From contig NZ_CP014578.1 in assembly GCF_001634365.1 (NCBI RefSeq), positions 2,666,001-2,730,000 on the forward strand: a DNA stretch of 64,000 nucleotides, read 5' to 3'. Positions 1-64,000 of the stretch are shown in pieces. The number at the start of each line of letters is the position of its first letter. Positions within the stretch are counted from its first letter, which is position 1. A program made the translations under genes and the position numbers. The notes beneath the pieces were generated by a model that saw only the letters and a program-made list of their open reading frames with translations, was not told the origin of the DNA and searched no databases. The DNA is from Paraburkholderia phytofirmans OLGA172 (GTDB lineage Bacteria; Pseudomonadota; Gammaproteobacteria; Burkholderiales; Burkholderiaceae).

Positions 1-848
1 ATCGTCTGGGCGACATCGTCCACGCTATAACCGGTCGTTTCACCCCCGAACGGGACCGGCAGCTTGCCGTCCGTGACGAACACGACCATATGGCCGAAGC
101 CCGAGTTGATGCGAATCACACGGATCGTCTCGCCCGGCCGGCCGATCACGCCGGCGTCCGCACGCGGGTTGTCCGACAGCACCTTGCCATGCGAGAAACG
201 CAGCCACCGGCGCACGAAGTTGTCCGCTTCGTAGCGCGACACGTACACGCGGTTATCCGGCACGCTCTGCAACGGCGCATAGTTCGGCGCCTTGGTATGC
301 CAATAGAGCTGCATCGTGACGCCGCCCGGCCATCGGATGATTGCATCCTTGCCGATCGGATCGTCGAACGGGTCGACGACAATGTCGGCGCCGGCCGCAC
401 GCGCGGCCTTCACCGCCTTGTCGATATCGGTGACCAGATACCCGGTTCGCTCATTGCCGAACGGATACGGAATCGCCGTTTCGAAGCCGAACACCGAGAG
501 CATGCCGACCGGCGTTTGCACATATTGCGACGCCGTCTTGCTCGGCGTGGGCGTCACCGTGAAAACCGCACGTTGGGATGCCTTGCCGCCGAAGGTCGCG
601 AGAAAGCTGTTGACGAACGCGTCGAGATCGGCCGAAGCCACATACACGTGAGTCGTGTCGTACTGCGCGCCGACCGATACGTCGGGGTATTTCGCGGCGG
701 ATGCGGCTGTTCCGTTCGACACCTCCGGCGGCCCGGCATCGGCGAATGCAGATGCGGATGCGGATGCGGATGCAACCGATGTCAATCCAATCAGTATCGC
801 CGCGCAGAGCGATGCGAGTGGACGGGGCCGATGAAACGACTTGAACAT
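1..848 (-). CDS. Secreted glyoxalase/VOC-family protein, C-terminus outside window
   Basis: The frame is open from an ATG at 848 to the window edge, giving 282 residues without a stop. Residues 1 to about 37 form a signal peptide whose end is an Ala-Ser repeat (VASASASASAFA) encoded by a short GATGCG hexamer run. Two beta-alpha-beta-beta-beta-like halves follow, with FGFETAIPYPFG and GYLVTDIDKAVKAARAAGADIVVDPFDDPIGKDAIIRWPGG, a typical glyoxalase/bleomycin-resistance (VOC) pattern. The most likely location is the periplasm. No substrate can be named. It is the last gene of a minus-strand run that starts with the isochorismatase-like gene near 4.6 kb. An alternative ATG at 853 soon meets a stop in its own frame, which supports 848. 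Confidence 0.7.
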   Translation of the reverse strand, partial: MFKSFHRPRPLASLCAAILIGLTSVASASASASAFADAGPPEVSNGTAASAAKYPDVSVGAQYDTTHVYVASADLDAFVNSFLATFGGKASQRAVFTVTPTPSKTASQYVQTPVGMLSVFGFETAIPYPFGNERTGYLVTDIDKAVKAARAAGADIVVDPFDDPIGKDAIIRWPGGVTMQLYWHTKAPNYAPLQSVPDNRVYVSRYEADNFVRRWLRFSHGKVLSDNPRADAGVIGRPGETIRVIRINSGFGHMVVFVTDGKLPVPFGGETTGYSVDDVAQT

Positions 849-1010
849 GGCATTACCCACATGTATTAGCAAAGTTTGAATGGTCTGCCTCTGATCGAGG
901 CGGTGTATGTTGTCTGGCGCACGTTTGCGCAGCCCGCGATCAGCGCGGGAACGGGGGCGTCGTGTCGAATCGACGATGCTCAGCCAGGCGAAGGACCTGC
1001 GCCTGCCACG

Positions 1011-1259
1011 TCAACTGCCCTGCTTCGTCGTGTCGGGCGCCACGGCCTTTTGCGCTGCAGCGCCCTTTCCCGGCCCAGCGACCTCAACCGTCGTCTGCGC
1101 GAATAACTGCGTTTTGACGACCGGGATGGCGTGCTCGCCCAACACCATGCCGAGCAATCCGGCCAGCGCAATCAGCGGCGGCGCCGGCGACTGCACCTTG
1201 AGTAGCCAATAGAGGAGGCCAACGCAAAAGCCCACCCCCAGAGAAATGATGTAGCCCAT
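1011..1259 (-). CDS. XapX domain (DUF1427) small membrane protein
   Basis: This is an 82-residue protein. MGYIISLGVGFCVGLLYWLLKVQSPAPP and LIALAGLLGMVLGEHAIP form two membrane segments around a conserved proline turn, which is the XapX/DUF1427 signature. The family is small and has no known function. The tail after residue 55 is hydrophilic and variable. I chose the ATG at 1259 because AAGGA lies about 10 bases upstream; the frame could be extended by eight residues. The gene is 27 bases after the HD-domain gene on the same strand, so the two are probably cotranscribed. Confidence 0.75.
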   Translation of the reverse strand: MGYIISLGVGFCVGLLYWLLKVQSPAPPLIALAGLLGMVLGEHAIPVVKTQLFAQTTVEVAGPGKGAAAQKAVAPDTTKQGS

Positions 1260-1286
1260 GCTATTCGTCCTTTCCAGAAACACCTG

Positions 1287-1940
1287 TTAATTGGGCCAGT
1301 CCGATCCCAGCACCAGTCCGCAGAAATTCAAGCGGCGATAGTTCGGGTCCCACCGGTCAAGGACGTCGGCATTCACCGTTCCGAACGTCGTCTCCGGCCG
1401 ATGTTCCATGCCACGCGCATAGGCTTCGATGATCTTCCTCTTGAAGCCTGATTCGCGCGGATAAGCCTGTACGATTTCATCGCACTGCTGTGCGGTGAAA
1501 TCGTCGTAGCGGGCGCCGCGAACATCCATCTGCACGCCGGCGCTGATCAGCGCGACCAGCGGCGACATATGTTCCGGAATGCCCGGTGTCGTGTGCAGCG
1601 CGATCGCCGTCCAGACTTCGTCGATCAAACGGTCGATGACGACGTGCCGCCGCAAAAAATCGCGCGCGGCATTCGCGCTGTCCACCTCGAACCGGTACGG
1701 CGACCGGTGATACTTCACGTTCAGCCCAACGTTGTGAAACATCGCAGCGACATAAAGCAGCTCGGCGTCGAATGTCAGGCTTTCGCGGTATCCGATCAGC
1801 GCACCGAACAGAAATGCTCGTAGCGAATGGTGAAAGATCAACTCTGACTCCGTGCCCCGGATCTGAGCGGTCGCCGCCTGAGCCATCACACCATCGGGAA
1901 TCTCAATGCCGGCAATGGTTTTCTTCATGAGGGTCGGCAT
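1287..1940 (-). CDS. HD-domain protein, cyanamide hydratase-like, with HD changed to HN
   Basis: The protein has 217 residues and resembles the HD-superfamily branch that includes fungal cyanamide hydratase: HHSLRAFLFGALIG gives the first histidine (His38), and the metal-binding pair follows in LLYVAAMFHNVGLN. At residues 69-70 the sequence reads His-Asn rather than the usual His-Asp, so metal binding may be altered. Later histidines in IALHTTPGIPEHMSP fit the fold. GAGG lies upstream of two adjacent ATG codons at 1943 and 1940; the second has the better spacing. The gene sits between the YtcJ amidohydrolase and the XapX gene on the same strand. Substrate is unknown. Confidence 0.7.
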   Translation of the reverse strand: MPTLMKKTIAGIEIPDGVMAQAATAQIRGTESELIFHHSLRAFLFGALIGYRESLTFDAELLYVAAMFHNVGLNVKYHRSPYRFEVDSANAARDFLRRHVVIDRLIDEVWTAIALHTTPGIPEHMSPLVALISAGVQMDVRGARYDDFTAQQCDEIVQAYPRESGFKRKIIEAYARGMEHRPETTFGTVNADVLDRWDPNYRRLNFCGLVLGSDWPN

Positions 1941-1979
1941 CATGGTCCTCGCTCGCGTGTTGGCACGAAGCTGTGGCGA

Positions 1980-3848
1980 TCAGAATGCGAAACAGCTACA
2001 GCCCAAAGCGCCCCAGAAGCCGTTCGAATCGCTGACCGGCACATTTTTACGCCACGCCCAGCCGTGGGCATGGGCATGCACGCCGCACAGATTCACGCAG
2101 CCATCCACGCACGCCACCGCGGTCGGCTTGTAACGGCTGTAGCCGCCGAATTCCGCGACCGGCGACCACGACGGGCTGACCGGCAGATCAGGGGGGCCAA
2201 GCGGCGCGAATTCGTCGTCGGCATACACGACCTTGCCGCCCACCACCGTCATCGCGGAGGTCAGGAACTTGATGCGGCTTTCGTCGACGGTGAAGTAGTC
2301 CTCGCTGAGTACCGCGAAGTCCGCGAACTGGCCGGGCACCAGCGCGCCTTTGCGGTCGTCCTCGTTCGAGAACCATGCGCTGCCTACCGTGTAGCGGCGC
2401 AACGCTTCCATCCGGTCAAGACGGTTCTCGCTGGCATACATCGCCGTGCCGCCAACAGTCTTGCCCGACACCATCCAGTACAGTGAAACGAACGGATTGA
2501 AGCTCGCGACGCGCGTGGCGTCCGTCCCCGCGCCGACGGGCAATCCGGCATCGAGCATGTGACGGATGGGCGGGGTGCGCTTGACCGCCTCTTCGCCATA
2601 TCGCTGAATGAAGTATTCGCCCTGAAACGCCATCCGATGCTGGATCGCGATGCCGCCGCCGAGCGCGCGCACCCGCTCGATGTTCTTCTGCGCGATGGTC
2701 TCGCAATGGTCGAAGAACCAGCGCAGCCCGTTGAAGGGGATCTCGGCGTTCACACGCTCGAAGACGTTCAGGAAACGCTCGATCGATTCGTTGTACGTGG
2801 CGTGTAGCCGGAACGGCCAGCGGTTCGCCACCAGCAGTTTGACGACCGCTTCCAGTTCGTCTTCCAGCGTATCCGGCAGGTCCGGGCGCGGCTCGAGAAA
2901 ATCTTCGAAGTCCGCTGCCGAGAACACCAGCATTTCACCGGCGCCATTGACGCGCAGAAAATCGTCACCGTCGCCGGGTTGGGTCACCTTCACCCACTTC
3001 GCGAAATCTTCGATTTCCTTCCTGGCATTCTGCGTGAACAGGTTGTACGCGATACGTACGGTCAGCTCGTTGCGCTTCGCGAGATCCATGATGATCGCGT
3101 AGTCGTCCGGATAGGCCTGGTAGCCGCCGCCCGCGTCGATCGCGCTCGTCACGCCGAGACGGTTCAGTTCGCGCATGAAGTGCAGCGTGGAATTGCGCTG
3201 ATCTTCCGGTGCGAGCTTCGGCCCTTTGGCGAGCGTCGCGTACAGGATGCCGGCGTTCGGCCGCGCAATCAGCATGCCGGTCGGGTTGCCACGCTTATCG
3301 CGCTGGATCTCGCCGCCGGGCGGATTGGGCGTGTCTTTGGTATAACCGACCGCGCGCAGCGCCGCTGCGTTCAGGAGCGCGCTGTCGTACAGATGCAAAA
3401 TGAACACCGGCGTGTCCGGCGCAATCGCATTGACTTCTTCGAGCGTCGGCCCTCGGCCCTCGGCGAACTGGAATTCGTTCCAGCCGCCCACCACGCGCAC
3501 CCATTGCGGCGCCGGCGTGCGCGCCACCTGCTTCTTCAGCATGTCGAGCGCGTCCGCGAGCGACGGCACGCCGTCCCAACGCAACTCCATGTTGAAGTTC
3601 AGCCCGCCTCGAATGATGTGCAGGTGGGAATCGTTCAGACCGGGGATGACCGTGCGCCCCTTGAGGTCAACCTGCCGCGTCGTGTGGTTCACGTGACGCA
3701 TCACAGCTTCGCGAGATCCCGAAGCGACGATACGGCCGTTCGCGACGGCAAGCGCATCGGCAAATGAACGCTTGTCGTCCTGCGTAGCGATCTTGCCGTT
3801 GAAGAACACGACGTCGGCCGGCGTCGGCTCGGGAGTATTGGAATTCAT
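1980..3848 (-). CDS. YtcJ-type metal-dependent amidohydrolase
   Basis: This 622-residue protein belongs to the YtcJ-like amidohydrolase family (amidohydrolase_3). The N-terminal beta-sandwich DVVFFNGKIATQDD...ANGRIVASG leads into the metal motif GLNDSHLH (HxH at residues 75-77). Further motifs are FRLHATYNESIERF, FDHCETI, and the C-terminal GAGTDATRV aspartate region. The tail is unusually rich in Cys and His (CVDGCVNLCGVHAHAHGWAW ... LGCSCFAF) and could bind a metal. The ATG at 3848 has AGGA a few bases upstream; the frame runs 11 codons further. It follows the isochorismatase-like gene by about 70 bases, so a shared amide-degradation operon is likely. Substrate is unknown. Confidence 0.8.
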   Translation of the reverse strand: MNSNTPEPTPADVVFFNGKIATQDDKRSFADALAVANGRIVASGSREAVMRHVNHTTRQVDLKGRTVIPGLNDSHLHIIRGGLNFNMELRWDGVPSLADALDMLKKQVARTPAPQWVRVVGGWNEFQFAEGRGPTLEEVNAIAPDTPVFILHLYDSALLNAAALRAVGYTKDTPNPPGGEIQRDKRGNPTGMLIARPNAGILYATLAKGPKLAPEDQRNSTLHFMRELNRLGVTSAIDAGGGYQAYPDDYAIIMDLAKRNELTVRIAYNLFTQNARKEIEDFAKWVKVTQPGDGDDFLRVNGAGEMLVFSAADFEDFLEPRPDLPDTLEDELEAVVKLLVANRWPFRLHATYNESIERFLNVFERVNAEIPFNGLRWFFDHCETIAQKNIERVRALGGGIAIQHRMAFQGEYFIQRYGEEAVKRTPPIRHMLDAGLPVGAGTDATRVASFNPFVSLYWMVSGKTVGGTAMYASENRLDRMEALRRYTVGSAWFSNEDDRKGALVPGQFADFAVLSEDYFTVDESRIKFLTSAMTVVGGKVVYADDEFAPLGPPDLPVSPSWSPVAEFGGYSRYKPTAVACVDGCVNLCGVHAHAHGWAWRKNVPVSDSNGFWGALGCSCFAF

Positions 3849-3921
3849 GGTGGTCCTCATAGGGAGCGCTCCGCTTCTCACGCGCGGAGCGATTCGTGGG
3901 AAGCGGGCGCTCGGCGACTAT

Positions 3922-4611
3922 TTACTTCTTCGCAGGCACTGGCGCCAGAACCTCGTGCGACCCTGCCGCGCGCTGCGGAGCCTTGTGCACCATGGTGTAG
4001 GCATAGTCGATGCCCATTCCGTACGCACCCGAATGCTCTTTGGCAATCGCCATAACTGCGTCGTAAGTCTCTCTGTGCGCCCAATCGCGTTGCCATTCGA
4101 GCAACACCTGTTGCCAGGTCATCGGAACCACGCCGGCCTGGATCATGCGCTGCATTGCATAATCGTGGGCCTCCTTCGACGTGCCGCCCGACGCGTCGGC
4201 GACCATATAGATTTCGTAGTCGCCTTCGTCCATCGCGCATAGCGCAAACGTGTTGTTGCAAACCTCGGTCCACAGACCTGCCACCACCACTTTTTTCCGG
4301 CCATTGGCAGCCAGCGAGTCACGAACCTTCTGGTCGTCCCACGAATTCATGGACGAGCGTTCGAGCACTTTGTGCCCCGGAAACACGTCCAGCAGCTCGG
4401 GGTAGGTGTATCCCGAGAAACTTTCGGATTCCACTGTCGTAATGGTGGTAGGAATGTTAAACACCCGCGCTGCCTTCGCGAGTCCTACTACGTTGTTCTT
4501 CAATACCTGACGGTCGATGGACTGGACCCCGAAAGCCATTTGCGGCTGGTGGTCGATGAAAATGATCTGCGAGTTTGCCGGTGTCAGGACTTCAAGTTTC
4601 GGATTTGCCAT
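3922..4611 (-). CDS. Isochorismatase-family hydrolase, YcaC-like
   Basis: The protein has 229 residues with the cysteine-hydrolase fold of the isochorismatase/YcaC family. Asp20 in FIDHQPQMAFG and the nucleophile Cys118 in LWTEVCNN are visible; the third catalytic residue of YcaC proteins is not obvious at its usual place. VVVAGLWTEVC and VADASGGTSKEAHDYAMQRMIQAG are characteristic. The family hydrolyses amides or related bonds, but substrates differ widely. The ATG at 4611 is preceded by TTAGGA at 11 bases. It is the first gene of a minus-strand run with the amidohydrolase, HD, XapX and VOC genes. Confidence 0.8.
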   Translation of the reverse strand: MANPKLEVLTPANSQIIFIDHQPQMAFGVQSIDRQVLKNNVVGLAKAARVFNIPTTITTVESESFSGYTYPELLDVFPGHKVLERSSMNSWDDQKVRDSLAANGRKKVVVAGLWTEVCNNTFALCAMDEGDYEIYMVADASGGTSKEAHDYAMQRMIQAGVVPMTWQQVLLEWQRDWAHRETYDAVMAIAKEHSGAYGMGIDYAYTMVHKAPQRAAGSHEVLAPVPAKK

Positions 4612-4882
4612 GGCTTTGTACATCCTAAGGAAATTAGTGAACACGGGAAGTCATGTCGCACTCGCCCTGAGTGCGAGAAAAACTAGCGCCCAGTCTATCC
4701 ACCACTTTTCGCCGAGTCCTTGGCAAAGCCCTTAATAGTTCTTAAACAAAATGACGGCCGGACAGTCGCGACTGATCGCGACGCGATCCATATGGCCGGC
4801 TCAGAACATTTCACATTTTCTGCAGGACTTTATGTGCGCTGCATTCGTACACTTCAATCAGCCGGCGTGGGCGCGCCGCCGT

Positions 4883-5029
4883 TCAGCCTTCGGATGAGGT
4901 GTGAAGCCGTGCTTCGAGAAACTGAACGAGCGAGCGCACTTTGCCGGAGTGACGGCGATTGGGCAGATAGGCGGCGTAGACGACTGCGTCGCCTTGACGA
5001 GGGCTCGCATCGAAGTTGCAGGTGAGTTG
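4883..5029 (-). pseudogene. LysR-type regulator, C-terminal remnant
   Basis: Read on the minus strand, this stretch translates to a 48-residue tail containing DAVVYAAYLPNRRHSGKVRSL and VQFLEARL, followed by a stop. This is the typical end of LysR-family effector domains (VYxxYPxRRHxxxKVRxFVDFL). An in-frame TAG at 5030-5032 and the next gene's end at 5052 leave no room for the rest. It is therefore a fragment of a deleted regulator, which may once have controlled the adjacent amidohydrolase cluster. Confidence 0.6.
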
Positions 5030-5051
5030 CTAGCCGGGTTGGCTGAAGCCG

Positions 5052-5936
5052 TTAGTAGAAGCCCTTCTCGCCTTCCGGCCGGGTCTTGAAGCGCTTGTGC
5101 ACCCAGTAGTACTGCTCTGGAATGTGCGGAATTTCTGCTTCGAGCCACTCATTCATCCGGCGCGCGTCGGCATAGTCGTCGCCGCTCGGATAGTTTTCCC
5201 ATGGCTTGAAAACCTTGAGGCGATACCCTTTGTAGCCCGGCAGCACCTCGCCGATAAACGGCACCACTTGCGCATTACCCGTCCTGGCAAGACGACCGGT
5301 TGCCGTGAGTGTGCATGCCGGCACGCCAAAAAACGACACGAACATGGAGTTACGCTTTCCGTAGTCCATGTCCGCACCGAGCATCACGGGCTTGCGATCG
5401 CGCAGCCAGCGCAACACGATCCGAGCGCTGTCGGCACGGCTTGCCATGTGCGAACCGAAGCGTCCGCGCGCTTCAATGGCGACCTTATCCAGCAGCGGAT
5501 TCGAGATCGGCTGATACAGCGCGCCACATTGCCGCTGCAACGCGTAGTTGATAAAAATCGAACCCGCCTCGATACCGACAAAATGCGCGCCCAACAATAG
5601 CGTCGGCGGCATATCGGGATCAAGGAGATCGATCTCGCTCTCGATCTGCACCAGCTTTTCGAGCTTCGCCGCCGAGCCGAACCATTGAACGCTCCGTTCG
5701 ACGTAGCTGCGAATAACATGGCGGAAATGCTGCCCCGCCACTTCATTACGGCGGGCTGCATCCCATTGCGGAAAGCACAGACGCAAATTGATGTGGACCA
5801 CCCGCTTGCGCCTGCTCGGAATCTGGTACAGGAGCCAACCGAGGCCGTCGCCAAAGCGGGCAACAAGGCCGTACGGGAGGATTGCCAGGAACTTCAAAAA
5901 CCCGATAGCGAGGTGGGTACTCAGACGCGTAAGCAT
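5052..5936 (-). CDS. htrB: Lipid A biosynthesis lauroyl-type acyltransferase
   Basis: This 294-residue inner-membrane enzyme belongs to the LpxL/HtrB family, which transfers a secondary acyl chain to Kdo-lipid A. An N-terminal hydrophobic anchor (residues 8-25) precedes the catalytic HX4E motif, His118-FVGI-Glu123 in LLLGAHFVGIEAG. GALYQPISNPLLD, GADMDYGKRNSMFVSFFGVPA and the C-terminal PEQYYWVHKRFKTRPEGE are family landmarks. The length is normal. It stands alone between the LysR remnant and a 290-base gap before DoxX. Assignment to LpxL rather than LpxM type is from resemblance only. Confidence 0.88.
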   Translation of the reverse strand: MLTRLSTHLAIGFLKFLAILPYGLVARFGDGLGWLLYQIPSRRKRVVHINLRLCFPQWDAARRNEVAGQHFRHVIRSYVERSVQWFGSAAKLEKLVQIESEIDLLDPDMPPTLLLGAHFVGIEAGSIFINYALQRQCGALYQPISNPLLDKVAIEARGRFGSHMASRADSARIVLRWLRDRKPVMLGADMDYGKRNSMFVSFFGVPACTLTATGRLARTGNAQVVPFIGEVLPGYKGYRLKVFKPWENYPSGDDYADARRMNEWLEAEIPHIPEQYYWVHKRFKTRPEGEKGFY

Positions 5937-6227
5937 GAGATCGTTTCTCTGTGAAAACTGCTAACGAAGCGAGGCGCCAATACCTGCGCCCAACCCTGCT
6001 TTCAACGCAGGGAAAACAATCCCGCTAATATCCCACAAAAGAGTAGCCACTTCGCAAAATAGTATGTCGGCCGATACCATGCCTTCGACTTCTTGCCGAC
6101 CTTGCGAATGGCGTTGCAGGACTAACTTTTCTTAAGACGGCGGCGTGCCGACGCCAGCGCGGCCGTGAACCGCGCCGCGGCATCCGCGTCCCTTTGTGGA
6201 GTGAACCTGAATCGTTCCAGACGCGGC

Positions 6228-6662
6228 TCATGCGCGTCGGTTCGCCGGCGTTCGCGAAAACCATGTAACACGGTAGCGTCCCGCACCGCCGATCACGATC
6301 GTGCCGAACAGGATCAGCAGCATCCACGCGAACTGCGCCTGATCGAGCGTCCACTCGGGATGCACCAGCGTGAGCGCCATCAGCGAGATCACGATGATCG
6401 GCAACGCGGCAAGCCGGGTCGCGATGCCCGCAATCATCAGCACGGGGCACAGCACCTCGGCGAAGATCGCAAAGCTGAGCGTCAACGTCTTGCCAAGATG
6501 CAGCGGGTCTTCGATCGCCGCCAGTTGACTCGTGTAGTGCATGGCCTTCGGCAGGCCGTGCACGATCAGCACCAGCACGCTGGCCGCGACACGCAGGAAA
6601 AGCAGCGCGGCGTCGGCCGTGCGCGACGGTACCGGCGCCAGTTCGGAATCGAGGCGGTTCAT
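6228..6662 (-). CDS. DoxX-family membrane protein
   Basis: This is a 144-residue protein with four predicted membrane segments: ALLFLRVAASVLVLIVHG, LSFAIFAEVLCPVLMIAG, LAALPIIVISLMALTLV and FAWMLLILFGTIVIGGAG. HGLPKAMHY after the first helix and the acidic residue in FAEVLCPV are typical of DoxX/YphA-like proteins, which are linked to redox or sulfur metabolism in some species. The ATG at 6662 has AAGGAA upstream. The alpha/beta hydrolase gene lies about 90 bases upstream on the same strand and may be cotranscribed. Confidence 0.8.
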   Translation of the reverse strand: MNRLDSELAPVPSRTADAALLFLRVAASVLVLIVHGLPKAMHYTSQLAAIEDPLHLGKTLTLSFAIFAEVLCPVLMIAGIATRLAALPIIVISLMALTLVHPEWTLDQAQFAWMLLILFGTIVIGGAGRYRVTWFSRTPANRRA

Positions 6663-6750
6663 CAAGGCTTCCTTTATAGCAAGGCTGCCGGGTCACAACG
6701 CCGGCAGCATCAATCTTCCTGGCCTTTATCGGCTTCGCTGCGCCTCAAGC

Positions 6751-7572
6751 TTACGACTCGATGAATGCAAGAAGATCGGCATTGACGCGATCCGCTTCCG
6801 TCGTGCACATGCCGTGAGGTGCGCCTGGGTAGACCTTGAGCGTGGCGTTCCTGACGATTTGCGCGGACTTACGCCCGGCGTCGTCCAACGGCACGATCTG
6901 ATCGTCGTCGCCATGCAGGATCAGCGTCGGCACATCGATCTTCTTGAGATCTGGCGTGTAGTCGACCTCGGAGAACTGCTTGATGCACTCGTACTGACCG
7001 AGCACCGAGCCCATCATCCCTTCGCGCCAGAATTCGTCGATCACGCCTTGCTGGACTTTTGCATTGGGCCGGTTATAGCCGTAGAAAGGCACCGCGAGGT
7101 CCTTGAAAAACTGCGACCGATTGTTTGCGGTATTGGTCCGAATATCGTCGAAGACCGACATGGGCAGCCCCGTCGGATTGGCCTCGGTCTTCAGCATGAT
7201 CGGCGGCACCGCACCGATAAGGACCATTTTGGCGACACGTTTTGTTCCATGGCGCCCCACGTAGTGCGCGATTTCTCCACCACCCGTTGAATGGCCGACG
7301 AGGGTTGCGCCCTTGAGATCGAGCGCCTCGATGACGGCAGCCAGATCATCCGCGTAGGTGTCCATGTCGTTACCGTGCGCGGTTTGGCTCGAACGGCCGT
7401 GGCCCCGGCGATCGTGAGCGATCACGCGATAACCTTTCTGCACCTGAAACAGCATTTGCGCGTCCCAGGCATCGGCATCGAGCGGCCAGCCGTGGGAGAA
7501 CACGATCGGGTGGCCCGAGCCCCAATCCTTGTAGAAAATCTGTGCGCCGTCCCTGGTAGTAACGAAGTTCAT
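6751..7572 (-). CDS. Alpha/beta hydrolase, cofactor-free haloperoxidase type
   Basis: This 273-residue alpha/beta-fold hydrolase resembles bacterial non-heme chloroperoxidases and related esterases. The oxyanion segment [12 protein letters not shown], the nucleophile elbow GHSTGGGE (Ser95), the acid [12 protein letters not shown] and the final histidine in [14 protein letters not shown] give a full catalytic triad. An AGGAG eight bases before the ATG at 7572 fixes the start; the frame is open 41 codons further, but that part is not conserved in appearance. True haloperoxidase activity is uncertain; many such proteins are esterases. Confidence 0.85.
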
Positions 7573-7980
7573 GGCTCGTGCTCCTGGATGTGCAAGATGA
7601 TTGCCGGTTTTGCTGCCCGCTGCAGTGCTTGCGGCATTGGAAACAGCAGGGACGACCGCCGCCGCAAGCGCGCCGGTTTCGGACCGACGCGGCATCCCGA
7701 CTGGTCAGCAGATTAGGGGGATGAAGCGCTAAAAGTCCTGACGGCAGTCTTAAATGTTCTTAAACGTAACCCCGCATACCGCATGCCTTACGCGGTATGC
7801 GCCGGGTGTGGCGGGAAGCGATCGCCTACTACGTCGGGAAATTCGATCCGACGATTTCGAGGGAGTGGGAAGGCAGGAAGATGCAGATGAATGCGCGGCG
7901 CACGCAAATCCGAGCGTGATTTGCCGTCGATGCGACTGACGCAAGATGAAGGCCGCAAAAATGGCGACGTAGATTCCAAA
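7573..7980. other. Non-coding stretch between hydrolase and tRNA-His terminator
   Basis: No convincing gene is seen. A plus-strand frame at 7797-7919 encodes about 40 residues (WREAIAYYVGKFDPTISREW), which looks somewhat protein-like but has no ribosome site or recognisable family. It may be a decayed gene end. Confidence 0.3.
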
Positions 7981-8020
7981 AACAAAAAAGCCGTTCCGAA
8001 TTTTGCATTCTGGAACGGCT
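7981..8020 (-). terminator. Rho-independent terminator after tRNA-His
   Basis: On the minus strand the perfect nine-base arms AGCCGTTCC and GGAACGGCT flank a 14-base loop and are followed by a T run. It lies about 35 bases after the tRNA-His 3' end. Confidence 0.85.
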
Positions 8021-8055
8021 CTTCAGCTACAACGTTTTGAATCTACTGAATTCTT

Positions 8056-8132
8056 TGGGGTGGCTGATGGGGCTCGAACCCACGACAACAGGAATCACAA
8101 TCCTGGACTCTACCAACTGAGCTACAGCCACC
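8056..8132 (-). tRNA. tRNA-His (GTG)
   Basis: The minus strand folds into a cloverleaf. The anticodon loop TTGTGAT carries GTG, the T arm has GGTTCGAGCC, and CCA is encoded. The acceptor stem carries the extra 5' G (G-1) expected of tRNA-His, paired with C73. It lies 100 bases downstream of dusA on the same strand. Confidence 0.95.
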
Positions 8133-8200
8133 ACTGACATCTGCTTGACTTGCTAAGCAACTCATTGCTGAGAAACTTGGCTCGCCGATGAAGAAACGAG

Positions 8201-8206
8201 ATTATA
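8201..8206 (-). promoter_or_regulatory. Possible -10 element for tRNA-His
   Basis: The minus strand has a consensus TATAAT in the space between dusA and tRNA-His, about 68 bases before the mature tRNA. No clear -35 box is seen. Confidence 0.35.
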
Positions 8207-8234
8207 CGAACAAGAATTCCGTTTGCCTAGTCCT

Positions 8235-9236
8235 TTATTCAAAAATTTCGACGGGCTCACGCAGATGCTGTCTTGCCTCGTCGAAGATGCTCAGATCGCG
8301 CGCCGCCAGGCGCTTGCTATCGGACAACACGCGACGCCATCCACGTGCGCCTGCCTCACCGCGGTAGAGGCCGAGCGCATGACGCGTGATCGCACCAAGG
8401 TACGTGCCGCGCGCCATTTCAGCCGCGCAATATTCGATCAGCTTCGCCTCGACCTGCTCGCGCGTGAGCGGCGCATCCGTCGAGCCGTAGAAGCGTGCAT
8501 CGACATCGGCCAGCACATAAGGGTTGTGATAGGCCTCGCGCCCGAGCATCACGCCATCGACGTGCTGAAGATGCGCCTCCACCTCATCAAGCGTCTTGAT
8601 GCCGCCATTGATGATGATCTCCAGATGCGGGAAGTCACGCTTCAACTGATACGCGTAGTCGTATTTGAGCGGCGGAATCTCGCGGTTCTCTTTCGGGCTC
8701 AAGCCCTTGAGAATCGCATTGCGCGCGTGCACCACGAACACACTGCAGCCGGCGTTCGCGATCGTGCCGACGAAGTCGCGCACAAAGCCATATTCCTCGA
8801 CCGCATCGACGCCGATCCGGTGCTTGACCGTTACCGGTACCGACACGGCATCGCGCATTGCCTTCACGCAATCGGCGACGAGTTGCGGCTCGTTCATCAG
8901 GCAAGCGCCGAACGCACCACGCTGCACGCGCTCAGACGGGCAGCCGCAGTTCAGATTGATCTCGTCATAGCCCCATTGCTCACCGAGCCTCGCCGCACGC
9001 GCGAGATCGTCAGGCTCGCTGCCGCCGAGTTGCAAGGCAACCGGCGCTTCTTCGGGCGTAAACGCCAGATGGCGCGGCACGTCGCCGTGCAGCAGCGCGC
9101 CGGTGGTGACCATTTCGGTGTAGAGCCACGTATGGCGCGATATCACGCGATGCAGCGAGCGGCAGTGGCGATCGGTCCAGTCCATCATCGGAGCGACAGA
9201 AATGCGGCGCGGACTGGGAGTTTGAGCTGAAGACAT
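8235..9236 (-). CDS. dusA: tRNA-dihydrouridine(20/20a) synthase DusA
   Basis: This 333-residue FMN flavoenzyme reduces uridines 20 and 20a in the tRNA D loop. Landmarks are ISVAPMMDWTDRHCR at the N-terminus, the catalytic cysteine in EINLNCGCPSERVQRGAFGACLM, the VKHRIGVD motif, and FMN-phosphate binding in IIINGGIKTLDE and GVMLGREAYHNPY. The DusA-type ending ITRHALGLYRGEAGARGWRRVLS is present. It directly precedes tRNA-His on the same strand. Confidence 0.95.
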   Translation of the reverse strand: MSSAQTPSPRRISVAPMMDWTDRHCRSLHRVISRHTWLYTEMVTTGALLHGDVPRHLAFTPEEAPVALQLGGSEPDDLARAARLGEQWGYDEINLNCGCPSERVQRGAFGACLMNEPQLVADCVKAMRDAVSVPVTVKHRIGVDAVEEYGFVRDFVGTIANAGCSVFVVHARNAILKGLSPKENREIPPLKYDYAYQLKRDFPHLEIIINGGIKTLDEVEAHLQHVDGVMLGREAYHNPYVLADVDARFYGSTDAPLTREQVEAKLIEYCAAEMARGTYLGAITRHALGLYRGEAGARGWRRVLSDSKRLAARDLSIFDEARQHLREPVEIFE

Positions 9237-9586
9237 GGGGCGGCCAGACGGCTTGAATCAAACCGCAATTTTACCGCAAGTGGCGAAATGCCCCTGAAAC
9301 GCCGAAGACGGGCCAGATATTCCCCACAACCGCGCCGATAAACCGCCCTGCCAAGCGGGTCTTTGAGCGGCGAAAACGCTTGGCCAACAGGGTCAGACCG
9401 CCGCTGACGCCTGTCGCATAACCCTCTGAGCGATTATTGCGGCAGCCAGAACAGTAAATTCAAATTATCGGTACAAATTTTTGATAGTAGGTGTATACAC
9501 TGCACTCCATCGACGTTGCAGATACATCCCATCGGCCCCTGCGACGCCTTCCTGAAATGAAATCGAAACGTTATCGGAGTCACACC
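9237..9586. other. Divergent intergenic region
   Basis: This gap separates dusA (minus) from a small secreted protein (plus). It is AT-richer near 9455-9510 and probably holds both promoters, but no clear consensus was identified. Confidence 0.3.
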
Positions 9587-9853
9587 ATGAAGACCAAGCT
9601 TATCGCCGCCCTGCTGGTTGCTGTTTCTGCCTCGATCGCTGCTCCCGCATTCGCTAGCGGCTACGGCCCTGCACCCTACTATAGTCCGTCGGTCGGCGCA
9701 CCGGCTTCGCAACAGGGCCAGAACGCGCAAACCGTCGCGGCCGAGCGCGCTAACACTGAATCCAATTCGTTCGGCGGCACGAAGAACGTGTCGACGCAAT
9801 CGGGTACGCGTGAGCCGGTTTCGGGCCCGCAATCGGTTTTCTTCGGCCACTAA
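9587..9853 (+). CDS. Small secreted hypothetical protein
   Basis: This 88-residue protein begins with a clear signal peptide, MKTKLIAALLVAVSASIAAPAFA, and cleavage would leave about 65 residues rich in Gly, Ser, Gln and Thr. No domain was recognised. The signal peptide resembles those of the small Burkholderia DUF4148 proteins, but the mature part does not match that family clearly. CGGAGT lies nine bases before the ATG at 9587; the frame is open for 32 codons upstream without good starts. Confidence 0.6.
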   Translation: MKTKLIAALLVAVSASIAAPAFASGYGPAPYYSPSVGAPASQQGQNAQTVAAERANTESNSFGGTKNVSTQSGTREPVSGPQSVFFGH

Positions 9854-10030
9854 TCTGTCGCCGTTGCAGGCTGCCGTTCACAAGACGGCAACCGAACTGG
9901 GCGCCGCGCATGCAGCAACGCATGCCGGCGCCCAGTTCCATTTTCAGTCCCATTACATCGCGGCGGCGCCCGCAGCATCAAGCCCCGCGTAGCCTTAATT
10001 GAATGCGCTTGCCGGCTCGCGTGCTTGTGG

Positions 10031-10273
10031 CTAGACGGCGAGGCCGGCATCGATCGTTTCGCGCGCCACCCTGAAGCCTGCCTGAGCAGCGGCATGCTCG
10101 GTAGACCATAGGGTGTCGATGTGCACGAGGCGCCAGTCGACCACCACCGCCTCGTTGCGCAACACCCTGAAGTGCGCTTTGACGCCGGTGAGCACCTGTT
10201 CGACCGCGACTTCGATGTCGTAGTCCTGATAGCGCTCCCGGTAGTCGCCCATGTCGAGGCCTTTCGGCTCCAT
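10031..10273 (-). CDS. Conserved-looking hypothetical protein, 80 residues
   Basis: The predicted product starts MEPKGLDMGDYRERYQDYDIEV and ends ARETIDAGLAV. It is mixed in charge and has no signal peptide or membrane helix. A strong GGAGG stands six bases before the ATG at 10273, which decides the start. I do not recognise the family. It lies about 120 bases downstream of another small gene on the same strand. Confidence 0.55.
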   Translation of the reverse strand: MEPKGLDMGDYRERYQDYDIEVAVEQVLTGVKAHFRVLRNEAVVVDWRLVHIDTLWSTEHAAAQAGFRVARETIDAGLAV

Positions 10274-10393
10274 GATCGCCTCCCTATGGCTTCCCTGATG
10301 GCTTCGGTACCCGTATGAAATTCCGCGGCCATGCCTCTCCGCCGGGCCGTCGTCGCGGCTCGGAGCATGCATCGGCCGGCCCTCGTCCGACGA

Positions 10394-10591
10394 TCAGTCG
10401 CAATCGCCAGACAGGTACTGCCGGCCGTTACAGGTGATTTCGACGTCGCCGCCGCTAGCTTCGGCGGCCAGCCCGTTCGCCAGCAACTCCGCCGTGACGG
10501 ATTGCGCAAACTTCGGCATGGGCTGTCCGACGCCGACTTCGTTCAGGCGCCGCAGTGCTTCAACCGCTTCCGGACTTAATGACTTCGACAT
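10394..10591 (-). CDS. Small hypothetical protein, 65 residues
   Basis: The product starts MSKSLSPEAVEALRRLNEVG and ends EITCNGRQYLSGDCD. It looks like a small soluble protein with an N-terminal helix. GGAG lies nine bases before the ATG at 10591. The family was not recognised. An earlier in-frame start would add 26 residues without a better ribosome site. Confidence 0.5.
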   Translation of the reverse strand: MSKSLSPEAVEALRRLNEVGVGQPMPKFAQSVTAELLANGLAAEASGGDVEITCNGRQYLSGDCD

Positions 10592-10761
10592 GGCCGTCTC
10601 CGTCGTGATGCTGAATTTATCGTAGCAAGTTTCGCGGCAGCACGCAGGGACGCGTCGACGCATGGGCATTGTGCACCGTCTGGATGCCCGCCGGCGCCGC
10701 CAACGCCGCCAACGCGAAATAGCGTCGGCACGCGTGGCGGTGCGAACGGCACAGCGGGGGC

Positions 10762-10977
10762 TTACAGACGCGCGATCGACACCTCCGTCGACTTCACCAG
10801 GGCGACTACCTCCGAGCCGACCTTCAAGTCGAGTTCGTCGACCGAGCGCGTGGTGATCACCGAGGTGACAATGCCGAACGGCGTGTCCACGTCGACCTCG
10901 GATACCACCGGCCCACGGATGATTTCCTTGACCTTGCCTTTGAACTGATTGCGTACGTTGATTGCGGAAATGCCCAT
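10762..10977 (-). CDS. Molybdenum-pterin/TOBE-domain protein (Mop)
   Basis: This 71-residue protein is a single TOBE/Mop domain: MGISAINVRNQFKGKVKEI, VSEVDVDTPFGIVTSVITTRSVDELDLKVGSEV and VALVKSTEVSIARL. Such molbindins bind molybdate or other oxyanions in the cytoplasm. The gene lies 47 bases after ssuB on the same strand. That context suggests expression with the sulfonate transporter, though a link in function is only inferred. Confidence 0.9.
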   Translation of the reverse strand: MGISAINVRNQFKGKVKEIIRGPVVSEVDVDTPFGIVTSVITTRSVDELDLKVGSEVVALVKSTEVSIARL

Positions 10978-11024
10978 ATCGAGTGGCTCCAGAAAAGCGG
11001 TTGAAAAAAGTCGGTCAAGGGATG

Positions 11025-12053
11025 TCAGACGGCCCAGCGGACGTCTGTCGGCCGCCTGAGGCGGCCCTCGTTACGTGCGTCGTAAGCGCGAAAGGACCGC
11101 GCGCCGTCGTTCGGCGCCGTCTTCAGTACGCGTTGCAACACATGTTCTTCCAGCGCGGCAAAACCGGCCGATGCACGCGCCCGGGGGCGTGCAAGCGGCA
11201 CCGGCTGATCGAGTGCGATGCGCCCTTCTTCGATCAGCAGAATCCGCTCGCCTAGCGCGACGGCTTCATGCACGTCGTGCGTCACCAGCAGCGCGGTAAA
11301 TCGATGTTCGCGCCACAGGCGTTCGATCAGCGCGTGCATTTCGATACGCGTCAACGCGTCGAGCGCGCCGAGCGGTTCGTCCAGCAGCAGCAATTGCGGC
11401 CGATGCACCAGCGCACGCGCCAGCGCCACACGCTGACGCTGGCCGCCGGAGAGCTGTGCGGGCCAGTCGTTGGCGCGCTCCAGCAAGCCGACTTCCGCGA
11501 GCACGGCGCGCGCATCTTCACGCGCGCTGCGGCCGAGGCCGAGCATCACGTTTTGCAGCACGCTCTTCCAGGGCAGGAGCCGCGCGTCCTGAAACATGAT
11601 GCGAGTGTCGAGCGGCCGACCGTCTTCGGCGCGCTTTTCGAGCACGCCCGACGTGGTCTTTTCCAGGCCGGCGACCAGCCGCAGCAAGGTCGATTTCCCG
11701 CAGCCGCTGCGGCCGACAATGGCCACGAAGCTGCCGCGCTCGATCGACACATCAAAATCGGACAACACCTTGCGCTCGCCGTACTGCTTACCGACACCGC
11801 GCAACTCGACCGCATGATCGGCGGACCGGCGTGCGTCGTTGCGCGCCGATGCCCCCGCCGCCGAGGGCACTCCGCTCACGACGCCCACGCTGCCCACGCT
11901 GCCCACGCGATGGTAATCGTGCGCCTGATCCGCACGGTCGAAGCCAGCCGCCTCATCGGCGTCGTGATCGACGGTGCGCGGTTGCGCCAGTTCGGCTTCG
12001 AGATCGCTGCCGGCGATGCCGCCGAACGACGCCGACAATGTCGTTGCGCTCAT
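11025..12053 (-). CDS. ssuB: Aliphatic sulfonate ABC transporter ATP-binding protein
   Basis: This 342-residue ABC ATPase has Walker [10 protein letters not shown] (residues 114-122), a Q-loop in [18 protein letters not shown], the signature [15 protein letters not shown], Walker [13 protein letters not shown] and the switch VTHDV. The [10 protein letters not shown] pattern is typical of SsuB/TauB. The first 80 residues are an unusual low-complexity extension with [11 protein letters not shown]. Its ATG overlaps the ssuC stop as ATGA. It energises sulfonate uptake at the inner membrane. Specificity is inferred from linkage to ssuD. Confidence 0.9.
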
Positions 12054-12982
12054 GCTTTCGCTCCCCGTTGATACGCCGGATGCCAACGCAGCGACACGCG
12101 CTCGAGACGCTTGGCCAGCAAGTCGGCGAGTTTGCCGAGCGCCGCGTAGAGCAGGATGCCGACCACCACCACATCGGTTTGCAGGAATTCGCGCGCGTTC
12201 ATCGTCATGTAGCCGATGCCAGACTGCGCGGAGATGGTTTCAGCAACGATCAGCGTGACCCACATCAGCCCGAACGCGAAACGCACGCCGACCAGAATCG
12301 ACGGCAACGCACCCGGCAGGATCACGTGGCGGTAAAGGGCGAAACCCTTCACGCCGTAACTCCGCGCCATTTCAATCAGATTGGCATCGACCGAGCGGAT
12401 GCCGTGGAACGTGTTCGCGTAGATCGGAAAAAACACGCCCAGCGCGACGAGAAACACCCTCGCCTCTTCCTCGATACCGAACCACAGGATCACGAGCGGG
12501 ATCATCGCCAGCGCGGGAATGTTGCGGATCATCTGCACGGTCGAGTCGAGCGCGATTTCGGCGAATTTGAAGAGACCCGTCGCAAGGCCGAGCACGAATC
12601 CGATGCCACCGCCGATCGCAAAGCCCGATACCGCGCGCCACGTGCTGACCTTCACGTCCGCCCACATTTCGCCGGACTGGATCAGCGACCATGCGGCCTT
12701 CACGACCGCGAGCGGTTCGGGCAGCACGCGCGTCGAGAGAATGCCGTTACGCGCCGCGAACTCCCACACCAGCAGAATCGCCAGCGGCACGAGCCACGGC
12801 GCCAGATGCGCGCCGATGCGGCGTGATACGGTGAAACTCGCGGTGAAACTGGCTGTGAAACTCGCGGCAAGACTAGCGCCTGAACACGCACCTGCATTCA
12901 CGTCTGCATGCAAGTCCGCATTGGCGTCCGCACGCGTGCCTTCGCTCGGACCTCGTTCCGCACTCGCAGTGGCTTGAGCCAT
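12050..12982 (-). CDS. ssuC: Aliphatic sulfonate ABC transporter permease
   Basis: This 310-residue BPD_transp_1 permease starts at the ATG at 12982. About 60 low-complexity residues ([14 protein letters not shown], then a repeated ASFT unit) precede the membrane domain, which opens with [20 protein letters not shown] and contains the EAA-type loop [29 protein letters not shown]. The remaining segments match SsuC. The same frame is open upstream across ssuD, but that part is antisense-like shadow. It is cotranscribed between ssuD (56 bases upstream) and ssuB (4-base overlap). Confidence 0.9.
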
Positions 12983-13038
12983 GACGATTTCCTTATTGCT
13001 TAACTGTTGGGCGTAGTGACAGAACCGCGCAAAAGCGC

Positions 13039-14199
13039 TCAGCTCGAACTCGTCGCCTTCGGCAAATAGTCGTTGCCGACGATCTCGCCGAACGGACCCG
13101 ACAGCGGACCGCCGGAGGTCTTCATTCGACGGCCCGGCAGCAGCGGAAACACCAGTTCGGCGAAGCGATACGATTCTTCGAGATTCGGATAGCCGGACAG
13201 GATGAACGTCTCGATGCCGAGCGCCGCGTATTCTTTCATCAGCGCCGCCACCTGCTCGGGATTGCCGACCAGCGCCGTCCCCGCGCCACCGCGCACGAGA
13301 CCCACGCCCGCCCACAGATGCGGATACACCTCGAGTTCCGCGCGGCTGCCACGCTTGCCGCCGTGCAACGCGGCCATGCGGCGCTGTCCCACGGAATCCA
13401 TCTTCGAGAACGAAGCCTGCGCACGGGCAATGGTTTCGTCGTCGAGCTTGCTGATCAGCTTGTCCGCGGCGGCCCATGCTTCTTCTTCGGTCTCGCGCAC
13501 GATGACGTGCAGGCGAATGCCGAACTTGATCTTGCGGCCACGCGCTTCGGCACGGGCGCGAATGTCGGCGATCTTCTTCGCGACGGCCGCGGGCGGCTCG
13601 CCCCACGTCAGATACGTGTCGATGTGATCGGCCGCGATGTCGTGCGCAGCCGCCGACGAACCGCCGAACCACAACGGCGGATGCGGGTTCTGCACCGGCG
13701 GATACAGCGCCTTGCCGCCCTTCGAGGTCAGATGCTTGCCGCTGAAGTCGATCGCGTCGTTGGTATGCGCGGCGCTCAGCAGCTTGCGCCAGATCTGCAG
13801 GAATTCGTCGGTGATTTCATAGCGTATGTCGTGATCGACGAACACGCCGTCGCCTTCGAGTTCAGCCGGACTGCCACCGGTCACGACGTTAATCAGCAGA
13901 CGTCCATTCGACAGCCGGTCGAAGGTCGCCGCCATGCGCGCCGCGAGGCCCGGCGACGAAATGCCCGGACGGATCGCCACCAGAAACTTCAGACGTTTGG
14001 TCGCGCCAATCAGGCTCGACGCGACGACCCATGCGTCTTCGCACGAACGGCCGGTCGGCAGCAGCACGCCCTCGTAACCGAGCGTATCGGCGGCGACGGC
14101 GATTTGCTGGAAGTAGTCGTAGTCCGCTGCGCGTGCGCCTTGGGACGTGCCGAGATAGCGGCTGTCGCCGTGCGTCGGAATGAACCAGAACACATTCAT
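13039..14199 (-). CDS. ssuD: FMNH2-dependent alkanesulfonate monooxygenase
   Basis: This 386-residue luciferase-like enzyme releases sulfite from alkanesulfonates using reduced flavin. [17 protein letters not shown], the catalytic Cys region [55 protein letters not shown] and the C-terminal [17 protein letters not shown] are diagnostic. AGGAG lies 8 bases before the ATG at 14199. It heads the ssuD-ssuC-ssuB-mop run. No ssuA binding-protein gene or ssuE flavin reductase gene lies next to it, unlike the E. coli ssuEADCB order. Confidence 0.95.
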
Positions 14200-14739
14200 T
14201 TGCTGCTCCTGCTTGTTCGAAACCGGATTGAATGGGGACGTGTGCAACGATGGTGCGTCGAGTGAAAGCGCACACGCCGGCCGCGCACCGCTGGCCGCGC
14301 GCATCCATCCGGCACACAGCCGGAGATGCAAGCGCAAAATTATGGAAATACTGCGGTGAGGCGCGGATTAGCTCCGACAGCGCATCCACATATGCGTGCG
14401 CGCCATGGAGCAGTTGAAGATCGGCATCAGGCAGGACATCGCGACGGCTTCCCTCGACCAAACGTGCGCGTGATGCGCTCGATTAAACAGGCGACGGCGG
14501 CAAACACCGTCTGTATGGAGAAGCAGTCTATGGACCGGGGACCGGCTTTTGAACGATTTTTTTTAGCTTAGGTTTTCCACTTTCGTGATTAGCCCGACGC
14601 TGAAGCATACGGATGTTGCGCGGTATTGCACCTTCCCCACGCTGGAAGCGGGTGGCCCCTATATATAATGGCGCCACGTTTCCAATAATCCGGTGCAGGC
14701 CGCGCGAACCGCGCCGCCTGAGCTCTCGCGGTGCAATGC
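14200..14739. other. Gene-free stretch upstream of ssuD
   Basis: No gene can be supported. The minus-strand part next to ssuD is the expected promoter and CysB-type control region, but I could not identify a site. A minus-strand frame around 14330-14460 reads VEGSRRDVLPDADLQLLHGA, somewhat protein-like and of unknown family. Confidence 0.3.
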
Positions 14740-15165
14740 ATGCAAAAACTCATCCTGCCGTTCGTCGCCGGTTTTCTGGCTTCCCTGTTCTTTCATGAAT
14801 CGACTCTGGCGCTGCTGCACGCAGCCGGTTTGATCGACCCAACCGGTTTTTCGACCGCGCCCTTTTTGCCGCTCGGGCTGCCCGAGTTCATTGCGAACGC
14901 AATCTGGAGCGCGTGCTGGGCGGTGCTGATGGCGTGGCTGTTGCGCGTGGCGCCTGGGCGGCGCGCGCCGTGGGTGCCCGCCTTTGTATTCGGCGGCATT
15001 GCGTTGACGGCGGCAAGCGTGTTCGTGGTCGATCCGCTGCGCGGCATCTGGCCAAGCGGCAACATGCTGCCGCGCCTCGCGCTGGGTTTCGCGGCGAACG
15101 CGATGTGGGGCTGGGGCGCGCTGGTGTTCATGCGCGCATTCATGGCGAGCGAAGACGAGGACTGA
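14740..15165 (+). CDS. Small integral membrane protein, hypothetical
   Basis: This 141-residue protein has about four hydrophobic helices: LILPFVAGFLASLFFHEST, FIANAIWSACWAVLMAWLL, WVPAFVFGGIALTAASVFVV and LALGFAANAMWGWGALVFM. HEST and PFLPLGLP lie in loops. No family was recognised beyond a conserved-looking Burkholderia membrane protein. The ATG at 14740 is chosen over a GTG three codons earlier; the ribosome site is weak in both cases. It converges with the enoyl-CoA hydratase-like gene, with only three bases between them. Confidence 0.6.
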   Translation: MQKLILPFVAGFLASLFFHESTLALLHAAGLIDPTGFSTAPFLPLGLPEFIANAIWSACWAVLMAWLLRVAPGRRAPWVPAFVFGGIALTAASVFVVDPLRGIWPSGNMLPRLALGFAANAMWGWGALVFMRAFMASEDED

Positions 15166-15168
15166 GCG

Positions 15169-16305
15169 TCAAGCCCGCAGATCGCGCAACGGGTGTTCGT
15201 TGGCCGGCCACGGGCTTTCGAACATCTTCGCCACATCGGCGGCGCTCACGTCTTCAATGCGCGCAAAACGCCAGCGCGGCGCGTTGTCCTTGTCGATGAT
15301 GCGCGCGCGAATCCCTTCGACCGTGTCGCCTTGCGCGAAGCTCGTGCGCGTCAGATCGAGATCGCAGCGCAACACATCCGCCATCGAGCCCTCGGCGCGC
15401 GTCACCACTTCCAGCGACACGGCCATCGACAAGGGCGAACGTTCGCGCAACACGGCAATCGTCTGCTCTGCCCAATCGGCGGCCTCGCCGCCAAGCTCAC
15501 GTTCCTGTTCCAGCGAAGCGAGAATCTGCGCCATGTCGGGCAACGCGAAATGCCGGTCGATCAACGCACGTGTGTTCGCGAGCAACGAAGCATCGGGTGC
15601 CGGCACGACCTGATGCGCGGCCGTCTCGCGCTCGACGCACGCCACCACGTCTGCGCCACGTTCGAACCGTTCAGTGCGCAGCGTATCGACTAGCGCGGGC
15701 AATGCCGCGTCGTCGATATAGGCGTCGGCGAGGCCTGCGTAGAGCGCATCGGCTGCGCCGATCGTTTCGCCGGTGACCGCCAGATAGCGGCCGAGCGCGC
15801 CGGGTGTGCGCGCCAGAAACCAGCCCGCACCGACATCGGGAAAGAGTCCGATGCGGGTTTCGGGCATCGCCATCTTCGTCGAGTGAGTCGCCACACGCAG
15901 GCCGCCGGTGCGATGCGCGCCCTGCGAAATCCCCATGCCGCCGCCCATCACGACGCCGTTCATCAACGCGATGTACGGCTTCGGGTAGGTGAAGATCGCG
16001 TGATTGAGCCGGTATTCCTCGGTGAAAAACGTATCGCGCGCATCATGCTCGCCGCGCTGCGCGGACTCATACAGAAAGCGGATATCGCCGCCCGCGCAGA
16101 ACGCACGCGGATGCGCGCTGCGCACCACCACGGCGAGCACGTCGGGATTTTCGCGCCACTGGTCGAGCGCCGCATGCATCGCGCGAATCATGCCGGTCGA
16201 CAGCGCGTTGAGCGCCTTCGGCCTTTCCAGTTCGATGAAACCGATGCGGTTGGCTATGTAAGTCGCGACTTCGTCGCTGACGGCGGGCGAGGTGGAAATG
16301 GACAT
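15169..16305 (-). CDS. Enoyl-CoA hydratase/isomerase family, 3-hydroxyisobutyryl-CoA hydrolase-like
   Basis: This 378-residue crotonase-fold protein has the longer ECH_2 form seen in 3-hydroxyisobutyryl-CoA hydrolases of valine breakdown. The CoA-binding oxyanion motifs HPRAFCAGGDIRFLYE and NGVVMGGGMGISQGAHRTGGL are clear, and Glu in TKMAMPETRIGLFPDVGAGWFLAR matches the hydrolase catalytic region. The C-terminal part DLTRTSFAQGDTVEGIRARIIDKDNAPRW is typical of the subgroup. It lies downstream of the TetR gene on the same strand with 46 bases between, so it may be regulated with it. Confidence 0.85.
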   Translation of the reverse strand: MSISTSPAVSDEVATYIANRIGFIELERPKALNALSTGMIRAMHAALDQWRENPDVLAVVVRSAHPRAFCAGGDIRFLYESAQRGEHDARDTFFTEEYRLNHAIFTYPKPYIALMNGVVMGGGMGISQGAHRTGGLRVATHSTKMAMPETRIGLFPDVGAGWFLARTPGALGRYLAVTGETIGAADALYAGLADAYIDDAALPALVDTLRTERFERGADVVACVERETAAHQVVPAPDASLLANTRALIDRHFALPDMAQILASLEQERELGGEAADWAEQTIAVLRERSPLSMAVSLEVVTRAEGSMADVLRCDLDLTRTSFAQGDTVEGIRARIIDKDNAPRWRFARIEDVSAADVAKMFESPWPANEHPLRDLRA

Positions 16306-16351
16306 GGAGAGCTAAGCGCGATGGCGCGAAATGAAACGGAACTGAACGTTA

Positions 16352-17446
16352 TCACGCACTCGCGGCTTTGGGCTTGGCCGCGGGTTTGGTGTCCGCGTTG
16401 GTTTCCGCTCCGATAGCCGGTTTGGTGCCCGGCTCGACATGCGGTTCAACCGACGTTTCAGCAGACTTTTTTTTCCGCGCCCGGGAAGCGCTCGTGACGC
16501 CTCGCGGCTGCCCGGCGTTTTGCGTACCCAGCCAGGCATCGAGCGCGACACCCACCACCGTATCCAGCGGCGCGCTCGGAAACACGGGACACGTGAGGTT
16601 GAGCGCGACGATGCCGTGCAGAGTCGCCCAGAACGCCTCCGCCCAAACGGTCACGTCCATCGATGCGGACAAGCGCCCCGCCGCTTTCAACTCTTCGAGC
16701 GCGCAGAGCATGATGTGCAACGCGGCTTCGCCGGAGTCGTCGTCCGGTTTCGCCGGCGCGAGGCTCGCCTTTTCTGACACGGGGGGACCCGCGGCCGGTG
16801 TTCCTGCCGCCGTGATCTCCGATGCTTCGCCCACCGCATCTGCACCTGCACCTGCACCTGCACCTGCACCTGCACCTGCACCTGCACCCGCATCTGCATC
16901 TGCATCTGCATCTGCATCTGCATCTGCATCTGCATCTGCATCTGCATCTGCATCTGCATCTGCACCTGCACCTGCACCCGCACCTGCACCTGCACCCGCA
17001 CCTGCACCTGCATCTGCATCCATGACAGCAGCCCCTGACACAGCCGCCCTCGACGCAGCCGCCACGCCGCCCAGCGCCGCGCCCGTGTAGCTCGGGTCTT
17101 CCATGAAGATCAGCCGGTAGGTTTCCGGATGCGCGACACCGAACGCCACATAAGCCCGCCCGAGCGCCCTCAAGCGCTCAGCCGGATCGGCGATCTGCGC
17201 AAGCGGCACGAACGTCTCCAGCAATTGCGCATAGCCTTCCGCGCACAGCGCCTGGGCGATCTCATCGCGGCTCGCAAAGTGAAGGTACAGCGTGGCGGGC
17301 GAATACTCGATGGCGTCGGCAATCTTGCGCATTGATAGCGAGGCAAAGCCTTCGCGCATCACAATGCGCCGCGCTGCGTCGAGGATGCGCTCGCGCAGCG
17401 CCTGTTTCTGACGGTTTTTTCGTTCGACGATTCCCATGACAGACAT
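16352..17446 (-). CDS. TetR/AcrR-family regulator with a long Ala-Gly/Ala-Asp repeat
   Basis: The N-terminus is a normal TetR DNA-binding domain: RILDAARRIVMREGFASLSM, RKIADAIEYSPATLYLHFAS. The ligand domain is split. After EDPSYTGAALGGVAAASRA a run of about 62 residues of alternating Ala-Gly and Ala-Asp is inserted, and a recognisable C-terminal part resumes at LHIMLCALEELKAAGRLSAS...VWAEAFWATLHGIVAL. At 364 residues it is much longer than the usual 190-230. A Lys/Pro/Ala-rich tail ends the protein. It faces the epimerase gene across tandem palindromes that are its likely operators. The start may also be the ATG at 17437. Confidence 0.85.
   Translation of the reverse strand: MSVMGIVERKNRQKQALRERILDAARRIVMREGFASLSMRKIADAIEYSPATLYLHFASRDEIAQALCAEGYAQLLETFVPLAQIADPAERLRALGRAYVAFGVAHPETYRLIFMEDPSYTGAALGGVAAASRAAVSGAAVMDADAGAGAGAGAGAGAGAGADADADADADADADADADADADADAGAGAGAGAGAGAGAGADAVGEASEITAAGTPAAGPPVSEKASLAPAKPDDDSGEAALHIMLCALEELKAAGRLSASMDVTVWAEAFWATLHGIVALNLTCPVFPSAPLDTVVGVALDAWLGTQNAGQPRGVTSASRARKKKSAETSVEPHVEPGTKPAIGAETNADTKPAAKPKAASA
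16836..17021. repeat. Hexanucleotide tandem repeat, about 31 units
   Basis: The plus strand repeats GCAYCT about 31 times in blocks: GCACCT units, then a long GCATCT block, then GCACCT with a few GCACCC variants. The repeat lies in frame inside the TetR gene and encodes (Ala-Gly)n and (Ala-Asp)n, so unit loss or gain keeps the reading frame. Confidence 0.95.
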
Positions 17447-17453
17447 TTTCGGG

Positions 17454-17507
17454 TTGACAAACTGAAAAGTCAAATTAAACTGAACACTGTTCACTGAACG
17501 GTGTTCA
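17454..17507. promoter_or_regulatory. Tandem palindromic operators and promoter for TetR/epimerase pair
   Basis: Two similar palindromes, TGAACACTGTTCA (17481-17493) and TGAACGGTGTTCA (17495-17507), lie 14 bases apart between the divergent TetR and epimerase genes. A TTGACA at about 17455 gives a likely plus-strand -35 element, placing the operators at the start site of transcription. This is the expected layout for TetR control of both genes. Confidence 0.7.
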
Positions 17508-17599
17508 CTAAATTCTCATTGATCAACCAACACATCAATCAACACATCGATCGGCCAACATCCCCCAGGCGCGATACGGCGCCGTCTTCAGGAGTCGTC

Positions 17600-18610
17600 A
17601 TGCAAGCCACAGGAAAAGTGGGTTTATTCGGTGCCGCGGGCGCGGCAGGGCAAAGTATTGCGGCGGCTCTCGGCGCGGCGGGCCGGGATTACCGGGTGGT
17701 CGGCCGCTCGCGCGCGCCGCTCGAGGCGGCTTTCGGCCACGATCCGCATGCGGAAATCGTCATGTGGAATCCAGACGATCCGGCTTCGATCAGCGCTGCG
17801 GCAGCCGGTTTGCAAACCGTGATCTATCTGGTGGGCGTGCCCTACGATCAGTTCGCCGCGCATCCGCCGCTCATGGAAAGAACCCTCGCCGGGGTAACGG
17901 CGGCGGGCGTCGAGCGCTTCATTCTGATCGGCACTGTGTATCCGTACGGCCGCGCACGCGGCAATCCGATTAGCGAAAATCATCCGCGCGAGCCCCATAC
18001 GTTCAAAGGCAAGATGCGGCTCGCGCAGGAAAAACTGGTGCTGGCGGCACACGGGCACGCCAGCGGATCGACCCGCCTGTCGACGCTGGTGCTGCGCCTG
18101 CCGGATTTCTACGGCCCCGGCATCGAACGCAGTCTGCTGAATGGCGTGTTCGAGGGCGCGGCGCACGGCAAACGCGCGCAGGTGATCGGGCCGGTGGATG
18201 TGCCGCACGAATTCATCTACCTGCCGGATATCGGACCGGTGGTCGAGAAGCTCACACGCACACCCGACGCATACGGCCGGTGGTGGCACCTGGCCGGCAC
18301 GGGCACGATCACGCAGCGCGAAGTGGCGAGACAGACCTATGCGCTGGCGGGCCGCGGGCCGAAGCTGATGGTGGCCGGCAAGACCATGCTGCGCATGCTC
18401 GGCCTTTTCAATCCGCTGATGCGGGAACTGGTGGAGATGAATTACCTGATGACCGAGCCGGTTGTGCTTGACGACTCCGCATTGACGAAGCTAATCGGCC
18501 CGATCGCAAAAACCTCGTACGAGGACGGTATCCGCCATGCTTTCGACGCAGCGCGCGAGGCAGCATCGGCGAATGCAAACACGCACCGGAGCGCCGCGAA
18601 AACAGCCTGA
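17600..18610 (+). CDS. NAD-dependent epimerase/dehydratase (extended SDR)
   Basis: This 336-residue protein begins with the Rossmann fold GKVGLFGAAGAAGQSIAAAL (GxxGxxG). The active-site tyrosine region is VYPYGRARGNPISENHPREP, and LVLRLPDFYGPGIERSLLNG and PHEFIYLPDIGPVV follow the extended-SDR pattern. AGGAG lies six bases before the ATG at 17600; earlier in-frame starts run into the operator region. It diverges from the TetR gene and is probably its main target. Substrate is unknown; it may act on a small nucleotide-sugar or ketone. Confidence 0.85.
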   Translation: MQATGKVGLFGAAGAAGQSIAAALGAAGRDYRVVGRSRAPLEAAFGHDPHAEIVMWNPDDPASISAAAAGLQTVIYLVGVPYDQFAAHPPLMERTLAGVTAAGVERFILIGTVYPYGRARGNPISENHPREPHTFKGKMRLAQEKLVLAAHGHASGSTRLSTLVLRLPDFYGPGIERSLLNGVFEGAAHGKRAQVIGPVDVPHEFIYLPDIGPVVEKLTRTPDAYGRWWHLAGTGTITQREVARQTYALAGRGPKLMVAGKTMLRMLGLFNPLMRELVEMNYLMTEPVVLDDSALTKLIGPIAKTSYEDGIRHAFDAAREAASANANTHRSAAKTA

Positions 18611-18677
18611 CTGTGGACAGCTATCGCAAGCGAGAGTATTGGCAGCGCGCCACCCACGTATCAGCGAATGAGCCGGA

Positions 18678-18962
18678 TCAGCCCGCAACGTTGCCTGGTG
18701 GGAAATGGCCGCTCTTGAGCAGCACGGGCGTGCCGTTGCTGATCTGCAAATGCTCGCGCGCAACGGCCTCGATGTGCGGACGCCCGGCATCGAACGCGCG
18801 CATCCAGCCTTCGAGATCCTCTGAGTACGCGCCGAAGTGATCCTCGAGCGCCCCGACCGAAATCGCACACGGCACCGGTTCGCCGTCCACGAGCGCGGGA
18901 AACACCACCGTCAGATTTGAGTCGCGGTAAGCAGGCGCATCCGCGGGAAACCGAATTTCCAT
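18678..18962 (-). CDS. DUF1488 domain protein
   Basis: This 94-residue protein starts MEIRFPADAPAYRDSNLTVV and contains FPALVDGEPVPCAISVGALEDHFGA, the DUF1488 core. The family is small, soluble and uncharacterised, and is common in Burkholderia. GAGG lies eight bases before the ATG at 18962; the frame upstream is open but unconserved in appearance. It converges with the epimerase gene. Confidence 0.8.
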   Translation of the reverse strand: MEIRFPADAPAYRDSNLTVVFPALVDGEPVPCAISVGALEDHFGAYSEDLEGWMRAFDAGRPHIEAVAREHLQISNGTPVLLKSGHFPPGNVAG

Positions 18963-19275
18963 GGTCGCCTCATCAGAAGTATCCGGCAGGAAAAGCACAC
19001 CAGTGAGAACCGCCCGCCCCCGGACATGCCCGTTATGGTACTCGCGCGGCTGGACCGCGGTCCAGCCCCCTTCGCCCTCCTGCCCGATGCCGCGCCACCC
19101 GGGCAGATGAGTTCTGCGTGCGAATCGATACGCCGGATTGCGCTTGTGCCGCCTGCCTCTATCGAACCGGTCCAGCGGCACGGTCTGTGCCGGTGCAGTG
19201 ACGCCATTTCGGGTTCAGCGAGCGCAATATGGGAAAATCTTCTCTGCTGCACCCCCGATGAAAGGAAACATTACG

Positions 19276-19659
19276 ATGCATTTCATGACGCAACTGCGCC
19301 GCTCCAGCCGCTTCCGACCCAGCAGCGCCGCGCTTGCGCTAGTCCGCAGGGCGTCCCTGTCTGCCGCCCTGTCCGCCGCCCTGCTGCTCGGCGCGGGTCT
19401 CGCCGGTTGCGCATCGTCGAACACCACCTCGCTGATCAATCTGCCGAACGGCCAGACCGGCTTCGCGGTGAACTGCAGCGGCGCCGACGCCGCTTCCAGC
19501 TGGGCCTCCTGCTACGTGCAGGCCGGCAATGCATGTGGCGCGACCGGCTACGACATCGTTTCGAAAGACAACGATGAAGGCGGCGCCGCGGGCGGCAGCG
19601 TCACTAACGTGGTCTCGGCCAACGTGAAAAACCGGTCGATGATCGTGCGCTGCAAGTAG
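19276..19659 (+). CDS. Small lipoprotein, hypothetical
   Basis: This 127-residue protein has a lipoprotein signal peptide with a long positively charged start and the lipobox LAGC (in LLGAGLAGCASSNT). The mature part SLINLPNGQTGFAVNCSGAD ... ASCYVQAGNACGATGYDIVSKD has several cysteines and resembles small outer-membrane-linked lipoproteins of Burkholderia. AAAGGAAA lies upstream of the ATG at 19276; an ATG six codons earlier is possible. It converges with the SMR gene, with two bases between them. Confidence 0.75.
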   Translation: MHFMTQLRRSSRFRPSSAALALVRRASLSAALSAALLLGAGLAGCASSNTTSLINLPNGQTGFAVNCSGADAASSWASCYVQAGNACGATGYDIVSKDNDEGGAAGGSVTNVVSANVKNRSMIVRCK

Positions 19660-19661
19660 CC

Positions 19662-19994
19662 TCAGTGCGCCTGCATCTTCGAGAACATGTTCAACACGGC
19701 GACCCCGGCAATGATCAGCCCGAGCCCGATAATGGCCGGCACGTCAGGCACTTGCCGGTACAGCACGAGCGCGACCAGCGTAATCAGCACGATGCCGGCG
19801 CCGGACCACACCGCGTAGACGATGCCCACCGGAATGCTCTTCAGCGTGAGCGACAGGCAATAGAACGCGATGCCGTAGCCGATCACCACGACCGTTGCGG
19901 GCAACAGCCGCGAAAAACCCTCCGACGCCCGCATTGCGGAGGTCGCGATGACTTCGGCAACGATCGCAATGGCGAGTAATGCATAAGGAGGCAT
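19662..19994 (-). CDS. Small multidrug resistance (SMR/EmrE-type) efflux protein
   Basis: This 110-residue protein has four membrane helices. The essential membrane glutamate is in [15 protein letters not shown] (EmrE Glu14 equivalent). [21 protein letters not shown] is the family signature. It would form a dimeric proton-coupled cation exporter. GAGG eight bases upstream favours the ATG at 19994 over one two codons earlier. It lies 10 bases after the HbpS-like gene on the same strand. Confidence 0.92.
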
Positions 19995-20004
19995 CCGCAT
20001 CGCC

Positions 20005-20502
20005 TCAGGCCTTTGCAAGCGCGAGCTTGCTGTAGTCGTGGCCGAGGTGAGCACACAGCGCTTCCACCACCAGTTCGTGATCCGCACGCTGCGGCAAACC
20101 GGATACTGTGATCGAGCCGATCACACCGGCGCCCGCTACCGTCAATGGAAACGCGCCGCCATGGGACGCATATTCCGTGACCGGCAAGCCGTGCTTGTCG
20201 GCGAGCGTGCTACCCGCATGTTGCATCTTCAAACCGATCGCGTACGAACTGCGCCGGAAATGCGCGACCGTGTTGCCCTTGCGGCGTGCCCAGTCGACGT
20301 TGTCCGGCGTAGCACCGTCAAGCAAGCTGAAGAACAGCGGCTGACCGAACGTGCGCACGTCGATGGCGGCGGCGATGCCGCGTGCCCTCGCGACCTCGTG
20401 CAGATAGGCACCGACCTGCCATGCGCGGTCGGCGTCGAATTGCGGGAACACCAGCGCGTGTTCCTGTGCGGCAATCACCTGTAGATCGTGAGCGATATCC
20501 AT
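20005..20502 (-). CDS. HbpS-like heme-degrading-domain protein (UPF0303 type)
   Basis: This 165-residue protein has the HbpS/GlcG-like fold: [59 protein letters not shown]. Family members bind heme or small molecules; E. coli GlcG is a relative of unknown role. The ATG at 20502 is chosen because the upstream part lacks conservation, although the ribosome site is weak. It precedes the SMR gene in a probable two-gene unit. Confidence 0.8.
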
Positions 20503-20739
20503 GGAGTTCAGAGCAAGGTAAGAGGTGAAGCGCAGCCCGTCGCACATGCATGCCGGCGCGCGAAGAGAATCTGGATTCTAGCGCAGCGCCTTACGAGGGC
20601 CTTCCGGTTTGCGACGCCGGCAATGCGCGCCGCGACTTTGGAGAGCGCCGCGCTTTGGAAACCGCTTTGGAGGCCGCTTTGGAAACCTCTCCGCATTGGC
20701 GTGCCTCGGCATGTATTGAAGTCGGTTCTTAAATAGCTA

Positions 20740-20768
20740 TTGCGTTGGCTGTCGCTTTGTCCTATAAT
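20740..20768 (+). promoter_or_regulatory. Promoter of tRNA-fMet
   Basis: TTGCGT (20740-20745) and a perfect TATAAT (20763-20768) are 17 bases apart, and the tRNA starts 15 bases after the -10 box. Confidence 0.8.
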
Positions 20769-20783
20769 CTTTTCTTCGACGGA

Positions 20784-20860
<77 letters not shown>

Positions 20861-20907
20861 AGTAGCTTTTAAATAGCTGAAGCGGTTCGAAACGTCGAAA
20901 CAATATC

Positions 20908-20940
20908 AAAGGCTTGCCCAACCGGCAGGCCTTTTTTGTT
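20908..20940 (+). terminator. Terminator after tRNA-fMet
   Basis: AAGGCTTGCC and GGCAGGCCTT can pair around a short loop, with one mismatch region, and a T run follows. It lies about 50 bases after the tRNA. The rest of the gap to 21226 holds no gene. Confidence 0.75.
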
Positions 20941-21226
20941 TTCTGTCTCTGTCCTTTCTGTTTCCCGTTCTCCGCCTCGCAGTTGCGAGGCGTTCTGCAC
21001 ACCCCGTCATTCCCGCCCGCCCCATTGATCCGGACTCCAAACATATCCGCATTCTTCCTCAACGGCAGCAGCAGGCACAAGCGGACGCAAGCGGACACAA
21101 GCGCCGGCGGGCGTCTGACCAGTGAAATTCCCCACCCCGTACTGCCCGACGCGCACCGCCATGCCCCGCTCCCGGCAAAGCTCGCCCCAGTGATAAACTC
21201 CCATCACTCTTTCTCGTCCCCTTCCT

Positions 21227-21772
21227 ATGAAATTCTGTTCTGTCTGCGGCCACGGCGTCAGCCTGAGCATTCCGCCGGGTGACAACCGCGAGCGCTTCGT
21301 ATGCGGCAGTTGCGGCACGGTGCACTATCAGAACCCGCGCAACGTAGTCGGCACCGTCCCGGTCTGGGACGACAAGGTGTTGCTGTGCCGTCGCGCGATC
21401 GAACCGCGCTACGGCTACTGGACGCTGCCGGCAGGCTTCATGGAAATGGGCGAAACCACCGCCGAAGCGGCTTCGCGCGAAACGCTGGAAGAAGCCGGCG
21501 CGCGCGTCGAGGTGCAAAGCCTGTTCTCGCTGCTGAACGTCCCGCACGTGCATCAGGTGCATCTGTTCTATATGGCGCGCCTGCTCGATCTCGACATCGC
21601 CGCCGGGGAGGAAAGCCTCGAAGTGAAACTCTTCGAGGAACACGAAATTCCGTGGGACGAGATCGCCTTCCCGACCGTCGGCCAGACCTTGCGTTTCTTT
21701 TTCGCCGACCGTGCCGCCGGCAGCTTCGGCCTGCATACGGGCGATATTTTCCGCTCACTGCGCGAAGGTTGA
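21227..21772 (+). CDS. NUDIX hydrolase with N-terminal zinc ribbon
   Basis: This 181-residue protein starts with a zinc-ribbon, MKFCSVCGHG ... FVCGSCGTVHYQNP (four Cys), then a Nudix domain with box GFMEMGETTAEAASRETLEEAG. The layout recalls NudC-like and ADP-ribose pyrophosphatase-like NUDIX proteins, which hydrolyse nucleoside diphosphate derivatives in the cytoplasm. It is followed 9 bases later by aat, so it is probably the first gene of a nudix-aat-bpt-pyrD unit. Exact substrate is unknown. Confidence 0.88.
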   Translation: MKFCSVCGHGVSLSIPPGDNRERFVCGSCGTVHYQNPRNVVGTVPVWDDKVLLCRRAIEPRYGYWTLPAGFMEMGETTAEAASRETLEEAGARVEVQSLFSLLNVPHVHQVHLFYMARLLDLDIAAGEESLEVKLFEEHEIPWDEIAFPTVGQTLRFFFADRAAGSFGLHTGDIFRSLREG

Positions 21773-21781
21773 GCGGCGCGC

Positions 21782-22519
21782 ATGGTTCCCTGGCTCGGAC
21801 CTGACGATCCGTTTCCCTCCGTCGAGCGCGCGCTCGGCGCGACAAGCGGCGCCCCCGGCCTGCTCGCCGCCAGCGGCGACCTGCTGCCGTCGCGGCTGAT
21901 CGACGCCTATCGGCGCGGCATCTTCCCGTGGTACTCGGACGGCCAGCCGGTCTTGTGGTGGAGTCCCGATCCGCGCATGATCCTGCGCCCCGCCGAGTTC
22001 AAAGTGTCGCCGTCGCTGCGCAAGACGCTCAAGCGTGTGCTGCGCGAAGACGCCTGGGAAATCCGCGTCGACCATGATTTCGCCGCCGTGATGCGCGCCT
22101 GTGCGCAGGCGCCGCGGCGCGGCCAGCGCGGCACGTGGATCACCGCCGACGTGGTCGAGGCGTATTCGTCCCTGCACCGGGTGGGCGATGCGCACAGCAT
22201 CGAAACCTGGTTCGAAGGCGAGCGCGTGGGCGGTTTGTACGGGGTGTCGTTCGGCCGGATGTTCTTCGGCGAATCGATGTTCGCGGAGGTCACCGATGCG
22301 TCGAAAATGGCGCTCGCCGCGCTTGTCGCACACTTGCGCCGTCACGAAATAGAAATGATAGACTGCCAGCAGAACACGTCGCATCTGGCGTCGCTCGGCG
22401 GCCGCGAGATAGCGCGCAAAGCGTTCATTGCGCATGTTCGTGCGTCTGTCGATGCAGCGCCAATTCCCTGGCGCTTCGACAAGACCGTATTGCGCGATGT
22501 CGTCGCGCCGGCGGCGTAG
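21782..22519 (+). CDS. aat: Leucyl/phenylalanyl-tRNA-protein transferase
   Basis: This 245-residue enzyme adds Leu or Phe to proteins that begin with Lys or Arg, marking them for ClpAP through the N-degron pathway. Landmarks are [49 protein letters not shown], and the catalytic core [26 protein letters not shown], plus [20 protein letters not shown]. Length is normal. It is followed by bpt, the second N-degron transferase, an arrangement common in proteobacteria. Confidence 0.95.
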
Positions 22520-22623
22520 GAAGAATCAGGCCGAATCCGGATCCGTCGCCTACCGAGCCGCGGGTCACGAGCCGCAAGGCACGCCGGGTTTGCACTACCA
22601 GAGACGCTTCTAGAGCTGCCAAC

Positions 22624-23445
22624 GTGACTCATCCCAACGAGCTGCCTCTTTCCCCGCTTTCCGCGCTGCAATTTTATGCAACGGCGCCCTATCCCTGCAG
22701 CTATCTGGATGGCCGCATCGCGCGTTCGCAAGTCGCCACCCCCAGCCATCTGATCAACTCCGACGTCTATACCGACCTCGTCAAAGCCGGCTTCCGCCGT
22801 TCGGGTGTGTTCACCTACCGCCCGTATTGCGATGGCTGCCGCGCCTGTGTGCCGGTGCGCGTGCCGGTCGATCATTTCGTGGCGAACCGCACGCAACGCC
22901 GGGTCTGGAAGAAGCACGGCGAGCTGGTCGCAACGGTCGCCCCACTGCATTACGACGAAGAACACTACGCGCTCTACATGCGCTATCAGTCGGCTCGGCA
23001 TGCCGGCGGCGGCATGGACCGCGACAGCCGCGATCAATACGAGCAGTTCCTGCTGCAGAGCCGGATCAACTCGCGGCTGGTCGAATTTCGCGAGCCGCTG
23101 CCGGATTATCCGGAAGCGCCGGGAATTCTGCGCATGATCAGCATGATCGACATCCTGGGTGACGGGCTTTCGTCGGTCTATACGTTTTTCGAACCGGGTC
23201 TGCCGCACACCAGCTTCGGCACCTACAACATCTACTGGCAGATCGAGCAGGCGAAGAACCTCAAGCTGCCCTACGTGTACCTCGGCTACTGGATTCGCGA
23301 GAGTCCGAAGATGGCGTACAAGGCGAATTTCCGGCCGCTCGAAGGCTTGATCGACGGCGTCTGGAAAGTGCTCGATCCCGCCAACATCAATCTGCCGCCG
23401 GTCGATCTGGCGATTCAGGGTCGGCACGGACCGCTGCGGCCGTAA
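22624..23445 (+). CDS. bpt: Aspartate/glutamate leucyltransferase (Bpt)
   Basis: This 273-residue protein belongs to the ATE1-related family that attaches Leu to N-terminal Asp or Glu. Cys-rich N-terminal [15 protein letters not shown] and [22 protein letters not shown], together with [24 protein letters not shown] and [24 protein letters not shown], are diagnostic. I take GTG at 22624 as the start because the conserved [17 protein letters not shown] begins right after it; the frame is open far upstream inside aat but that part is shadow. Confidence 0.93.
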
Positions 23446-23650
23446 CATCCGCGGGCGCCACCAGGCGAGGCGGTACCGTCTGCACGCTCCGAAGCTGACG
23501 CCGCTGCGCCAGTACGCCTCGCCACATCAGGCAGGTTCGCCCGCAGCGTCCTGGTGCGCACGCCCCCGCGCCCCTTCCAGTTAGTCTCACTCATACCCCA
23601 AAGCCGGTAAAATGGCGGGTTCCCATTTTCCGGCCGCCCGGCTTCGTCCT

Positions 23651-24673
23651 GTGTTCAGTTCCCTCTACCCGCTCGTACGCGCCCAACTCTTTCGCATGGA
23701 CGCGGAAGACGCTCACCACCTGACCTTGCGCGTGCTCGGCGCCGCCGGCCGCACCGGCCTTGCGGGCGTACTCGCGCCACACGTGCCGGATGCGCCGCGC
23801 ACCGTGATGGGGCTGACGTTCCGCAACCCGGTCGGGCTCGCCGCGGGTCTCGACAAAGACGGCGCGTGTATCGACGGTCTGGCGGCGCTCGGCTTCGGCT
23901 TCATTGAAGTGGGCACGGTCACGCCGCGCGCGCAGCCGGGCAATCCGCGCCCGCGCATGTTCCGCCTGCCGCAGGCGAATGCCGTGATCAACCGGATGGG
24001 CTTCAACAACGCAGGCGTCGACCAGTTCGTCAAGAACGTGCAGGCCGCGCGCTATCGCGGCATTCTCGGGCTGAACATCGGCAAGAACGCCGACACGCCG
24101 ATCGAGCGCGCCGCCGAAGACTACCTGTACTGCCTCGAACGCGTGTACCCGTTCGCGAGCTATGTGACGGTCAACATCTCGTCGCCGAATACGAAGAATC
24201 TGCGCCAGCTGCAAGGCGCGGGCGAACTCGACGCGCTGCTCGCGGCGCTCAAGGACAAGCAGCAGCGTCTGGCCGACCTGCATGGCAAGCTGGTGCCGCT
24301 CGCGCTGAAGATCGCACCGGACCTCGACGACGAACAGATCAAATCGATCGCCGATACGCTGCTACGCCATCATTTCGAAGGCGTGATCGCCACCAATACC
24401 ACGCTCTCGCGCACCGCCGTCACCGGCATGCAATACGGCGACGAAGCCGGCGGCCTGTCGGGCAAGCCCGTGTTCGACGCGTCGAACGAAGTGATCCGCA
24501 AGCTGCGCGCCGAAGTCGGCGAGACGGTGCCGATCATCGGCGTGGGCGGGATTTTCTCGGGCGAGGATGCGCGCGCCAAGCTGGCGGCGGGCGCTTCGCT
24601 GGTGCAGCTCTATACCGGCTTCATTTACCGCGGACCGGCGCTGGTGGCCGAATGTGCGCAGGCGCTGCGCTAA
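23651..24673 (+). CDS. pyrD: Dihydroorotate dehydrogenase (quinone), class 2
   Basis: This 340-residue membrane-associated flavoenzyme oxidises dihydroorotate in pyrimidine synthesis. The N-terminal helix [23 protein letters not shown], the FMN region [39 protein letters not shown], active-site [16 protein letters not shown] (Ser base) and [17 protein letters not shown] ... [13 protein letters not shown] are typical of class 2. A GTG at 23651 gives the canonical VFSSLYPL start; an ATG 13 codons earlier is possible. Confidence 0.94.
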
Positions 24674-24937
24674 AGCCAGGCGGCGGCCTCCGGCGCAGCG
24701 GGTTCGTGTGTGGCTTGGAGCGGCGTGGGCTGCCCCAAGCCGGGTCCACGCCCGGTCCAACCCAGCCTGAATCCGGCTCCACTCGGCCCGACCTGAAGCG
24801 GGACATACGGCGGTCCGCTCCGCGCCATCTCCAATCCGCATCAGTAATATAGACATACTCAAACGGTATTTAGATTTCGATAGTCTGCTTTGTTATGCTT
24901 TCGTCCGTTAAAACGCCAGACGAAAAAAAGGAACTCG

Positions 24938-25732
24938 ATGAAATTTGGCTTGCTGAAAAAGATGCTCGTCGCCGGCCTGATCGGCGCGTCGTTCACCGCT
25001 GTCACCGCCCATGCGGACGACCTGCTCGACCAGGTCAAGCAACGCGGCACGCTGCGCGTCGGTCTGGAAGGCACCTTCCCGCCGTTCAATTCGAAAGCGC
25101 CGTCGGGCGAGCTGGTCGGCTATGACGTCGACATCGCCAAAGCCGTCGCCGCGAAGCTCGGCGTGAAGCCGGAGTTCGTCACGACCGAGTGGAGCGGCAT
25201 CATCGCCGGTCTACAGGCGAACAAGTTCGACGTGATCGTCAACCAGGTCGGCATCACGGACGCACGCAAACAGGCGCTCGACTTTTCGCCGGCATACACG
25301 TACTCGGCCGCTCAGCTGATCCAGCGTAAGGACGACACGCGCCAGTTCAAATCGCTCGACGATCTGAAGGGCAAGAAGCTCGGCGTCGGTCTGGGCACGA
25401 ACTACATGGACATGGCAAAGTCGGTGCAGGGCATCGACGTGAAGACGTATCCAGGCGCGCCTGAATACCTGCGCGACCTGGCCGCCGGCCGTCTGGACGC
25501 GGCGCTGAACGACCGCCTGATGCTCGCGTATCTGATGAAGAACTCGCAACTGCCGCTGCGCACGGGCGCGACGGTCGGCGCGGGCAACCCGTCGGGCATT
25601 CCGTTCAGGAAGGGCAATCCGAAGTTCGCCAAGGCGATCGACGACGCGATGAGCCAGCTCGAAGCGGACGGCACGTTCTCGAAGATCTCGGACAAGTGGT
25701 TCGGCATTGACGTGAGCAAGCCGATCAAGTAA
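24938..25732 (+). CDS. Polar amino acid (cystine-type) ABC transporter binding protein
   Basis: This 264-residue periplasmic protein has a signal peptide (MKFGLLKKMLVAGLIGASF to VTAHA) and the SBP_bac_3 domain: GTLRVGLEGTFPPFNSKAPSGELVGYDVDIAKAVAAKLG. FVTTEWSGIIAGLQANKFDVIVNQVGITDAR resembles FliY/TcyJ cystine-binding proteins. AAGGA lies before the ATG at 24938. A strong hairpin separates it from the permease gene, which would favour more binding protein than permease. Ligand is inferred. Confidence 0.88.
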   Translation: MKFGLLKKMLVAGLIGASFTAVTAHADDLLDQVKQRGTLRVGLEGTFPPFNSKAPSGELVGYDVDIAKAVAAKLGVKPEFVTTEWSGIIAGLQANKFDVIVNQVGITDARKQALDFSPAYTYSAAQLIQRKDDTRQFKSLDDLKGKKLGVGLGTNYMDMAKSVQGIDVKTYPGAPEYLRDLAAGRLDAALNDRLMLAYLMKNSQLPLRTGATVGAGNPSGIPFRKGNPKFAKAIDDAMSQLEADGTFSKISDKWFGIDVSKPIK

Positions 25733-25748
25733 CGCGCGCCGGATGAAA

Positions 25749-25786
25749 CGAAGGGCGGCATCGTCGACGATGCCGCCCTTCGCTTT
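25749..25786 (+). terminator. Strong intercistronic hairpin
   Basis: A perfect stem of about 16 base pairs (CGAAGGGCGGCATCG paired with its complement, around a TCGA centre) followed by CTTTT lies 17 bases after the binding-protein stop. It probably acts as a partial terminator or as protection for the upstream mRNA. Confidence 0.8.
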
Positions 25787-25883
25787 TGCAGAGGCGCCTA
25801 TTGCAGACGCGCTTTTGCAGACGTACTTAACGCCCGCCAAAGTTTATGATGTGCGCTTTGCGCGCCAACCCTACCCACCGCTC

Positions 25884-26543
25884 ATGTCCACCACTTCCCT
25901 GCTCGTCCAATCGCTTCCTGTGCTCGCACAGGGCGCCGTCCTGACGGTCAAGTTCGCGGTTCTGTCGATGATCTTCGGCCTCTTTGCCGGCGCCGTGCTC
26001 GCGGTGATGGGCATCAGCCACAACCGCCCGCTGAACTGGCTCGCGCGCGTGTATGTCAGCCTGTTCCGCGGCACACCGCTGCTGGTGCAGATCTTCGTGA
26101 TCTACTACGGCTTGCCGAGTCTCGGCATTTCGCTCGACCCCACACCCGCGGGCGTGATCGCGTTGTCGGCGAACGTGGCGGCGTATCTGTCGGAGAGCAT
26201 GCGCGGCGCGATTCTGGGCATTCCCAACGGCCAATGGCTGGCCGCCTATAGCCTCGGACTCTCGCGGCGCCAGACGCTGCGCTACGTGATCGCGCCGCAA
26301 GCCTTGCGCATCGCCGTGCCGAGTCTGTCTAACAGCTTGATCAGCCTGATCAAGGATACGTCGCTGGTGTCGGTGATTACCGTGACCGAACTGCTGCGCA
26401 GCGCGCAGGAGATCATCGCGTCGACCTATCAGCCGCTGCCGCTGTACCTCGCGGCAGCCGCGGTCTACTGGGTGCTGTGCCAGGTGCTCGAGTGGGTGCA
26501 GCACTGGTACGAACGGCGCCTTGCGCTGCCGGCGCGCCACTGA
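25884..26543 (+). CDS. Polar amino acid (cystine-type) ABC transporter permease
   Basis: This 219-residue HisM-type permease has several membrane helices, RGTPLLVQIFVIYYGLPSLG and the EAA-type loop AAYSLGLSRRQTLRYVIAPQALRIAVPSL, followed by DTSLVSVITVTELLRSAQ. It pairs with the binding protein upstream. The ATG at 25884 fits the family start MSTTSLLVQSLPVLAQGAVLT. No ATP-binding gene follows; the next gene is on the other strand, so the ATPase must be encoded elsewhere. Confidence 0.88.
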   Translation: MSTTSLLVQSLPVLAQGAVLTVKFAVLSMIFGLFAGAVLAVMGISHNRPLNWLARVYVSLFRGTPLLVQIFVIYYGLPSLGISLDPTPAGVIALSANVAAYLSESMRGAILGIPNGQWLAAYSLGLSRRQTLRYVIAPQALRIAVPSLSNSLISLIKDTSLVSVITVTELLRSAQEIIASTYQPLPLYLAAAAVYWVLCQVLEWVQHWYERRLALPARH

Positions 26544-26615
26544 GCGTCCATGCCTCGCCCGGAGTCACGCGAGTCGGCGCTGTCATCGCGATCGTAGCCG
26601 AACATCGGATACGCC

Positions 26616-27614
26616 TCACTCCCCCGCGAACTTAAGCCCCAACGCGGCACGCGCGGCATCCGCCATCTCGATCATCTGCAGCGACTTGCTATGCGGCATC
26701 AGCGGACTCTCCAGCTGCCCCGCTCGAATCAGCTCGCAAAAATGCGCGGTCTCGTAGTTCAGACCGCCGCCCTCGAACGGCTCGTCGAGTTCGACCACAC
26801 GACCGTTGGCGTACCGGATCGTCGCGCGCGCCGGATTCCACCAGGGCTCATGAATCGTGACATGCCCGCCTTTGGCCATCAGCAACGCGTCGCCCTTGCC
26901 GTGCAGGTCGAGTCCGCAAAACAGCTGACCGATACCGCGCTCATGCTGGCTGTTCAGGCTCGCGAACGTATCGACGCCGGTCGAGCCGAGCCGCCCGAGC
27001 GTCTGCACCTCACGGGGCGCACCGAGCCAGTCCACCGCGAGAAACATTTCGTAGACACCGATATCGAGCAGCGCGCCGCCCGCATGCTCGAACGACAGCG
27101 ACGGATGATCGTCCGGCACGCCCGGCACCGAACACCCGGCACGCACGAGACCCACCTCGCCGATCGGCTCGGCATCCAGATGTGCGCGCAAAGTCCTGTA
27201 GAGCGGATAAAACGGCGGCTTCATGGCTTCCATGAAAAGCCGTTGCTCGGCGCGAGCGACATCGAGCACGCGCACGAGTTGCGGCTTGTTGATGGTGGCG
27301 GGTTTTTCGCACAGCACGTGCAGACCGGCTTGCAGCGCGGCGATCGCGTACTCGGCGTGACTGTCCTGGACGGTGGCGATATAAAGCGCGTCGATACCGC
27401 TCGCGAGCAGCGCGTCGAAACTCGCGCACACCTCGCCGCCGAATTCTCCGGCGAAGGCCAAGGCCGGTTCGGTGCGACGCGACCACAGCGCGGTCAATTG
27501 CGCGTGCGGCACATGAGCGAGTCCAAGAGCGAAGCGACGGGCAATGCGGCCCGTCCCGACGATCCCCCAGCGAATCATGCCGCCCGAGGAGGCCTCTTGC
27601 GTTGCAATTGTCAT
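26616..27614 (-). CDS. Gfo/Idh/MocA-family oxidoreductase
   Basis: This 332-residue protein has an N-terminal NAD(P)-binding fold (MIRWGIVGTGRIARRFALGL) and the family motif VLCEKPATINKPQLVRVL (EKP lysine). YPLYRTLRAHLDAEPIGEV and ALLDIGVYEMFLAVDWLG follow the GFO_IDH_MocA C-terminal domain as in dihydrodiol or xylose dehydrogenase-like members. AAGGA precedes the ATG at 27614. It lies 140 bases downstream of the FadR-type regulator on the same strand, so sugar or polyol metabolism under that regulator is plausible. Confidence 0.85.
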   Translation of the reverse strand: MTIATQEASSGGMIRWGIVGTGRIARRFALGLAHVPHAQLTALWSRRTEPALAFAGEFGGEVCASFDALLASGIDALYIATVQDSHAEYAIAALQAGLHVLCEKPATINKPQLVRVLDVARAEQRLFMEAMKPPFYPLYRTLRAHLDAEPIGEVGLVRAGCSVPGVPDDHPSLSFEHAGGALLDIGVYEMFLAVDWLGAPREVQTLGRLGSTGVDTFASLNSQHERGIGQLFCGLDLHGKGDALLMAKGGHVTIHEPWWNPARATIRYANGRVVELDEPFEGGGLNYETAHFCELIRAGQLESPLMPHSKSLQMIEMADAARAALGLKFAGE

Positions 27615-27754
27615 CGTTCCTTCGAGTCCATGCAGTTCAGAACAGGCGCTATTGTGACGCAAGCCGCGCGCCTGCGCGCGGGCATGCTGCCACACCGTCC
27701 GTTATGCCAGGTCTCCCGGGAAGACAATCCGGGCCGCCGCCGCAGCGGCCACGC

Positions 27755-28474
27755 TCAGCCGCGCATCGGCGGTTCCGAAGTGAACCTGCTGCCGATCTCT
27801 TCCGCGGTGTAGTCGATCATCGCCAGCGAGGCGATTTCCGCTTCCTTCGGATCGCGCCGTTCGATCGCTTCGACCACGCGTTGATGCGTGCTCACCGCCT
27901 CCTCCCACAACCCGTCCTTCTGACTGACGATCGGGTTGACGGTCGACAGCGCGCCGCGGATGATCGCCGCCATCTGTTTGAAGAACTGATTGCCGCTCGC
28001 CACCACGATGCGCGCGTGGAAGAGTTCGTCGGCGGCCTGATAGCCGGGCTCGCCCGGCCGGATCACACGGAACGTTTCGAACGCTTCGCGAATCGCGGTG
28101 ATGTCGGCGGCACTGCCGCGCGCGGCCGCCTGTGCCGAGGCACGCGGTTCGATCAGGATGCGAAACTCGATCACGTCGCGTAGAAACAGGGGATCGGGCT
28201 TCGCGCGAAAACGCCAGTTCACGACGTCCTCGTCGATCATGCGCCAATCGCTCATCGGCCGGATGCGCGTGCCGATCTTGGGCCGCACGTCCAGCATGTC
28301 GCGCGCGAGCAGCATCGACAGCGCCTCGCGCATGACGGTGCGGCTGACGTCGAACTCCTTCGACAGCACATCCTGCGGTGGCAGGATGGCGCCGTACTTC
28401 TCCTCGACAATGCCGGTCACGAGCCCGTCCATGACTTTACTGACCAGCGATCGATCCTTGTTTGCCTGTTCCAT
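27755..28474 (-). CDS. GntR/FadR-family transcriptional regulator
   Basis: This 239-residue regulator has an N-terminal winged HTH (AILPPQDVLSKEFDVSRTVMREALSMLLARDMLDVRPKIGTRI) and an FCD ligand domain with metal-type residues in VIEFRILIEPRASAQAA, ADELFHARIVVASGN and VSTHQRVVEAIERRD. Such proteins usually control sugar-acid or organic-acid catabolism. It probably acts on the adjacent Gfo/Idh/MocA gene or on a locus elsewhere. Confidence 0.88.
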   Translation of the reverse strand: MEQANKDRSLVSKVMDGLVTGIVEEKYGAILPPQDVLSKEFDVSRTVMREALSMLLARDMLDVRPKIGTRIRPMSDWRMIDEDVVNWRFRAKPDPLFLRDVIEFRILIEPRASAQAAARGSAADITAIREAFETFRVIRPGEPGYQAADELFHARIVVASGNQFFKQMAAIIRGALSTVNPIVSQKDGLWEEAVSTHQRVVEAIERRDPKEAEIASLAMIDYTAEEIGSRFTSEPPMRG

Positions 28475-28948
28475 TTGACCTCTCCCCGAAGCGGTGTTTG
28501 CCCCCGCGTAGCCTGTTGATCAAGCGGCCCTGATGTGTCGTTTTATCGTTATGTCGTTGTTCTTTTACGATACGTTGCTAGCTTCGAAACGGTTGCGCCA
28601 GTTGGGAAACGTCCTGAGAGGGTTATCCCTCTGAAGAATTGTTTCTTCCGTGTAACGCCGCATGTTTTGACGGGCCATAAGCTTGCGCCTCAAGCGTGCC
28701 TGCGTTGCAAAATTTGCATCGTGCGAAGACGCACGTAGTGAATCGAATTGTCTGATCCTCTCCCCGCGGCGGTTCCGGACAGGCGCCAAAAGACTGGCGT
28801 AACGATGCGGCGCGTCAGGCGTCGAGCAGCGTTGGCCTTGAATGTGAAAACGCGGGCGAATTGAAAGGAAACCCAGCGAGCTTGCCGCTTTAGCGCGTGC
28901 CAATCGCGTTCAGCCAGGACGCCGCCGCCGGGGGCTACAGCCACTTGA
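28475..28948. other. Gene-free stretch
   Basis: About 470 bases upstream of the FadR-type gene hold no frame I can support. The region next to 28475 should contain the regulator's promoter. Confidence 0.3.
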
Positions 28949-29482
28949 TTACAGGAGTTCGAACGTGTTGACGGACGCCGCGCCGTCGCGCTCGCGGCGC
29001 CGCGTCCCGAAGGGCGGCTGGCTGCCGCGCACCTGGCGCGTCAGGCCGATGAACGGCACGCCATGTTCGAGGTACGGCCCTTCCGTCTTACGAAAGCCGA
29101 ATTGCTCGTAGAAGTCGCGCAAGCCGAGCGGCGCGCTCACGCGCGCGGCGCGTCCCGGCCAACGCTCGGCGATCGCCTGCAGCACCCTTTCGAGCAATTG
29201 TTCGGCAGTGCCGTCGCCGCGCCGCAGCGGGCTCGTCAGCACCTTGTCGATGGTGACTTCCGGATCTTCGGCGTCGCCGGGTTGCAGGCGTGCGTAGGCC
29301 AGGATCGGCATGGGCCGCGCCATGTCCTCGGCCGCGAAGACATGCGGCGCGTGCTCGTCGCGGCCATCGGCGTCAAGACAGACGTGCGATTGCTCGACCA
29401 CGAAGACCGCGCTGCGCGCCCGCAAGATCAGATACAACTCACGTGCCGAAAGCTGCTCGAATTCCAGCGTTTTCCAGTTCAT
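28949..29482 (-). CDS. ElaA-like GNAT acetyltransferase
   Basis: This 177-residue protein matches ElaA: NWKTLEFEQLSARELYLILRARSAVFVVEQ at the N-terminus, a DxEDxxAPH-like DGRDEHAPHVFA and YARLQPGDAEDPEVTIDKVLTSPLRRGDGTAEQLL, then GFRKTEGPYLEHGVPFIGL. The role of ElaA is unknown. The ATG at 29482 has GGGGAA upstream. A C-terminal stretch rich in Arg is longer than in E. coli. Confidence 0.87.
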   Translation of the reverse strand: MNWKTLEFEQLSARELYLILRARSAVFVVEQSHVCLDADGRDEHAPHVFAAEDMARPMPILAYARLQPGDAEDPEVTIDKVLTSPLRRGDGTAEQLLERVLQAIAERWPGRAARVSAPLGLRDFYEQFGFRKTEGPYLEHGVPFIGLTRQVRGSQPPFGTRRRERDGAASVNTFELL

Positions 29483-30802
29483 CGCGTTCCCCAGTGGTAA
29501 TAAGTTCAGCGAGGACGGCATCGCACGCCGCCCTCGAGACGGCCTGGTCCAACACGCCTGTTGCCATGGCTACACGGTACGTCCGCGAAACGCGTGTTTC
29601 CGTGCGGCATCGCACTGACGCTGGGCTTCGACAATCCTTGAATACGGGCGTAGGGACAGGGTGTAGCAAGAAGCCGCAATTCGCGCAGCAACCCGCTCTG
29701 CTGTTTCCGTATGTTGAATTCGCCAAGCAGGTTCGGCCCGCGCTGGAAGGCGCCGCGCTCGCCGAAGCATCGGCTGAATTGTTGGGTGCGCATCGAAACC
29801 GGCTGCCGCTGACCAAGCCGATCTCGCGGTGGCGCGAGGCATTTCCTGCGCATCTCGGGACGCCGCTGTGCTGCCGCGGTGAATTGCGGTGGCTTGATTT
29901 CGTCTTCGGAATGGAGCGATGCATATGCACTGACCGGAAGCGAGCCTGTGCGGCATGCCGAACGCGGGTGGCCCCACACGCATGGCGAGCCCACTTTATA
30001 TCCTCTGACGTTGAAGCCTGCTGACGAACCGCGCCCGCATCGTGCGACTCCGCCCCGTTGAAAAATTCGTTGCACATGCATCGAATGCGGTGTTTAACGC
30101 AGACGCAACACGCATGGCACTCGTCGGCGAAGTCCGCGCGTTCAATGCGATATCCGCCACCTTCCAGGGCTGAATGTCGTCCCTGAACTAGCCATCCCGT
30201 CGCAATGCGCCAAAACCTCGCTCTGCACGAACCCGCCTGTCTGGTCTGCGGAATCACTGTCGGTTCTTTTGCAACTTCCCGGTCTTCAAACAGGACACTC
30301 CGTACCGCACCGCACCCGGCGTATGGAACACAACTGAATCAATTCCGGCACACTCCGGACGGCCCCCGAGAACGCACATGCAAAGGCCATTGCATCTTTG
30401 AGACACCGGCTGCAAAGCAACGCTCATTGACCGCTAACCCAATCCGATCAATGACTTGGCTCGAATAAAATTACCCTTCGACGGGCTCGCGCCCTAAGCA
30501 GGCGTTGTACAGAATTGAAACAAAAAGTCACGTTTAGCTTCGCGCTCTGCCAAGACTTTGTTCGCTGCGCCACACCAGCGCTCGTTTTACCCAAGGTTGG
30601 CACGCTCCTCGCTAAAGAGAGAACGCAACACCGCGCTACCGCAGCGAGATTCCAAAAACGACGGTGACGCATCAGGGCACACGGGGCCGTTCCTGTTCAT
30701 CCCTTCGCTGCTCGCCAAGCGAGCATGTCGTCAATTAAAGGATGCGGGCATCGGAACAAAGACAGGAAACCGCGCAATGCGCGGCTTCAGCGAGGACCGA
30801 TC
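29483..30802. other. Long gene-free stretch, probably decayed
   Basis: No frame in 1.3 kb has both a recognisable domain and a ribosome site. Two overlapping plus-strand frames contain protein-like text (QFAQQPALLFPYVEFAKQV near 29680; WSDAYALTGSEPVRHAERGW near 29910) interrupted by shifts. This suggests an old pseudogene of unknown family. The Crp/Fnr gene's promoter should lie at the right end. Confidence 0.35.
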
Positions 30803-31537
30803 ATGTTGACACTTCAATCAGATCTGCACGGCAACCATTTGCTCGGCGCATTGCCGTCCCACGAATGGCAGGCACTTGCCCCTCATCTCGAACTGGTTCA
30901 TCTGCGCACCGAGCAGTTGCTGTGCGACTCAGGTCAGCGGATCCATCACGTCTACTTCCCGACCACTGCGATCATCTCGATGCTCTCGACGATGGAAGAC
31001 GGCAGCTCGGTCGAAATCGCCGCGGTCGGCCGCGAAGGCATGACCGGCGTGCCGGTGCTCACGGGTGGCGAAACGATGCCGAACCGTGTGCAGGTGCAAT
31101 GTGCGGGCTTCGCCTACCGGATGAGCGCACAGGCGCTCAAGCAGCAATTCGCACGCTCCGACTTCCTGCGCCGCCTGATGCTGCTGTACATGCACGCCCT
31201 CCTCACGCAAGTCGCGCAGACCGCTGCCTGCAATCGCCATCACGCGTTGAACAAGCAACTGTGCCGCTGGCTGCTGATCGAAGTGGACCGTGTGGCGTCG
31301 AACGATCTGACGGTCACCCAGCAACTGATCGCCGACATGCTCGGCGTGCGTCGCGAAGGCATCACCGAAGCGGCCGGCAAGCTGCACGACGAAGGCCTGA
31401 TTCATCACAGCCGCGGCCATATCAAGGTACTCGACCGCAAAGGTCTCGAAGCACGCGCCTGCGAATGCTACGGCCTCGTCAAACGCGAATTCGATCGCCT
31501 GCTGCCACGCCTGCGCCAGGCTGAAACCGTCGAGTAA
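30803..31537 (+). CDS. Crp/Fnr-family transcriptional regulator
   Basis: This 244-residue protein has a cyclic-nucleotide-binding-like N-terminal domain (LLCDSGQRIHHVYFPTTAIISML...SSVEIAAVGREGMTGVPVL) and a C-terminal HTH (LTVTQQLIADMLGVRREGITEAAGKLHDEGLIHHSRG). The N-terminal domain lacks the cAMP-binding RXS signature of true CRP and the Fnr cysteines. GAGG lies nine bases before the ATG at 30803. It precedes a sugar transferase by 45 bases, a pair seen at exopolysaccharide loci in Burkholderia. Confidence 0.85.
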   Translation: MLTLQSDLHGNHLLGALPSHEWQALAPHLELVHLRTEQLLCDSGQRIHHVYFPTTAIISMLSTMEDGSSVEIAAVGREGMTGVPVLTGGETMPNRVQVQCAGFAYRMSAQALKQQFARSDFLRRLMLLYMHALLTQVAQTAACNRHHALNKQLCRWLLIEVDRVASNDLTVTQQLIADMLGVRREGITEAAGKLHDEGLIHHSRGHIKVLDRKGLEARACECYGLVKREFDRLLPRLRQAETVE

Positions 31538-31582
31538 GCAGCCCGCCCACGGCTGCATCGCTCGGTCACAGGGTCAATCATC

Positions 31583-32698
31583 ATGTTCAGGAATACTGCG
31601 CGATGTCTCGACGCACTCTTTGTGATTGCGGGCGGGCTGCTCGCGCACAGGATGCGGTTTTCGACGCCGATCGCGTTGTCGGACACCGAGCATCTCCTGA
31701 TCGCCTTTAACTGTGTACTCGTCTTGCTGATGTTTCCCGGCTTCGGCGTCTATGAACCGTGGCGCGGCAAGGCGCTGCCTTCCATGCTTTTGAGAGTTGC
31801 TGCCGCGTGGCTGGTCGTGGTCGCCACCGCCCTTGTGCTGGCGTTCACCTTGCACCGCATGGACGCGCTTTCGCGGCTGTGGTTCGGTTACTCGACGCTG
31901 ATCTCCGGCGCCCTGATCATCGTCACCAAGTGCCTCGTGCATGTGTCCTTGCGCAGTGTGCGGCGGCGCGGCATGAACTACCGCACGGTCGCGATCGTCG
32001 GTGCGCCCGGTTTCGCGCGTACCTTGCTCGCGCATCTCGACCATGCGCTGGTCGATGTCGTCGGTTTACCGACGCTCAATCTGAGCGCGACGCCCGTCTC
32101 GTCGCCGCAGATGTGGCCCAAGCTGATCTTCGACCGCCTGTTCGCGGCGGCCGCGCTGCTGGCGCTCGCACCCGTGTTCGTCGTGCTCGCGATCGGCATC
32201 AAGCTGAGCTCGCCGGGGCCAGTGTTCTTCCGCCAGACCCGCAAGGGCGTGGACGGCCAGCCGTTCGCGATCTACAAGTTCCGCTCGATGACCGTGCACC
32301 ACGAAGCCCCCGGCCAGGTCACGCAGGCCGCGCGCAACGACGCGCGCGTCACGAAGCTCGGCGGCTTCATGCGCCGCACCAGTCTCGACGAACTGCCGCA
32401 ATTTCTGAACGTGCTGCTCGGCCAGATGTCGGTGGTGGGTCCGCGTCCCCATGCGCTCGAGCACGACGATCTCTACAAAGATCAGGTGTACGGCTATATG
32501 AACCGCTACCGGATCAAGCCGGGCATCACCGGCTGGGCGCAGGTGAACGGTTATCGCGGCGCCACGACCAAGGTCGAAAAGATGGAGACGCGCGTCAAGT
32601 TCGATCTCTTCTACATCGACAACTGGTCGTTCTGGTTCGACATGAAGATCGTGTTAATTACGATTTTCAAGGGTTTCGTCGGCCGCAACGCGTTCTGA
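31583..32698 (+). CDS. Polyprenyl-phosphate sugar-1-phosphate transferase lacking its central domain
   Basis: This 371-residue WcaJ/PglC-type enzyme starts exopolysaccharide synthesis by moving a sugar phosphate onto undecaprenyl phosphate. Membrane helices occupy residues 8-120. The C-terminal catalytic domain is intact: [74 protein letters not shown] and [16 protein letters not shown]. The CoA-binding-like domain that normally lies between (about 90-100 residues) is missing: [19 protein letters not shown] runs straight into [16 protein letters not shown] near residue 153. Normal length is about 460. The deletion keeps the frame, so activity is possible. Confidence 0.88.
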
Positions 32699-32786
32699 GC
32701 ATGCCGCTGCGGGCACCGCAGGCAGCTGAATGGCCGACTGAGCGGCAGTCGCAGCGCTCCGCACAAGGCTTGGCGCTGCGCCGTGC

Positions 32787-33209
32787 TTACAGGAACGCGC
32801 TGACGTCGGTATGAAAACGCAGGGCCAGCGCCTTCGCCACCTTTTTGCTGATGGCGCGCCGGCCCGCGAGAATATCGCTCACCACCGTGGGCGATGCGAT
32901 ACCGATCAGATCCTTTTGCTTGAGCCCGTGCGTCTCCAGCAAATGCCGCAACACCTCGCGCGGTTCCGCTTTCGGGATCGTCACGTTGCTCGCTTCCCAG
33001 CTTTCGATCAGGTCGGTGACGATCGCAAACAGATCAGCCAGCGGATCCTCACCGTTACCGTTCAGGTGATCGGAGAGCGCGTTGGCGAGCCGCACCATCT
33101 TCTGGTAGTCCTGCTCGTTGCGAATGGGTGTGATCGGTAGCTGGGTTTGCAGCGCAGCCCAGCTTTGAGCGATGTCGGGAAAGGCTCCCGGAAGGCGATC
33201 GGCATTCAT
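32787..33209 (-). CDS. HigA-type antitoxin with C-terminal HTH
   Basis: This 140-residue protein has an N-terminal part like ImmA/HigA antitoxins (YQKMVRLANALSDHL) and an XRE-type HTH at the end: EVLRHLLETHGLKQKDLIGIASPTVVSDILAGRRAISKKVAKALALRFHT. Its ATG overlaps the toxin stop as ATGA, so both are translated from one mRNA. It would neutralise the toxin and repress the operon. The name HigA rests on partner type and order. Confidence 0.87.
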   Translation of the reverse strand: MNADRLPGAFPDIAQSWAALQTQLPITPIRNEQDYQKMVRLANALSDHLNGNGEDPLADLFAIVTDLIESWEASNVTIPKAEPREVLRHLLETHGLKQKDLIGIASPTVVSDILAGRRAISKKVAKALALRFHTDVSAFL

Positions 33210-33514
33210 GAGTTTAAACTCTTCCTCGTCCAAAGGTCGTATTTCGCATGCGTCCATACATGACGAACGAACCACGACTGCCTGTTGTAATGAATCGCCG
33301 CGATGATCCGGAACCCGTTGCCGCCAACGTTGAAAACAGTGTAGTGCGGCGGCACGTCGTCCACGCCCGCGAACGTCTGCTTCAGATCGTTATAGCCATA
33401 CGCGAGGCAAGCCTGCGCCAGTGCGTACCACGCCAACAACGCACTGCGCGCCTCCGGATGTCTCTTTATAAAGTCCAGCAACTCCAACAACGCCTTCCTT
33501 GGCACGACCCGCAT
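33206..33514 (-). CDS. HigB-type mRNA interferase toxin
   Basis: This 102-residue protein matches the HigB_toxin branch of the RelE superfamily: MRVVPRKALLELLDFIKRHPEARSALLAWYALA, NDLKQTFAGVDDVPPHYTVFNVGGNGFRIIAAIHYNRQSWFVRHVWTHAKYD. HigB toxins cleave mRNA at the ribosome. It comes first in the operon, which is the HigBA order. An upstream in-frame start 17 codons earlier is possible. Confidence 0.87.
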   Translation of the reverse strand: MRVVPRKALLELLDFIKRHPEARSALLAWYALAQACLAYGYNDLKQTFAGVDDVPPHYTVFNVGGNGFRIIAAIHYNRQSWFVRHVWTHAKYDLWTRKSLNS

Positions 33515-33656
33515 CGAATGTCGCCGCACGGTTTCGCGCACTGAACATGCACGCTCTACCTGCATGGCTAATAGGACGGGATCGGCACCGATAGTCAGCC
33601 GGGTGGCATAGACCGAACGGCCAGCTATGGCTTACAGCAGTACGACAAAAGCTTTC

Positions 33657-33691
33657 TATTCGCATATTGCGACGTTCGCGGTATGCGAATA
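33657..33691. repeat. Inverted repeat with TATTCGCATA arms
   Basis: The perfect ten-base arms TATTCGCATA and TATGCGAATA are separated by 15 bases, upstream of higB and downstream of the glycosyltransferase remnant. A similar pair (GCGAATAA / TTATTCGC) lies at 34040-34065 on the other side of the remnant. It could be an operator or transcription stop. Confidence 0.5.
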
Positions 33692-33695
33692 AATG

Positions 33696-33950
33696 CTAAT
33701 CGATCGCCAAACCGTATTCGATCCGCTCTGCCGCCGCCCCCCACAGCCGCGAGCCGGATGCCGCGATCGTGCGCGTCCCATCGGCCATGAAGGCGGGACG
33801 GAAAACCACCGCCGAAAACCGTTCGGCATTCGCGCGGCATGCCGCCGGGGTGATCTGTCCACTCCGCCGCTCGAAACGGTCAATTGCATCGAGCATCGAC
33901 ACAACCATTGGGTGTGCGAAATACACACCGGCTGGATGCGCCCCGCCTGT
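33696..33950 (-). pseudogene. Glycosyltransferase C-terminal remnant
   Basis: The minus strand encodes PAGVYFAHPMVVSMLDAIDRF followed by TPAACRANAERFSAVVFR. This matches the conserved end of GT4-family glycosyltransferases (GVxFxxQTxxSxxDAVxRFE...CRANAERFS). The donor-binding and acceptor domains are absent, and the upstream frame text is unlike the family. It fits the truncated sugar transferase 1 kb away as debris of a polysaccharide locus. Confidence 0.55.
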
Positions 33951-34212
33951 AGATAAACACCCCACGACCGTACCGACGAGTGTATGTGCCGCATCATTTG
34001 CTGTGCGTGCGCACGCCCACATTCGACGCGCGACAGTCCGCGAATAATGATGCCCCGTTATTCGCCTCTTGCGAACGGCGCATTCAATCACGTCGCCCGG
34101 CTTCGAGCTTTCTGCGCCCGACGATGGCAGGCCGGCTGCAGGCCGGAACAAATCAATGCGGGAGAACGAGCCCGCTGAAGCGGGCTCGCATGCGGCTGCA
34201 AAAGCGCGGTGA
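33951..34212. other. Gene-free gap before rpiA end, with second GCGAATAA repeat
   Basis: It contains the inverted pair GCGAATAA (34040-34047) and TTATTCGC (34058-34065). No gene is seen. AGCCCGCTGAAGCGGGCT near 34165-34190 forms a hairpin that may terminate rpiA transcription on the minus strand. Confidence 0.4.
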
Positions 34213-34908
34213 TCAGCTCTTGCTGTATTCGATCGTCTCGACGCCCGTATCCGTGCCGAGCATGCACAGATTCGCGCCGCGGCCCGCGAACAGGCCCACC
34301 GTCACCACGCCCGGCCATGCATTGATGTGCATTTCCAGCGTGCGCGGGTCGCTGATGCGCAGCCCCTTGACGTCGATGATCTCGTTGCCGTTATCGGTAA
34401 TGAACGGCACACCTTCCTTGGTCACGCGCACCACCGGCACGCCGCCGAGCGCCGTCACGCGGCGGCCGATCGCGGTACGCGCCATCGGCACGACTTCGAT
34501 CGGCAGCGGAAAGTTGCCGAGCGTGTCGACCAGCTTGCTCGCGTCGGCGATGCAGACGAACACGTCCGACACCGAAGCGACGATCTTCTCGCGCGTCAGC
34601 GCGCCGCCGCCGCCCTTGATCATCGCGCCGCCATGATCGATCTCATCGGCGCCGTCCACGTACACCGGCAGCGAATCGATTTCGTTCAGGTCGAGCACCT
34701 TGAAACCGTGCGATTGCAGGCGCGCGGTGGTGGCGAGCGAGCTCGACACGGCGCCGCGATAGCGGGTCTTGCTGGCGGCCAGCGCGTCGATGAAACAGTT
34801 TGCGGTGGAGCCGGTGCCGACGCCGATCACGGAGCCTTCCGGCACGTTGGCGTTCACATAGTCGGCGGCGGCCTGGCCGACCAGTTGCTTGAGTTCGTCT
34901 TGGGTCAT
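34213..34908 (-). CDS. rpiA: Ribose-5-phosphate isomerase A
   Basis: This 231-residue enzyme interconverts ribose-5-phosphate and ribulose-5-phosphate. [17 protein letters not shown] binds phosphate, [10 protein letters not shown] and [17 protein letters not shown] carry the catalytic Asp and Lys, and [12 protein letters not shown] ... [15 protein letters not shown] are characteristic. Length is normal. The ATG at 34908 fits the [18 protein letters not shown] start. It lies 58 bases after rlmB on the same strand. Confidence 0.96.
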
Positions 34909-34966
34909 GGGAATGCAGGCGAGCGTAAAAAACGACAAGTTTACCGGAGTCGCGAGCGAGCTTCGT

Positions 34967-35710
34967 TTACTTCTTCACCGAGCGCTGACGCACCGCTTCG
35001 AACAGGCACACGCCGCTCGCCACGGACACATTCAGGCTTTCGACCGTACCCGCCATCGGAATCTGCATAACCACGTCGCAGGTATCGCGCGTGAGACGCC
35101 GCATGCCCTCGCCTTCGGCGCCCATCACCAGCGCGACCGGACCGTCGAGTTCGGTCTCGTAGAGGCTTTTGGTGGCCTCGCCGGCGGTACCGACCACCCA
35201 CACGCCCGCGTCCTTCAACTCACGGAGCGCGCGCGCCAGATTCGTGACGGTGATGTACGGCACGGTGTCGGCTGCGCCGCTCGCCACTTTCGCTGCCGTC
35301 GCGTTCAAACCCACCGCGCGGTCACGCGGCGCGATCACCGCATGCGCGCCGGCCGCATCGGCCACGCGCAGGCAGGCGCCGAGATTGTGCGGATCGGTCA
35401 CGCCGTCCAGCACCAGAATCAACGGCGAACCGTTGATGCCGTCGAGCAGTTCAGCCAGGTTCTGCGCGAGCGGCATGTCGCCCGCGCGCGCCACCACGCC
35501 CTGGTGCCGCTCGGTATGCGAGAGGCCCCACAGACGCGTTTCGTCGGCAGCGATCAGACGCACGCCGGCTTCTTTCGCCGCATGCAGGAATTCGGTCATG
35601 CGACGGTCTTTGCGCGTCGCGTCGTAATAGACCTCTTCGACCGTCGACGCGTCGTGCCGCATGCGCGCGGTCACTGCATGGAAACCGTATAGAACCTTGA
35701 GACGTGACAT
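34967..35710 (-). CDS. rlmB: 23S rRNA (guanosine-2'-O)-methyltransferase RlmB
   Basis: This 247-residue SPOUT enzyme methylates G2251 of 23S rRNA. The N-terminal substrate domain starts [20 protein letters not shown]; the SPOUT motifs are [50 protein letters not shown] and [23 protein letters not shown]. It lies between rnr and rpiA on the same strand, the usual rnr-rlmB pairing. Confidence 0.95.
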
Positions 35711-35893
35711 GACTGAAAAACCTTTGATTGAGCGCGCCTTGAAACGCGCGCTGCTGTGATGAATACAAGCCTGCTTACTGTGTTGCTGGCGTATCTGCTT
35801 CGGTACTTGACTTGCTTGCGATGAAACGAAGACCGCGCGCAACCGGTACGTCTGAACATACCCGATGCGCGCGGTTCAACCCGTCATGCGACT

Positions 35894-38410
35894 TCAGCGT
35901 TTCTTGCGGGCCTGCGGTTTCGATGCCGGCTTGGACGCAGCGCCGCCGTGCTTCTTCGCCGCGCCGCGTGCCGCGCGCGCTTCCTTGACGGCCGCGGTTT
36001 GCGCCGGGGCAGCCTTCTTGCGCCGGCCGCCCGCGCCGGCCGCCGCACCGCCTGCGCCGCCGTCCACCGGCGGCAACGAACGCACACGCGCCCCGCCGCT
36101 TTCACCGGATGCCTTGTCGCCAGGAGCCGGACGGCTCGCCGGCGGCTTGATCGGCGTATCGCGCACGAGGCGGAAGTCGATCTTGCGCGCATCGAGATCG
36201 ACGCGGCTCACCTGCACCCGCACGCGATCCGACAGACGATAGCGAATGCCGGTGCGCTCGCCGCGCAACTCGTTCTTGATCTCGTCGTACTGGAAATAGT
36301 CCGAACCCAGTTCGGTGACGTGCACGAGGCCTTCGATAAAGAGCGAGTCGAGCTGCACGAAAATGCCGAACGACGTCACGCCGTTCACCATGCCGCCGTA
36401 CTCTTCACCGAGCTTGTCGCGCATGAAGTAGCACTTGAGCCAGGCTTCGACGTCGCGCGAGGCTTCGTCCGCGCGGCGCTCGTTGGCCGAGCAATGCAGA
36501 CCGAGCTCTTCCCAGATCGCCACGTTGTTGCCACGTTGGCGGCCGCGTTTTTCGTCGTCGGCTTGCTGCATCGCGCGGGCGCGCGGCGACAGCGCCGTAT
36601 TCAACTCGACGCCTTGCGGCGGCTCCGGCTGATACTTGCGGCCTTGCAGGACCGCGTAGATCGCGCGGTGCGTGAGCAGGTCGGGATAGCGGCGAATCGG
36701 GCTCGTGAAGTGCGCGTACGCCTCGTACGCGAGACCGAAGTGGCCGATGTTGTCCGGACTGTAGACGGCCTGCTGCATCGAGCGCAGCAGCATGGTCTGC
36801 AGCATCTGCGCGTCCGGCCGTTCGCGGATCTGCGCCATCAGCGCGGCATAATCACTGGCGTGCGGCTTGTCGCCGCCGGCAAGCGTGAGGCCCATGCCGC
36901 GCAGGAAGGTGCGCAGATTTTCGAGCTTCTCGGCGGTCGGCCCAGCGTGCACGCGGTACAGACCCGGGTGCTTGTTGCGCTTGAGGAAGTCGGCCGCGCA
37001 GACGTTCGCGGCCAGCATGCATTCCTCGATCAGCTTGTGTGCGTCGTTGCGCGTGCGCGGAATGATCTGTTCGATCTTGCCCTGCGCATTGCAGACGATG
37101 TAAGTCTCGGTCGTATCGAAGTCGATTGCGCCGCGCTTCTGGCGTGCGGCGAACAGCGACTTGTAGACGCCATACAGATTCTGCAGTTGGGGCAGCAAGG
37201 CGGCGCGACGCGCAGCCTCCGGGCCCTTGGTGTTTTTCAGCACCGCGGCGACTTCGGTGTACGTGAGGCGCGCGGCGGAATTGATCACGCCGGGATAGAA
37301 CTGATAGGCCTTCACTTCGCCACGCGCGGTGACGATCATGTCGCACACCAGCACGCAACGATCGACATGCGGATTCAGCGAGCACAGCCCGTTCGAAAGC
37401 TTTTCCGGCAGCATAGGAATCACGCGGCGCGGGAAGTACACCGAGGTGCTGCGCTCGAGCGCGTCGGCGTCGAGCCCGCTCTTCTGATGCACATAGTGCG
37501 AGACGTCTGCGATCGCGACGATCAGGCGGAAGCCTTCGCCGCGGCCGACCTGAACCGGTTCGCAATAGACTGCGTCGTCGAAGTCGCGGGCATCTTCACC
37601 GTCGATCGTGACGAGCGGCACGTCGCGCAGATCGATGCGATGACGCGCGTCGACCGGGCGCACTTCGTCAGGCAGCCTGGCGGCTTCGTCGAGCGCGGCC
37701 TCGCTGAATTCGTGCGGCACGCCGTACTTGCGCACCGCGATTTCGATTTCCATGCCGGGGTCGTCGATATCGCCGAGCACTTCCACCACGCGGCCGAGCG
37801 GCTGCGAATGACGGCTCGGGAAATCGGTCAGCTCGACCACCACCACCTGGCCGACCTTGGCCTTCTTGGTGTTCTGCGTGATCAGGATGTCGTGCCCGAT
37901 GCGCTTGTCTTCAGGCGCGACGATCAGCGCGCCGTTCTCGTTGAGCAGACGGCCGATCACGCGCTTGTTGGCGCGATCCGTGACTTCGACGATATGCCCT
38001 TCCGGCCTGCCACGGCGGTCATAGCCGACAATGCGCGCGAGCACGCGATCGTTGTGCATGACCTTCTGCATTTCGCCGGTGGGCAGGAACAGATCGTCCT
38101 GGCCGTCGTCGCGAATGAGAAAACCGTAGCCGTCGCGATGGCCCTGTACGCGGCCCGCGACGAAGTTCGACGGATGGGTCAGCTGATAGAGATTGCGCTG
38201 ATCGAGCCGGATCTGGCCGTCGCGCTCCATGGCGCCTAAGCGCTTGAAAAATCCTTCGCGCTCCTGGCGCTTGATCGACAGGGCTTCGGCGATGTCGTTC
38301 GCGGCAAGCGGCGCTTCACTCGTGCGCAGGACGCCCAGGATTTCTTCGCGGCTTGGAATCGGATACGGGAATTTGCTCAAGGGCTTGTCGATGATTTTTT
38401 CTCGTTGCAT
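35894..38410 (-). CDS. rnr: Ribonuclease R
   Basis: This 838-residue 3'-5' exoribonuclease degrades structured RNA. In order it shows an N-terminal helix-turn-helix (ILGVLRTSEAPLAANDIAEAL), cold-shock domains (GRVQGHRDGYGFLIRDDGQDDLFLP), the RNB domain with the metal-binding stretch VTIDGEDARDFDDAVY and RNase motifs YRVHAGPTAEKLENLRTFLRG and YAHFTSPIRRYPDLLTHRAI, an S1 domain (GVTSFGIFVQLDSLFIEGLVHVTEL), and a Lys/Ala-rich tail. Length is typical. It precedes rlmB by about 180 bases. Confidence 0.96.
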   Translation of the reverse strand: MQREKIIDKPLSKFPYPIPSREEILGVLRTSEAPLAANDIAEALSIKRQEREGFFKRLGAMERDGQIRLDQRNLYQLTHPSNFVAGRVQGHRDGYGFLIRDDGQDDLFLPTGEMQKVMHNDRVLARIVGYDRRGRPEGHIVEVTDRANKRVIGRLLNENGALIVAPEDKRIGHDILITQNTKKAKVGQVVVVELTDFPSRHSQPLGRVVEVLGDIDDPGMEIEIAVRKYGVPHEFSEAALDEAARLPDEVRPVDARHRIDLRDVPLVTIDGEDARDFDDAVYCEPVQVGRGEGFRLIVAIADVSHYVHQKSGLDADALERSTSVYFPRRVIPMLPEKLSNGLCSLNPHVDRCVLVCDMIVTARGEVKAYQFYPGVINSAARLTYTEVAAVLKNTKGPEAARRAALLPQLQNLYGVYKSLFAARQKRGAIDFDTTETYIVCNAQGKIEQIIPRTRNDAHKLIEECMLAANVCAADFLKRNKHPGLYRVHAGPTAEKLENLRTFLRGMGLTLAGGDKPHASDYAALMAQIRERPDAQMLQTMLLRSMQQAVYSPDNIGHFGLAYEAYAHFTSPIRRYPDLLTHRAIYAVLQGRKYQPEPPQGVELNTALSPRARAMQQADDEKRGRQRGNNVAIWEELGLHCSANERRADEASRDVEAWLKCYFMRDKLGEEYGGMVNGVTSFGIFVQLDSLFIEGLVHVTELGSDYFQYDEIKNELRGERTGIRYRLSDRVRVQVSRVDLDARKIDFRLVRDTPIKPPASRPAPGDKASGESGGARVRSLPPVDGGAGGAAAGAGGRRKKAAPAQTAAVKEARAARGAAKKHGGAASKPASKPQARKKR

Positions 38411-38663
38411 GGACGTCGGTCGGCGATGTGGCTCGGCTTAAGAAGCGTTTGGGTTGCGCTTAAGTTGCACTTGCGATTGCACTGGAATGACTGCTCGGGT
38501 CCGGCTCGTTCAAGTCTGAGTCCGACGGGGCGTGTGCACCGTGCCAACGAACTACTGCGAGGCATTCTAACACCCGTCTGGCGCGCCACGCGGCCCGTCA
38601 ATAGTCGCTGTGAGCCGTATGCAGTCTCGCTGCGGCGATGTTTAAGTGGCCTTTGAGAAACGC

Positions 38664-38691
38664 TTGACAGCCCTGAATCTGTCGCTATAAT
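38664..38691 (+). promoter_or_regulatory. Promoter of first tRNA-Leu
   Basis: A perfect TTGACA and a perfect TATAAT are separated by 16 bases, 24 bases before the tRNA. Confidence 0.85.
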
Positions 38692-38715
38692 GGCGTTCTT
38701 TGCTGTTCATCACCT

Positions 38716-38802
38716 GCCCAGGTGGCGAAATTGGTAGACGCACTAGGTTCAGGTCCTAGCGGTGGCAACACTGTGGAGGTTCGAGTCCTCTCTTGGGCAC
38801 CA
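38716..38802 (+). tRNA. tRNA-Leu (CAG), copy 1
   Basis: The 87-base cloverleaf has a long variable arm, anticodon CAG in loop TTCAGGT, and encoded CCA. The acceptor stem contains one G-U pair (GCCCAGG with CTTGGGC), unlike copy 2. Confidence 0.95.
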
Positions 38803-38807
38803 GATTC

Positions 38808-38853
38808 AAAAGTAAAGCCGCCTGATGTTTCACATAGGCGGCTTTACTTTTTG
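38808..38853 (+). terminator. Terminator after tRNA-Leu copy 1
   Basis: The perfect 16-base arms AAAAGTAAAGCCGCCT and its complement flank a 12-base loop and end in a T run. Confidence 0.9.
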
Positions 38854-39015
38854 TGTGAGGCTACGTGATCCGATTCTGGTTTTTTCGATCGGAATACGTG
38901 GTTGGCAGGACGGTTGGGTCGACGTGAGTTGGCAGTTGTCGAGCAGTGGAGTTTTGCTCTGCTGCATGGCACAACCGGGCGGTTGATGAAGCGATCGTTT
39001 GTTTGCATGTAGGGA

Positions 39016-39043
39016 TTGACACGCTGCATCATCACGCTAAAAT
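39016..39043 (+). promoter_or_regulatory. Promoter of second tRNA-Leu
   Basis: TTGACA and TAAAAT are 16 bases apart, 21 bases before tRNA copy 2. The copy therefore has its own promoter. Confidence 0.8.
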
Positions 39044-39064
39044 AGCGGTCTAGCTTGAAGACGT

Positions 39065-39151
39065 GCCCAGGTGGCGGAATTGGTAGACGCACTAGGTTCA
39101 GGTCCTAGCGGTGGCAACACCGTGGAGGTTCGAGTCCTCTCCTGGGCACCA
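39065..39151 (+). tRNA. tRNA-Leu (CAG), copy 2, likely integration site
   Basis: It differs from copy 1 at only a few positions (GCGGAATT instead of GCGAAATT, and compensated pairs in the variable arm and acceptor stem). Its acceptor stem is fully paired. An integrase gene begins 152 bases after its 3' end, so this 3' end is the probable attachment site of the island. Confidence 0.95.
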
Positions 39152-39185
39152 ACAGTTGTTCCGGCGCAAGCCGAAGAAGTTCGAG

Positions 39186-39220
39186 AAACCCCGTAAGATC
39201 AGCGTCTTACGGGGTTTTTT
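39186..39220 (+). terminator. Terminator after tRNA-Leu copy 2
   Basis: AAACCCCGTAAGA pairs with TCTTACGGGGTTT around a six-base loop and a T run follows. Confidence 0.88.
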
Positions 39221-39303
39221 GTTCTCTACAGATCCCTTGCGTTCCACTGACATCGACGATCTTTGCGTATACTGTTGCGTATACCAGATTCGGGGGCAAA
39301 CCC

Positions 39304-40536
39304 ATGCCCAGACGCGTCGAACCGAAGTCAGAGTTAGTGTTCCGTGCCGCCAAAGCGCGCGCCCGTTCCTACCTCCTCACGGATGGAAACGGACTCGCCC
39401 TAAGGGTCCAGCCGAACGGCACCAAAACCTGGCTGTTCCGCTATCGACGACCGAGCACAGGCAAGGAGAACTTCCACAGCCTCGGCCCCTACCCCGATAT
39501 CACGCTCACTGATGCGCGACGGTCGGCCACTACCGCACGCAATCTCGTACGCGAAGGCATCGATCCGGTTGCATATCGCCAGGCCGAGTCCATCGCCCGC
39601 AAACGCGTGGCCGAAGGCGCCTTCCATCTCGTGGCCCAGCGCTGGCTCGACTTCAAACGCAAGGAATGGGCGGACGAAACCTACCGGAAGGCGGAGTTTG
39701 TCGTGCGCGAATACCTGACTCCCGCACTCCGCAACAAGCCCATTTCGACGCTTGCCACGCCAGAGGTCAAGCCCATACTCGAAGCGATTGCAGCTCACGC
39801 GCCTAACCTCGCGACCAAGGCACGGCAGTATGTCGTTGGCATCGTGACGTACGCCGTCCAGAACGGGTTGCGCGAAGATGGCGCCGCCTTGACACTGCGC
39901 GGCGTTGTGCCTCGCCACAGGAAAGGCCACATACCTGCGATCACCAGGCCTGCGGACATCGCTCCGCTCGTTCTTGCTATCGATGCCTACAGGTCACCCA
40001 TTACCCGCGCCGCCCTCAAGCTCACCATGCTGACCGGTCTTCGCCCCGGCGTGGTTGCAGCGGTGCCGTGGACCGAGGTGAACCTCGAGACAGCTGAATG
40101 GCACGTCGCAGCCGAGCGGATGAAAATGCGGCACGATCACATCGTGCCATTGCCGAAGCAGGCCATCGCCGTCCTGAACGAGTTGCAGTCACTTACCGGT
40201 AAGGGGCACTATGTCTTTCCGTCCCCTGCCCGTCAAAAGACCCCTCATTTACATCGAGATGCATTGAGCAAAGCACTGCGAGAGATGGGCTTTCAAGGAA
40301 AGCACGCGACGCACGGTTTCCGGGGCATGCTTCGCACGGTCGGGCGAGAACGACTCGGTATGGATATCGATGTACTGGAAGCGCAACTGGCACACGCCAA
40401 ACGTGGCGATGTACAAAAGGCCTACGATAGAACTACGTTTGACGATGATCGCCGCCGGGTCATGCAGGAGTGGGCCGATTATATTGATCGCCTAAGCATG
40501 CCAACGACAGAAACGGGATCGAGCAAGCGGACCTGA
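39304..40536 (+). CDS. P4-type tyrosine integrase
   Basis: This 410-residue site-specific recombinase has the N-terminal DUF4102-like arm-binding part (LTDGNGLALRVQPNGTKTWLFRYR, LGPYPDITLTDARR) and a C-terminal catalytic domain. Visible catalytic residues are Arg247 in TGLRPGVVA, His337 and Arg340 in HGFRGMLRT, His364 in QLAHAKRGDV and the nucleophile Tyr374 in QKAYDRT. It lies directly after tRNA-Leu in the same direction, the standard P4-island layout. The set of catalytic residues is complete, so it is probably active. Confidence 0.93.
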   Translation: MPRRVEPKSELVFRAAKARARSYLLTDGNGLALRVQPNGTKTWLFRYRRPSTGKENFHSLGPYPDITLTDARRSATTARNLVREGIDPVAYRQAESIARKRVAEGAFHLVAQRWLDFKRKEWADETYRKAEFVVREYLTPALRNKPISTLATPEVKPILEAIAAHAPNLATKARQYVVGIVTYAVQNGLREDGAALTLRGVVPRHRKGHIPAITRPADIAPLVLAIDAYRSPITRAALKLTMLTGLRPGVVAAVPWTEVNLETAEWHVAAERMKMRHDHIVPLPKQAIAVLNELQSLTGKGHYVFPSPARQKTPHLHRDALSKALREMGFQGKHATHGFRGMLRTVGRERLGMDIDVLEAQLAHAKRGDVQKAYDRTTFDDDRRRVMQEWADYIDRLSMPTTETGSSKRT

Positions 40537-40885
40537 GCTGCATACCCACTCAATCGTCAATCACCGGGCTGGAGCCCCGTGGAGACGGCGGTTCCGCCAG
40601 TTCGTGTGATGACGATACCGTCAGTGATACCGAAAAATCCTGCCAGCACTTAGCGTGCTTTCTGCGGATCGCAATGGAAAGTCAATGCCCCTTCTATTTA
40701 AACTACCATGAAGATGGGGTACCTAAAGGCGATTTGTGAAGGTGATACCGTCATCGATACCGTCAGGCTCTTTCCGACACGGTCCGATCAGAACCGACCG
40801 GTGCCGCGATCTTCAGCTCCGGCCAAAGCATGCGATGGATTGCACTTACGCACTCGATCGCAGCGGACCCGCCTCTAGACGCCAC
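40537..40885. other. Intergenic gap with repeated GATACCGTCA words
   Basis: No gene is seen. The words GATACCGTCA, GTGATACC and GATACCGTCATCGATACCG recur near 40611-40640 and 40740-40770, which could be sites for a DNA-binding protein near the integrase. This is a visual observation only. Confidence 0.35.
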
Positions 40886-42202
40886 TTATAGGTAGGCGAT
40901 GCCCCGATTGAGAAGATGGGCCAATACGTCCTCGCGAGAAGATGACGGGTACGTAGCAGCCAGTGAAACCAGTGCGCACGCCACGCGCCGCGCAAGGCCG
41001 CGCGCCAAGACGCGCTGCTGAGTCGATATCTTCTCCAGTCCAGCCCGTCCGTGAATGAATGCGCTTCGCAACTCGAACAGGTTCTTATAGTCTTGCACTG
41101 CCTTGGCATCTGTAAGCGCCGCACCGATCCGTGCGGCTACCCGGTTTGTCGCCGATAATTTCGGGTGTGGGTCAGGGTTGGGACGCAGCTTACGTTTGTG
41201 ATCGCTTTCCAGGCCCAACGATGCCTCGATCGCCGTCATGTGCGCTAGCACTTCGTCGACGCCATCCGCGAGGAAAGCGCGGACCAGGAAATGCACGACC
41301 GGCGTCTCGAAGAGCGGCGTTGCGAGCGCCGCTTGCAGCTCGGTCAAATCCGATTCGGTAAAGCGCGGTAGCTCCATCTTGGCGCTATCGTGAAGCGGCA
41401 AATAGGTCGGACGTTCAAGTTCTATCTCTTCGCCCCAATGATCTTGGACGATCCAGGGCTCAAGGCTGAGACTGTCGGGGTTCGGCGGCCGTGCTGATCT
41501 GACGAAAAGATCCTCGTCAAGCGTATAAATCCACGGTATCCGGAACCCACGCCAGTCAACATCTGGCATCGTTGACCACTCCTCCCACCGAGCCAGTAGC
41601 AGGAAAAAAAGCGCGCCTTCGACAGTCGGCGGAAAGCGGCCGAGATAGGGTTCGATTTCTCCGAAATCCCGCCGGATGTCGGAGAACAGCATTGGCACGG
41701 CACGCGCTTCCGGCCTCGGATCGACGGCGCGTTCCTCCTCGACCACCAGCCAATGGAACTGTGCAAGCCGTTCCGATTCGAACGGCAATGTCGGGAAGTT
41801 GCGCCGGAGTCTCGGCGCGTTGAACAACTTCTCCAACTCCTCGGCGGTGAACTGCGCGACTCGCGCATTGCCGAATGTCATCCGTGGCAAATCATCGGCT
41901 AGATCAAGCGGACAAATGTAACGGCGCACGGTCATTCTGCGCGAATAGGCCGCGGTAAGGGTTGCTGCGGCCGTTGGCAAATCGAGCGCGAGCGCCGATT
42001 TGTTGGACGGTAGCCCGCATGGAAGGCCAAACGACCTGAGCGCATTGCTCAGCGCGAATGTTGCTTTGCCTCCACCATAACGCTGATCGAGCAGCTCACT
42101 CAACGCAACGAAGGCTGGCGCCGTTAGCAAGTTGTCCGGTCCTGGCGGCGGAATGCGCCATAGTACGGCCAAAACGTCGAGAAGCTGCTGGTCTGCTTCC
42201 AT
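40886..42202 (-). CDS. Large HEPN-domain protein, ApeA-like, putative defence RNase
   Basis: This 438-residue protein has no family match I can name for its first 300 residues (contains DVDWRGFRIPWIYTLDEDLF and LERPTYLPLHDSAKMELP). The C-terminal 130 residues look like an Apea-type HEPN domain: FLADGVDEVLAHMTAIEASLGLE, RVAARIGAAL, and the RNase motif LFELRSAFIHGR, with Arg379 and His384 spaced as Rx4H. HEPN proteins of this kind cut RNA in abortive-infection and other phage defences. The ATG at 42202 is two bases after the stop of the previous gene, so translation is coupled. It is the last of four genes. Confidence 0.7.
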   Translation of the reverse strand: MEADQQLLDVLAVLWRIPPPGPDNLLTAPAFVALSELLDQRYGGGKATFALSNALRSFGLPCGLPSNKSALALDLPTAAATLTAAYSRRMTVRRYICPLDLADDLPRMTFGNARVAQFTAEELEKLFNAPRLRRNFPTLPFESERLAQFHWLVVEEERAVDPRPEARAVPMLFSDIRRDFGEIEPYLGRFPPTVEGALFFLLLARWEEWSTMPDVDWRGFRIPWIYTLDEDLFVRSARPPNPDSLSLEPWIVQDHWGEEIELERPTYLPLHDSAKMELPRFTESDLTELQAALATPLFETPVVHFLVRAFLADGVDEVLAHMTAIEASLGLESDHKRKLRPNPDPHPKLSATNRVAARIGAALTDAKAVQDYKNLFELRSAFIHGRAGLEKISTQQRVLARGLARRVACALVSLAATYPSSSREDVLAHLLNRGIAYL

Positions 42203-42204
42203 CG

Positions 42205-42828
42205 CTAGCTGCAACCGTCGGCCACATCATTGCTGGTTTCCCAGCGCAACGGCTTCATGTAGTTATTCCTACCGGATTCCGCGATGAAATGGCGATAGGC
42301 GAAGGTGATCAGATCGCGTACCAGTTCAATAAGGCCGCCGACCGGGAGCCCGTCAAATGGATCGCCGTGAGCCATTGCGTTGCGGCGTTGCGCCAAAGTC
42401 GGTCTCGTCGTACCGATAAGCTGGCCGATTGCACTACCGCCACAGCGAGCGACAATCGGTATTTGTTCGTCGGTCAAACCGTCGGCATTCACCAGATGCT
42501 TGAGCACCGCTGCGAACGTCCGATCCTGCTTCCGGTAGTGGACTCCATAGCGGTCCATTAACGCGAGTTCCAGCGTGGTCAAGGCGACCAACTCACCAGC
42601 CTTAATTAGATCTGAGTCTATCCAGCCAAGTAAATAGAGCTTCTGCGCGCGGGCGTATTTCATGTGCACCAGATCCGGAATACGGGAGCCCATGTCAAGA
42701 TGGCTGATAAAGGCACGCCATTGGTCCGCATGGTCGAATTGAATGAAGCCGCCAGTATTCCCTGGTACCGGCCAAGGCATCAGAAGCGGGTCTCGACGCG
42801 TTGGCAGTTCGATATGCGAAACATCCAT
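42205..42828 (-). CDS. Second HEPN-motif protein of the cluster
   Basis: This 207-residue soluble protein begins MDVSHIELPTRRDPLLMPWP. Helices with LYLLGWIDSDLIKAGELVALTTLELALMDRYG and FAAVLKHLVNADGLTDEQIP precede the motif LAQRRNAMAHGDPF, giving Arg149 and His154 in Rx4H spacing, then a long helix GGLIELVRDLITFAYRHFI. The pattern is HEPN-like. GAGGG lies 11 bases before the ATG at 42828. Upstream it nearly abuts the TIGR02391-like gene, and downstream the large HEPN gene. No exact family was recognised. Confidence 0.65.
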   Translation of the reverse strand: MDVSHIELPTRRDPLLMPWPVPGNTGGFIQFDHADQWRAFISHLDMGSRIPDLVHMKYARAQKLYLLGWIDSDLIKAGELVALTTLELALMDRYGVHYRKQDRTFAAVLKHLVNADGLTDEQIPIVARCGGSAIGQLIGTTRPTLAQRRNAMAHGDPFDGLPVGGLIELVRDLITFAYRHFIAESGRNNYMKPLRWETSNDVADGCS

Positions 42829-42844
42829 GGATACGTTTCCCTCA

Positions 42845-43633
42845 TTACAGTGATGAAATATCTGCTTTCTGTGCACGATCCAGCTTGCGATGAATCAGCG
42901 ATACCATCGTAAGGATGTCCAACGCATCTTGCTCGGACATGGGCCAATTCGTCTTGGGTGCGTGGGCAAGCGGGTTGCGCACGGCTCCAAACAAGCCGAT
43001 CAGCAGATTCGCAAAGCCTTTCTGCTCGCTTTTCTCGGATTCAGTGGTGAGCGGCCCCAACGTCAGAATGGGCTGCTGGCCGGCGAACGCCTTGTTCACC
43101 AGTTCAGCACCGTCGCCGGTGAGGCCGGAGAGCAATCGAATGCGCTCCGCGACGCCCTTGCTCGCCTCGAAGACGGCATGGAAATAGTTTTCATCCAGCA
43201 GCTCGACGCGGCAGTAATTCAGCACCTCTGCATGCACGCTTCGGCTTTCCAGAGCCGCCTTAAGCCGACCGGCACGCGCGCGCGCTGCGTCCAGGGTCGT
43301 TGCCTTATCGGCATGTCCGACCCTGCCATCCTCGCGAACGTAGAATCCCGAAAACGCCAACACGACGTTGAGTTCATCGCGCCGCCAAGCGAACGTGCCA
43401 GGGTCGCGCGCGTAACTCACTGGATTCGTCGCACGGTTGATGAACATGATGAGATGGTTGCCGACCTGATGTTGGTTCTGTACGCCGGCCAAGGCATTGA
43501 ACAGCCGCTTCCATTTGGTGATGCCCGGCGATGGGTCGGCTACCTCAATCTCTTGCAACAGCCGCTCGATCTGCGTGCCGCTCAAGCCACGTTCGGTAAC
43601 GATCCAGAACGCCGTGAAGCAGGCTTTTGACAT
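42845..43633 (-). CDS. TIGR02391-like HEPN protein
   Basis: This 262-residue protein resembles the TIGR02391 (Ymh) family. The N-terminal part GLSGTQIERLLQEIEVADPSPGITKWKRLFNAL and ELNVVLAFSGFYVREDG match its conserved start, and the C-terminal part ELLDENYFHAVFEASKGVAERIRLLSGL ... FANLLIGLFGAVRNPLAHAP is the family's HEPN domain, with Arg219 and His224 in Rx4H spacing. Its start overlaps the SMEK-like gene by 89 bases in another frame; AGGAA lies just before the ATG at 43633. The role is unknown, but the family occurs often in defence islands. Confidence 0.75.
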   Translation of the reverse strand: MSKACFTAFWIVTERGLSGTQIERLLQEIEVADPSPGITKWKRLFNALAGVQNQHQVGNHLIMFINRATNPVSYARDPGTFAWRRDELNVVLAFSGFYVREDGRVGHADKATTLDAARARAGRLKAALESRSVHAEVLNYCRVELLDENYFHAVFEASKGVAERIRLLSGLTGDGAELVNKAFAGQQPILTLGPLTTESEKSEQKGFANLLIGLFGAVRNPLAHAPKTNWPMSEQDALDILTMVSLIHRKLDRAQKADISSL

Positions 43634-44441
43634 TTCCTAGTGAGCGCCATGGCGACGGACAGAAGTACTCCCCGATCCGCTCGGAACGTCCGTTAAGCCA
43701 ATCGAGCGGAACGTTGAACTCCGCAGCGATCGACTCGCACGCTGCCCCGGTCAGGTACGGATGCAGATCATGCGGCGTGGTCAGTGCTACGCGAGGGACT
43801 TTCGGGTCAACCTGAAGCGCCTGAACAATGCTTGACGGTGCCAGGTCGTGAGACGTCAGCACTCTTAAGACACGGTCGGCCGTCCCGTCGAATCTATTCA
43901 ACAACCTCAACGCCCATTTCCCGAGTTCAGCTTCGAGGCGCATCACGGCGTCCTCGATCCGGGCCTCGCTACGCGATTGCGCCAGATTGAAAAGTCCGCC
44001 CAGATCCAAGATGTTCTTCTTCGCCGTGAAATCCAGACCCGAATCGCCCAGACACTTCTCGATAGCCCGTGCCGGATAACTGTCCTCCTTGCCGCAGATC
44101 ATCACGATGTAGAGTTCGTCGGGTCTTGGTTCAAGCGACACGAATTTTGCGATCGTGTCCTTAACCTTGTTGAGGGTTCGCGTCGACGTGACCTGAACGC
44201 CCACCCTGCCGTCAAACGACAGGAGATCGATAGCCGGTTGCTTCGGATTGTCCGTGTTCAGATTCCTGAATGTCCCCCACCCGCACAGATCCGATAGCAG
44301 ATCACACATCAGGGTCTCGGCAAGCCGGTTGCTGTCGAAAAAAAACGCGCCATTTTTGATTTCGACATAGTCCCTGAATATTGACAGCGCAAGTGCCAAC
44401 CGGTCCAGCGCCGCATTTCGCGTGTTGTTTCCTGAATCCAT
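43545..44441 (-). CDS. SMEK-like domain protein, restriction-endonuclease-like fold
   Basis: This 298-residue protein has an N-terminal domain that resembles the SMEK domain: ETLMCDLLSDLCGWGTFRNLN, AIDLLSFDGRVGVQVTSTRTLNKVKDTIAKF. The D72...Q83-V-T85-S86 arrangement recalls PD-(D/E)XK nuclease folds (Asp, then a strand with QxTS), though catalytic lysine is not clear. The C-terminal part contains PHDLHPYLTGAACESIAAEFNVPLDWLNGRSERIG, which looks like a small helical DNA- or protein-binding module. It is the first gene of a four-gene minus-strand unit with three HEPN proteins. Nuclease activity is inferred, not shown. Confidence 0.65.
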   Translation of the reverse strand: MDSGNNTRNAALDRLALALSIFRDYVEIKNGAFFFDSNRLAETLMCDLLSDLCGWGTFRNLNTDNPKQPAIDLLSFDGRVGVQVTSTRTLNKVKDTIAKFVSLEPRPDELYIVMICGKEDSYPARAIEKCLGDSGLDFTAKKNILDLGGLFNLAQSRSEARIEDAVMRLEAELGKWALRLLNRFDGTADRVLRVLTSHDLAPSSIVQALQVDPKVPRVALTTPHDLHPYLTGAACESIAAEFNVPLDWLNGRSERIGEYFCPSPWRSLGNVKSLLHGVLDRYRTWLERHADRAAVARD

Positions 44442-44623
44442 GGTCACCGAGCCGACGCAGGCCGCCCATCAGCAATTGGTTGCATAATCGAATCGTCAAT
44501 GGCAATTACCAATCAGCCGCCCCCGTTATTTCGCAGAGCCATCAAGGCTTTGACGAGCTTTGCCTTCGGGCCTGAACTGAACAGTAAGGCCATCCCGGCG
44601 TTTGAAATCATATCTCCGGACCA

Positions 44624-44911
44624 TTAACCAGCGATCTCGCAAGTTCCCCACGGCGTCTGCAAGATCGCGCCGCTACCCGGCGACGCGTCGCCTACCGACC
44701 GCGCTCTGAACGTTACCACCTGTTCGTGCCCGTCCACAAACGGGCCGATCTCCAGCACTTCTAGTTCATATCCGCGGAATCTGATCCGCGAACCAGTAAA
44801 GGCACTCGTTCGCCGTTCGCGAGAAGCCCGGGTGGCATCCTGATGTCGAGAACGCGCGCCGGAAATCTCCTCGGACGCGAACATTTGATCAACTTTTGTC
44901 GGTAGAGGCAT
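44624..44911 (-). CDS. Small hypothetical protein on the island
   Basis: This frame encodes 95 residues beginning MPLPTKVDQMFASEEISGAR, with SAFTGSRIRFRGYELEVLEIGPFVDG and a Gly-rich end. No family was recognised. The ribosome site is poor. Base composition and the beta-rich middle part make it a plausible gene, but it could be a shadow. Confidence 0.35.
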   Translation of the reverse strand: MPLPTKVDQMFASEEISGARSRHQDATRASRERRTSAFTGSRIRFRGYELEVLEIGPFVDGHEQVVTFRARSVGDASPGSGAILQTPWGTCEIAG

Positions 44912-44950
44912 TGCCACATCAGTCCATTGTTCCCTACGGCATTCTAGCAA

Positions 44951-45439
44951 GCGAGCTCAGGCGTCCCCGCACTCACGTTGCGGGCCGGGCTTTCGCGCTG
45001 CGCGTCGAGCCGCGTGCCGCGTCTCGACCCTGATGGGCATCAATCCCTGACGCAACACCTGAACCCCCAAAAGACCTGTTCAGGTGGAGGCCGCTCACGG
45101 CCTCCACGATCGCGCTCGCCGCGCGGCGGCTCGTTCCGGTCAAACCCGAAGCTTCGCAGCCACCAGCCCGTGTGTTCCCGCCCAAATCTCGCGACCGTAG
45201 CCGATAGCGGCCCGGCGTCAAGGGGCGAGGGACCGTGTTGCCCGCACCCCTCCCTCGCCTTTTTCCTTGACGCCGGGCCGCTATCGGCTCCTTGGATCGC
45301 ACGGGCGCGAACTCAGGAGACTGGCGGCAGCACTGCCAACCCCGGGTTCCACCGGGACGAGCCCAACCCCTAAGGGCGGGCGGAATCTTGGAGCCCGGTC
45401 AGCCCAACACCCTTCAATTTCTTTGTTGTGGAGAACGCC
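44951..45439. other. Non-coding segment packed with hairpins
   Basis: There is no supported gene. A perfect hairpin lies at 45084-45107 (GTGGAGGCCG, loop CTCA, and its complement) and a very long one at 45199-45289. The segment directly precedes the DUF932 gene and may be a control or replication/transfer region. Confidence 0.5.
45199..45289. repeat. Long two-part inverted repeat
   Basis: The outer arms (45199-45223 and 45265-45289) are perfectly complementary over 25 bases. Inside them GGCGAGGGA (45224-45232) pairs with TCCCTCGCC (45251-45259), leaving a T5 bulge and an 18-base loop. The single-stranded form would be a 91-base hairpin, far larger than a normal terminator. Confidence 0.85.
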
Positions 45440-46273
45440 ATGCAACTCGCTTCCTCTTTCCATTACGGCTCCCCGATGCTTCGCGCCGATGTGCCCCTGT
45501 CGGATGACCAGATCCACCGCGTTGCCCCGTCCATCTTCGCGGACGGCAAGCACGAAAGCCGTTCGGAACGCTACACCTACATTCCAACGATCGATGTGCT
45601 GCGCGGCCTGCGCAACGAAGGCTTCCAGCCGTTCATGGTCTGTCAGACACGCGTGCGCGATCAGGGCAAGCGCGAATACACGAAACACATGCTCCGGCTT
45701 CGCCACGCCGACCAGATCAACGGCGATGAAGCTAACGAAATAGTGCTCCTCAATTCGCACGATGGCACGAGTAGCTATCAGATGCTGGCGGGCGTGCTGC
45801 GCTTCGTCTGCCAGAACGGCATGGTGGCAGGCGACAACGTGGCCGATATCCGCGTACATCATAAAGGCAACATCGTTCAGAACGTCATCAATGGCGCATT
45901 CGACGTGCTCGACGGTTTCGACCTGATCCGCGAGCAGAAGGACGGCATGCGCGACGTGACGCTCGACCGCGACGAACAGCACGCGTTTGCCCGCTCCGCG
46001 CTCGCGCTGCGATATGACCCGACCGATGCCGAGGCACAGGCCCCCATCACCGAAAGCCAGTTACTCGCCCCGCGTCGCTTCGAGGATCGCCGGGACGACC
46101 TGTGGACGGTCTTTAACCGCGTGCAGGAAAACCTCACGAAGGGCGGCCTGCACGGGCGCTCGCGCACGGGCCGCGCGATGTCCACGCGCCCAATTACCGG
46201 TATCGACCAGAACGTAAAGCTCAACCGCGCGCTCTGGATGCTCGCGGACGCGATGCGCCAGATCAAGGCGTAA
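45440..46273 (+). CDS. DUF932 protein, plasmid/ICE-type
   Basis: This 277-residue protein is a DUF932 (PF06067-type) member: YTYIPTIDVLRGLRNEGFQPFMVCQTRVRD, HMLRLRHADQINGDEANEIVLLNSHDGTSSYQMLAGVLRFVCQNGMV and GGLHGRSRTGRAMSTRPITGIDQNVKLNRALW. The family occurs on plasmids and ICEs and has no proven function. GTGGAG lies before the ATG at 45440. It is followed by the ParB-like gene. Confidence 0.88.
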   Translation: MQLASSFHYGSPMLRADVPLSDDQIHRVAPSIFADGKHESRSERYTYIPTIDVLRGLRNEGFQPFMVCQTRVRDQGKREYTKHMLRLRHADQINGDEANEIVLLNSHDGTSSYQMLAGVLRFVCQNGMVAGDNVADIRVHHKGNIVQNVINGAFDVLDGFDLIREQKDGMRDVTLDRDEQHAFARSALALRYDPTDAEAQAPITESQLLAPRRFEDRRDDLWTVFNRVQENLTKGGLHGRSRTGRAMSTRPITGIDQNVKLNRALWMLADAMRQIKA

Positions 46274-46401
46274 GCGCACAGGGGCGGCGCTCCGCCGCCT
46301 CGTTTCTTCCATGTCGATTAGGAATCCTATCCGGGTCGATTCCTTATCGGTTTCAGCAGTGCAGCGGCCCGGAACTTTTTCTTAACTTTCTGGAGTCAAT
46401 C

Positions 46402-48585
46402 ATGCAAGCCCAAGTCGAAACCACCACGGCAGACACTGCCGAAACAGCCTCCCTGCTCGAAACCAGCTTTGGTAACGAGCAACCTATCGTGACGGTGCCC
46501 TATTCCAGTCTTCGGCGTTCGCCGCTTAACGCGCGCACCGAGCCACTGTCCGGCATTCCCGGCCTCGCCGCCAACATACGCGCGAAGGGGCTGCTGCAAA
46601 ATCTCGTCGTCCACGAAATTAAGGGATCGCGTGGCAAGCAGCGCCGGCACGGCGTTTGCGCGGGCCAGCGCCGTGAGGCCGCGCTCGACCTGCTATATGA
46701 ACAGAAGCACATCACCGCCGACTATCCGGTGCCCGTTCGGATCGTCAGTGAAGGCGAAGCCCTTGCCAATTCGCTGATCGAGAACAGCGAGCGCGAGGGA
46801 CTCGACCCGTTCGACGTGCTGCGCTCGTACCGGATGCTGGCCGAGGAAGGTCGCAGCGTCGATTACATCGCCGCGCTCTTTTCCGCCTCGCCGCTCACGG
46901 TCAAACGGCGCATGAAGCTTGCCAACGTATCGCCCAAGCTGCTCGCCCTGCTGCGCGAGGATGCTATTACCCTCGACCAGCTTGCGGCGCTCGCACTAGC
47001 CGACGATCCTGAAACGCAGGAGCGCATCTGGTTTGATGCACTGAACGACTGGCAGCGCGCACCGCAATATCTGCGGCAAGCGATCACACGGTCAGAAGTC
47101 GACGCGAGCCGCAGTCGTCTGGTGCGCTTCGTCGGACTCACGGCCTACGACGCAGCGGGCGGTTTTGTGCGGCGTGACCTGTTCAGCGACGCCGAAAACG
47201 CCGGATTCATTGCCGACGCTGAACTGTTGCAGCGACTAGCGGGCGAGAAACTCGAAGCCGTTGCCGAGGAAGTCCGCGCCGAAGGGTGGAACTGGACGGA
47301 GACTCGGATCGAGCGTGACGTGCTCGAACTGAACCGCTACGACAAGCTCGATCCGCTCAACCGCCCGTATACCGAGGACGAGCAGCGCGAAATGGATGCA
47401 CTGACGGCGCGGCAGGACGAACTCGCGGACCAGTACGATGCGCTCTCGGAAAATGACGAAAACGCCTACGACGAAGGCGAACGGATCGAGGCCGACCTAA
47501 ACGCAGTCACTGCCACGATTCAGGCACTGGAAATCCGCACACAGGCGTGGGACGCGCAGCAGATGGCCGAAGCGGGGGCGTTCGTGATCCTCGACCCGCA
47601 AGGCAATCTGATCATCGAACGCGGGCTGGTGCGCCGTGACAGCGAAGCCGGACACGACGCAGGCGCGGCAACGGTCGGACAAGCTGTCGCGGCGCTCAAG
47701 GAGGCAAACCGAAAGGTCAAGCCGGTTCACAGCGCGAAGCTCTGCCAGCGTCTGAGCGCTCATCGCACCGCTGCCATCCACGCGGAACTGATCGCACAGC
47801 CGTCCGTTGCCCTCGCCGCCCTGCTGTTCCGGCTCGCGCCGATCGCCTTCCCCGAACGATATGGCGTCGGGTCGAGCCGGGACTACCTCGAACTCAACGC
47901 CAGCAGCAACCACGATGCCCTGCTCAAGGCCGCTGACGATCTGCCCGCCAGCCCCGCATGGAGCATCATCGACGCGCAACGCCAGCAGTGGCTCGCGACC
48001 CTCCCCCGGAATCTGGCTGATCTGCTGCCGTGGCTGACCGAGCAAGACCCCGGCACGACGCTGCTCGACCTGCTCGCGTTCTGCACCGGCAGCCTGCTTG
48101 ACGGAGTAACCGGCACAGAAGGGCCGCAGGCCATTAACGCCCTGAGCAACGTGCTGCAGCTCGACATGACCCGGTACTGGACGCCGACCCGCGCCTCATA
48201 TTTCGATCATGTCAGCAAGGCGCGCATCGTGGACGTCGCGATGCAGGCAGTTTCGCCCAAGATCGCCCTCGACCTCAGCAAGATGAAGAAGGGCGATGCG
48301 TCTGCTGCTGCGGAGATGCGGCTCGCAAAATCGGCATGGCTCCCGGAAATCCTCACCGATCGGGAAGCTCCGCCCATCCATGCCCTCGGCGTAATGACGG
48401 CCCAGGATGACGAGACTGACGAGGACGATCCGGAGAACCCACAGGAAGCCAGCGCAGGCGCCGCCGACGCGCAGGAAACGGACTCTGCGACCGACGCCGC
48501 ACAGACGGGCGGCAGCTTCCCGGCATGGCCCTTCCCGACCGCCGCCAGCGTGGCGAATACGGAAGTGATGCAGCACACCGCGTAA
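46402..48585 (+). CDS. ParB/RepB/Spo0J-family protein, long plasmid type
   Basis: This 727-residue protein has an N-terminal ParB-like domain: VPYSSLRRSPLNARTEP, IRAKGLLQNLVV, GQRREAALDLL and ANSLIENSEREGLDPFDVLRSYRML. An HTH follows (SVDYIAALFSASPLTVKRRMKLANVSPKLLALLREDAITLDQLAALAL). The remaining 450 residues, with the acidic tail QDDETDEDDPENPQE, are typical of the long ParB proteins on ICEs and plasmids. No parA is adjacent in the same direction; an StbB-type ATPase lies on the other strand. Its role may be segregation or transcription control. Confidence 0.87.
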   Translation: MQAQVETTTADTAETASLLETSFGNEQPIVTVPYSSLRRSPLNARTEPLSGIPGLAANIRAKGLLQNLVVHEIKGSRGKQRRHGVCAGQRREAALDLLYEQKHITADYPVPVRIVSEGEALANSLIENSEREGLDPFDVLRSYRMLAEEGRSVDYIAALFSASPLTVKRRMKLANVSPKLLALLREDAITLDQLAALALADDPETQERIWFDALNDWQRAPQYLRQAITRSEVDASRSRLVRFVGLTAYDAAGGFVRRDLFSDAENAGFIADAELLQRLAGEKLEAVAEEVRAEGWNWTETRIERDVLELNRYDKLDPLNRPYTEDEQREMDALTARQDELADQYDALSENDENAYDEGERIEADLNAVTATIQALEIRTQAWDAQQMAEAGAFVILDPQGNLIIERGLVRRDSEAGHDAGAATVGQAVAALKEANRKVKPVHSAKLCQRLSAHRTAAIHAELIAQPSVALAALLFRLAPIAFPERYGVGSSRDYLELNASSNHDALLKAADDLPASPAWSIIDAQRQQWLATLPRNLADLLPWLTEQDPGTTLLDLLAFCTGSLLDGVTGTEGPQAINALSNVLQLDMTRYWTPTRASYFDHVSKARIVDVAMQAVSPKIALDLSKMKKGDASAAAEMRLAKSAWLPEILTDREAPPIHALGVMTAQDDETDEDDPENPQEASAGAADAQETDSATDAAQTGGSFPAWPFPTAASVANTEVMQHTA

Positions 48586-48632
48586 GCAACCTACTCCCCC
48601 GCCCGCGCTCACGCGCAGGCGGGGCTTATAGC

Positions 48633-49307
48633 TTAGCTGACGTGCCCGCTCGACACGATTACCGCACCGACCAACATCACAAACAAGACGGCCACGGCTA
48701 TCGATAAACGACGCAGGGCGCGAGTAAAACGCCGCTCTGCCACTTCAAGGCTCGCTTCCGTCCGTGTTGCCACCTCAGCTATCGCCCGCTCGAACAGGCC
48801 CACCGCACCGTCCATCCGCTCCCTCTGTTCCCGCGCCGCCACCGCGGCCGCACCGATAAACCGGTTACAGGCGATCCCTACGACCCGATTGGCCAGCCGG
48901 TCGGCCAGCACGGCTATCGATGCTTCATTGAGTTTCGCCAGCGCGGCCTGATATCTCGCTTCGTGCTCCCGGATCATGTCCTCAGCCAACTGGATCGTTG
49001 CCTTGCAGCGCGCGAGCGCGTCCCGATGCTGGCGCATCAAGGTATCGGTCGCCGTCTCGGCTTCTCGACGCACTGCGTCGAAACTGCCGTCACCGGCCCT
49101 TCGTATCCGGTCGGGCATCGCCTCGTAAAGCCGCGCATAGTATTCCAGCACGGCGATCATCGACCACAGCGCATCGTTGTCCCGCAGGCTCAGCGCGGTG
49201 GAAACCCGCCTCATGCGCAGGAGACTGGCATCGTCGGGTAATTCACCCGCGACATCGAGAAACAGGCGGGCGAGCGCATCCGGTGGCCGCACCCGCCGGT
49301 TACGCAT
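48633..49307 (-). CDS. StbC-like membrane-tailed protein of plasmid stability locus
   Basis: This 224-residue protein has long helical regions (ALARCKATIQLAEDMIREHEARYQAALAKL and ERAIAEVATRTEASLEVAERRF) and one C-terminal membrane helix (LSIAVAVLFVMLVGAVIVSSG). Its ATG overlaps the end of the ATPase gene by eight bases, so translation is coupled. Position and build resemble StbC of IncW plasmids such as R388, whose function is unclear. The assignment is by context; sequence identity could not be tested. Confidence 0.6.
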   Translation of the reverse strand: MRNRRVRPPDALARLFLDVAGELPDDASLLRMRRVSTALSLRDNDALWSMIAVLEYYARLYEAMPDRIRRAGDGSFDAVRREAETATDTLMRQHRDALARCKATIQLAEDMIREHEARYQAALAKLNEASIAVLADRLANRVVGIACNRFIGAAAVAAREQRERMDGAVGLFERAIAEVATRTEASLEVAERRFTRALRRLSIAVAVLFVMLVGAVIVSSGHVS

Positions 49308-49992
49308 TGCCCGTCACCCTAGCAAACATCGTGCTGCACAGCGCGCGCCAACGTAGCAGTTCGGCCCGCTCGCCGATGTGCATCGTTTCCGCCGCCTTGC
49401 GTATCGACAGGCGCTGACTGCGAAGCTCGTCGGCTACCCGATCCGCGAGATCAGGAAAATCCAGCGACTGACCTTGTGCCTCGATGGCCTTGCGCAGTTG
49501 CGAGTCCCGATACAGGGTGAATTTTTCAGGCGTGCCGAAATAGCCGTTGCGCACGACGTGCGTGACTGCATTCGGGAACGTCGCACCAAACTTGAGGAGC
49601 AGTTCCAGGCTGTCGCGTTGCCGGTTGATGACCCACAACACGACGAGACGCCGAGCCAGTTCGTCCAGCGTGCTGGCGAGCGTTTCGCCGTACTGCGCAA
49701 CGCCCACCTGACTCCGCGCCGCCGTGTTAACGATGACCGTCGAATCCCGGTGCGCGTCGCAAAAATTAACGAAATCGATCCAGCCACTCACATCGTCCAG
49801 ATCGCATGACCCGCATTCGATTTCGTCATGAACGGCCTTCATGACATCGGGATTGGATGTATCCGTCTCGACCAGCACGACATTCATATCCATGCGCCGC
49901 AGGTAATCGACTAACGCCAGTGTCACGAAACTCTTGCCGACACCGCCCTTGCTGCCACCGACCATATAGATAGGAGGATTTTCCGTTGCCAT
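49300..49992 (-). CDS. StbB-like ParA/MinD-type ATPase
   Basis: This 230-residue ATPase starts with a deviant Walker A, VGGSKGGVGKSFVTLALVDYL (Lys in KGGVGKS), and has a switch aspartate region LVETDTSNPDVM. IVNTAARSQVG and VLWVINRQRDSLELL follow, without the usual length of chromosomal ParA. It resembles StbB of plasmid R388, an ATPase required for conjugation and positioning. The middle gene of a three-gene unit, it overlaps its downstream neighbour. Confidence 0.8.
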   Translation of the reverse strand: MATENPPIYMVGGSKGGVGKSFVTLALVDYLRRMDMNVVLVETDTSNPDVMKAVHDEIECGSCDLDDVSGWIDFVNFCDAHRDSTVIVNTAARSQVGVAQYGETLASTLDELARRLVVLWVINRQRDSLELLLKFGATFPNAVTHVVRNGYFGTPEKFTLYRDSQLRKAIEAQGQSLDFPDLADRVADELRSQRLSIRKAAETMHIGERAELLRWRALCSTMFARVTGNA

Positions 49993-50001
49993 GTCATACC
50001 T

Positions 50002-50466
50002 CTACAGATTTTCGGTATCTGGACTGATCGGAAATCCGAGGAAGCCCTGTACCTGTGTGAGTCCCGGCCTGGTTACTCCCCCATCCCTTTTCTGTTGCGA
50101 TCCGGCATATAGCGGGTTATCGCGTGCCGCATTCGTCTGCGCCGGTTTCTTGCCCCGTGCTGGCCCTGCGGCATGACCTCGTACCGCTTCTTTGCTTTCC
50201 CGTCGAATTCGCCCGTTTCCCTCACTGCGGCGCATCGCGTATCTCAAGGAATTGAGATTCACGTCGATGCCTTCCTGCGCCGCCTGTTCGATCACTTCAC
50301 TGAGCGTGTATCCCTTCTCCCGCGCCGTACTGATTTGCGTCCGTATGGATTTAACGCCGTCTCCCACCTTGAGGTGCTGCTCGTCTTTCGCTTTTTCCGG
50401 CAGTGCATCCAGCCTGCGTCCAAGTGCCTCCCATTGTCCTCGCGCGAAACTTCTGATAATCGGCAT
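50002..50466 (-). CDS. StbA/TraK-like DNA-binding protein
   Basis: This 154-residue basic protein has an N-terminal helical part, KVGDGVKSIRTQISTAREKGYTLSEVIEQAAQEGIDVNLNSLRYAM, which looks like the small HTH module of plasmid StbA or TraK proteins. The C-terminal half is Arg/Gly/Ala rich and probably disordered. It is the first gene of the stb-like unit. Phased GGAAT repeats lie about 85-125 bases upstream and are its likely binding sites. Assignment is inferred. Confidence 0.6.
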   Translation of the reverse strand: MPIIRSFARGQWEALGRRLDALPEKAKDEQHLKVGDGVKSIRTQISTAREKGYTLSEVIEQAAQEGIDVNLNSLRYAMRRSEGNGRIRRESKEAVRGHAAGPARGKKPAQTNAARDNPLYAGSQQKRDGGVTRPGLTQVQGFLGFPISPDTENL

Positions 50467-51368
50467 GATTCACTCCGATGCAACGCCCTCTCATGCATGT
50501 TGCGTAGGCATTCCCCCGAAGTCAATACCTGTCGCTACTGGTCATTGAGATCGATGGAATACATCGGAATGCAGAGGAATATGATGGAACAGAAAAATTT
50601 TTCCGCTGTTAGCTGAAGTCCTCTCGATATGCATGGAATTCAACACGCCTTGCCACGCGCACACACCGGCATCAACGACACGTGAGAATCATGTTCTCAT
50701 CGAGCAACACGGAGGACACAGAAGCACCAGCCCTGCTACGGGCAAGTGAACGCGATATTCACTTGTCTTGAATCGTCTTTAGCACGCTGCCTACACGCGC
50801 ACGCATCCGACTTGCACAGGAGATCACAGCCATGCAACAGCGCAGTGCCCGCGAATGTCACCTGATCTGCACGGGATGTTGTGTCTAGCGCGAACTCCGT
50901 TTTTCGCGTGCCGAGGTGCTTCAACCACGCCGTCACATCAAACGCACTCGGGATCAATCGGCAATGTTCATGCGACTTGCACCTTTTTTTTATCACCGCG
51001 TTGCTCGCGCTACGCACGGCGATTACACGGGACTGAATTTTTTTTGCACATGACTTGTGCATCGCTTGCACGGGACTCACACTCAGCCCCGAAAACAAAC
51101 GTAGAAACAAGTGATGGCAGGATAGGCTATCGCCGGTTTTGGGCGCCATGTGCGACACACTTCTACCAGACAAGCATGGTCACAGCCTCAGTAAACTTGC
51201 GCTTGTTAACAAACAAGCTCTCTCGCGTCGACCGGGATCCTGCCGCGTACTCCGGCAATCTGATCGATCAGTTCAACGCGAACGTCGAGAACTGTATTCA
51301 CAGCCGCCGAAATAGCCAACTGCCCGAGCACGACGCGTTTCAACTGTGACGGCGCCGACATCGCACGC
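50467..51368. other. Non-coding region upstream of the stb-like unit
   Basis: It has lower GC and no supported gene. It includes phased GGAAT repeats at 50551-50590 and several TTGCAC/TGCACGGGA words (50810-51085). By analogy with R388, an origin of transfer could lie here; no nick site was identified. Confidence 0.4.
50551..50590. repeat. Four direct repeats with 10-base period (GGAAT)
   Basis: GGAAT, GGAAT, GGAAT and GGAAC begin at 50556, 50566, 50576 and 50586, exactly 10 bases apart, so they face one side of the helix. This is the layout of a regulator's phased binding sites, upstream of the StbA-like gene. Confidence 0.75.
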
Positions 51369-52460
51369 ATGGTGCCGGAACTGGCGTCCGCGGCCATCCG
51401 GCAGATGATGAACCGCATCGCCGATGAACGGAAATTGCGGCGTGCCGCCGATGCGGTGCTGGAATTCATGCACCGGCATCAGATCGCGGCACATTGGAGG
51501 CGCGCCGACCCGGCATCGTCGAACATGATGTCGCTGGAGACGGCCCGTGCTGTCTGGCAAGCCCGGCCCGACCCGCGCCGGCGCACTGCGTCGATGGGCA
51601 TGTACACGCGTGTGCGCGATCGCTGGGGTATCTTCTACGATCAACCCATTGTCCTCAATGAGCGGCAGGCCGCGGCAGCGATTGAGGGCATGATTCGCCA
51701 AAGCGGTATCGACGACGTGGCACAGCTTGCAGCCGATACCCATGGATATACGGACTATGCGATGGGCTTCGCACGGGCTTTAGGCTTTGACCTGTGCCCA
51801 CGGCTTTCGCGTCTCCGTGACCGGCGCCTGCACGTCCCGCAGCAACATACCGTCCCTGCGGAGCTGATTGCCGTCACCGATCGCGATGTCCGGATGGATC
51901 TGATTGGGAGCATCTGGGACGAGTTCGTTCGTGTCGCCGCCTCGGTGCAGACCGGCCAATGCACTTCGGTGCAAGCGCTCTCGCGCTTCGGTTCGGCGTC
52001 ACGAGGACAGCCGGTATACGATGGCGGTGTCCATATCGGGCGGCTGTTCCGGACGATTTACCTAATCGACTACCTCACCAATCCGGCATTTCACGCCGAA
52101 TTGCAGCATGTGCTCAATCGTGGGGAGGCGGTACATACCGTTCAGCGGGCGATCCACATCGGCAAGATTCCGCTGGAACTGGCCGGACACCATGACTCGC
52201 TCTCGGCGGTGTCCTCGGCGCTGGCGCTGCTCATCAATGCCGAGATGGCGTGGAACACGATCCACATGCAGTGTGCGATCGACCAGATGGACTCGATGAG
52301 TGGAGAGACCGTTCAGGCGGCGGATTTGCGGCGCATCGCGTCGACGCAGCTCGAAGGCATCAACCTGCGCGGAACGTTCAATTTCCCGATCGCACGCTAT
52401 GCGCATCATTTGCTGCCGAGCGTCGCCGGCCTGAATGCGCAGCAGCGACGGCTAGCTTGA
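51369..52460 (+). pseudogene. Tn3-family transposase, C-terminal remnant
   Basis: About 363 residues match the catalytic end of Tn3-family transposases: RWGIFYDQPIVLNERQAAAAIEGMIRQ, DTHGYTDYAMGFARALGFDLCPRLSRLRDRRLH (second Asp), GRLFRTIYLIDYLTNPAFH, IHIGKIPLELAGHHDSLSAVSSALALLINAEMAWNT (Glu). The full protein has about 950-1000 residues; the first 600 are missing and the frame stops at 51261. The first catalytic Asp region reads HWRRADPASSN, which looks degraded. No Tn3 terminal repeats were found. Confidence 0.8.
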
Positions 52461-52696
52461 CCCGCAGTGATCTCCATCGGCGCGCCGCTACTCGAATTCC
52501 GCCCGATGCGCGCAGGGCGATCGGCACTCCCCCCGCGGCCACTTCGGTCGGGAGATCAAAAAACGAAAACGACCAGACAGGAAGTGCCTGATTTGGTGAG
52601 GTATTTTAACAGGGCCGCCTCGCAAACTCGCATCAAACCCAGACCAACCTACCGTCGCAAATTGCATTGAAATCAAGGGTAGGGCCAGAGGGACTG
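52461..52696. other. Spacer between Tn3 remnant and IS
   Basis: There is no gene. The sequence looks like old element debris; no 38-base Tn3 end was recognised. Confidence 0.3.
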
Positions 52697-52746
52697 TGAA
52701 CCGCCCCGGATTTGGTGGAGGCTCCAATTTTTGAGAAAATGGAGCT

Positions 52747-53070
52747 ATGAACAAGTCGAACAAATTTTCTGCTGAAGTCCGCGAGCGTGCTGTGCGCATG
52801 GTGCAAGAGCATCGGGGCGAGTATCCCTCGCAGTGGGCAGCGATCGAATCCATCGCCCCCAAGATCGGCTGTACGAGCCAGACGCTGCTGGGATGGGTCA
52901 AGCGAGAAGAAGTTGATAGGGGTGAGCGTGAGGGCGTCACGACGTCGGAACGTGAGCGCCTCAAGGCACTGGAGCGTGAGGTTAAGGAACTGCGCCGTGC
53001 CAATGAGATCCTGAAGCTGGCGAGCGCATTTTTCGCCCAGGCGGAACTCGACCGCCGCCTGAAGTCCTGA
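52747..53070 (+). CDS. IS3-family transposase OrfA
   Basis: This 107-residue protein has an N-terminal HTH ([47 protein letters not shown]) and a leucine-zipper-like tail ([33 protein letters not shown]). It binds the IS ends and overlaps OrfB. The slippery sequence ATTTTTC at 53028-53034 lies where a -1 shift would join the two frames. Confidence 0.93.
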
Positions 53071-53981
53071 AGGCCTTTATCGATCAGCATCGCGACACCT
53101 TCGGGGTCGAGTCGATCTGCAAGGTCTTGCGGATTGCCCCGTCTGGCTATCGGCGTCATGCCGCACAGCTTCGCGATCCGTCGCGGCGCTGTGCCCGAGC
53201 GAAACGCGATGAGTTTCTGAGTCCGGAAATCAAGCGAGTCTGGCAGGCCAACATGCAGGTCTACGGCGCAGACAAAGTCTGGAAGCAGTTGAACCGGGAG
53301 GGTATCGCGGTGGCACGTTGCACCGTCGAGCGGCTGATGAAGCAACAGGGTTTGCGCGGTGTGAGGCGTGGAAAGCGAGTTCGCACGACGATCCCCGACG
53401 TATCGGCTCCACGCCCGCTCGACCGGGTCAACCGTCAGTTCAAGGCTGACCGGCCGAACCAGCTCTGGGTTTCGGATTTCACGTACGTCTCGACGTGGCA
53501 GGGCTGGCTTTATGTCGCATTTGTGATCGACGTATTTGCTCGGCGCATTGTCGGCTGGCGCGTCAGCTCGTCGATGACCACGGACTTCGTTCTGGATGCA
53601 CTTGAACAGGCGCTGTACGCTCGACGGCCGGACAATGACGGAACACTGATCCATCACTCCGATAGAGGTTCGCAATACGTCAGCATTCGCTACAGCGAAC
53701 GGCTGACCGAAGCAGGCATCGAGCCGTCGGTTGGCAGCAGGGGCGACAGCTACGATAACGCGCTGGCTGAAACGATCAACGGGCTGTACAAGGCAGAAAT
53801 GATTCATCGTCGTGCGCCGTGGAAAACGCGTGAGTCCGTCGAATTGGCGACGCTGGAATGGGTAGCCTGGTTCAACCATCATCGGCTGATGGAACCTCTC
53901 GGCTATATCCCGCCCGCTGAAGCTGAGGCAAACTACTACCGGCAATTCAGCAATACCATCGCTGTGCCGGCATCAACTTAA
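53037..53981 (+). CDS. IS3-family transposase OrfB (joined to OrfA by -1 frameshift)
   Basis: The frame enters from OrfA after the shift ([21 protein letters not shown]) and ends at 53981. The DDE catalytic residues are Asp in [11 protein letters not shown], Asp in [11 protein letters not shown] and Glu in [35 protein letters not shown] is the usual ending. OrfB is not likely to start on its own; an internal start at 53127 exists but has no good ribosome site. The enzyme joins OrfA's domain through the shift at 53028-53034. Confidence 0.9.
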
Positions 53982-54068
53982 ACCAACCAGCCTCCACGAT
54001 TCTCGGGGCGGTTCACTGCGGCGCATACGTCGGCTGCATCGCCAGCAATAGCCGGCACAACCGGCCGG

Positions 54069-55427
54069 TCAATGACTCAGCGATCCGACTCCGTCCGGCG
54101 CCGTTCTGAAGACGTGTGGCGGCGCAAGCTGCTTGACTAGCAAAGCGACACAAGCAAGGGCTCCGGCAACGGCGATCGTCGCGAAGACGCCTACTAGCGT
54201 GAAATGCCAGCGTACGAGTTCGGCTACGAGAAACGAGCCCGCGATGCCGCCAAAGCGGGCCATGCCGAGCATCCACGCGACACCGGTGCCACGCCCCTCC
54301 GTCGGATAAAAGGTGGCTGCAAGAGCATTCATTGAGGCTTGCGCGGTGTTCATCAGCACGCCGGACACGAGTACGATTGGCACGAGCAAGGCGATGTGTC
54401 CCGCCGTTGCTCCAATACAAAAGAGGCTGATCGCAGCGAGCGCGTAGCACGCGGCAACCACGACATTGGCGTTGAAGCGATCCATCAGCGCGCCGCACAG
54501 CACCGCGCCGACACCGCCAAGCGGAAACAGTGCAGAGATCAGCGTTGCGCTCTTCAGGCTCAGGCCAGCATCTTTCAGGAGAATTGGCATCCAGTTGATT
54601 AACGCATAGATAATCAGGAGACCCATGAAGGCGGCGAGCCATAGCATCAATGAACCGACGATATATGAACGCGACAGCACCAGGCCGAGCCCGTTGTCGC
54701 CCGTTTCGGGGGCGCTCTCGCTCAGTGTGAAGCCGCGCGCATTGATTGCTTCATCGGCGATGCGCACGAGAACTGCGCGAATGCGCGCTACGGGCTTGTG
54801 ATTTGCGACCATGAATCGCACCGATTCCGGCATCTTGAGCAACAGCAAGACGCTGTGAAGTATCGGTGCGACCCCGCCCAGCATCAGAACGCTTCGCCAG
54901 CCAGCCTGCGGAACCAGCCACGCCGCAATCAGTCCGCCGCAAGCCGCGCCGAGCGGGAATCCGCAGCACATCAGGCTGGTCACAGTTGCGCGGCGTCGGG
55001 TTGTGCAAAACTCGTCCATCATAGTCACTGCGTTGGCCATGGCTGCGCCGAGGCCGATGCCTGTTATGAAGCGCAGCACGGTCAGTTGCACAAGGTTCGT
55101 CGAGAACGCGGACGCGACGCTGGCAACACCGAAGAGGACCACGGAGCCGAGCATTAGGGAGCGACGTCCGACACGGTCGGACAAAGGGCCGGACACGAGC
55201 GCCCCGAACGCGAGCCCGAACAGCGCGGCACTCAGGACGGGTACGAGGTCGGGCTTCGCAAGATGCCACTCGGTCATTAGCGACGGCGCGATGAAACCGA
55301 TTGCCGCAGCGTCGAAGCCATCCAGGAGGACAATCACGAAGCACATGAAAAAAATGAGTCGTCGAAAGCGACCGAATGGGTGCTCGTTGATGAACTCCTG
55401 GACGTCGACGACCAAAGCACTTTTCAT
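54069..55427 (-). CDS. MFS transporter, aromatic acid:H+ symporter (AAHS) type
   Basis: This 452-residue protein has 12 membrane segments. The loop GPLSDRVGRRSLMLGSVVLFG after helix 2 is the MFS A motif, and LDGFDAAAIGFIAPSLMTEW at helix 1 is the DGxD motif of the AAHS family. A strong AAAGGAG precedes the ATG at 55427. It lies in a minus-strand run with catabolic genes, so it may import their substrate, an organic or aromatic acid. It is near the IS3 element. Confidence 0.88.
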   Translation of the reverse strand: MKSALVVDVQEFINEHPFGRFRRLIFFMCFVIVLLDGFDAAAIGFIAPSLMTEWHLAKPDLVPVLSAALFGLAFGALVSGPLSDRVGRRSLMLGSVVLFGVASVASAFSTNLVQLTVLRFITGIGLGAAMANAVTMMDEFCTTRRRATVTSLMCCGFPLGAACGGLIAAWLVPQAGWRSVLMLGGVAPILHSVLLLLKMPESVRFMVANHKPVARIRAVLVRIADEAINARGFTLSESAPETGDNGLGLVLSRSYIVGSLMLWLAAFMGLLIIYALINWMPILLKDAGLSLKSATLISALFPLGGVGAVLCGALMDRFNANVVVAACYALAAISLFCIGATAGHIALLVPIVLVSGVLMNTAQASMNALAATFYPTEGRGTGVAWMLGMARFGGIAGSFLVAELVRWHFTLVGVFATIAVAGALACVALLVKQLAPPHVFRTAPDGVGSLSH

Positions 55428-55584
55428 CGTTTGTCTCCTTTGTCGAAGGAGCGCACGTGGCCGCCCATATCGCGGCGGTCGACGCTCAGAACCAACACAC
55501 GAAACCTGCGCCACATGCAAAAAAGCAGGGCGTAACGCAGGTATCGCTTGGAAGCCGTCGCCGGAGAAGCGACCAATGCGCTGA

Positions 55585-56694
55585 TCAGCCGACTCGCACC
55601 CGTCGACCGGTCTGATCAGACTGTTCAATCGCGGATAAAACCTTATGAAGTACCAGCGCGTCATCGAAATTGGGAGCCGTCTGGGTTCCGAGGCGCAGAT
55701 CGTCAGCCAATAACCGGTATATTCCTGCCACGTTTCGTGCAGCCAGAGCATCTTCAAGACCGAAGTAATACGATTGCGGTATCTCGAGTTCGGTGTAGCC
55801 GTCCTGGCCTTTGCGACCCGCCTCCACACGCAGCGGCGAAATGTTCACTGCAGGAACCTGTTCGACCGCTGCGGTGATACGCAGATCCCCTTCGGTTCCA
55901 TTGATCTCCCACAGCAGACGGGTACCGCGCGGCAATCCACCACGAAGCTGCAAAGACAAAGGCGCGCCAGACTGAAGCACTGCGTTGATCATCACATGAT
56001 CGGGCGTCTTCATCGGGATGCTCTCTCCCGTTTCGATGATGCTCACCGATTGCCGACGCCGCGACAGTACGGCATCAATCTCGCGGATAGGCCCCAGCAC
56101 ACTTTGCACCGCCGCAATAGCATGTCCACCAATGACCGAGAGCAGGGTCGCGCCATTTTTGGAATCCATGGCGTAAGCGTCACCGCGTGGTATCTGTTCG
56201 CCCCAGCTGACCCCCGCGCTGATATAGGTCGACGACAACACGTCTCCGACGTAACCGTCGGCAACGAGCTTGCGAATGAACTCCACTTCAGGTGACGCGA
56301 TTGCTTGAGTTCCAATAACGGCCGGCACCTTTGCTTTATTCGCGAGAAGAGCAAGCTCGGTTGCTTCGGCAAGTCCATTTCCAAGCGGCCATTCACAATA
56401 GACCGTCTTTCCAGCCTCGAGCGCCGCCGCGACCACTTCCTTATGGTATGGAACCTTTACCGTTACAACCACGACATCAATGTCTGGAGACGCAACGAGT
56501 GCCGCCACGCTCTCGAAAGCACGTGGAATGTCAAAGGCGGCGGCGGCGGCCTGCGCGCTCGCCAGGCTGGTGTTCGCCACACCGGCAAGTTCGAACACGT
56601 CAGGCAGCGCACGCAAGGCCGGAATATGAGCGGTAGTGGCCCAGCCTCGCTCAGCGCTCAAGCCAACGATACCCACACGAAAACGTTTATCCAT
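55585..56694 (-). CDS. Gfo/Idh/MocA oxidoreductase, Gal80-like
   Basis: This 369-residue protein starts with a Rossmann fold (FRVGIVGLSAERGWATTAHIPALRALPDVF) and has VYCEWPLGNGLAEATEL in place of the usual EKP, a change seen in Gal80-like members. It also contains VEFIRKLVADGYVGDVLSSTYISAG and GGHAIAAVQSVLGPI. It would act as a sugar or inositol-type dehydrogenase or a sensor. It is followed by the MFS gene on the same strand, about 155 bases on. Confidence 0.82.
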   Translation of the reverse strand: MDKRFRVGIVGLSAERGWATTAHIPALRALPDVFELAGVANTSLASAQAAAAAFDIPRAFESVAALVASPDIDVVVVTVKVPYHKEVVAAALEAGKTVYCEWPLGNGLAEATELALLANKAKVPAVIGTQAIASPEVEFIRKLVADGYVGDVLSSTYISAGVSWGEQIPRGDAYAMDSKNGATLLSVIGGHAIAAVQSVLGPIREIDAVLSRRRQSVSIIETGESIPMKTPDHVMINAVLQSGAPLSLQLRGGLPRGTRLLWEINGTEGDLRITAAVEQVPAVNISPLRVEAGRKGQDGYTELEIPQSYYFGLEDALAARNVAGIYRLLADDLRLGTQTAPNFDDALVLHKVLSAIEQSDQTGRRVRVG

Positions 56695-56754
56695 TGCTCC
56701 CTCTAAACCAATGTGTGACTTCCATACCGACCATCAGAGACCGCTAGGCATTGC

Positions 56755-57264
56755 TTACACAAGCCCGCACTTGTACGATGGGTCATCCTTATCGCGGCGC
56801 CCGGCGTTGGAGTTCTCCAACGGTGCCGACTCGGCTGAGACTGCGTCCGAGCGCTGGGAGTCCAGTACGACAACACGGTCCGCAATTCGCCACTCGCCGT
56901 TACGTCGTTCTACTCGGTCCACATATCGGACGTTCACAATCCAATCCGTTGCCAATTTTCCGTCGACGGGTTTTGTCCTGTGTATTGCCTGCGCGTAGTG
57001 CTCCGCATAAGCGACGTCGCCATCCACCTGAACGTACTGGTTGCCGGTGAAGTGCTGCGTGCACTCAAAGTTCGGCAGCAGTTCCGCAGCCCATTCAATG
57101 AAACCTTCCACGCCTCCGTTATAGGCGCCGTGCCGATCGATCGCGTCCGGGTGATAGCACGAACGCACAAGGTCCCAGTCCATCCGGTCAATGCCCCGGC
57201 AGTAGCGGATATGAATGCGCTTGATTTCAGCCTCGTCCAGAAACTGTTGAAGCCTGTTATCCAC
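56755..57264 (-). CDS. SnoaL/NTF2-like protein
   Basis: This 169-residue protein begins DNRLQQFLDEAEIKRIHIRYCRGIDRMDWDLVRSCYHPDAIDRHG, the SnoaL-type NTF2 fold with catalytic His/Asp candidates. GGVEGFIEWAAELLPNFECTQHFTGNQ and DVAYAEHYAQAIHR follow. Such proteins are ring-hydroxylation subunits, dehydratases or isomerases. A strong AAGGAG before the GTG at 57264 sets the start; a longer frame exists but overlaps the next gene. The role in this cluster is unknown. Confidence 0.82.
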   Translation of the reverse strand: MDNRLQQFLDEAEIKRIHIRYCRGIDRMDWDLVRSCYHPDAIDRHGAYNGGVEGFIEWAAELLPNFECTQHFTGNQYVQVDGDVAYAEHYAQAIHRTKPVDGKLATDWIVNVRYVDRVERRNGEWRIADRVVVLDSQRSDAVSAESAPLENSNAGRRDKDDPSYKCGLV

Positions 57265-57284
57265 TTTATGGCTCCTTTTTCTCG

Positions 57285-58334
57285 TTAGGAACGATGAAGC
57301 TCGCTCGGATGCGGTCCGTATTCGCCCGTTTCCATCAACTGTGATGCCGCAATCGCTTGCGGCGTCCAACGAAGCGTTGCCCGCGTTTCCAGCAACCAGG
57401 CCTGATAGGTCTCTGGAACGTTCTCGGGCGGCCCGTGATGAATCACACCTTTTGGCACCCAGGTCAACGTGCCGGGCTCCGAACATCCGCCCCAGACACC
57501 AGGCCCACGCACGTAACAGATCACCTCGTCGAAGTCCGCATTGACGTGAATCGGCGGTCGATTCGAGATGCGTGAACTGAGGTTGAATAACAGAACATCG
57601 CCCGTGCTGGATGACAAAAACTGACTCGGAGGTCCGCCATCAGGCGAGTAGGTGAGCAACTGAATTTTGTTCAGGTTGAGCTTCCACACCGGAACGGATT
57701 CCGACAATTGCATGCCGAGAGAGAGCGGATCATGCGGCATCGTGAACACCGTATTCTCTCCATCGATGGCCTTCAGCACCAGTTTCGTCTGACTGCCTGC
57801 GGGAATGTCGGGACCCACCTTCGCATACTCCAGGTCCCGCGCGACATTGATCATTCCCGTGGGCGCCGGAGGCGCAAGTTTCAATGCCGATGGGCTTTCG
57901 ACAATGAGGCTGCGCATGGTGTCGCCCAAAGGCGCGTAGCGATACGCTATCGAGCGCGGGATGCAAACAAAGTCGCCTTCATCAGCCGTGATGCAGCCAA
58001 CGTCCGTTTCGAATTTGACGCTACCCGACTGGATGAAATGGATTTCGTCCGCCTCCACATTTCGAACTACAAACGGCATCGGCTTGCGCCGGCCAGACAC
58101 ATGCAGCTTGACACCCAGTCTGGACGTCGCCACGGTGGTCGGAAGCGCATCCGCGCTGTCCCGATCGTCTGGTATCAAACGGTCAAGGACCGCCCGCCGC
58201 GGTGCATGTGGCCCTTCCACAGAAAGATAATCTGGCGCGTACGTCGACCGGGTAACGACAGAAAATACGCCCATGAACCCATCCCGGGTCCACAGTTGCA
58301 CAGGAGGCTCTGCGCCTTTTGTCTGATCACTCAT
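57285..58334 (-). CDS. Homogentisate 1,2-dioxygenase-like cupin
   Basis: This 349-residue protein has a bicupin layout. FVVRNVEADEIHFIQSGSVKFETDVGCITADEGDFVCIPRSIAYRY resembles the core of homogentisate dioxygenase (metal-binding Glu/His in ADEIHFIQSG). NADFDEVICYVRGPGVWGGCSEPGTLTWVPKGVIHHGPPE is a second cupin with likely metal ligands His/His. It is shorter than true HmgA (about 430-450). The neighbours do not include maleylacetoacetate isomerase or fumarylacetoacetase, so a different substrate is likely. Confidence 0.78.
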   Translation of the reverse strand: MSDQTKGAEPPVQLWTRDGFMGVFSVVTRSTYAPDYLSVEGPHAPRRAVLDRLIPDDRDSADALPTTVATSRLGVKLHVSGRRKPMPFVVRNVEADEIHFIQSGSVKFETDVGCITADEGDFVCIPRSIAYRYAPLGDTMRSLIVESPSALKLAPPAPTGMINVARDLEYAKVGPDIPAGSQTKLVLKAIDGENTVFTMPHDPLSLGMQLSESVPVWKLNLNKIQLLTYSPDGGPPSQFLSSSTGDVLLFNLSSRISNRPPIHVNADFDEVICYVRGPGVWGGCSEPGTLTWVPKGVIHHGPPENVPETYQAWLLETRATLRWTPQAIAASQLMETGEYGPHPSELHRS

Positions 58335-58568
58335 TTGTCACTCTCCTCGGTTGTAGAACGCTCAAGGTCGGCGTGGCCCATGGAGCATCCGGGCATGCGT
58401 CGACACGCCAAGGCCTGAAGAACAACTGGTTCTGACTTTGTAGCAGTTACAGAATCCGATCAACAACCGTATTGCCAAGATTCCCCGCATTGCACGACCA
58501 CGTCAACGTCGAACAACCACTCTTTCAAAATGACGCCGCGCTCGCGGCGTCATGGCAACCACACGTTA

Positions 58569-59510
58569 TTAGCGCGCTGGCTTTCCAATCAGCGCCCGGT
58601 ACTCGTTAGCAGTTGCCGGAGTGCGTCCGAGAAGACCGGCAATGTCGCGCGCCATCGTGAACATCTCAAGATTGCTCTTGAGGCGCTCGTCTCTGTTCGG
58701 GTACTTCCACGGCGTGTCTTCCGTGCCGACGCGGATATGCAGACCCATCATGGTGGCGAGGGTGGTCATATAGAGCGATGCGCGGCCCGCCGCGCAGACG
58801 CTGATGACCGAGGTCGGATCGATCTTGCGAATCTGGTCGACCATCAGGAACATGTGCTGCGTCATGTCCTGAGCGTCGCTAACCCAGGTGCCCGACACCA
58901 GCGTGCGGCCGACGTTGAACGGCAAGCCGTAGAGGATCAGCCAGTTGTACGGCTTCTTGAGAATGCCGGTATCGATCAGCTTGCGCTTGGCAAGTTCGAT
59001 TTCGCCGGAACTGTGGACTGCCAGCTCGGGCTTGACGCCTACCTCCTCGAGCGTTGCGACGGCCGGCACCGCAAAGGCCTCCGGATGGCCCGGCGCGCAC
59101 GGCGCGACTTCGGTCAGGCCTTCGCGAGCGGGACTCATGCACATATCGAATGTTGTGCCGTGCAGCACGTTCACGTTCGGGACGAAATCGTTGCCGAAGC
59201 GGGCGCGCAGCGGCTCGATAACCTGCTTGTAGGCCTCGACCGGCAGGATGTCGCGATCCATGCGGCGCCCCTGTGCGTCGGTCATGAACGAGAAGTCGAT
59301 GTGAACGCCGCAGGCGCCGGCTTCGATCACGGTGGTCGCTTCATCCACGTACGCCTGGAAGGACGTCGTGTCTTCAAAGCGTCCGGAAACCGCGGCGTTG
59401 ATTGCGACCTTCTCCGGCACGTCCCACTTGGGCTGCAACTCGGCTCCTGCAATGAACTGGTACTCCTCCATTTCGCGCTTGGCGGCTTCCCACAGTGGCA
59501 GTTTTTCCAT
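58569..59510 (-). CDS. BKACE-family beta-keto acid cleavage enzyme (DUF849)
   Basis: This 313-residue TIM-barrel protein resembles 3-keto-5-aminohexanoate cleavage enzymes, which use zinc and acetyl-CoA to split beta-keto acids. VAINAAVSGRFEDTTSFQAYVDEATTVIEAGACGVHIDFSFM is the N-terminal part; DFVPNVNVLHGTTFDMCMSP, KPELAVHSSGEIELAKRK, WLILYGLPFNVGRTLVSGTWV and GLHIRVGTEDTPWKYPNRDERLKSN complete the pattern. Zn ligands would be His in LAVHSSG and nearby residues. It heads the cluster of SnoaL, cupin, Gfo and MFS genes. Confidence 0.85.
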   Translation of the reverse strand: MEKLPLWEAAKREMEEYQFIAGAELQPKWDVPEKVAINAAVSGRFEDTTSFQAYVDEATTVIEAGACGVHIDFSFMTDAQGRRMDRDILPVEAYKQVIEPLRARFGNDFVPNVNVLHGTTFDMCMSPAREGLTEVAPCAPGHPEAFAVPAVATLEEVGVKPELAVHSSGEIELAKRKLIDTGILKKPYNWLILYGLPFNVGRTLVSGTWVSDAQDMTQHMFLMVDQIRKIDPTSVISVCAAGRASLYMTTLATMMGLHIRVGTEDTPWKYPNRDERLKSNLEMFTMARDIAGLLGRTPATANEYRALIGKPAR

Positions 59511-59832
59511 GATGATGATCCTCGACGTAGGTAGTGAAGTAAGGGCTCGAATTTTTCCGAACCAGCGGCAATCAGATAGGCATCGGACGTTCCGACGTGG
59601 CTGAAGGCCTCATCAAATGACAGAGCCGTAAACTCACGAAAGTCCACCGCCCTCCCAATCGAATCATTTGTGTTAAAATGATTCTTCGCACGATCGATTT
59701 ACATCGAATGATGCACTCAAGAACTAACAAAGTCAAGGGCACCAGGGAATCCCCTGGAAAGACGTTCTCACTGAGTTTTTCCGGGCGGCCCGGCGCGTAG
59801 CCGGTTCAAACTATCTGTCGAGGAATGAGCGA
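59511..59832. promoter_or_regulatory. Divergent control region of BKACE cluster and MarR gene
   Basis: It contains the palindrome at 59661-59684 and AT-rich promoter-like sequence near 59670. A minus-strand frame from a GTG at 59647 (MDFREFTALSFDEAFSHVG) has a GGGAGG in front and ends inside the BKACE gene; it may be a leader or remnant. Confidence 0.5.
59661..59684. promoter_or_regulatory. Palindromic operator, likely MarR site
   Basis: GAATCATTT and AAATGATTC are perfect inverted arms of nine bases separated by six. The spacing of about 24 bases fits a dimeric MarR regulator. It lies between the two divergent transcription units. Confidence 0.75.
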
Positions 59833-60375
59833 ATGGCTAAGTCCTACCCCACCGCAATCGATATGACCTTCGAAGCGATCGAGTCGCCTTGCGGCTCAGC
59901 GGAAATGGAACGACGGGAAATCTTCGACGATCGCGGCCGAACCGTCCCGTGGATGACCCGAACACTGCATCGGCTGTACAACGTCGAGGCGCAGAAGATC
60001 CTCGACAGGGAGAAAATCTCCATCGCACATTGGTACTACCTGCGGGTGCTGGCCCAACGCGGTGAATTGAATCAACTGGAACTGAGCAAACGCGTGGGGA
60101 TCGCCTCGACCACTGCTGTGCCGGCTTTGGACAGTATGGAAAAGCGCGGCTTGGTAACGCGAACTCGCGATCCGAAAGACCGGCGCAAGTACTACGTCAG
60201 TCTCACTGACGATGGCAGACGTCTGGTTGATGAACTATTGCCGGAGATCATCCGGATGCTTTGCAGTTCGTTTGATGGAGTAACGCCCGAGGAGACGTGC
60301 GTCTTCTGGAAGGTCATGCATCAGGTCGCGCAAAACCTCACGGACAGGGCCAGTGACGGCACAGTCGAAGACTAG
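59833..60375 (+). CDS. MarR-family transcriptional regulator
   Basis: This 180-residue protein has a winged HTH (ISIAHWYYLRVLAQRGELNQLELSKRVGIASTTAVPALDSMEKRGLVTRTRDPKDRRKYYVSLTDDGRRLVDELLPEI). The wing sequence DPKDRRKYYVSLT is the MarR hallmark. The start is an ATG behind GAGG. It diverges from the BKACE cluster and probably represses it by binding the palindrome between them. Confidence 0.9.
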   Translation: MAKSYPTAIDMTFEAIESPCGSAEMERREIFDDRGRTVPWMTRTLHRLYNVEAQKILDREKISIAHWYYLRVLAQRGELNQLELSKRVGIASTTAVPALDSMEKRGLVTRTRDPKDRRKYYVSLTDDGRRLVDELLPEIIRMLCSSFDGVTPEETCVFWKVMHQVAQNLTDRASDGTVED

Positions 60376-60478
60376 ATCGTGAGCGCTGGCTTGCGGGGCG
60401 CACAGTCCCCGATCAGTACGCACGGAGAAGCAAAGCGAACTGCGGCCTGGCTGCCGCAGTTCGGAACATAGCTAAGTG

Positions 60479-60763
60479 TTACAGGCCCGGTGCGTGACCC
60501 GAACGAGAGGTCCCAGCCGTTGCGCCGCCATAGCCCACCTCACCACTTTGCGCCGCGGCATTCTGTGCTGCGACTTTCTTTTCAGCAGCTTGAATGTTTT
60601 CCGGGTAATGCACCGCATCACGCGGGTTATAGCCGGCGCTCTCAACCTGAGAGAGTTCTTCACGCACCTGTGCTCGGCTGAGCGATTGACTGGACTGCGC
60701 GAACGACGCAACGGGCGCCGCTATCAGGGCTGCGATAAAGACCGCCTTAGTGAACGACTTCAT
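60479..60763 (-). CDS. DUF4148 secreted protein
   Basis: This 94-residue protein has a signal peptide (MKSFTKAVFIAALIAAPVASFAQ) and the DUF4148 core SQSLSRAQVREELSQVESAGYNPRDAVHYPENIQAAEKKVAAQNA. The family is small, periplasmic and specific to Burkholderiales; no function is known. An ATG two codons earlier is possible. Confidence 0.88.
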   Translation of the reverse strand: MKSFTKAVFIAALIAAPVASFAQSSQSLSRAQVREELSQVESAGYNPRDAVHYPENIQAAEKKVAAQNAAAQSGEVGYGGATAGTSRSGHAPGL

Positions 60764-61494
60764 GATCATGTGCCTCTAAAATTGTATGAGTGGCGTGACG
60801 AAACAGCTTGTGTGCCACGGCTAGAAACAGTCTAAGAGAAAGAGCCACCTGGGGTAAGTACTCATGCCACCGATTCACCGTTGCATGGCGAACAACAGTC
60901 TGGACGCGACACGTCGCCCCGCTTCATATGCCGAAACAACTGCTTAGCCTTCCTCATCTATCACTGCGGACCATAGGCGTTGGGCAATCGAAACTGGCGT
61001 GCATGGTTCCGCACACAAAAGCAGGTTCGCCCACGCAGCCCAACTCAAATTGATGGTGGCGTTGTACGCCGCCACAGTCACGCAAGCGCTGCCAAATCAC
61101 CCCTACACCCTTCGCTAGGGACATTCCCTAGGGTTCTTGACTTTATTCATCCCGAAACACATTATTCGATATGAATTCATCGCACATAGCACGATTTAGC
61201 ATAAAACTATGCCGCAACGGGCATTGGACACAGGACGCACGCTTTCTGGCATGTCCAAATATCTGAACCAATGTTTCATCAAATAAATAATATAGGATTG
61301 CCAAATTCTCACCACGGACTGATGCCGGGATGTATGGCCTGTTCCGGTTTTCGCTATCGCGCAACTCGTCTGCATCTGTTCGCGTTCGAGCTTTATCACT
61401 AGCGCGGCTTGTGTTCAAAAGATCACTGCTGGGTTCGAGATTTTCCTCAACTCATTTTTCGAATCCGACTTCATTACCTACCTTGAGGATCGTC
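60764..61494. other. Long AT-richer intergenic region
   Basis: It contains a perfect short palindrome (CTAGGGA-CAT-TCCCTAG at 61115-61131), a possible regulator site upstream of the sugar transporter, and no supported gene. Confidence 0.4.
61115..61131. promoter_or_regulatory. Palindrome CTAGGGA N3 TCCCTAG
   Basis: The two seven-base arms are perfect and separated by CAT. The pattern recalls LuxR-type response-regulator sites. It lies 380 bases before the sugar-binding protein gene. Confidence 0.4.
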
Positions 61495-62718
61495 ATGTTC
61501 GATATGTTTCGAGTCTGGCAAGCTGCAGCGCCAAAAATGCAGACCCAATTCATTGCGGATGGAGAGTCGTCTGTCGGGAAAAAAGTCTCCACAGACCGCC
61601 CGGTCAGGCACGTCGGCGCATGCCGTACGCATCGGCGAGCCGTTCCACACTCGCTGCGCCACATTGCACTGCTCATCTCGGCTGGCCTGATTGGTACTGC
61701 CGCACACGCGACAGACGATTCCCTGACGAACCGCCAAAGCGACATTACTCCCCTCTGCGGCGCGAAGCCGATGATTGTCGGCGTGTCCGATGGATACGGT
61801 GGTAATACCTGGCGAAAGACAGGTCTGGCCGAGGTCAAGGACGAACTCAGCCGCTGCAAGAACGTCAAGCGGATCATCTACAGCAACGCCAACGGCGATC
61901 CGCAGAAGGCAAACTCCGACATCAACAGCATGGTCGCACAGGGCGTCAATGTGCTCATCATGCTTCCGGATTTTGGCGCAGTACAACTTCCGGCCATGCG
62001 CGCAGCCATGAAAGCGGGTGTATCGGTCGTACCGTATTCGGCACAGATATCCGGGGTAGCCGGACGCGACTACGTCGTCAACGTCGTCGGGGACACTAAG
62101 CAGATTGGTGTGCTTTGGGCCAACTGGCTTGGAACAAACCTCAAGAAAGGCAACGTGGTGTTCGTGGGTGGATCGCCTGGCGCTGCCGGATCCCGCAACT
62201 TCATGGACGGCCTGAAGGCCGGCCTCGATAAATACCCGAACCTGAAGCTATTAAATGATCAGTTTGTCGTGACGAACTGGAATCCGGTGGACGCGCAAAA
62301 AGCCACCGCAGGCCTGATCGCCCAGTACCCGCACATCGACGCCATCGTCACAGACTATGGCGTGACCGCGCTTGCCGCTGCGAAAGCATTCGAGCAGGCA
62401 CATCTCCCGGTGCCCGCCATCGTAACCATCGCAAGCGATAACGAACTGAACTGTCACTACCTGTCGGCCAAGAAGTCGGGGACCGCATTTCCGTACTACA
62501 CCCTCGATGGCACGACAACTTACGTGCGCTTCGCAGTGCGGCATGGCGTCGCCAGCTATCAAGGCACCGCTGATAACGAATCGCCCTCAGTACTTCCTTT
62601 CGCCTACGCCGACAGTGCCAAGGGCCTCGATCCCAAGTGCGATCCCAGCGCGCCGCCCGATGCCGACCTGTCCTCCGCCCTCCCCCCTGAAAAGCTCAAG
62701 GCAGTATTTGAGCAGTAA
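61495..62718 (+). CDS. Sugar ABC transporter periplasmic binding protein (RbsB-like)
   Basis: This 407-residue protein has a substrate-binding domain of the periplasmic-binding-protein type I family: KPMIVGVSDGYGGNTWRKTGLAEVKDELSRCKNVKRIIYSNANGDPQKANSDINSMVAQGVNVLIMLP, VVFVGGSPGAAGSRNFMDGLKAGLDKYPNLKLL and IDAIVTDYGVTALAAAKAFEQ. The signal peptide core (HIALLISAGLIGTAAHA) lies only at residues 56-72, so the N-terminus is long; an ATG at 61537 would shorten it by 14 residues. GAGG precedes the ATG at 61495. The ATPase gene follows 15 bases later. Confidence 0.85.
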   Translation: MFDMFRVWQAAAPKMQTQFIADGESSVGKKVSTDRPVRHVGACRTHRRAVPHSLRHIALLISAGLIGTAAHATDDSLTNRQSDITPLCGAKPMIVGVSDGYGGNTWRKTGLAEVKDELSRCKNVKRIIYSNANGDPQKANSDINSMVAQGVNVLIMLPDFGAVQLPAMRAAMKAGVSVVPYSAQISGVAGRDYVVNVVGDTKQIGVLWANWLGTNLKKGNVVFVGGSPGAAGSRNFMDGLKAGLDKYPNLKLLNDQFVVTNWNPVDAQKATAGLIAQYPHIDAIVTDYGVTALAAAKAFEQAHLPVPAIVTIASDNELNCHYLSAKKSGTAFPYYTLDGTTTYVRFAVRHGVASYQGTADNESPSVLPFAYADSAKGLDPKCDPSAPPDADLSSALPPEKLKAVFEQ

Positions 62719-62733
62719 AGCTCGAGGCGAATC

Positions 62734-64000
62734 ATGAACGATCAGAACACTCTGCTTCAGATTGATGGTGTCACCAAAGTCTTTCCCGGTGTACGGGCAC
62801 TTGATAACGTCACGTTCTCGGTGCTCGCGGGCGAAGTGCATGGTCTCGTCGGCGAGAATGGCGCAGGTAAGTCCACTCTCATGGCGGTTGCGTCCGGTGC
62901 GCTCGTCCCGGAAAAAGGACGCGTCGTTATCAACGGCGCAGAAACTAAAGGCGACACCGACGCGGCGCGGCGCCTCGGCTTGGCGATCGTGCGACAGGAA
63001 CCGGCTCTCATGCCCGATCTGACTGTTGCCGAGAACCTTTATCTCGGCGTGCCGATCGAACAACGCCCTTCTCTGATGAACACCGCGCAATGGGCACAAC
63101 AACTCCTGCGGCAGTGGAGTGACGACGTCGCGATCGATGCAAACGAGCGGGTTTTGAGCCTGAATCCCGAGCAACGCTTCATTGTCGAGATCGTGAAGGC
63201 GCTCGCCGCCAAACCGAAGGTTCTCGTTCTCGATGAGCCCACCGAGCATCTGCTGGCGGAAGACGTCGACCGTCTATTTGAGCACATTCGCAAAGTGACG
63301 GCAGCGAGTTGCTCGGTCGTCTATATCTCGCACCGCATTCGCGAAGTGCAGAAGATCGCCAACCGCCTGACCGTTTTGCGCGACGGACAAGGACAAGGCA
63401 CGTATGACGCTGCCGGTCTCAGCGAACAACAAATCGTCGAACTCATCGTTGGCGGGGCGCTTGACCGGGAGTTCCCCGCGAAAGCCGGACATGAGCGCGC
63501 CGGCGTGGTGCTTGACGTGGTATCGCTGCGCGGCGCTGGCTTCACTGACGTATCGGTGCAGGTCAGGAAAGGGGAAATCGTGGGGCTGGCCGGTATCGAC
63601 GGCAACGGACAGCGCGAATTCATGCGCGCCCTCGCCGGCCTTGCCAGAAGCCGTGGCAGCATCACCGTCAACGGAATACCAGCGAAAATTCAGACGTCTC
63701 AGGCCGCCGCCGCTTCGGGCATTCGCTACCTCCCGGGTGACCGCCATCGGGATGGCATCTTCGGCGAATTATCCGTACGTGAGAATTTCTCACTCCGCAG
63801 TCTTCCGTTCGATTCCATTCATGGCTGGATCAACCAGAGAAGCGAAGCGAGACGCACCAAACTGGCAGTAACAGGTTTCGCGGTCAAGACACCGACCGTC
63901 GAAACGCCCATTCGCTCGTTGTCAGGAGGCAATCAGCAGAAGCTGGTGCTGGCCAGCGTCCTTGCGAGCAATCCCGAGGTTCTGCTCGTCGACGAACCGA
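62734..64000 (+). CDS. Sugar ABC transporter ATP-binding protein, 3' end outside window
   Basis: The frame is open to the window edge, giving 422 residues of a two-domain RbsA-type ATPase. Domain 1 has Walker A GENGAGKST, a signature-like LSLNPEQRFIVEIVKAL that lacks the LSGG glycines, and Walker B VLVLDEPTEHL. Domain 2 has LAGIDGNGQREFMRALAG and a normal signature LSGGNQQKLVLASVLASNPEVLLVDEP. GAGGCG lies before the ATG at 62734. It is cotranscribed with the binding protein; the permease should follow beyond the window. Confidence 0.9.
   Translation, partial: MNDQNTLLQIDGVTKVFPGVRALDNVTFSVLAGEVHGLVGENGAGKSTLMAVASGALVPEKGRVVINGAETKGDTDAARRLGLAIVRQEPALMPDLTVAENLYLGVPIEQRPSLMNTAQWAQQLLRQWSDDVAIDANERVLSLNPEQRFIVEIVKALAAKPKVLVLDEPTEHLLAEDVDRLFEHIRKVTAASCSVVYISHRIREVQKIANRLTVLRDGQGQGTYDAAGLSEQQIVELIVGGALDREFPAKAGHERAGVVLDVVSLRGAGFTDVSVQVRKGEIVGLAGIDGNGQREFMRALAGLARSRGSITVNGIPAKIQTSQAAAASGIRYLPGDRHRDGIFGELSVRENFSLRSLPFDSIHGWINQRSEARRTKLAVTGFAVKTPTVETPIRSLSGGNQQKLVLASVLASNPEVLLVDEP

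What the first reader, a model, noticed from the sequence alone, without database searches (positions are those of the whole stretch)
40886..44441. Four-gene SMEK plus triple-HEPN cluster, candidate undescribed defence system
Seen: four adjacent minus-strand genes with overlaps or tiny gaps encode a SMEK-like protein and three unrelated proteins that each carry an Rx4H HEPN motif (Arg219/His224, Arg149/His154, Arg379/His384). Known: HEPN domains are RNases of many abortive-infection and toxin systems, and SMEK and TIGR02391 domains are often near defence genes. Inferred: a nuclease-like sensor paired with several HEPN effectors on a mobile island would be an unusual design. I know of no described system with this exact set.
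Basis: partly seen in the sequence, partly recalled or inferred. Interest (0 to 1): 0.82.

Follow-up and report, generated by a model that had tools for sequence, protein, structure and literature searches.

The report
Shuffled nuclease and triple-HEPN defence locus
A block of four genes on a mobile DNA island in a bacterium looks like a patchwork anti-virus locus: one DNA-cutting-type protein plus three probable RNA-cutting proteins, put together from pieces that occur in other combinations elsewhere.

Summary
In detail: four same-strand genes encode a SMEK (Mrr-like, PD-(D/E)XK type) protein (P1) and three unrelated HEPN proteins (P2-P4). Rx4H alone is chance-level; its invariance in homologues and the HEPN-like models of P3 and P4 carry the claim. 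It is not wholly undescribed: P2 is an 86% identical relative of component B of PD-lambda-3, an abortive-infection system of E. coli; component A is absent. The four-gene set was seen in no other genome searched, but its blocks recur: P2-P3 behind a YhcG nuclease in Caballeronia and a same-genus relative; P3 followed by P4, mostly with a gene between, in Alphaproteobacteria and others; P2 beside a PD-(D/E)XK-type gene in 11 of 26 loci. Two junctions look recombined: P1 runs into a 5'-shortened P2, and P3 ends in a probable remnant of a lost middle gene. Best reading: a mosaic abortive-infection locus beside an integrase at tRNA-Leu, with HEPN RNases as killers. One four-part machine is possible but unsupported. 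P3 and P4 belong to widespread families (1,148 and at least 670 protein clusters) that gave no Pfam or PADLOC match.

The parts
43545..44447 (-). P1: SMEK-domain protein (PD-(D/E)XK / Mrr-like nuclease domain at residues ~20-155, then ~145 aa without family match); likely start ATG 44441
   Evidence: Pfam SMEK_N 3.6e-31; PDB 26bh Mrr domain 1.4e-11; D74, Q85, T87, K94 invariant in 10 of 10 rows, window included
42845..43633 (-). P2: TIGR02391 / Hypoth_Ymh HEPN protein, PD-Lambda-3_B relative; conserved N-terminal ~10-20 aa of homologues missing
   Evidence: PADLOC PD-Lambda-3_B 2e-162; Pfam PF09509 1.9e-44; 86% to the E. coli protein over 244 aa; R219/N220/H224 in 18 of 18 rows
42205..42828 (-). 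P3: 207-aa HEPN protein (RRNAMAHGDPF motif); ORF start 42876 less likely
40886..42214 (-). P4: ~438-aa protein, N-terminal alpha/beta part plus C-terminal HEPN domain (about 296-426); likely start ATG 42202
43545..43633 (-). P1/P2 junction: 89-bp overlap; DNA homology to other P2 genes starts within it, P1 runs on in another frame
42205..42277 (-). Probable scar of a lost middle gene (NovX) forming the C-terminal tail of P3 (NNYMKPLRWETSNDVADGCS; compare MKPFRW at the NovX start)
   Evidence: similar tails in P0127, P0128, P0129, P0131
39304..40536 (+). Tyrosine integrase of the island
   Evidence: Pfam Arm-DNA-bind_3, Phage_int_M, Phage_integrase
39065..39151 (+). tRNA-Leu(CAG), presumed integration site; a second copy lies at 38716-38802
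   Evidence: ARAGORN, Rfam
45428..46273 (+). DUF932 protein of the island backbone, DNA shared with other islands that carry P2
   Evidence: Pfam; DNA similarity to L062 and L092
46402..48585 (+). ParB-like protein of the island backbone (Pfam match below the curated cut-off)

Best explanation
A mosaic, probably abortive-infection type anti-phage locus in the cargo slot between the integrase and the DUF932/ParB backbone of a tRNA-Leu island. P1 (SMEK nuclease) and P2 (TIGR02391 HEPN) would work like PD-lambda-3: a PD-(D/E)XK protein next to a HEPN protein, here with a different nuclease. P3 is a hinge HEPN gene that elsewhere travels with P2 or with P4. P4 carries a large N-terminal part (possible sensor) and a C-terminal HEPN domain. 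Proposed working: the HEPN proteins are held inactive until phage infection is sensed by P1 and/or the N-terminal part of P4; they then cut RNA and stop translation, so the infected cell releases no phage. Shown here: gene content, HEPN motif invariance, HEPN-like folds of P3 and P4, recurring sub-blocks, recombined-looking junctions. Inferred: RNase activity, trigger, who binds whom, abortive outcome.
For: P2 is a close PD-Lambda-3_B relative, and PD-lambda-3 is called an abortive infection system. P2 lies next to a PD-(D/E)XK-type gene in 11 of 26 loci: EcA and/or Mrr in 4, YhcG in 4, Shedu in 3. DNA 43579-42277 is 80% identical to Caballeronia L006 straight across P2-P3. P3 is followed by P4 in 4 of 25 P3 loci (directly in L004, after NovX in L003, L008, L025) and preceded by P2 in 4 of 25. 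Motifs and folds. Integrase, tRNA-Leu, DUF932, ParB context.
Confidence: 0.5

Rival explanations
1. One integrated four-component system: P1 senses or cuts phage DNA and activates a complex of three different HEPN RNases.
For: Four tightly packed same-strand genes; P2-P3 and P3-P4 neighbourhood each recur elsewhere.
Against: The full set was seen only here (P1; P4); each block occurs without the others; the P1-P2 junction looks recombined and removes the P2 start.
Confidence: 0.15
2. Toxin-antitoxin or addiction modules of the island: HEPN toxins held by their neighbours, with phage defence secondary.
For: P2 relatives lie near HipA and RelE genes; leading structural matches include HepT toxins.
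Against: No MNT antitoxin or other antitoxin family matched in the four proteins.
Confidence: 0.15
3. A decaying cargo site: remnants of two defence modules left after recombination, with P1-P2 no longer functional.
For: P2 N-terminus shortened and overlapped by P1; probable NovX remnant; broken or truncated P2 copies in L007, L023 and L067; P4 remnant in G846.
Against: All four ORFs are intact with the motif residues kept; the P3 tail after the presumed NovX loss recurs in P0127, P0128, P0129 and P0131, so that form persists.
Confidence: 0.2

Closest known systems
PD-lambda-3 (E. coli, Vassallo et al. 2022; PADLOC PD-Lambda-3_A/B)
   Same: P2 is an 86% identical relative of component B; a nuclease-type gene precedes it
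   Different: Component A (159 aa, read here as PD-(D/E)XK from its PD...EFK motif) is replaced by a SMEK protein with no BLASTP similarity to it; two further HEPN genes follow
SMEK/Mrr-APAZ short Argonaute systems
   Same: Same SMEK/Mrr nuclease domain (PADLOC Aga_REase models, PDB 26bh)
   Different: P1 has no APAZ part matched and no Argonaute gene is among the four
HEPN toxins (HepT, AbiV) and HEPN families of Anantharaman et al. 2013
   Same: HEPN-like fold and Rx4H; Ymh is listed there as a HEPN family found in operons with restriction-modification genes
   Different: No MNT antitoxin matched; the paper lists AbiV without Rx4H; three HEPN genes in one block
YhcG-P2-P3 loci of Caballeronia and relatives (L006, L061; found here)
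   Same: P2-P3 as one block behind a nuclease gene after an integrase
   Different: YhcG instead of SMEK; no P4
P3-NovX-P4 loci (L003, L025; found here)
   Same: P3 and P4 homologues, same order
   Different: A middle gene NovX, of which the window keeps only a probable remnant

Membership tests
PD-lambda-3 | Component B (TIGR02391 HEPN) | tested here: met
   PADLOC PD-Lambda-3_B 2e-162
PD-lambda-3 | Component A next to B | tested here: not met
   No PD-Lambda-3_A match in the four proteins at E up to 1; P1 against E. coli A: best BLASTP E 8.9
PD-lambda-3 | Abortive protection against phage lambda | not testable with these tools
   needs a plaque assay
Short pAgo with SMEK/Mrr-APAZ partner | SMEK nuclease domain | tested here: met
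Short pAgo with SMEK/Mrr-APAZ partner | APAZ domain in the same protein and a pAgo gene beside it | tested here: not met
   PADLOC best match of P1 stops at profile position 173 of 463; no Argonaute family match in P1-P4
HEPN superfamily (P2) | Family recognised as HEPN, Rx4H kept | tested here: met
   PF09509/TIGR02391; 18 of 18 rows; Ymh listed as HEPN in PMC3710099; P2 itself was not folded
HEPN superfamily (P3) | HEPN fold and Rx4H | tested here: met
HEPN superfamily (P4) | HEPN fold and Rx4H | tested here: met
HepT-MntA toxin-antitoxin | MNT nucleotidyltransferase partner | tested here: not met
   No nucleotidyltransferase match in the four proteins
HEPN superfamily (P2-P4) | Metal-independent RNase activity | not testable with these tools
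   needs biochemistry

The most novel reading that the evidence does not exclude
P3 is a general-purpose HEPN partner that is passed between defence modules, and here it ties a SMEK nuclease-HEPN pair and the sensor-like P4 into one composite immune complex with three different HEPN RNases, each cutting a different RNA.
Probability: 0.13. Interest if true: 0.75.

Novelty: new variant of a known kind. Interest (0 to 1): 0.45.

Why it matters
It gives genomic context to PD-lambda-3_B: the TIGR02391 HEPN protein occurs with changing nuclease-type partners (EcA, YhcG, Shedu, SMEK), which suggests the HEPN protein is the constant working part. It also brings out two widespread HEPN families (P3, P4), sometimes neighbours, for which the Pfam and PADLOC copies used here gave no match, as candidates for experimental testing.

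Tried and rejected
Rx4H as evidence by itself: rejected as chance-level. P1 as an Argonaute partner: rejected, no APAZ match and no Argonaute match among the four. Filing the locus as PD-lambda-3: rejected, component A absent. Island right end: the 23-bp tRNA-Leu 3' end occurs only at the two tRNA-Leu genes (whole genome, up to 2 mismatches, window), so no attR was found. Promoter and terminator scans: fewer sites than in shuffles. Rfam on 38500-48600: only the two tRNAs. IMG/VR scans with single proteins: P1, P3 and P4 gave no confirmed relative, P2 gave 5. Foldseek alone gave no significant match for P3 or P4. P3 profile against the genes upstream of other P4 homologues: no match. Paper searches (open-licence PMC only): 'PD-lambda-3' 2 papers; TIGR02391 none; HEPN with SMEK none; HEPN with PD-lambda-3 one; Kordia with Argonaute, listing only; broad HEPN search, 179 papers of which 15 listed (listing only); RiboL-PSP-HEPN / Hypoth_ymh / Apea-like HEPN one unrelated paper; SMEK domain or defence (listing).
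Full report
Observation. Four minus-strand ORFs lie at 40886-44447. P1 and P2 overlap by 89 bp. P3 most likely starts at 42828, where its homologues start, and P4 at 42202, just past the P3 stop. P1 is a SMEK-domain protein. P2 is TIGR02391/Hypoth_Ymh. P3 and P4 have no Pfam, NCBIfam, PHROG or PADLOC match at E up to 1. The Rx4H motif is common by chance, but the arginine and histidine are invariant in the rows aligned, window included: 18 of 18 for P2, 46 of 46 for P3, 50 of 50 for P4. The P2 rows are a choice of intact copies: broken copies, near duplicates and short matches were left out. The P3 rows use 35 and the P4 rows 37 of the 120 proteins listed for each. A plain text pattern over all 120 listed finds RNxxxH or RSxxxH in 119 for P3 and LRxxxxHGR in 115 for P4 (the misses were not followed up one by one).

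P2 and PD-lambda-3. P2 matches PADLOC PD-Lambda-3_B at 2e-162 and is 86% identical over 244 aa to the protein of E. coli H15, where it follows PD-Lambda-3_A (2.3e-100) and precedes an Mrr-type gene. Component A carries a PD...EFK motif (my reading), and a review lists PD-lambda-3 under PD(D/E)XK nucleases (PMC10952713, one passage). PD-lambda-3 is called an abortive infection system (PMC13190303, passages). Of the original screen (PMC9519451) I saw passages and section 7; the find counted no 'lambda-3' in its main text. P1 is not similar to component A. So P1-P2 resembles PD-lambda-3 but is not a member.

P2 partners. Over 26 distinct P2 loci apart from the window (L002, L005, L023, L060-L077, L092-L096; L006 and L007 are the same places as L062 and L074), I found a PD-(D/E)XK-type gene next to P2 in 11: EcA and/or Mrr in L002, L005, L060, L067; YhcG in L023, L061, L062, L063; Shedu in L069, L071, L072. 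Some are near copies of one element; Pfam was run on one or two members of each kind and the rest were assigned by BLAST or cluster; many neighbours in the other 15 loci were not scanned. Among those 15, HipA (L064), RelE (L094; L092 and L093 by cluster) and AAA_13 (L096) lie near P2. In the family search P2 has a match in 33 of 398 genomes, the window's own included, many of them weak or partial. Five IMG/VR contigs carry it, and 9 of 50,697 phage records hold a match, all below 60% identity.

P3 partners. Over 25 P3 loci (L003, L004, L006-L027, L061): P2 precedes in 4 (L006 and L061 intact; L007 and L023 with truncated or broken P2); P4 follows in 4 (directly in L004; after NovX in L003, L008 and L025; cut by the contig end in L008); a member of the YAcAr (SLOG) gene cluster lies upstream in 12, in alphaproteobacterial genomes and mostly among strawberry-notch and toprim genes (with an ORF between in L016 and L021; Pfam run on one member; ORFs called by a simple script); YhcG in 1 (L024); others in 4. 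A further P3 on a Sphingobium plasmid lies two genes after an 'abortive infection family protein'. In 19 genomes that hold a P3 locus, 4 hold a P4 homologue; in one of them (L025) it stands in the P3 locus, in the other three elsewhere. Labrys proteins P0157 and P0089 bear neighbouring locus tags, and P0129/P0011 share a longest-contig length, which suggests more P3-P4 pairs. On plasmids P3 has matches in 7 records and P4 in 28.

P4 partners. Over 13 P4 loci without P3 (L078-L086, L102-L104, L111), four have an upstream gene of about 200 aa with an ECK motif that reads like PD-(D/E)XK (L080, L082, L102, L103; motif reading only; L080 and L082 gave no supporting Pfam match). A Ti plasmid (NC_002377) has a TIR-domain gene directly upstream. 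In L111 a P4 homologue lies downstream of a YAcAr gene, in the type of site that P3 uses elsewhere.

How the window's set arose. DNA from 43579 to 42277 matches Caballeronia L006 at 80% over 1305 bp straight across P2-P3, and stops where the P3 tail begins. The P3 tail reads NNYMKPLRWETSNDVADGCS; in Novosphingobium the gene between P3 and P4 (NovX) starts MKPFRW, so the tail looks like the remnant of a lost NovX. P0127, P0128, P0129 and P0131 end alike, so this form is not unique to the window; but P3 directly before P4 also exists without such a tail (L004). At the other end P2 homology begins around residue 8-13, its conserved start is missing, and P1 runs on into P2 in another frame. The SMEK gene thus seems to have been joined onto P2 by recombination.

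Conservation of the full set. P1 beyond its SMEK domain has hardly any relative: besides itself, one 193-aa protein 53% identical over 63% and three SMEK-domain matches, and 1 of 368 other class genomes, by the SMEK part only; on plasmids 22 records match, none over 80% of P1. P4 is found in 1 of 398 family genomes (its own), 1 of 369 class genomes (its own), and in 2 of 144 genus genomes: its own and a 31-residue remnant. The remnant in G846 lies behind 265 bp that are 94% identical to the stretch after the window's integrase. In 249 genomes of the order of G779, the genome of L020 (Rhizobium rhizogenes), P4 has 2 matches, one of them partial. The four-gene order was seen nowhere else, though two contigs that may bear on it were not fetched.

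Context. The island has an integrase behind tRNA-Leu(CAG), DUF932, ParB-like, ParA-like and Tn3 transposase genes. Loci L062 and L092, which carry P2, share DUF932 DNA with it at 71-72%, so P2 blocks sit in a related kind of island.

Working model. HEPN families with Rx4H are predicted metal-independent RNases, and Ymh HEPN proteins occur with restriction-modification operons (PMC3710099, passages). The most economical reading is a two-layer locus: nuclease-type proteins that meet DNA, and HEPN RNases that shut the cell down. RNase activity, trigger and complex formation are inferred.

Novelty. No described system with all four proteins was found in PADLOC or in the paper searches listed under Tried and rejected; these cover open-licence PMC papers only. 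I call it a new variant of a known kind: HEPN-plus-nuclease defence. The newest element is the P3/P4 pair of widespread HEPN families.

Noticed in passing
L006 4877-7612, L061 5935-8664: YhcG-P2-P3 three-gene block behind an integrase in Caballeronia and a relative of the window's genus; may be a system of its own.
   Followed up: partly
L009-L012, L014-L016, L018-L021, L027: P3 homologues lie behind a YAcAr (SLOG) gene in alphaproteobacterial loci, mostly with strawberry-notch helicase and toprim genes: a possible SLOG-HEPN pair.
   Followed up: partly
L080 3382-5311, L082 3388-5311, L102 5584-7553, L103 7511-9480: P4 homologues preceded by a ~200-aa gene with an ECK motif reading like PD-(D/E)XK.
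   Followed up: partly
L078 2859-5308: P4 homologue behind a TIR-domain gene on a Ti plasmid (NC_002377), with an ABC-three-component system and a TIGR02391 gene nearby.
   Followed up: no
L069 7716-10013: TIGR02391 HEPN gene followed by a Shedu (SduA) gene; the same cluster occurs in L071 and L072.
   Followed up: no
L109 7180-7512: Related island in the same genus keeps only the 3' end of P4 behind the integrase-side DNA, near a contig end: cargo turnover at this site.
   Followed up: partly
window 38716-38802 and 39065-39151: Two tRNA-Leu(CAG) genes 84 of 87 bases alike, 262 bp apart; no third copy of the 23-bp 3' end in the genome (up to 2 mismatches).
   Followed up: partly
L059 2270-3418 and window 8050-9197: 94% identical DNA over 1149 bp, starting at the tRNA-His gene of the window, in another genome's locus fetched for a weak TIGR02391 match.
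   Followed up: no
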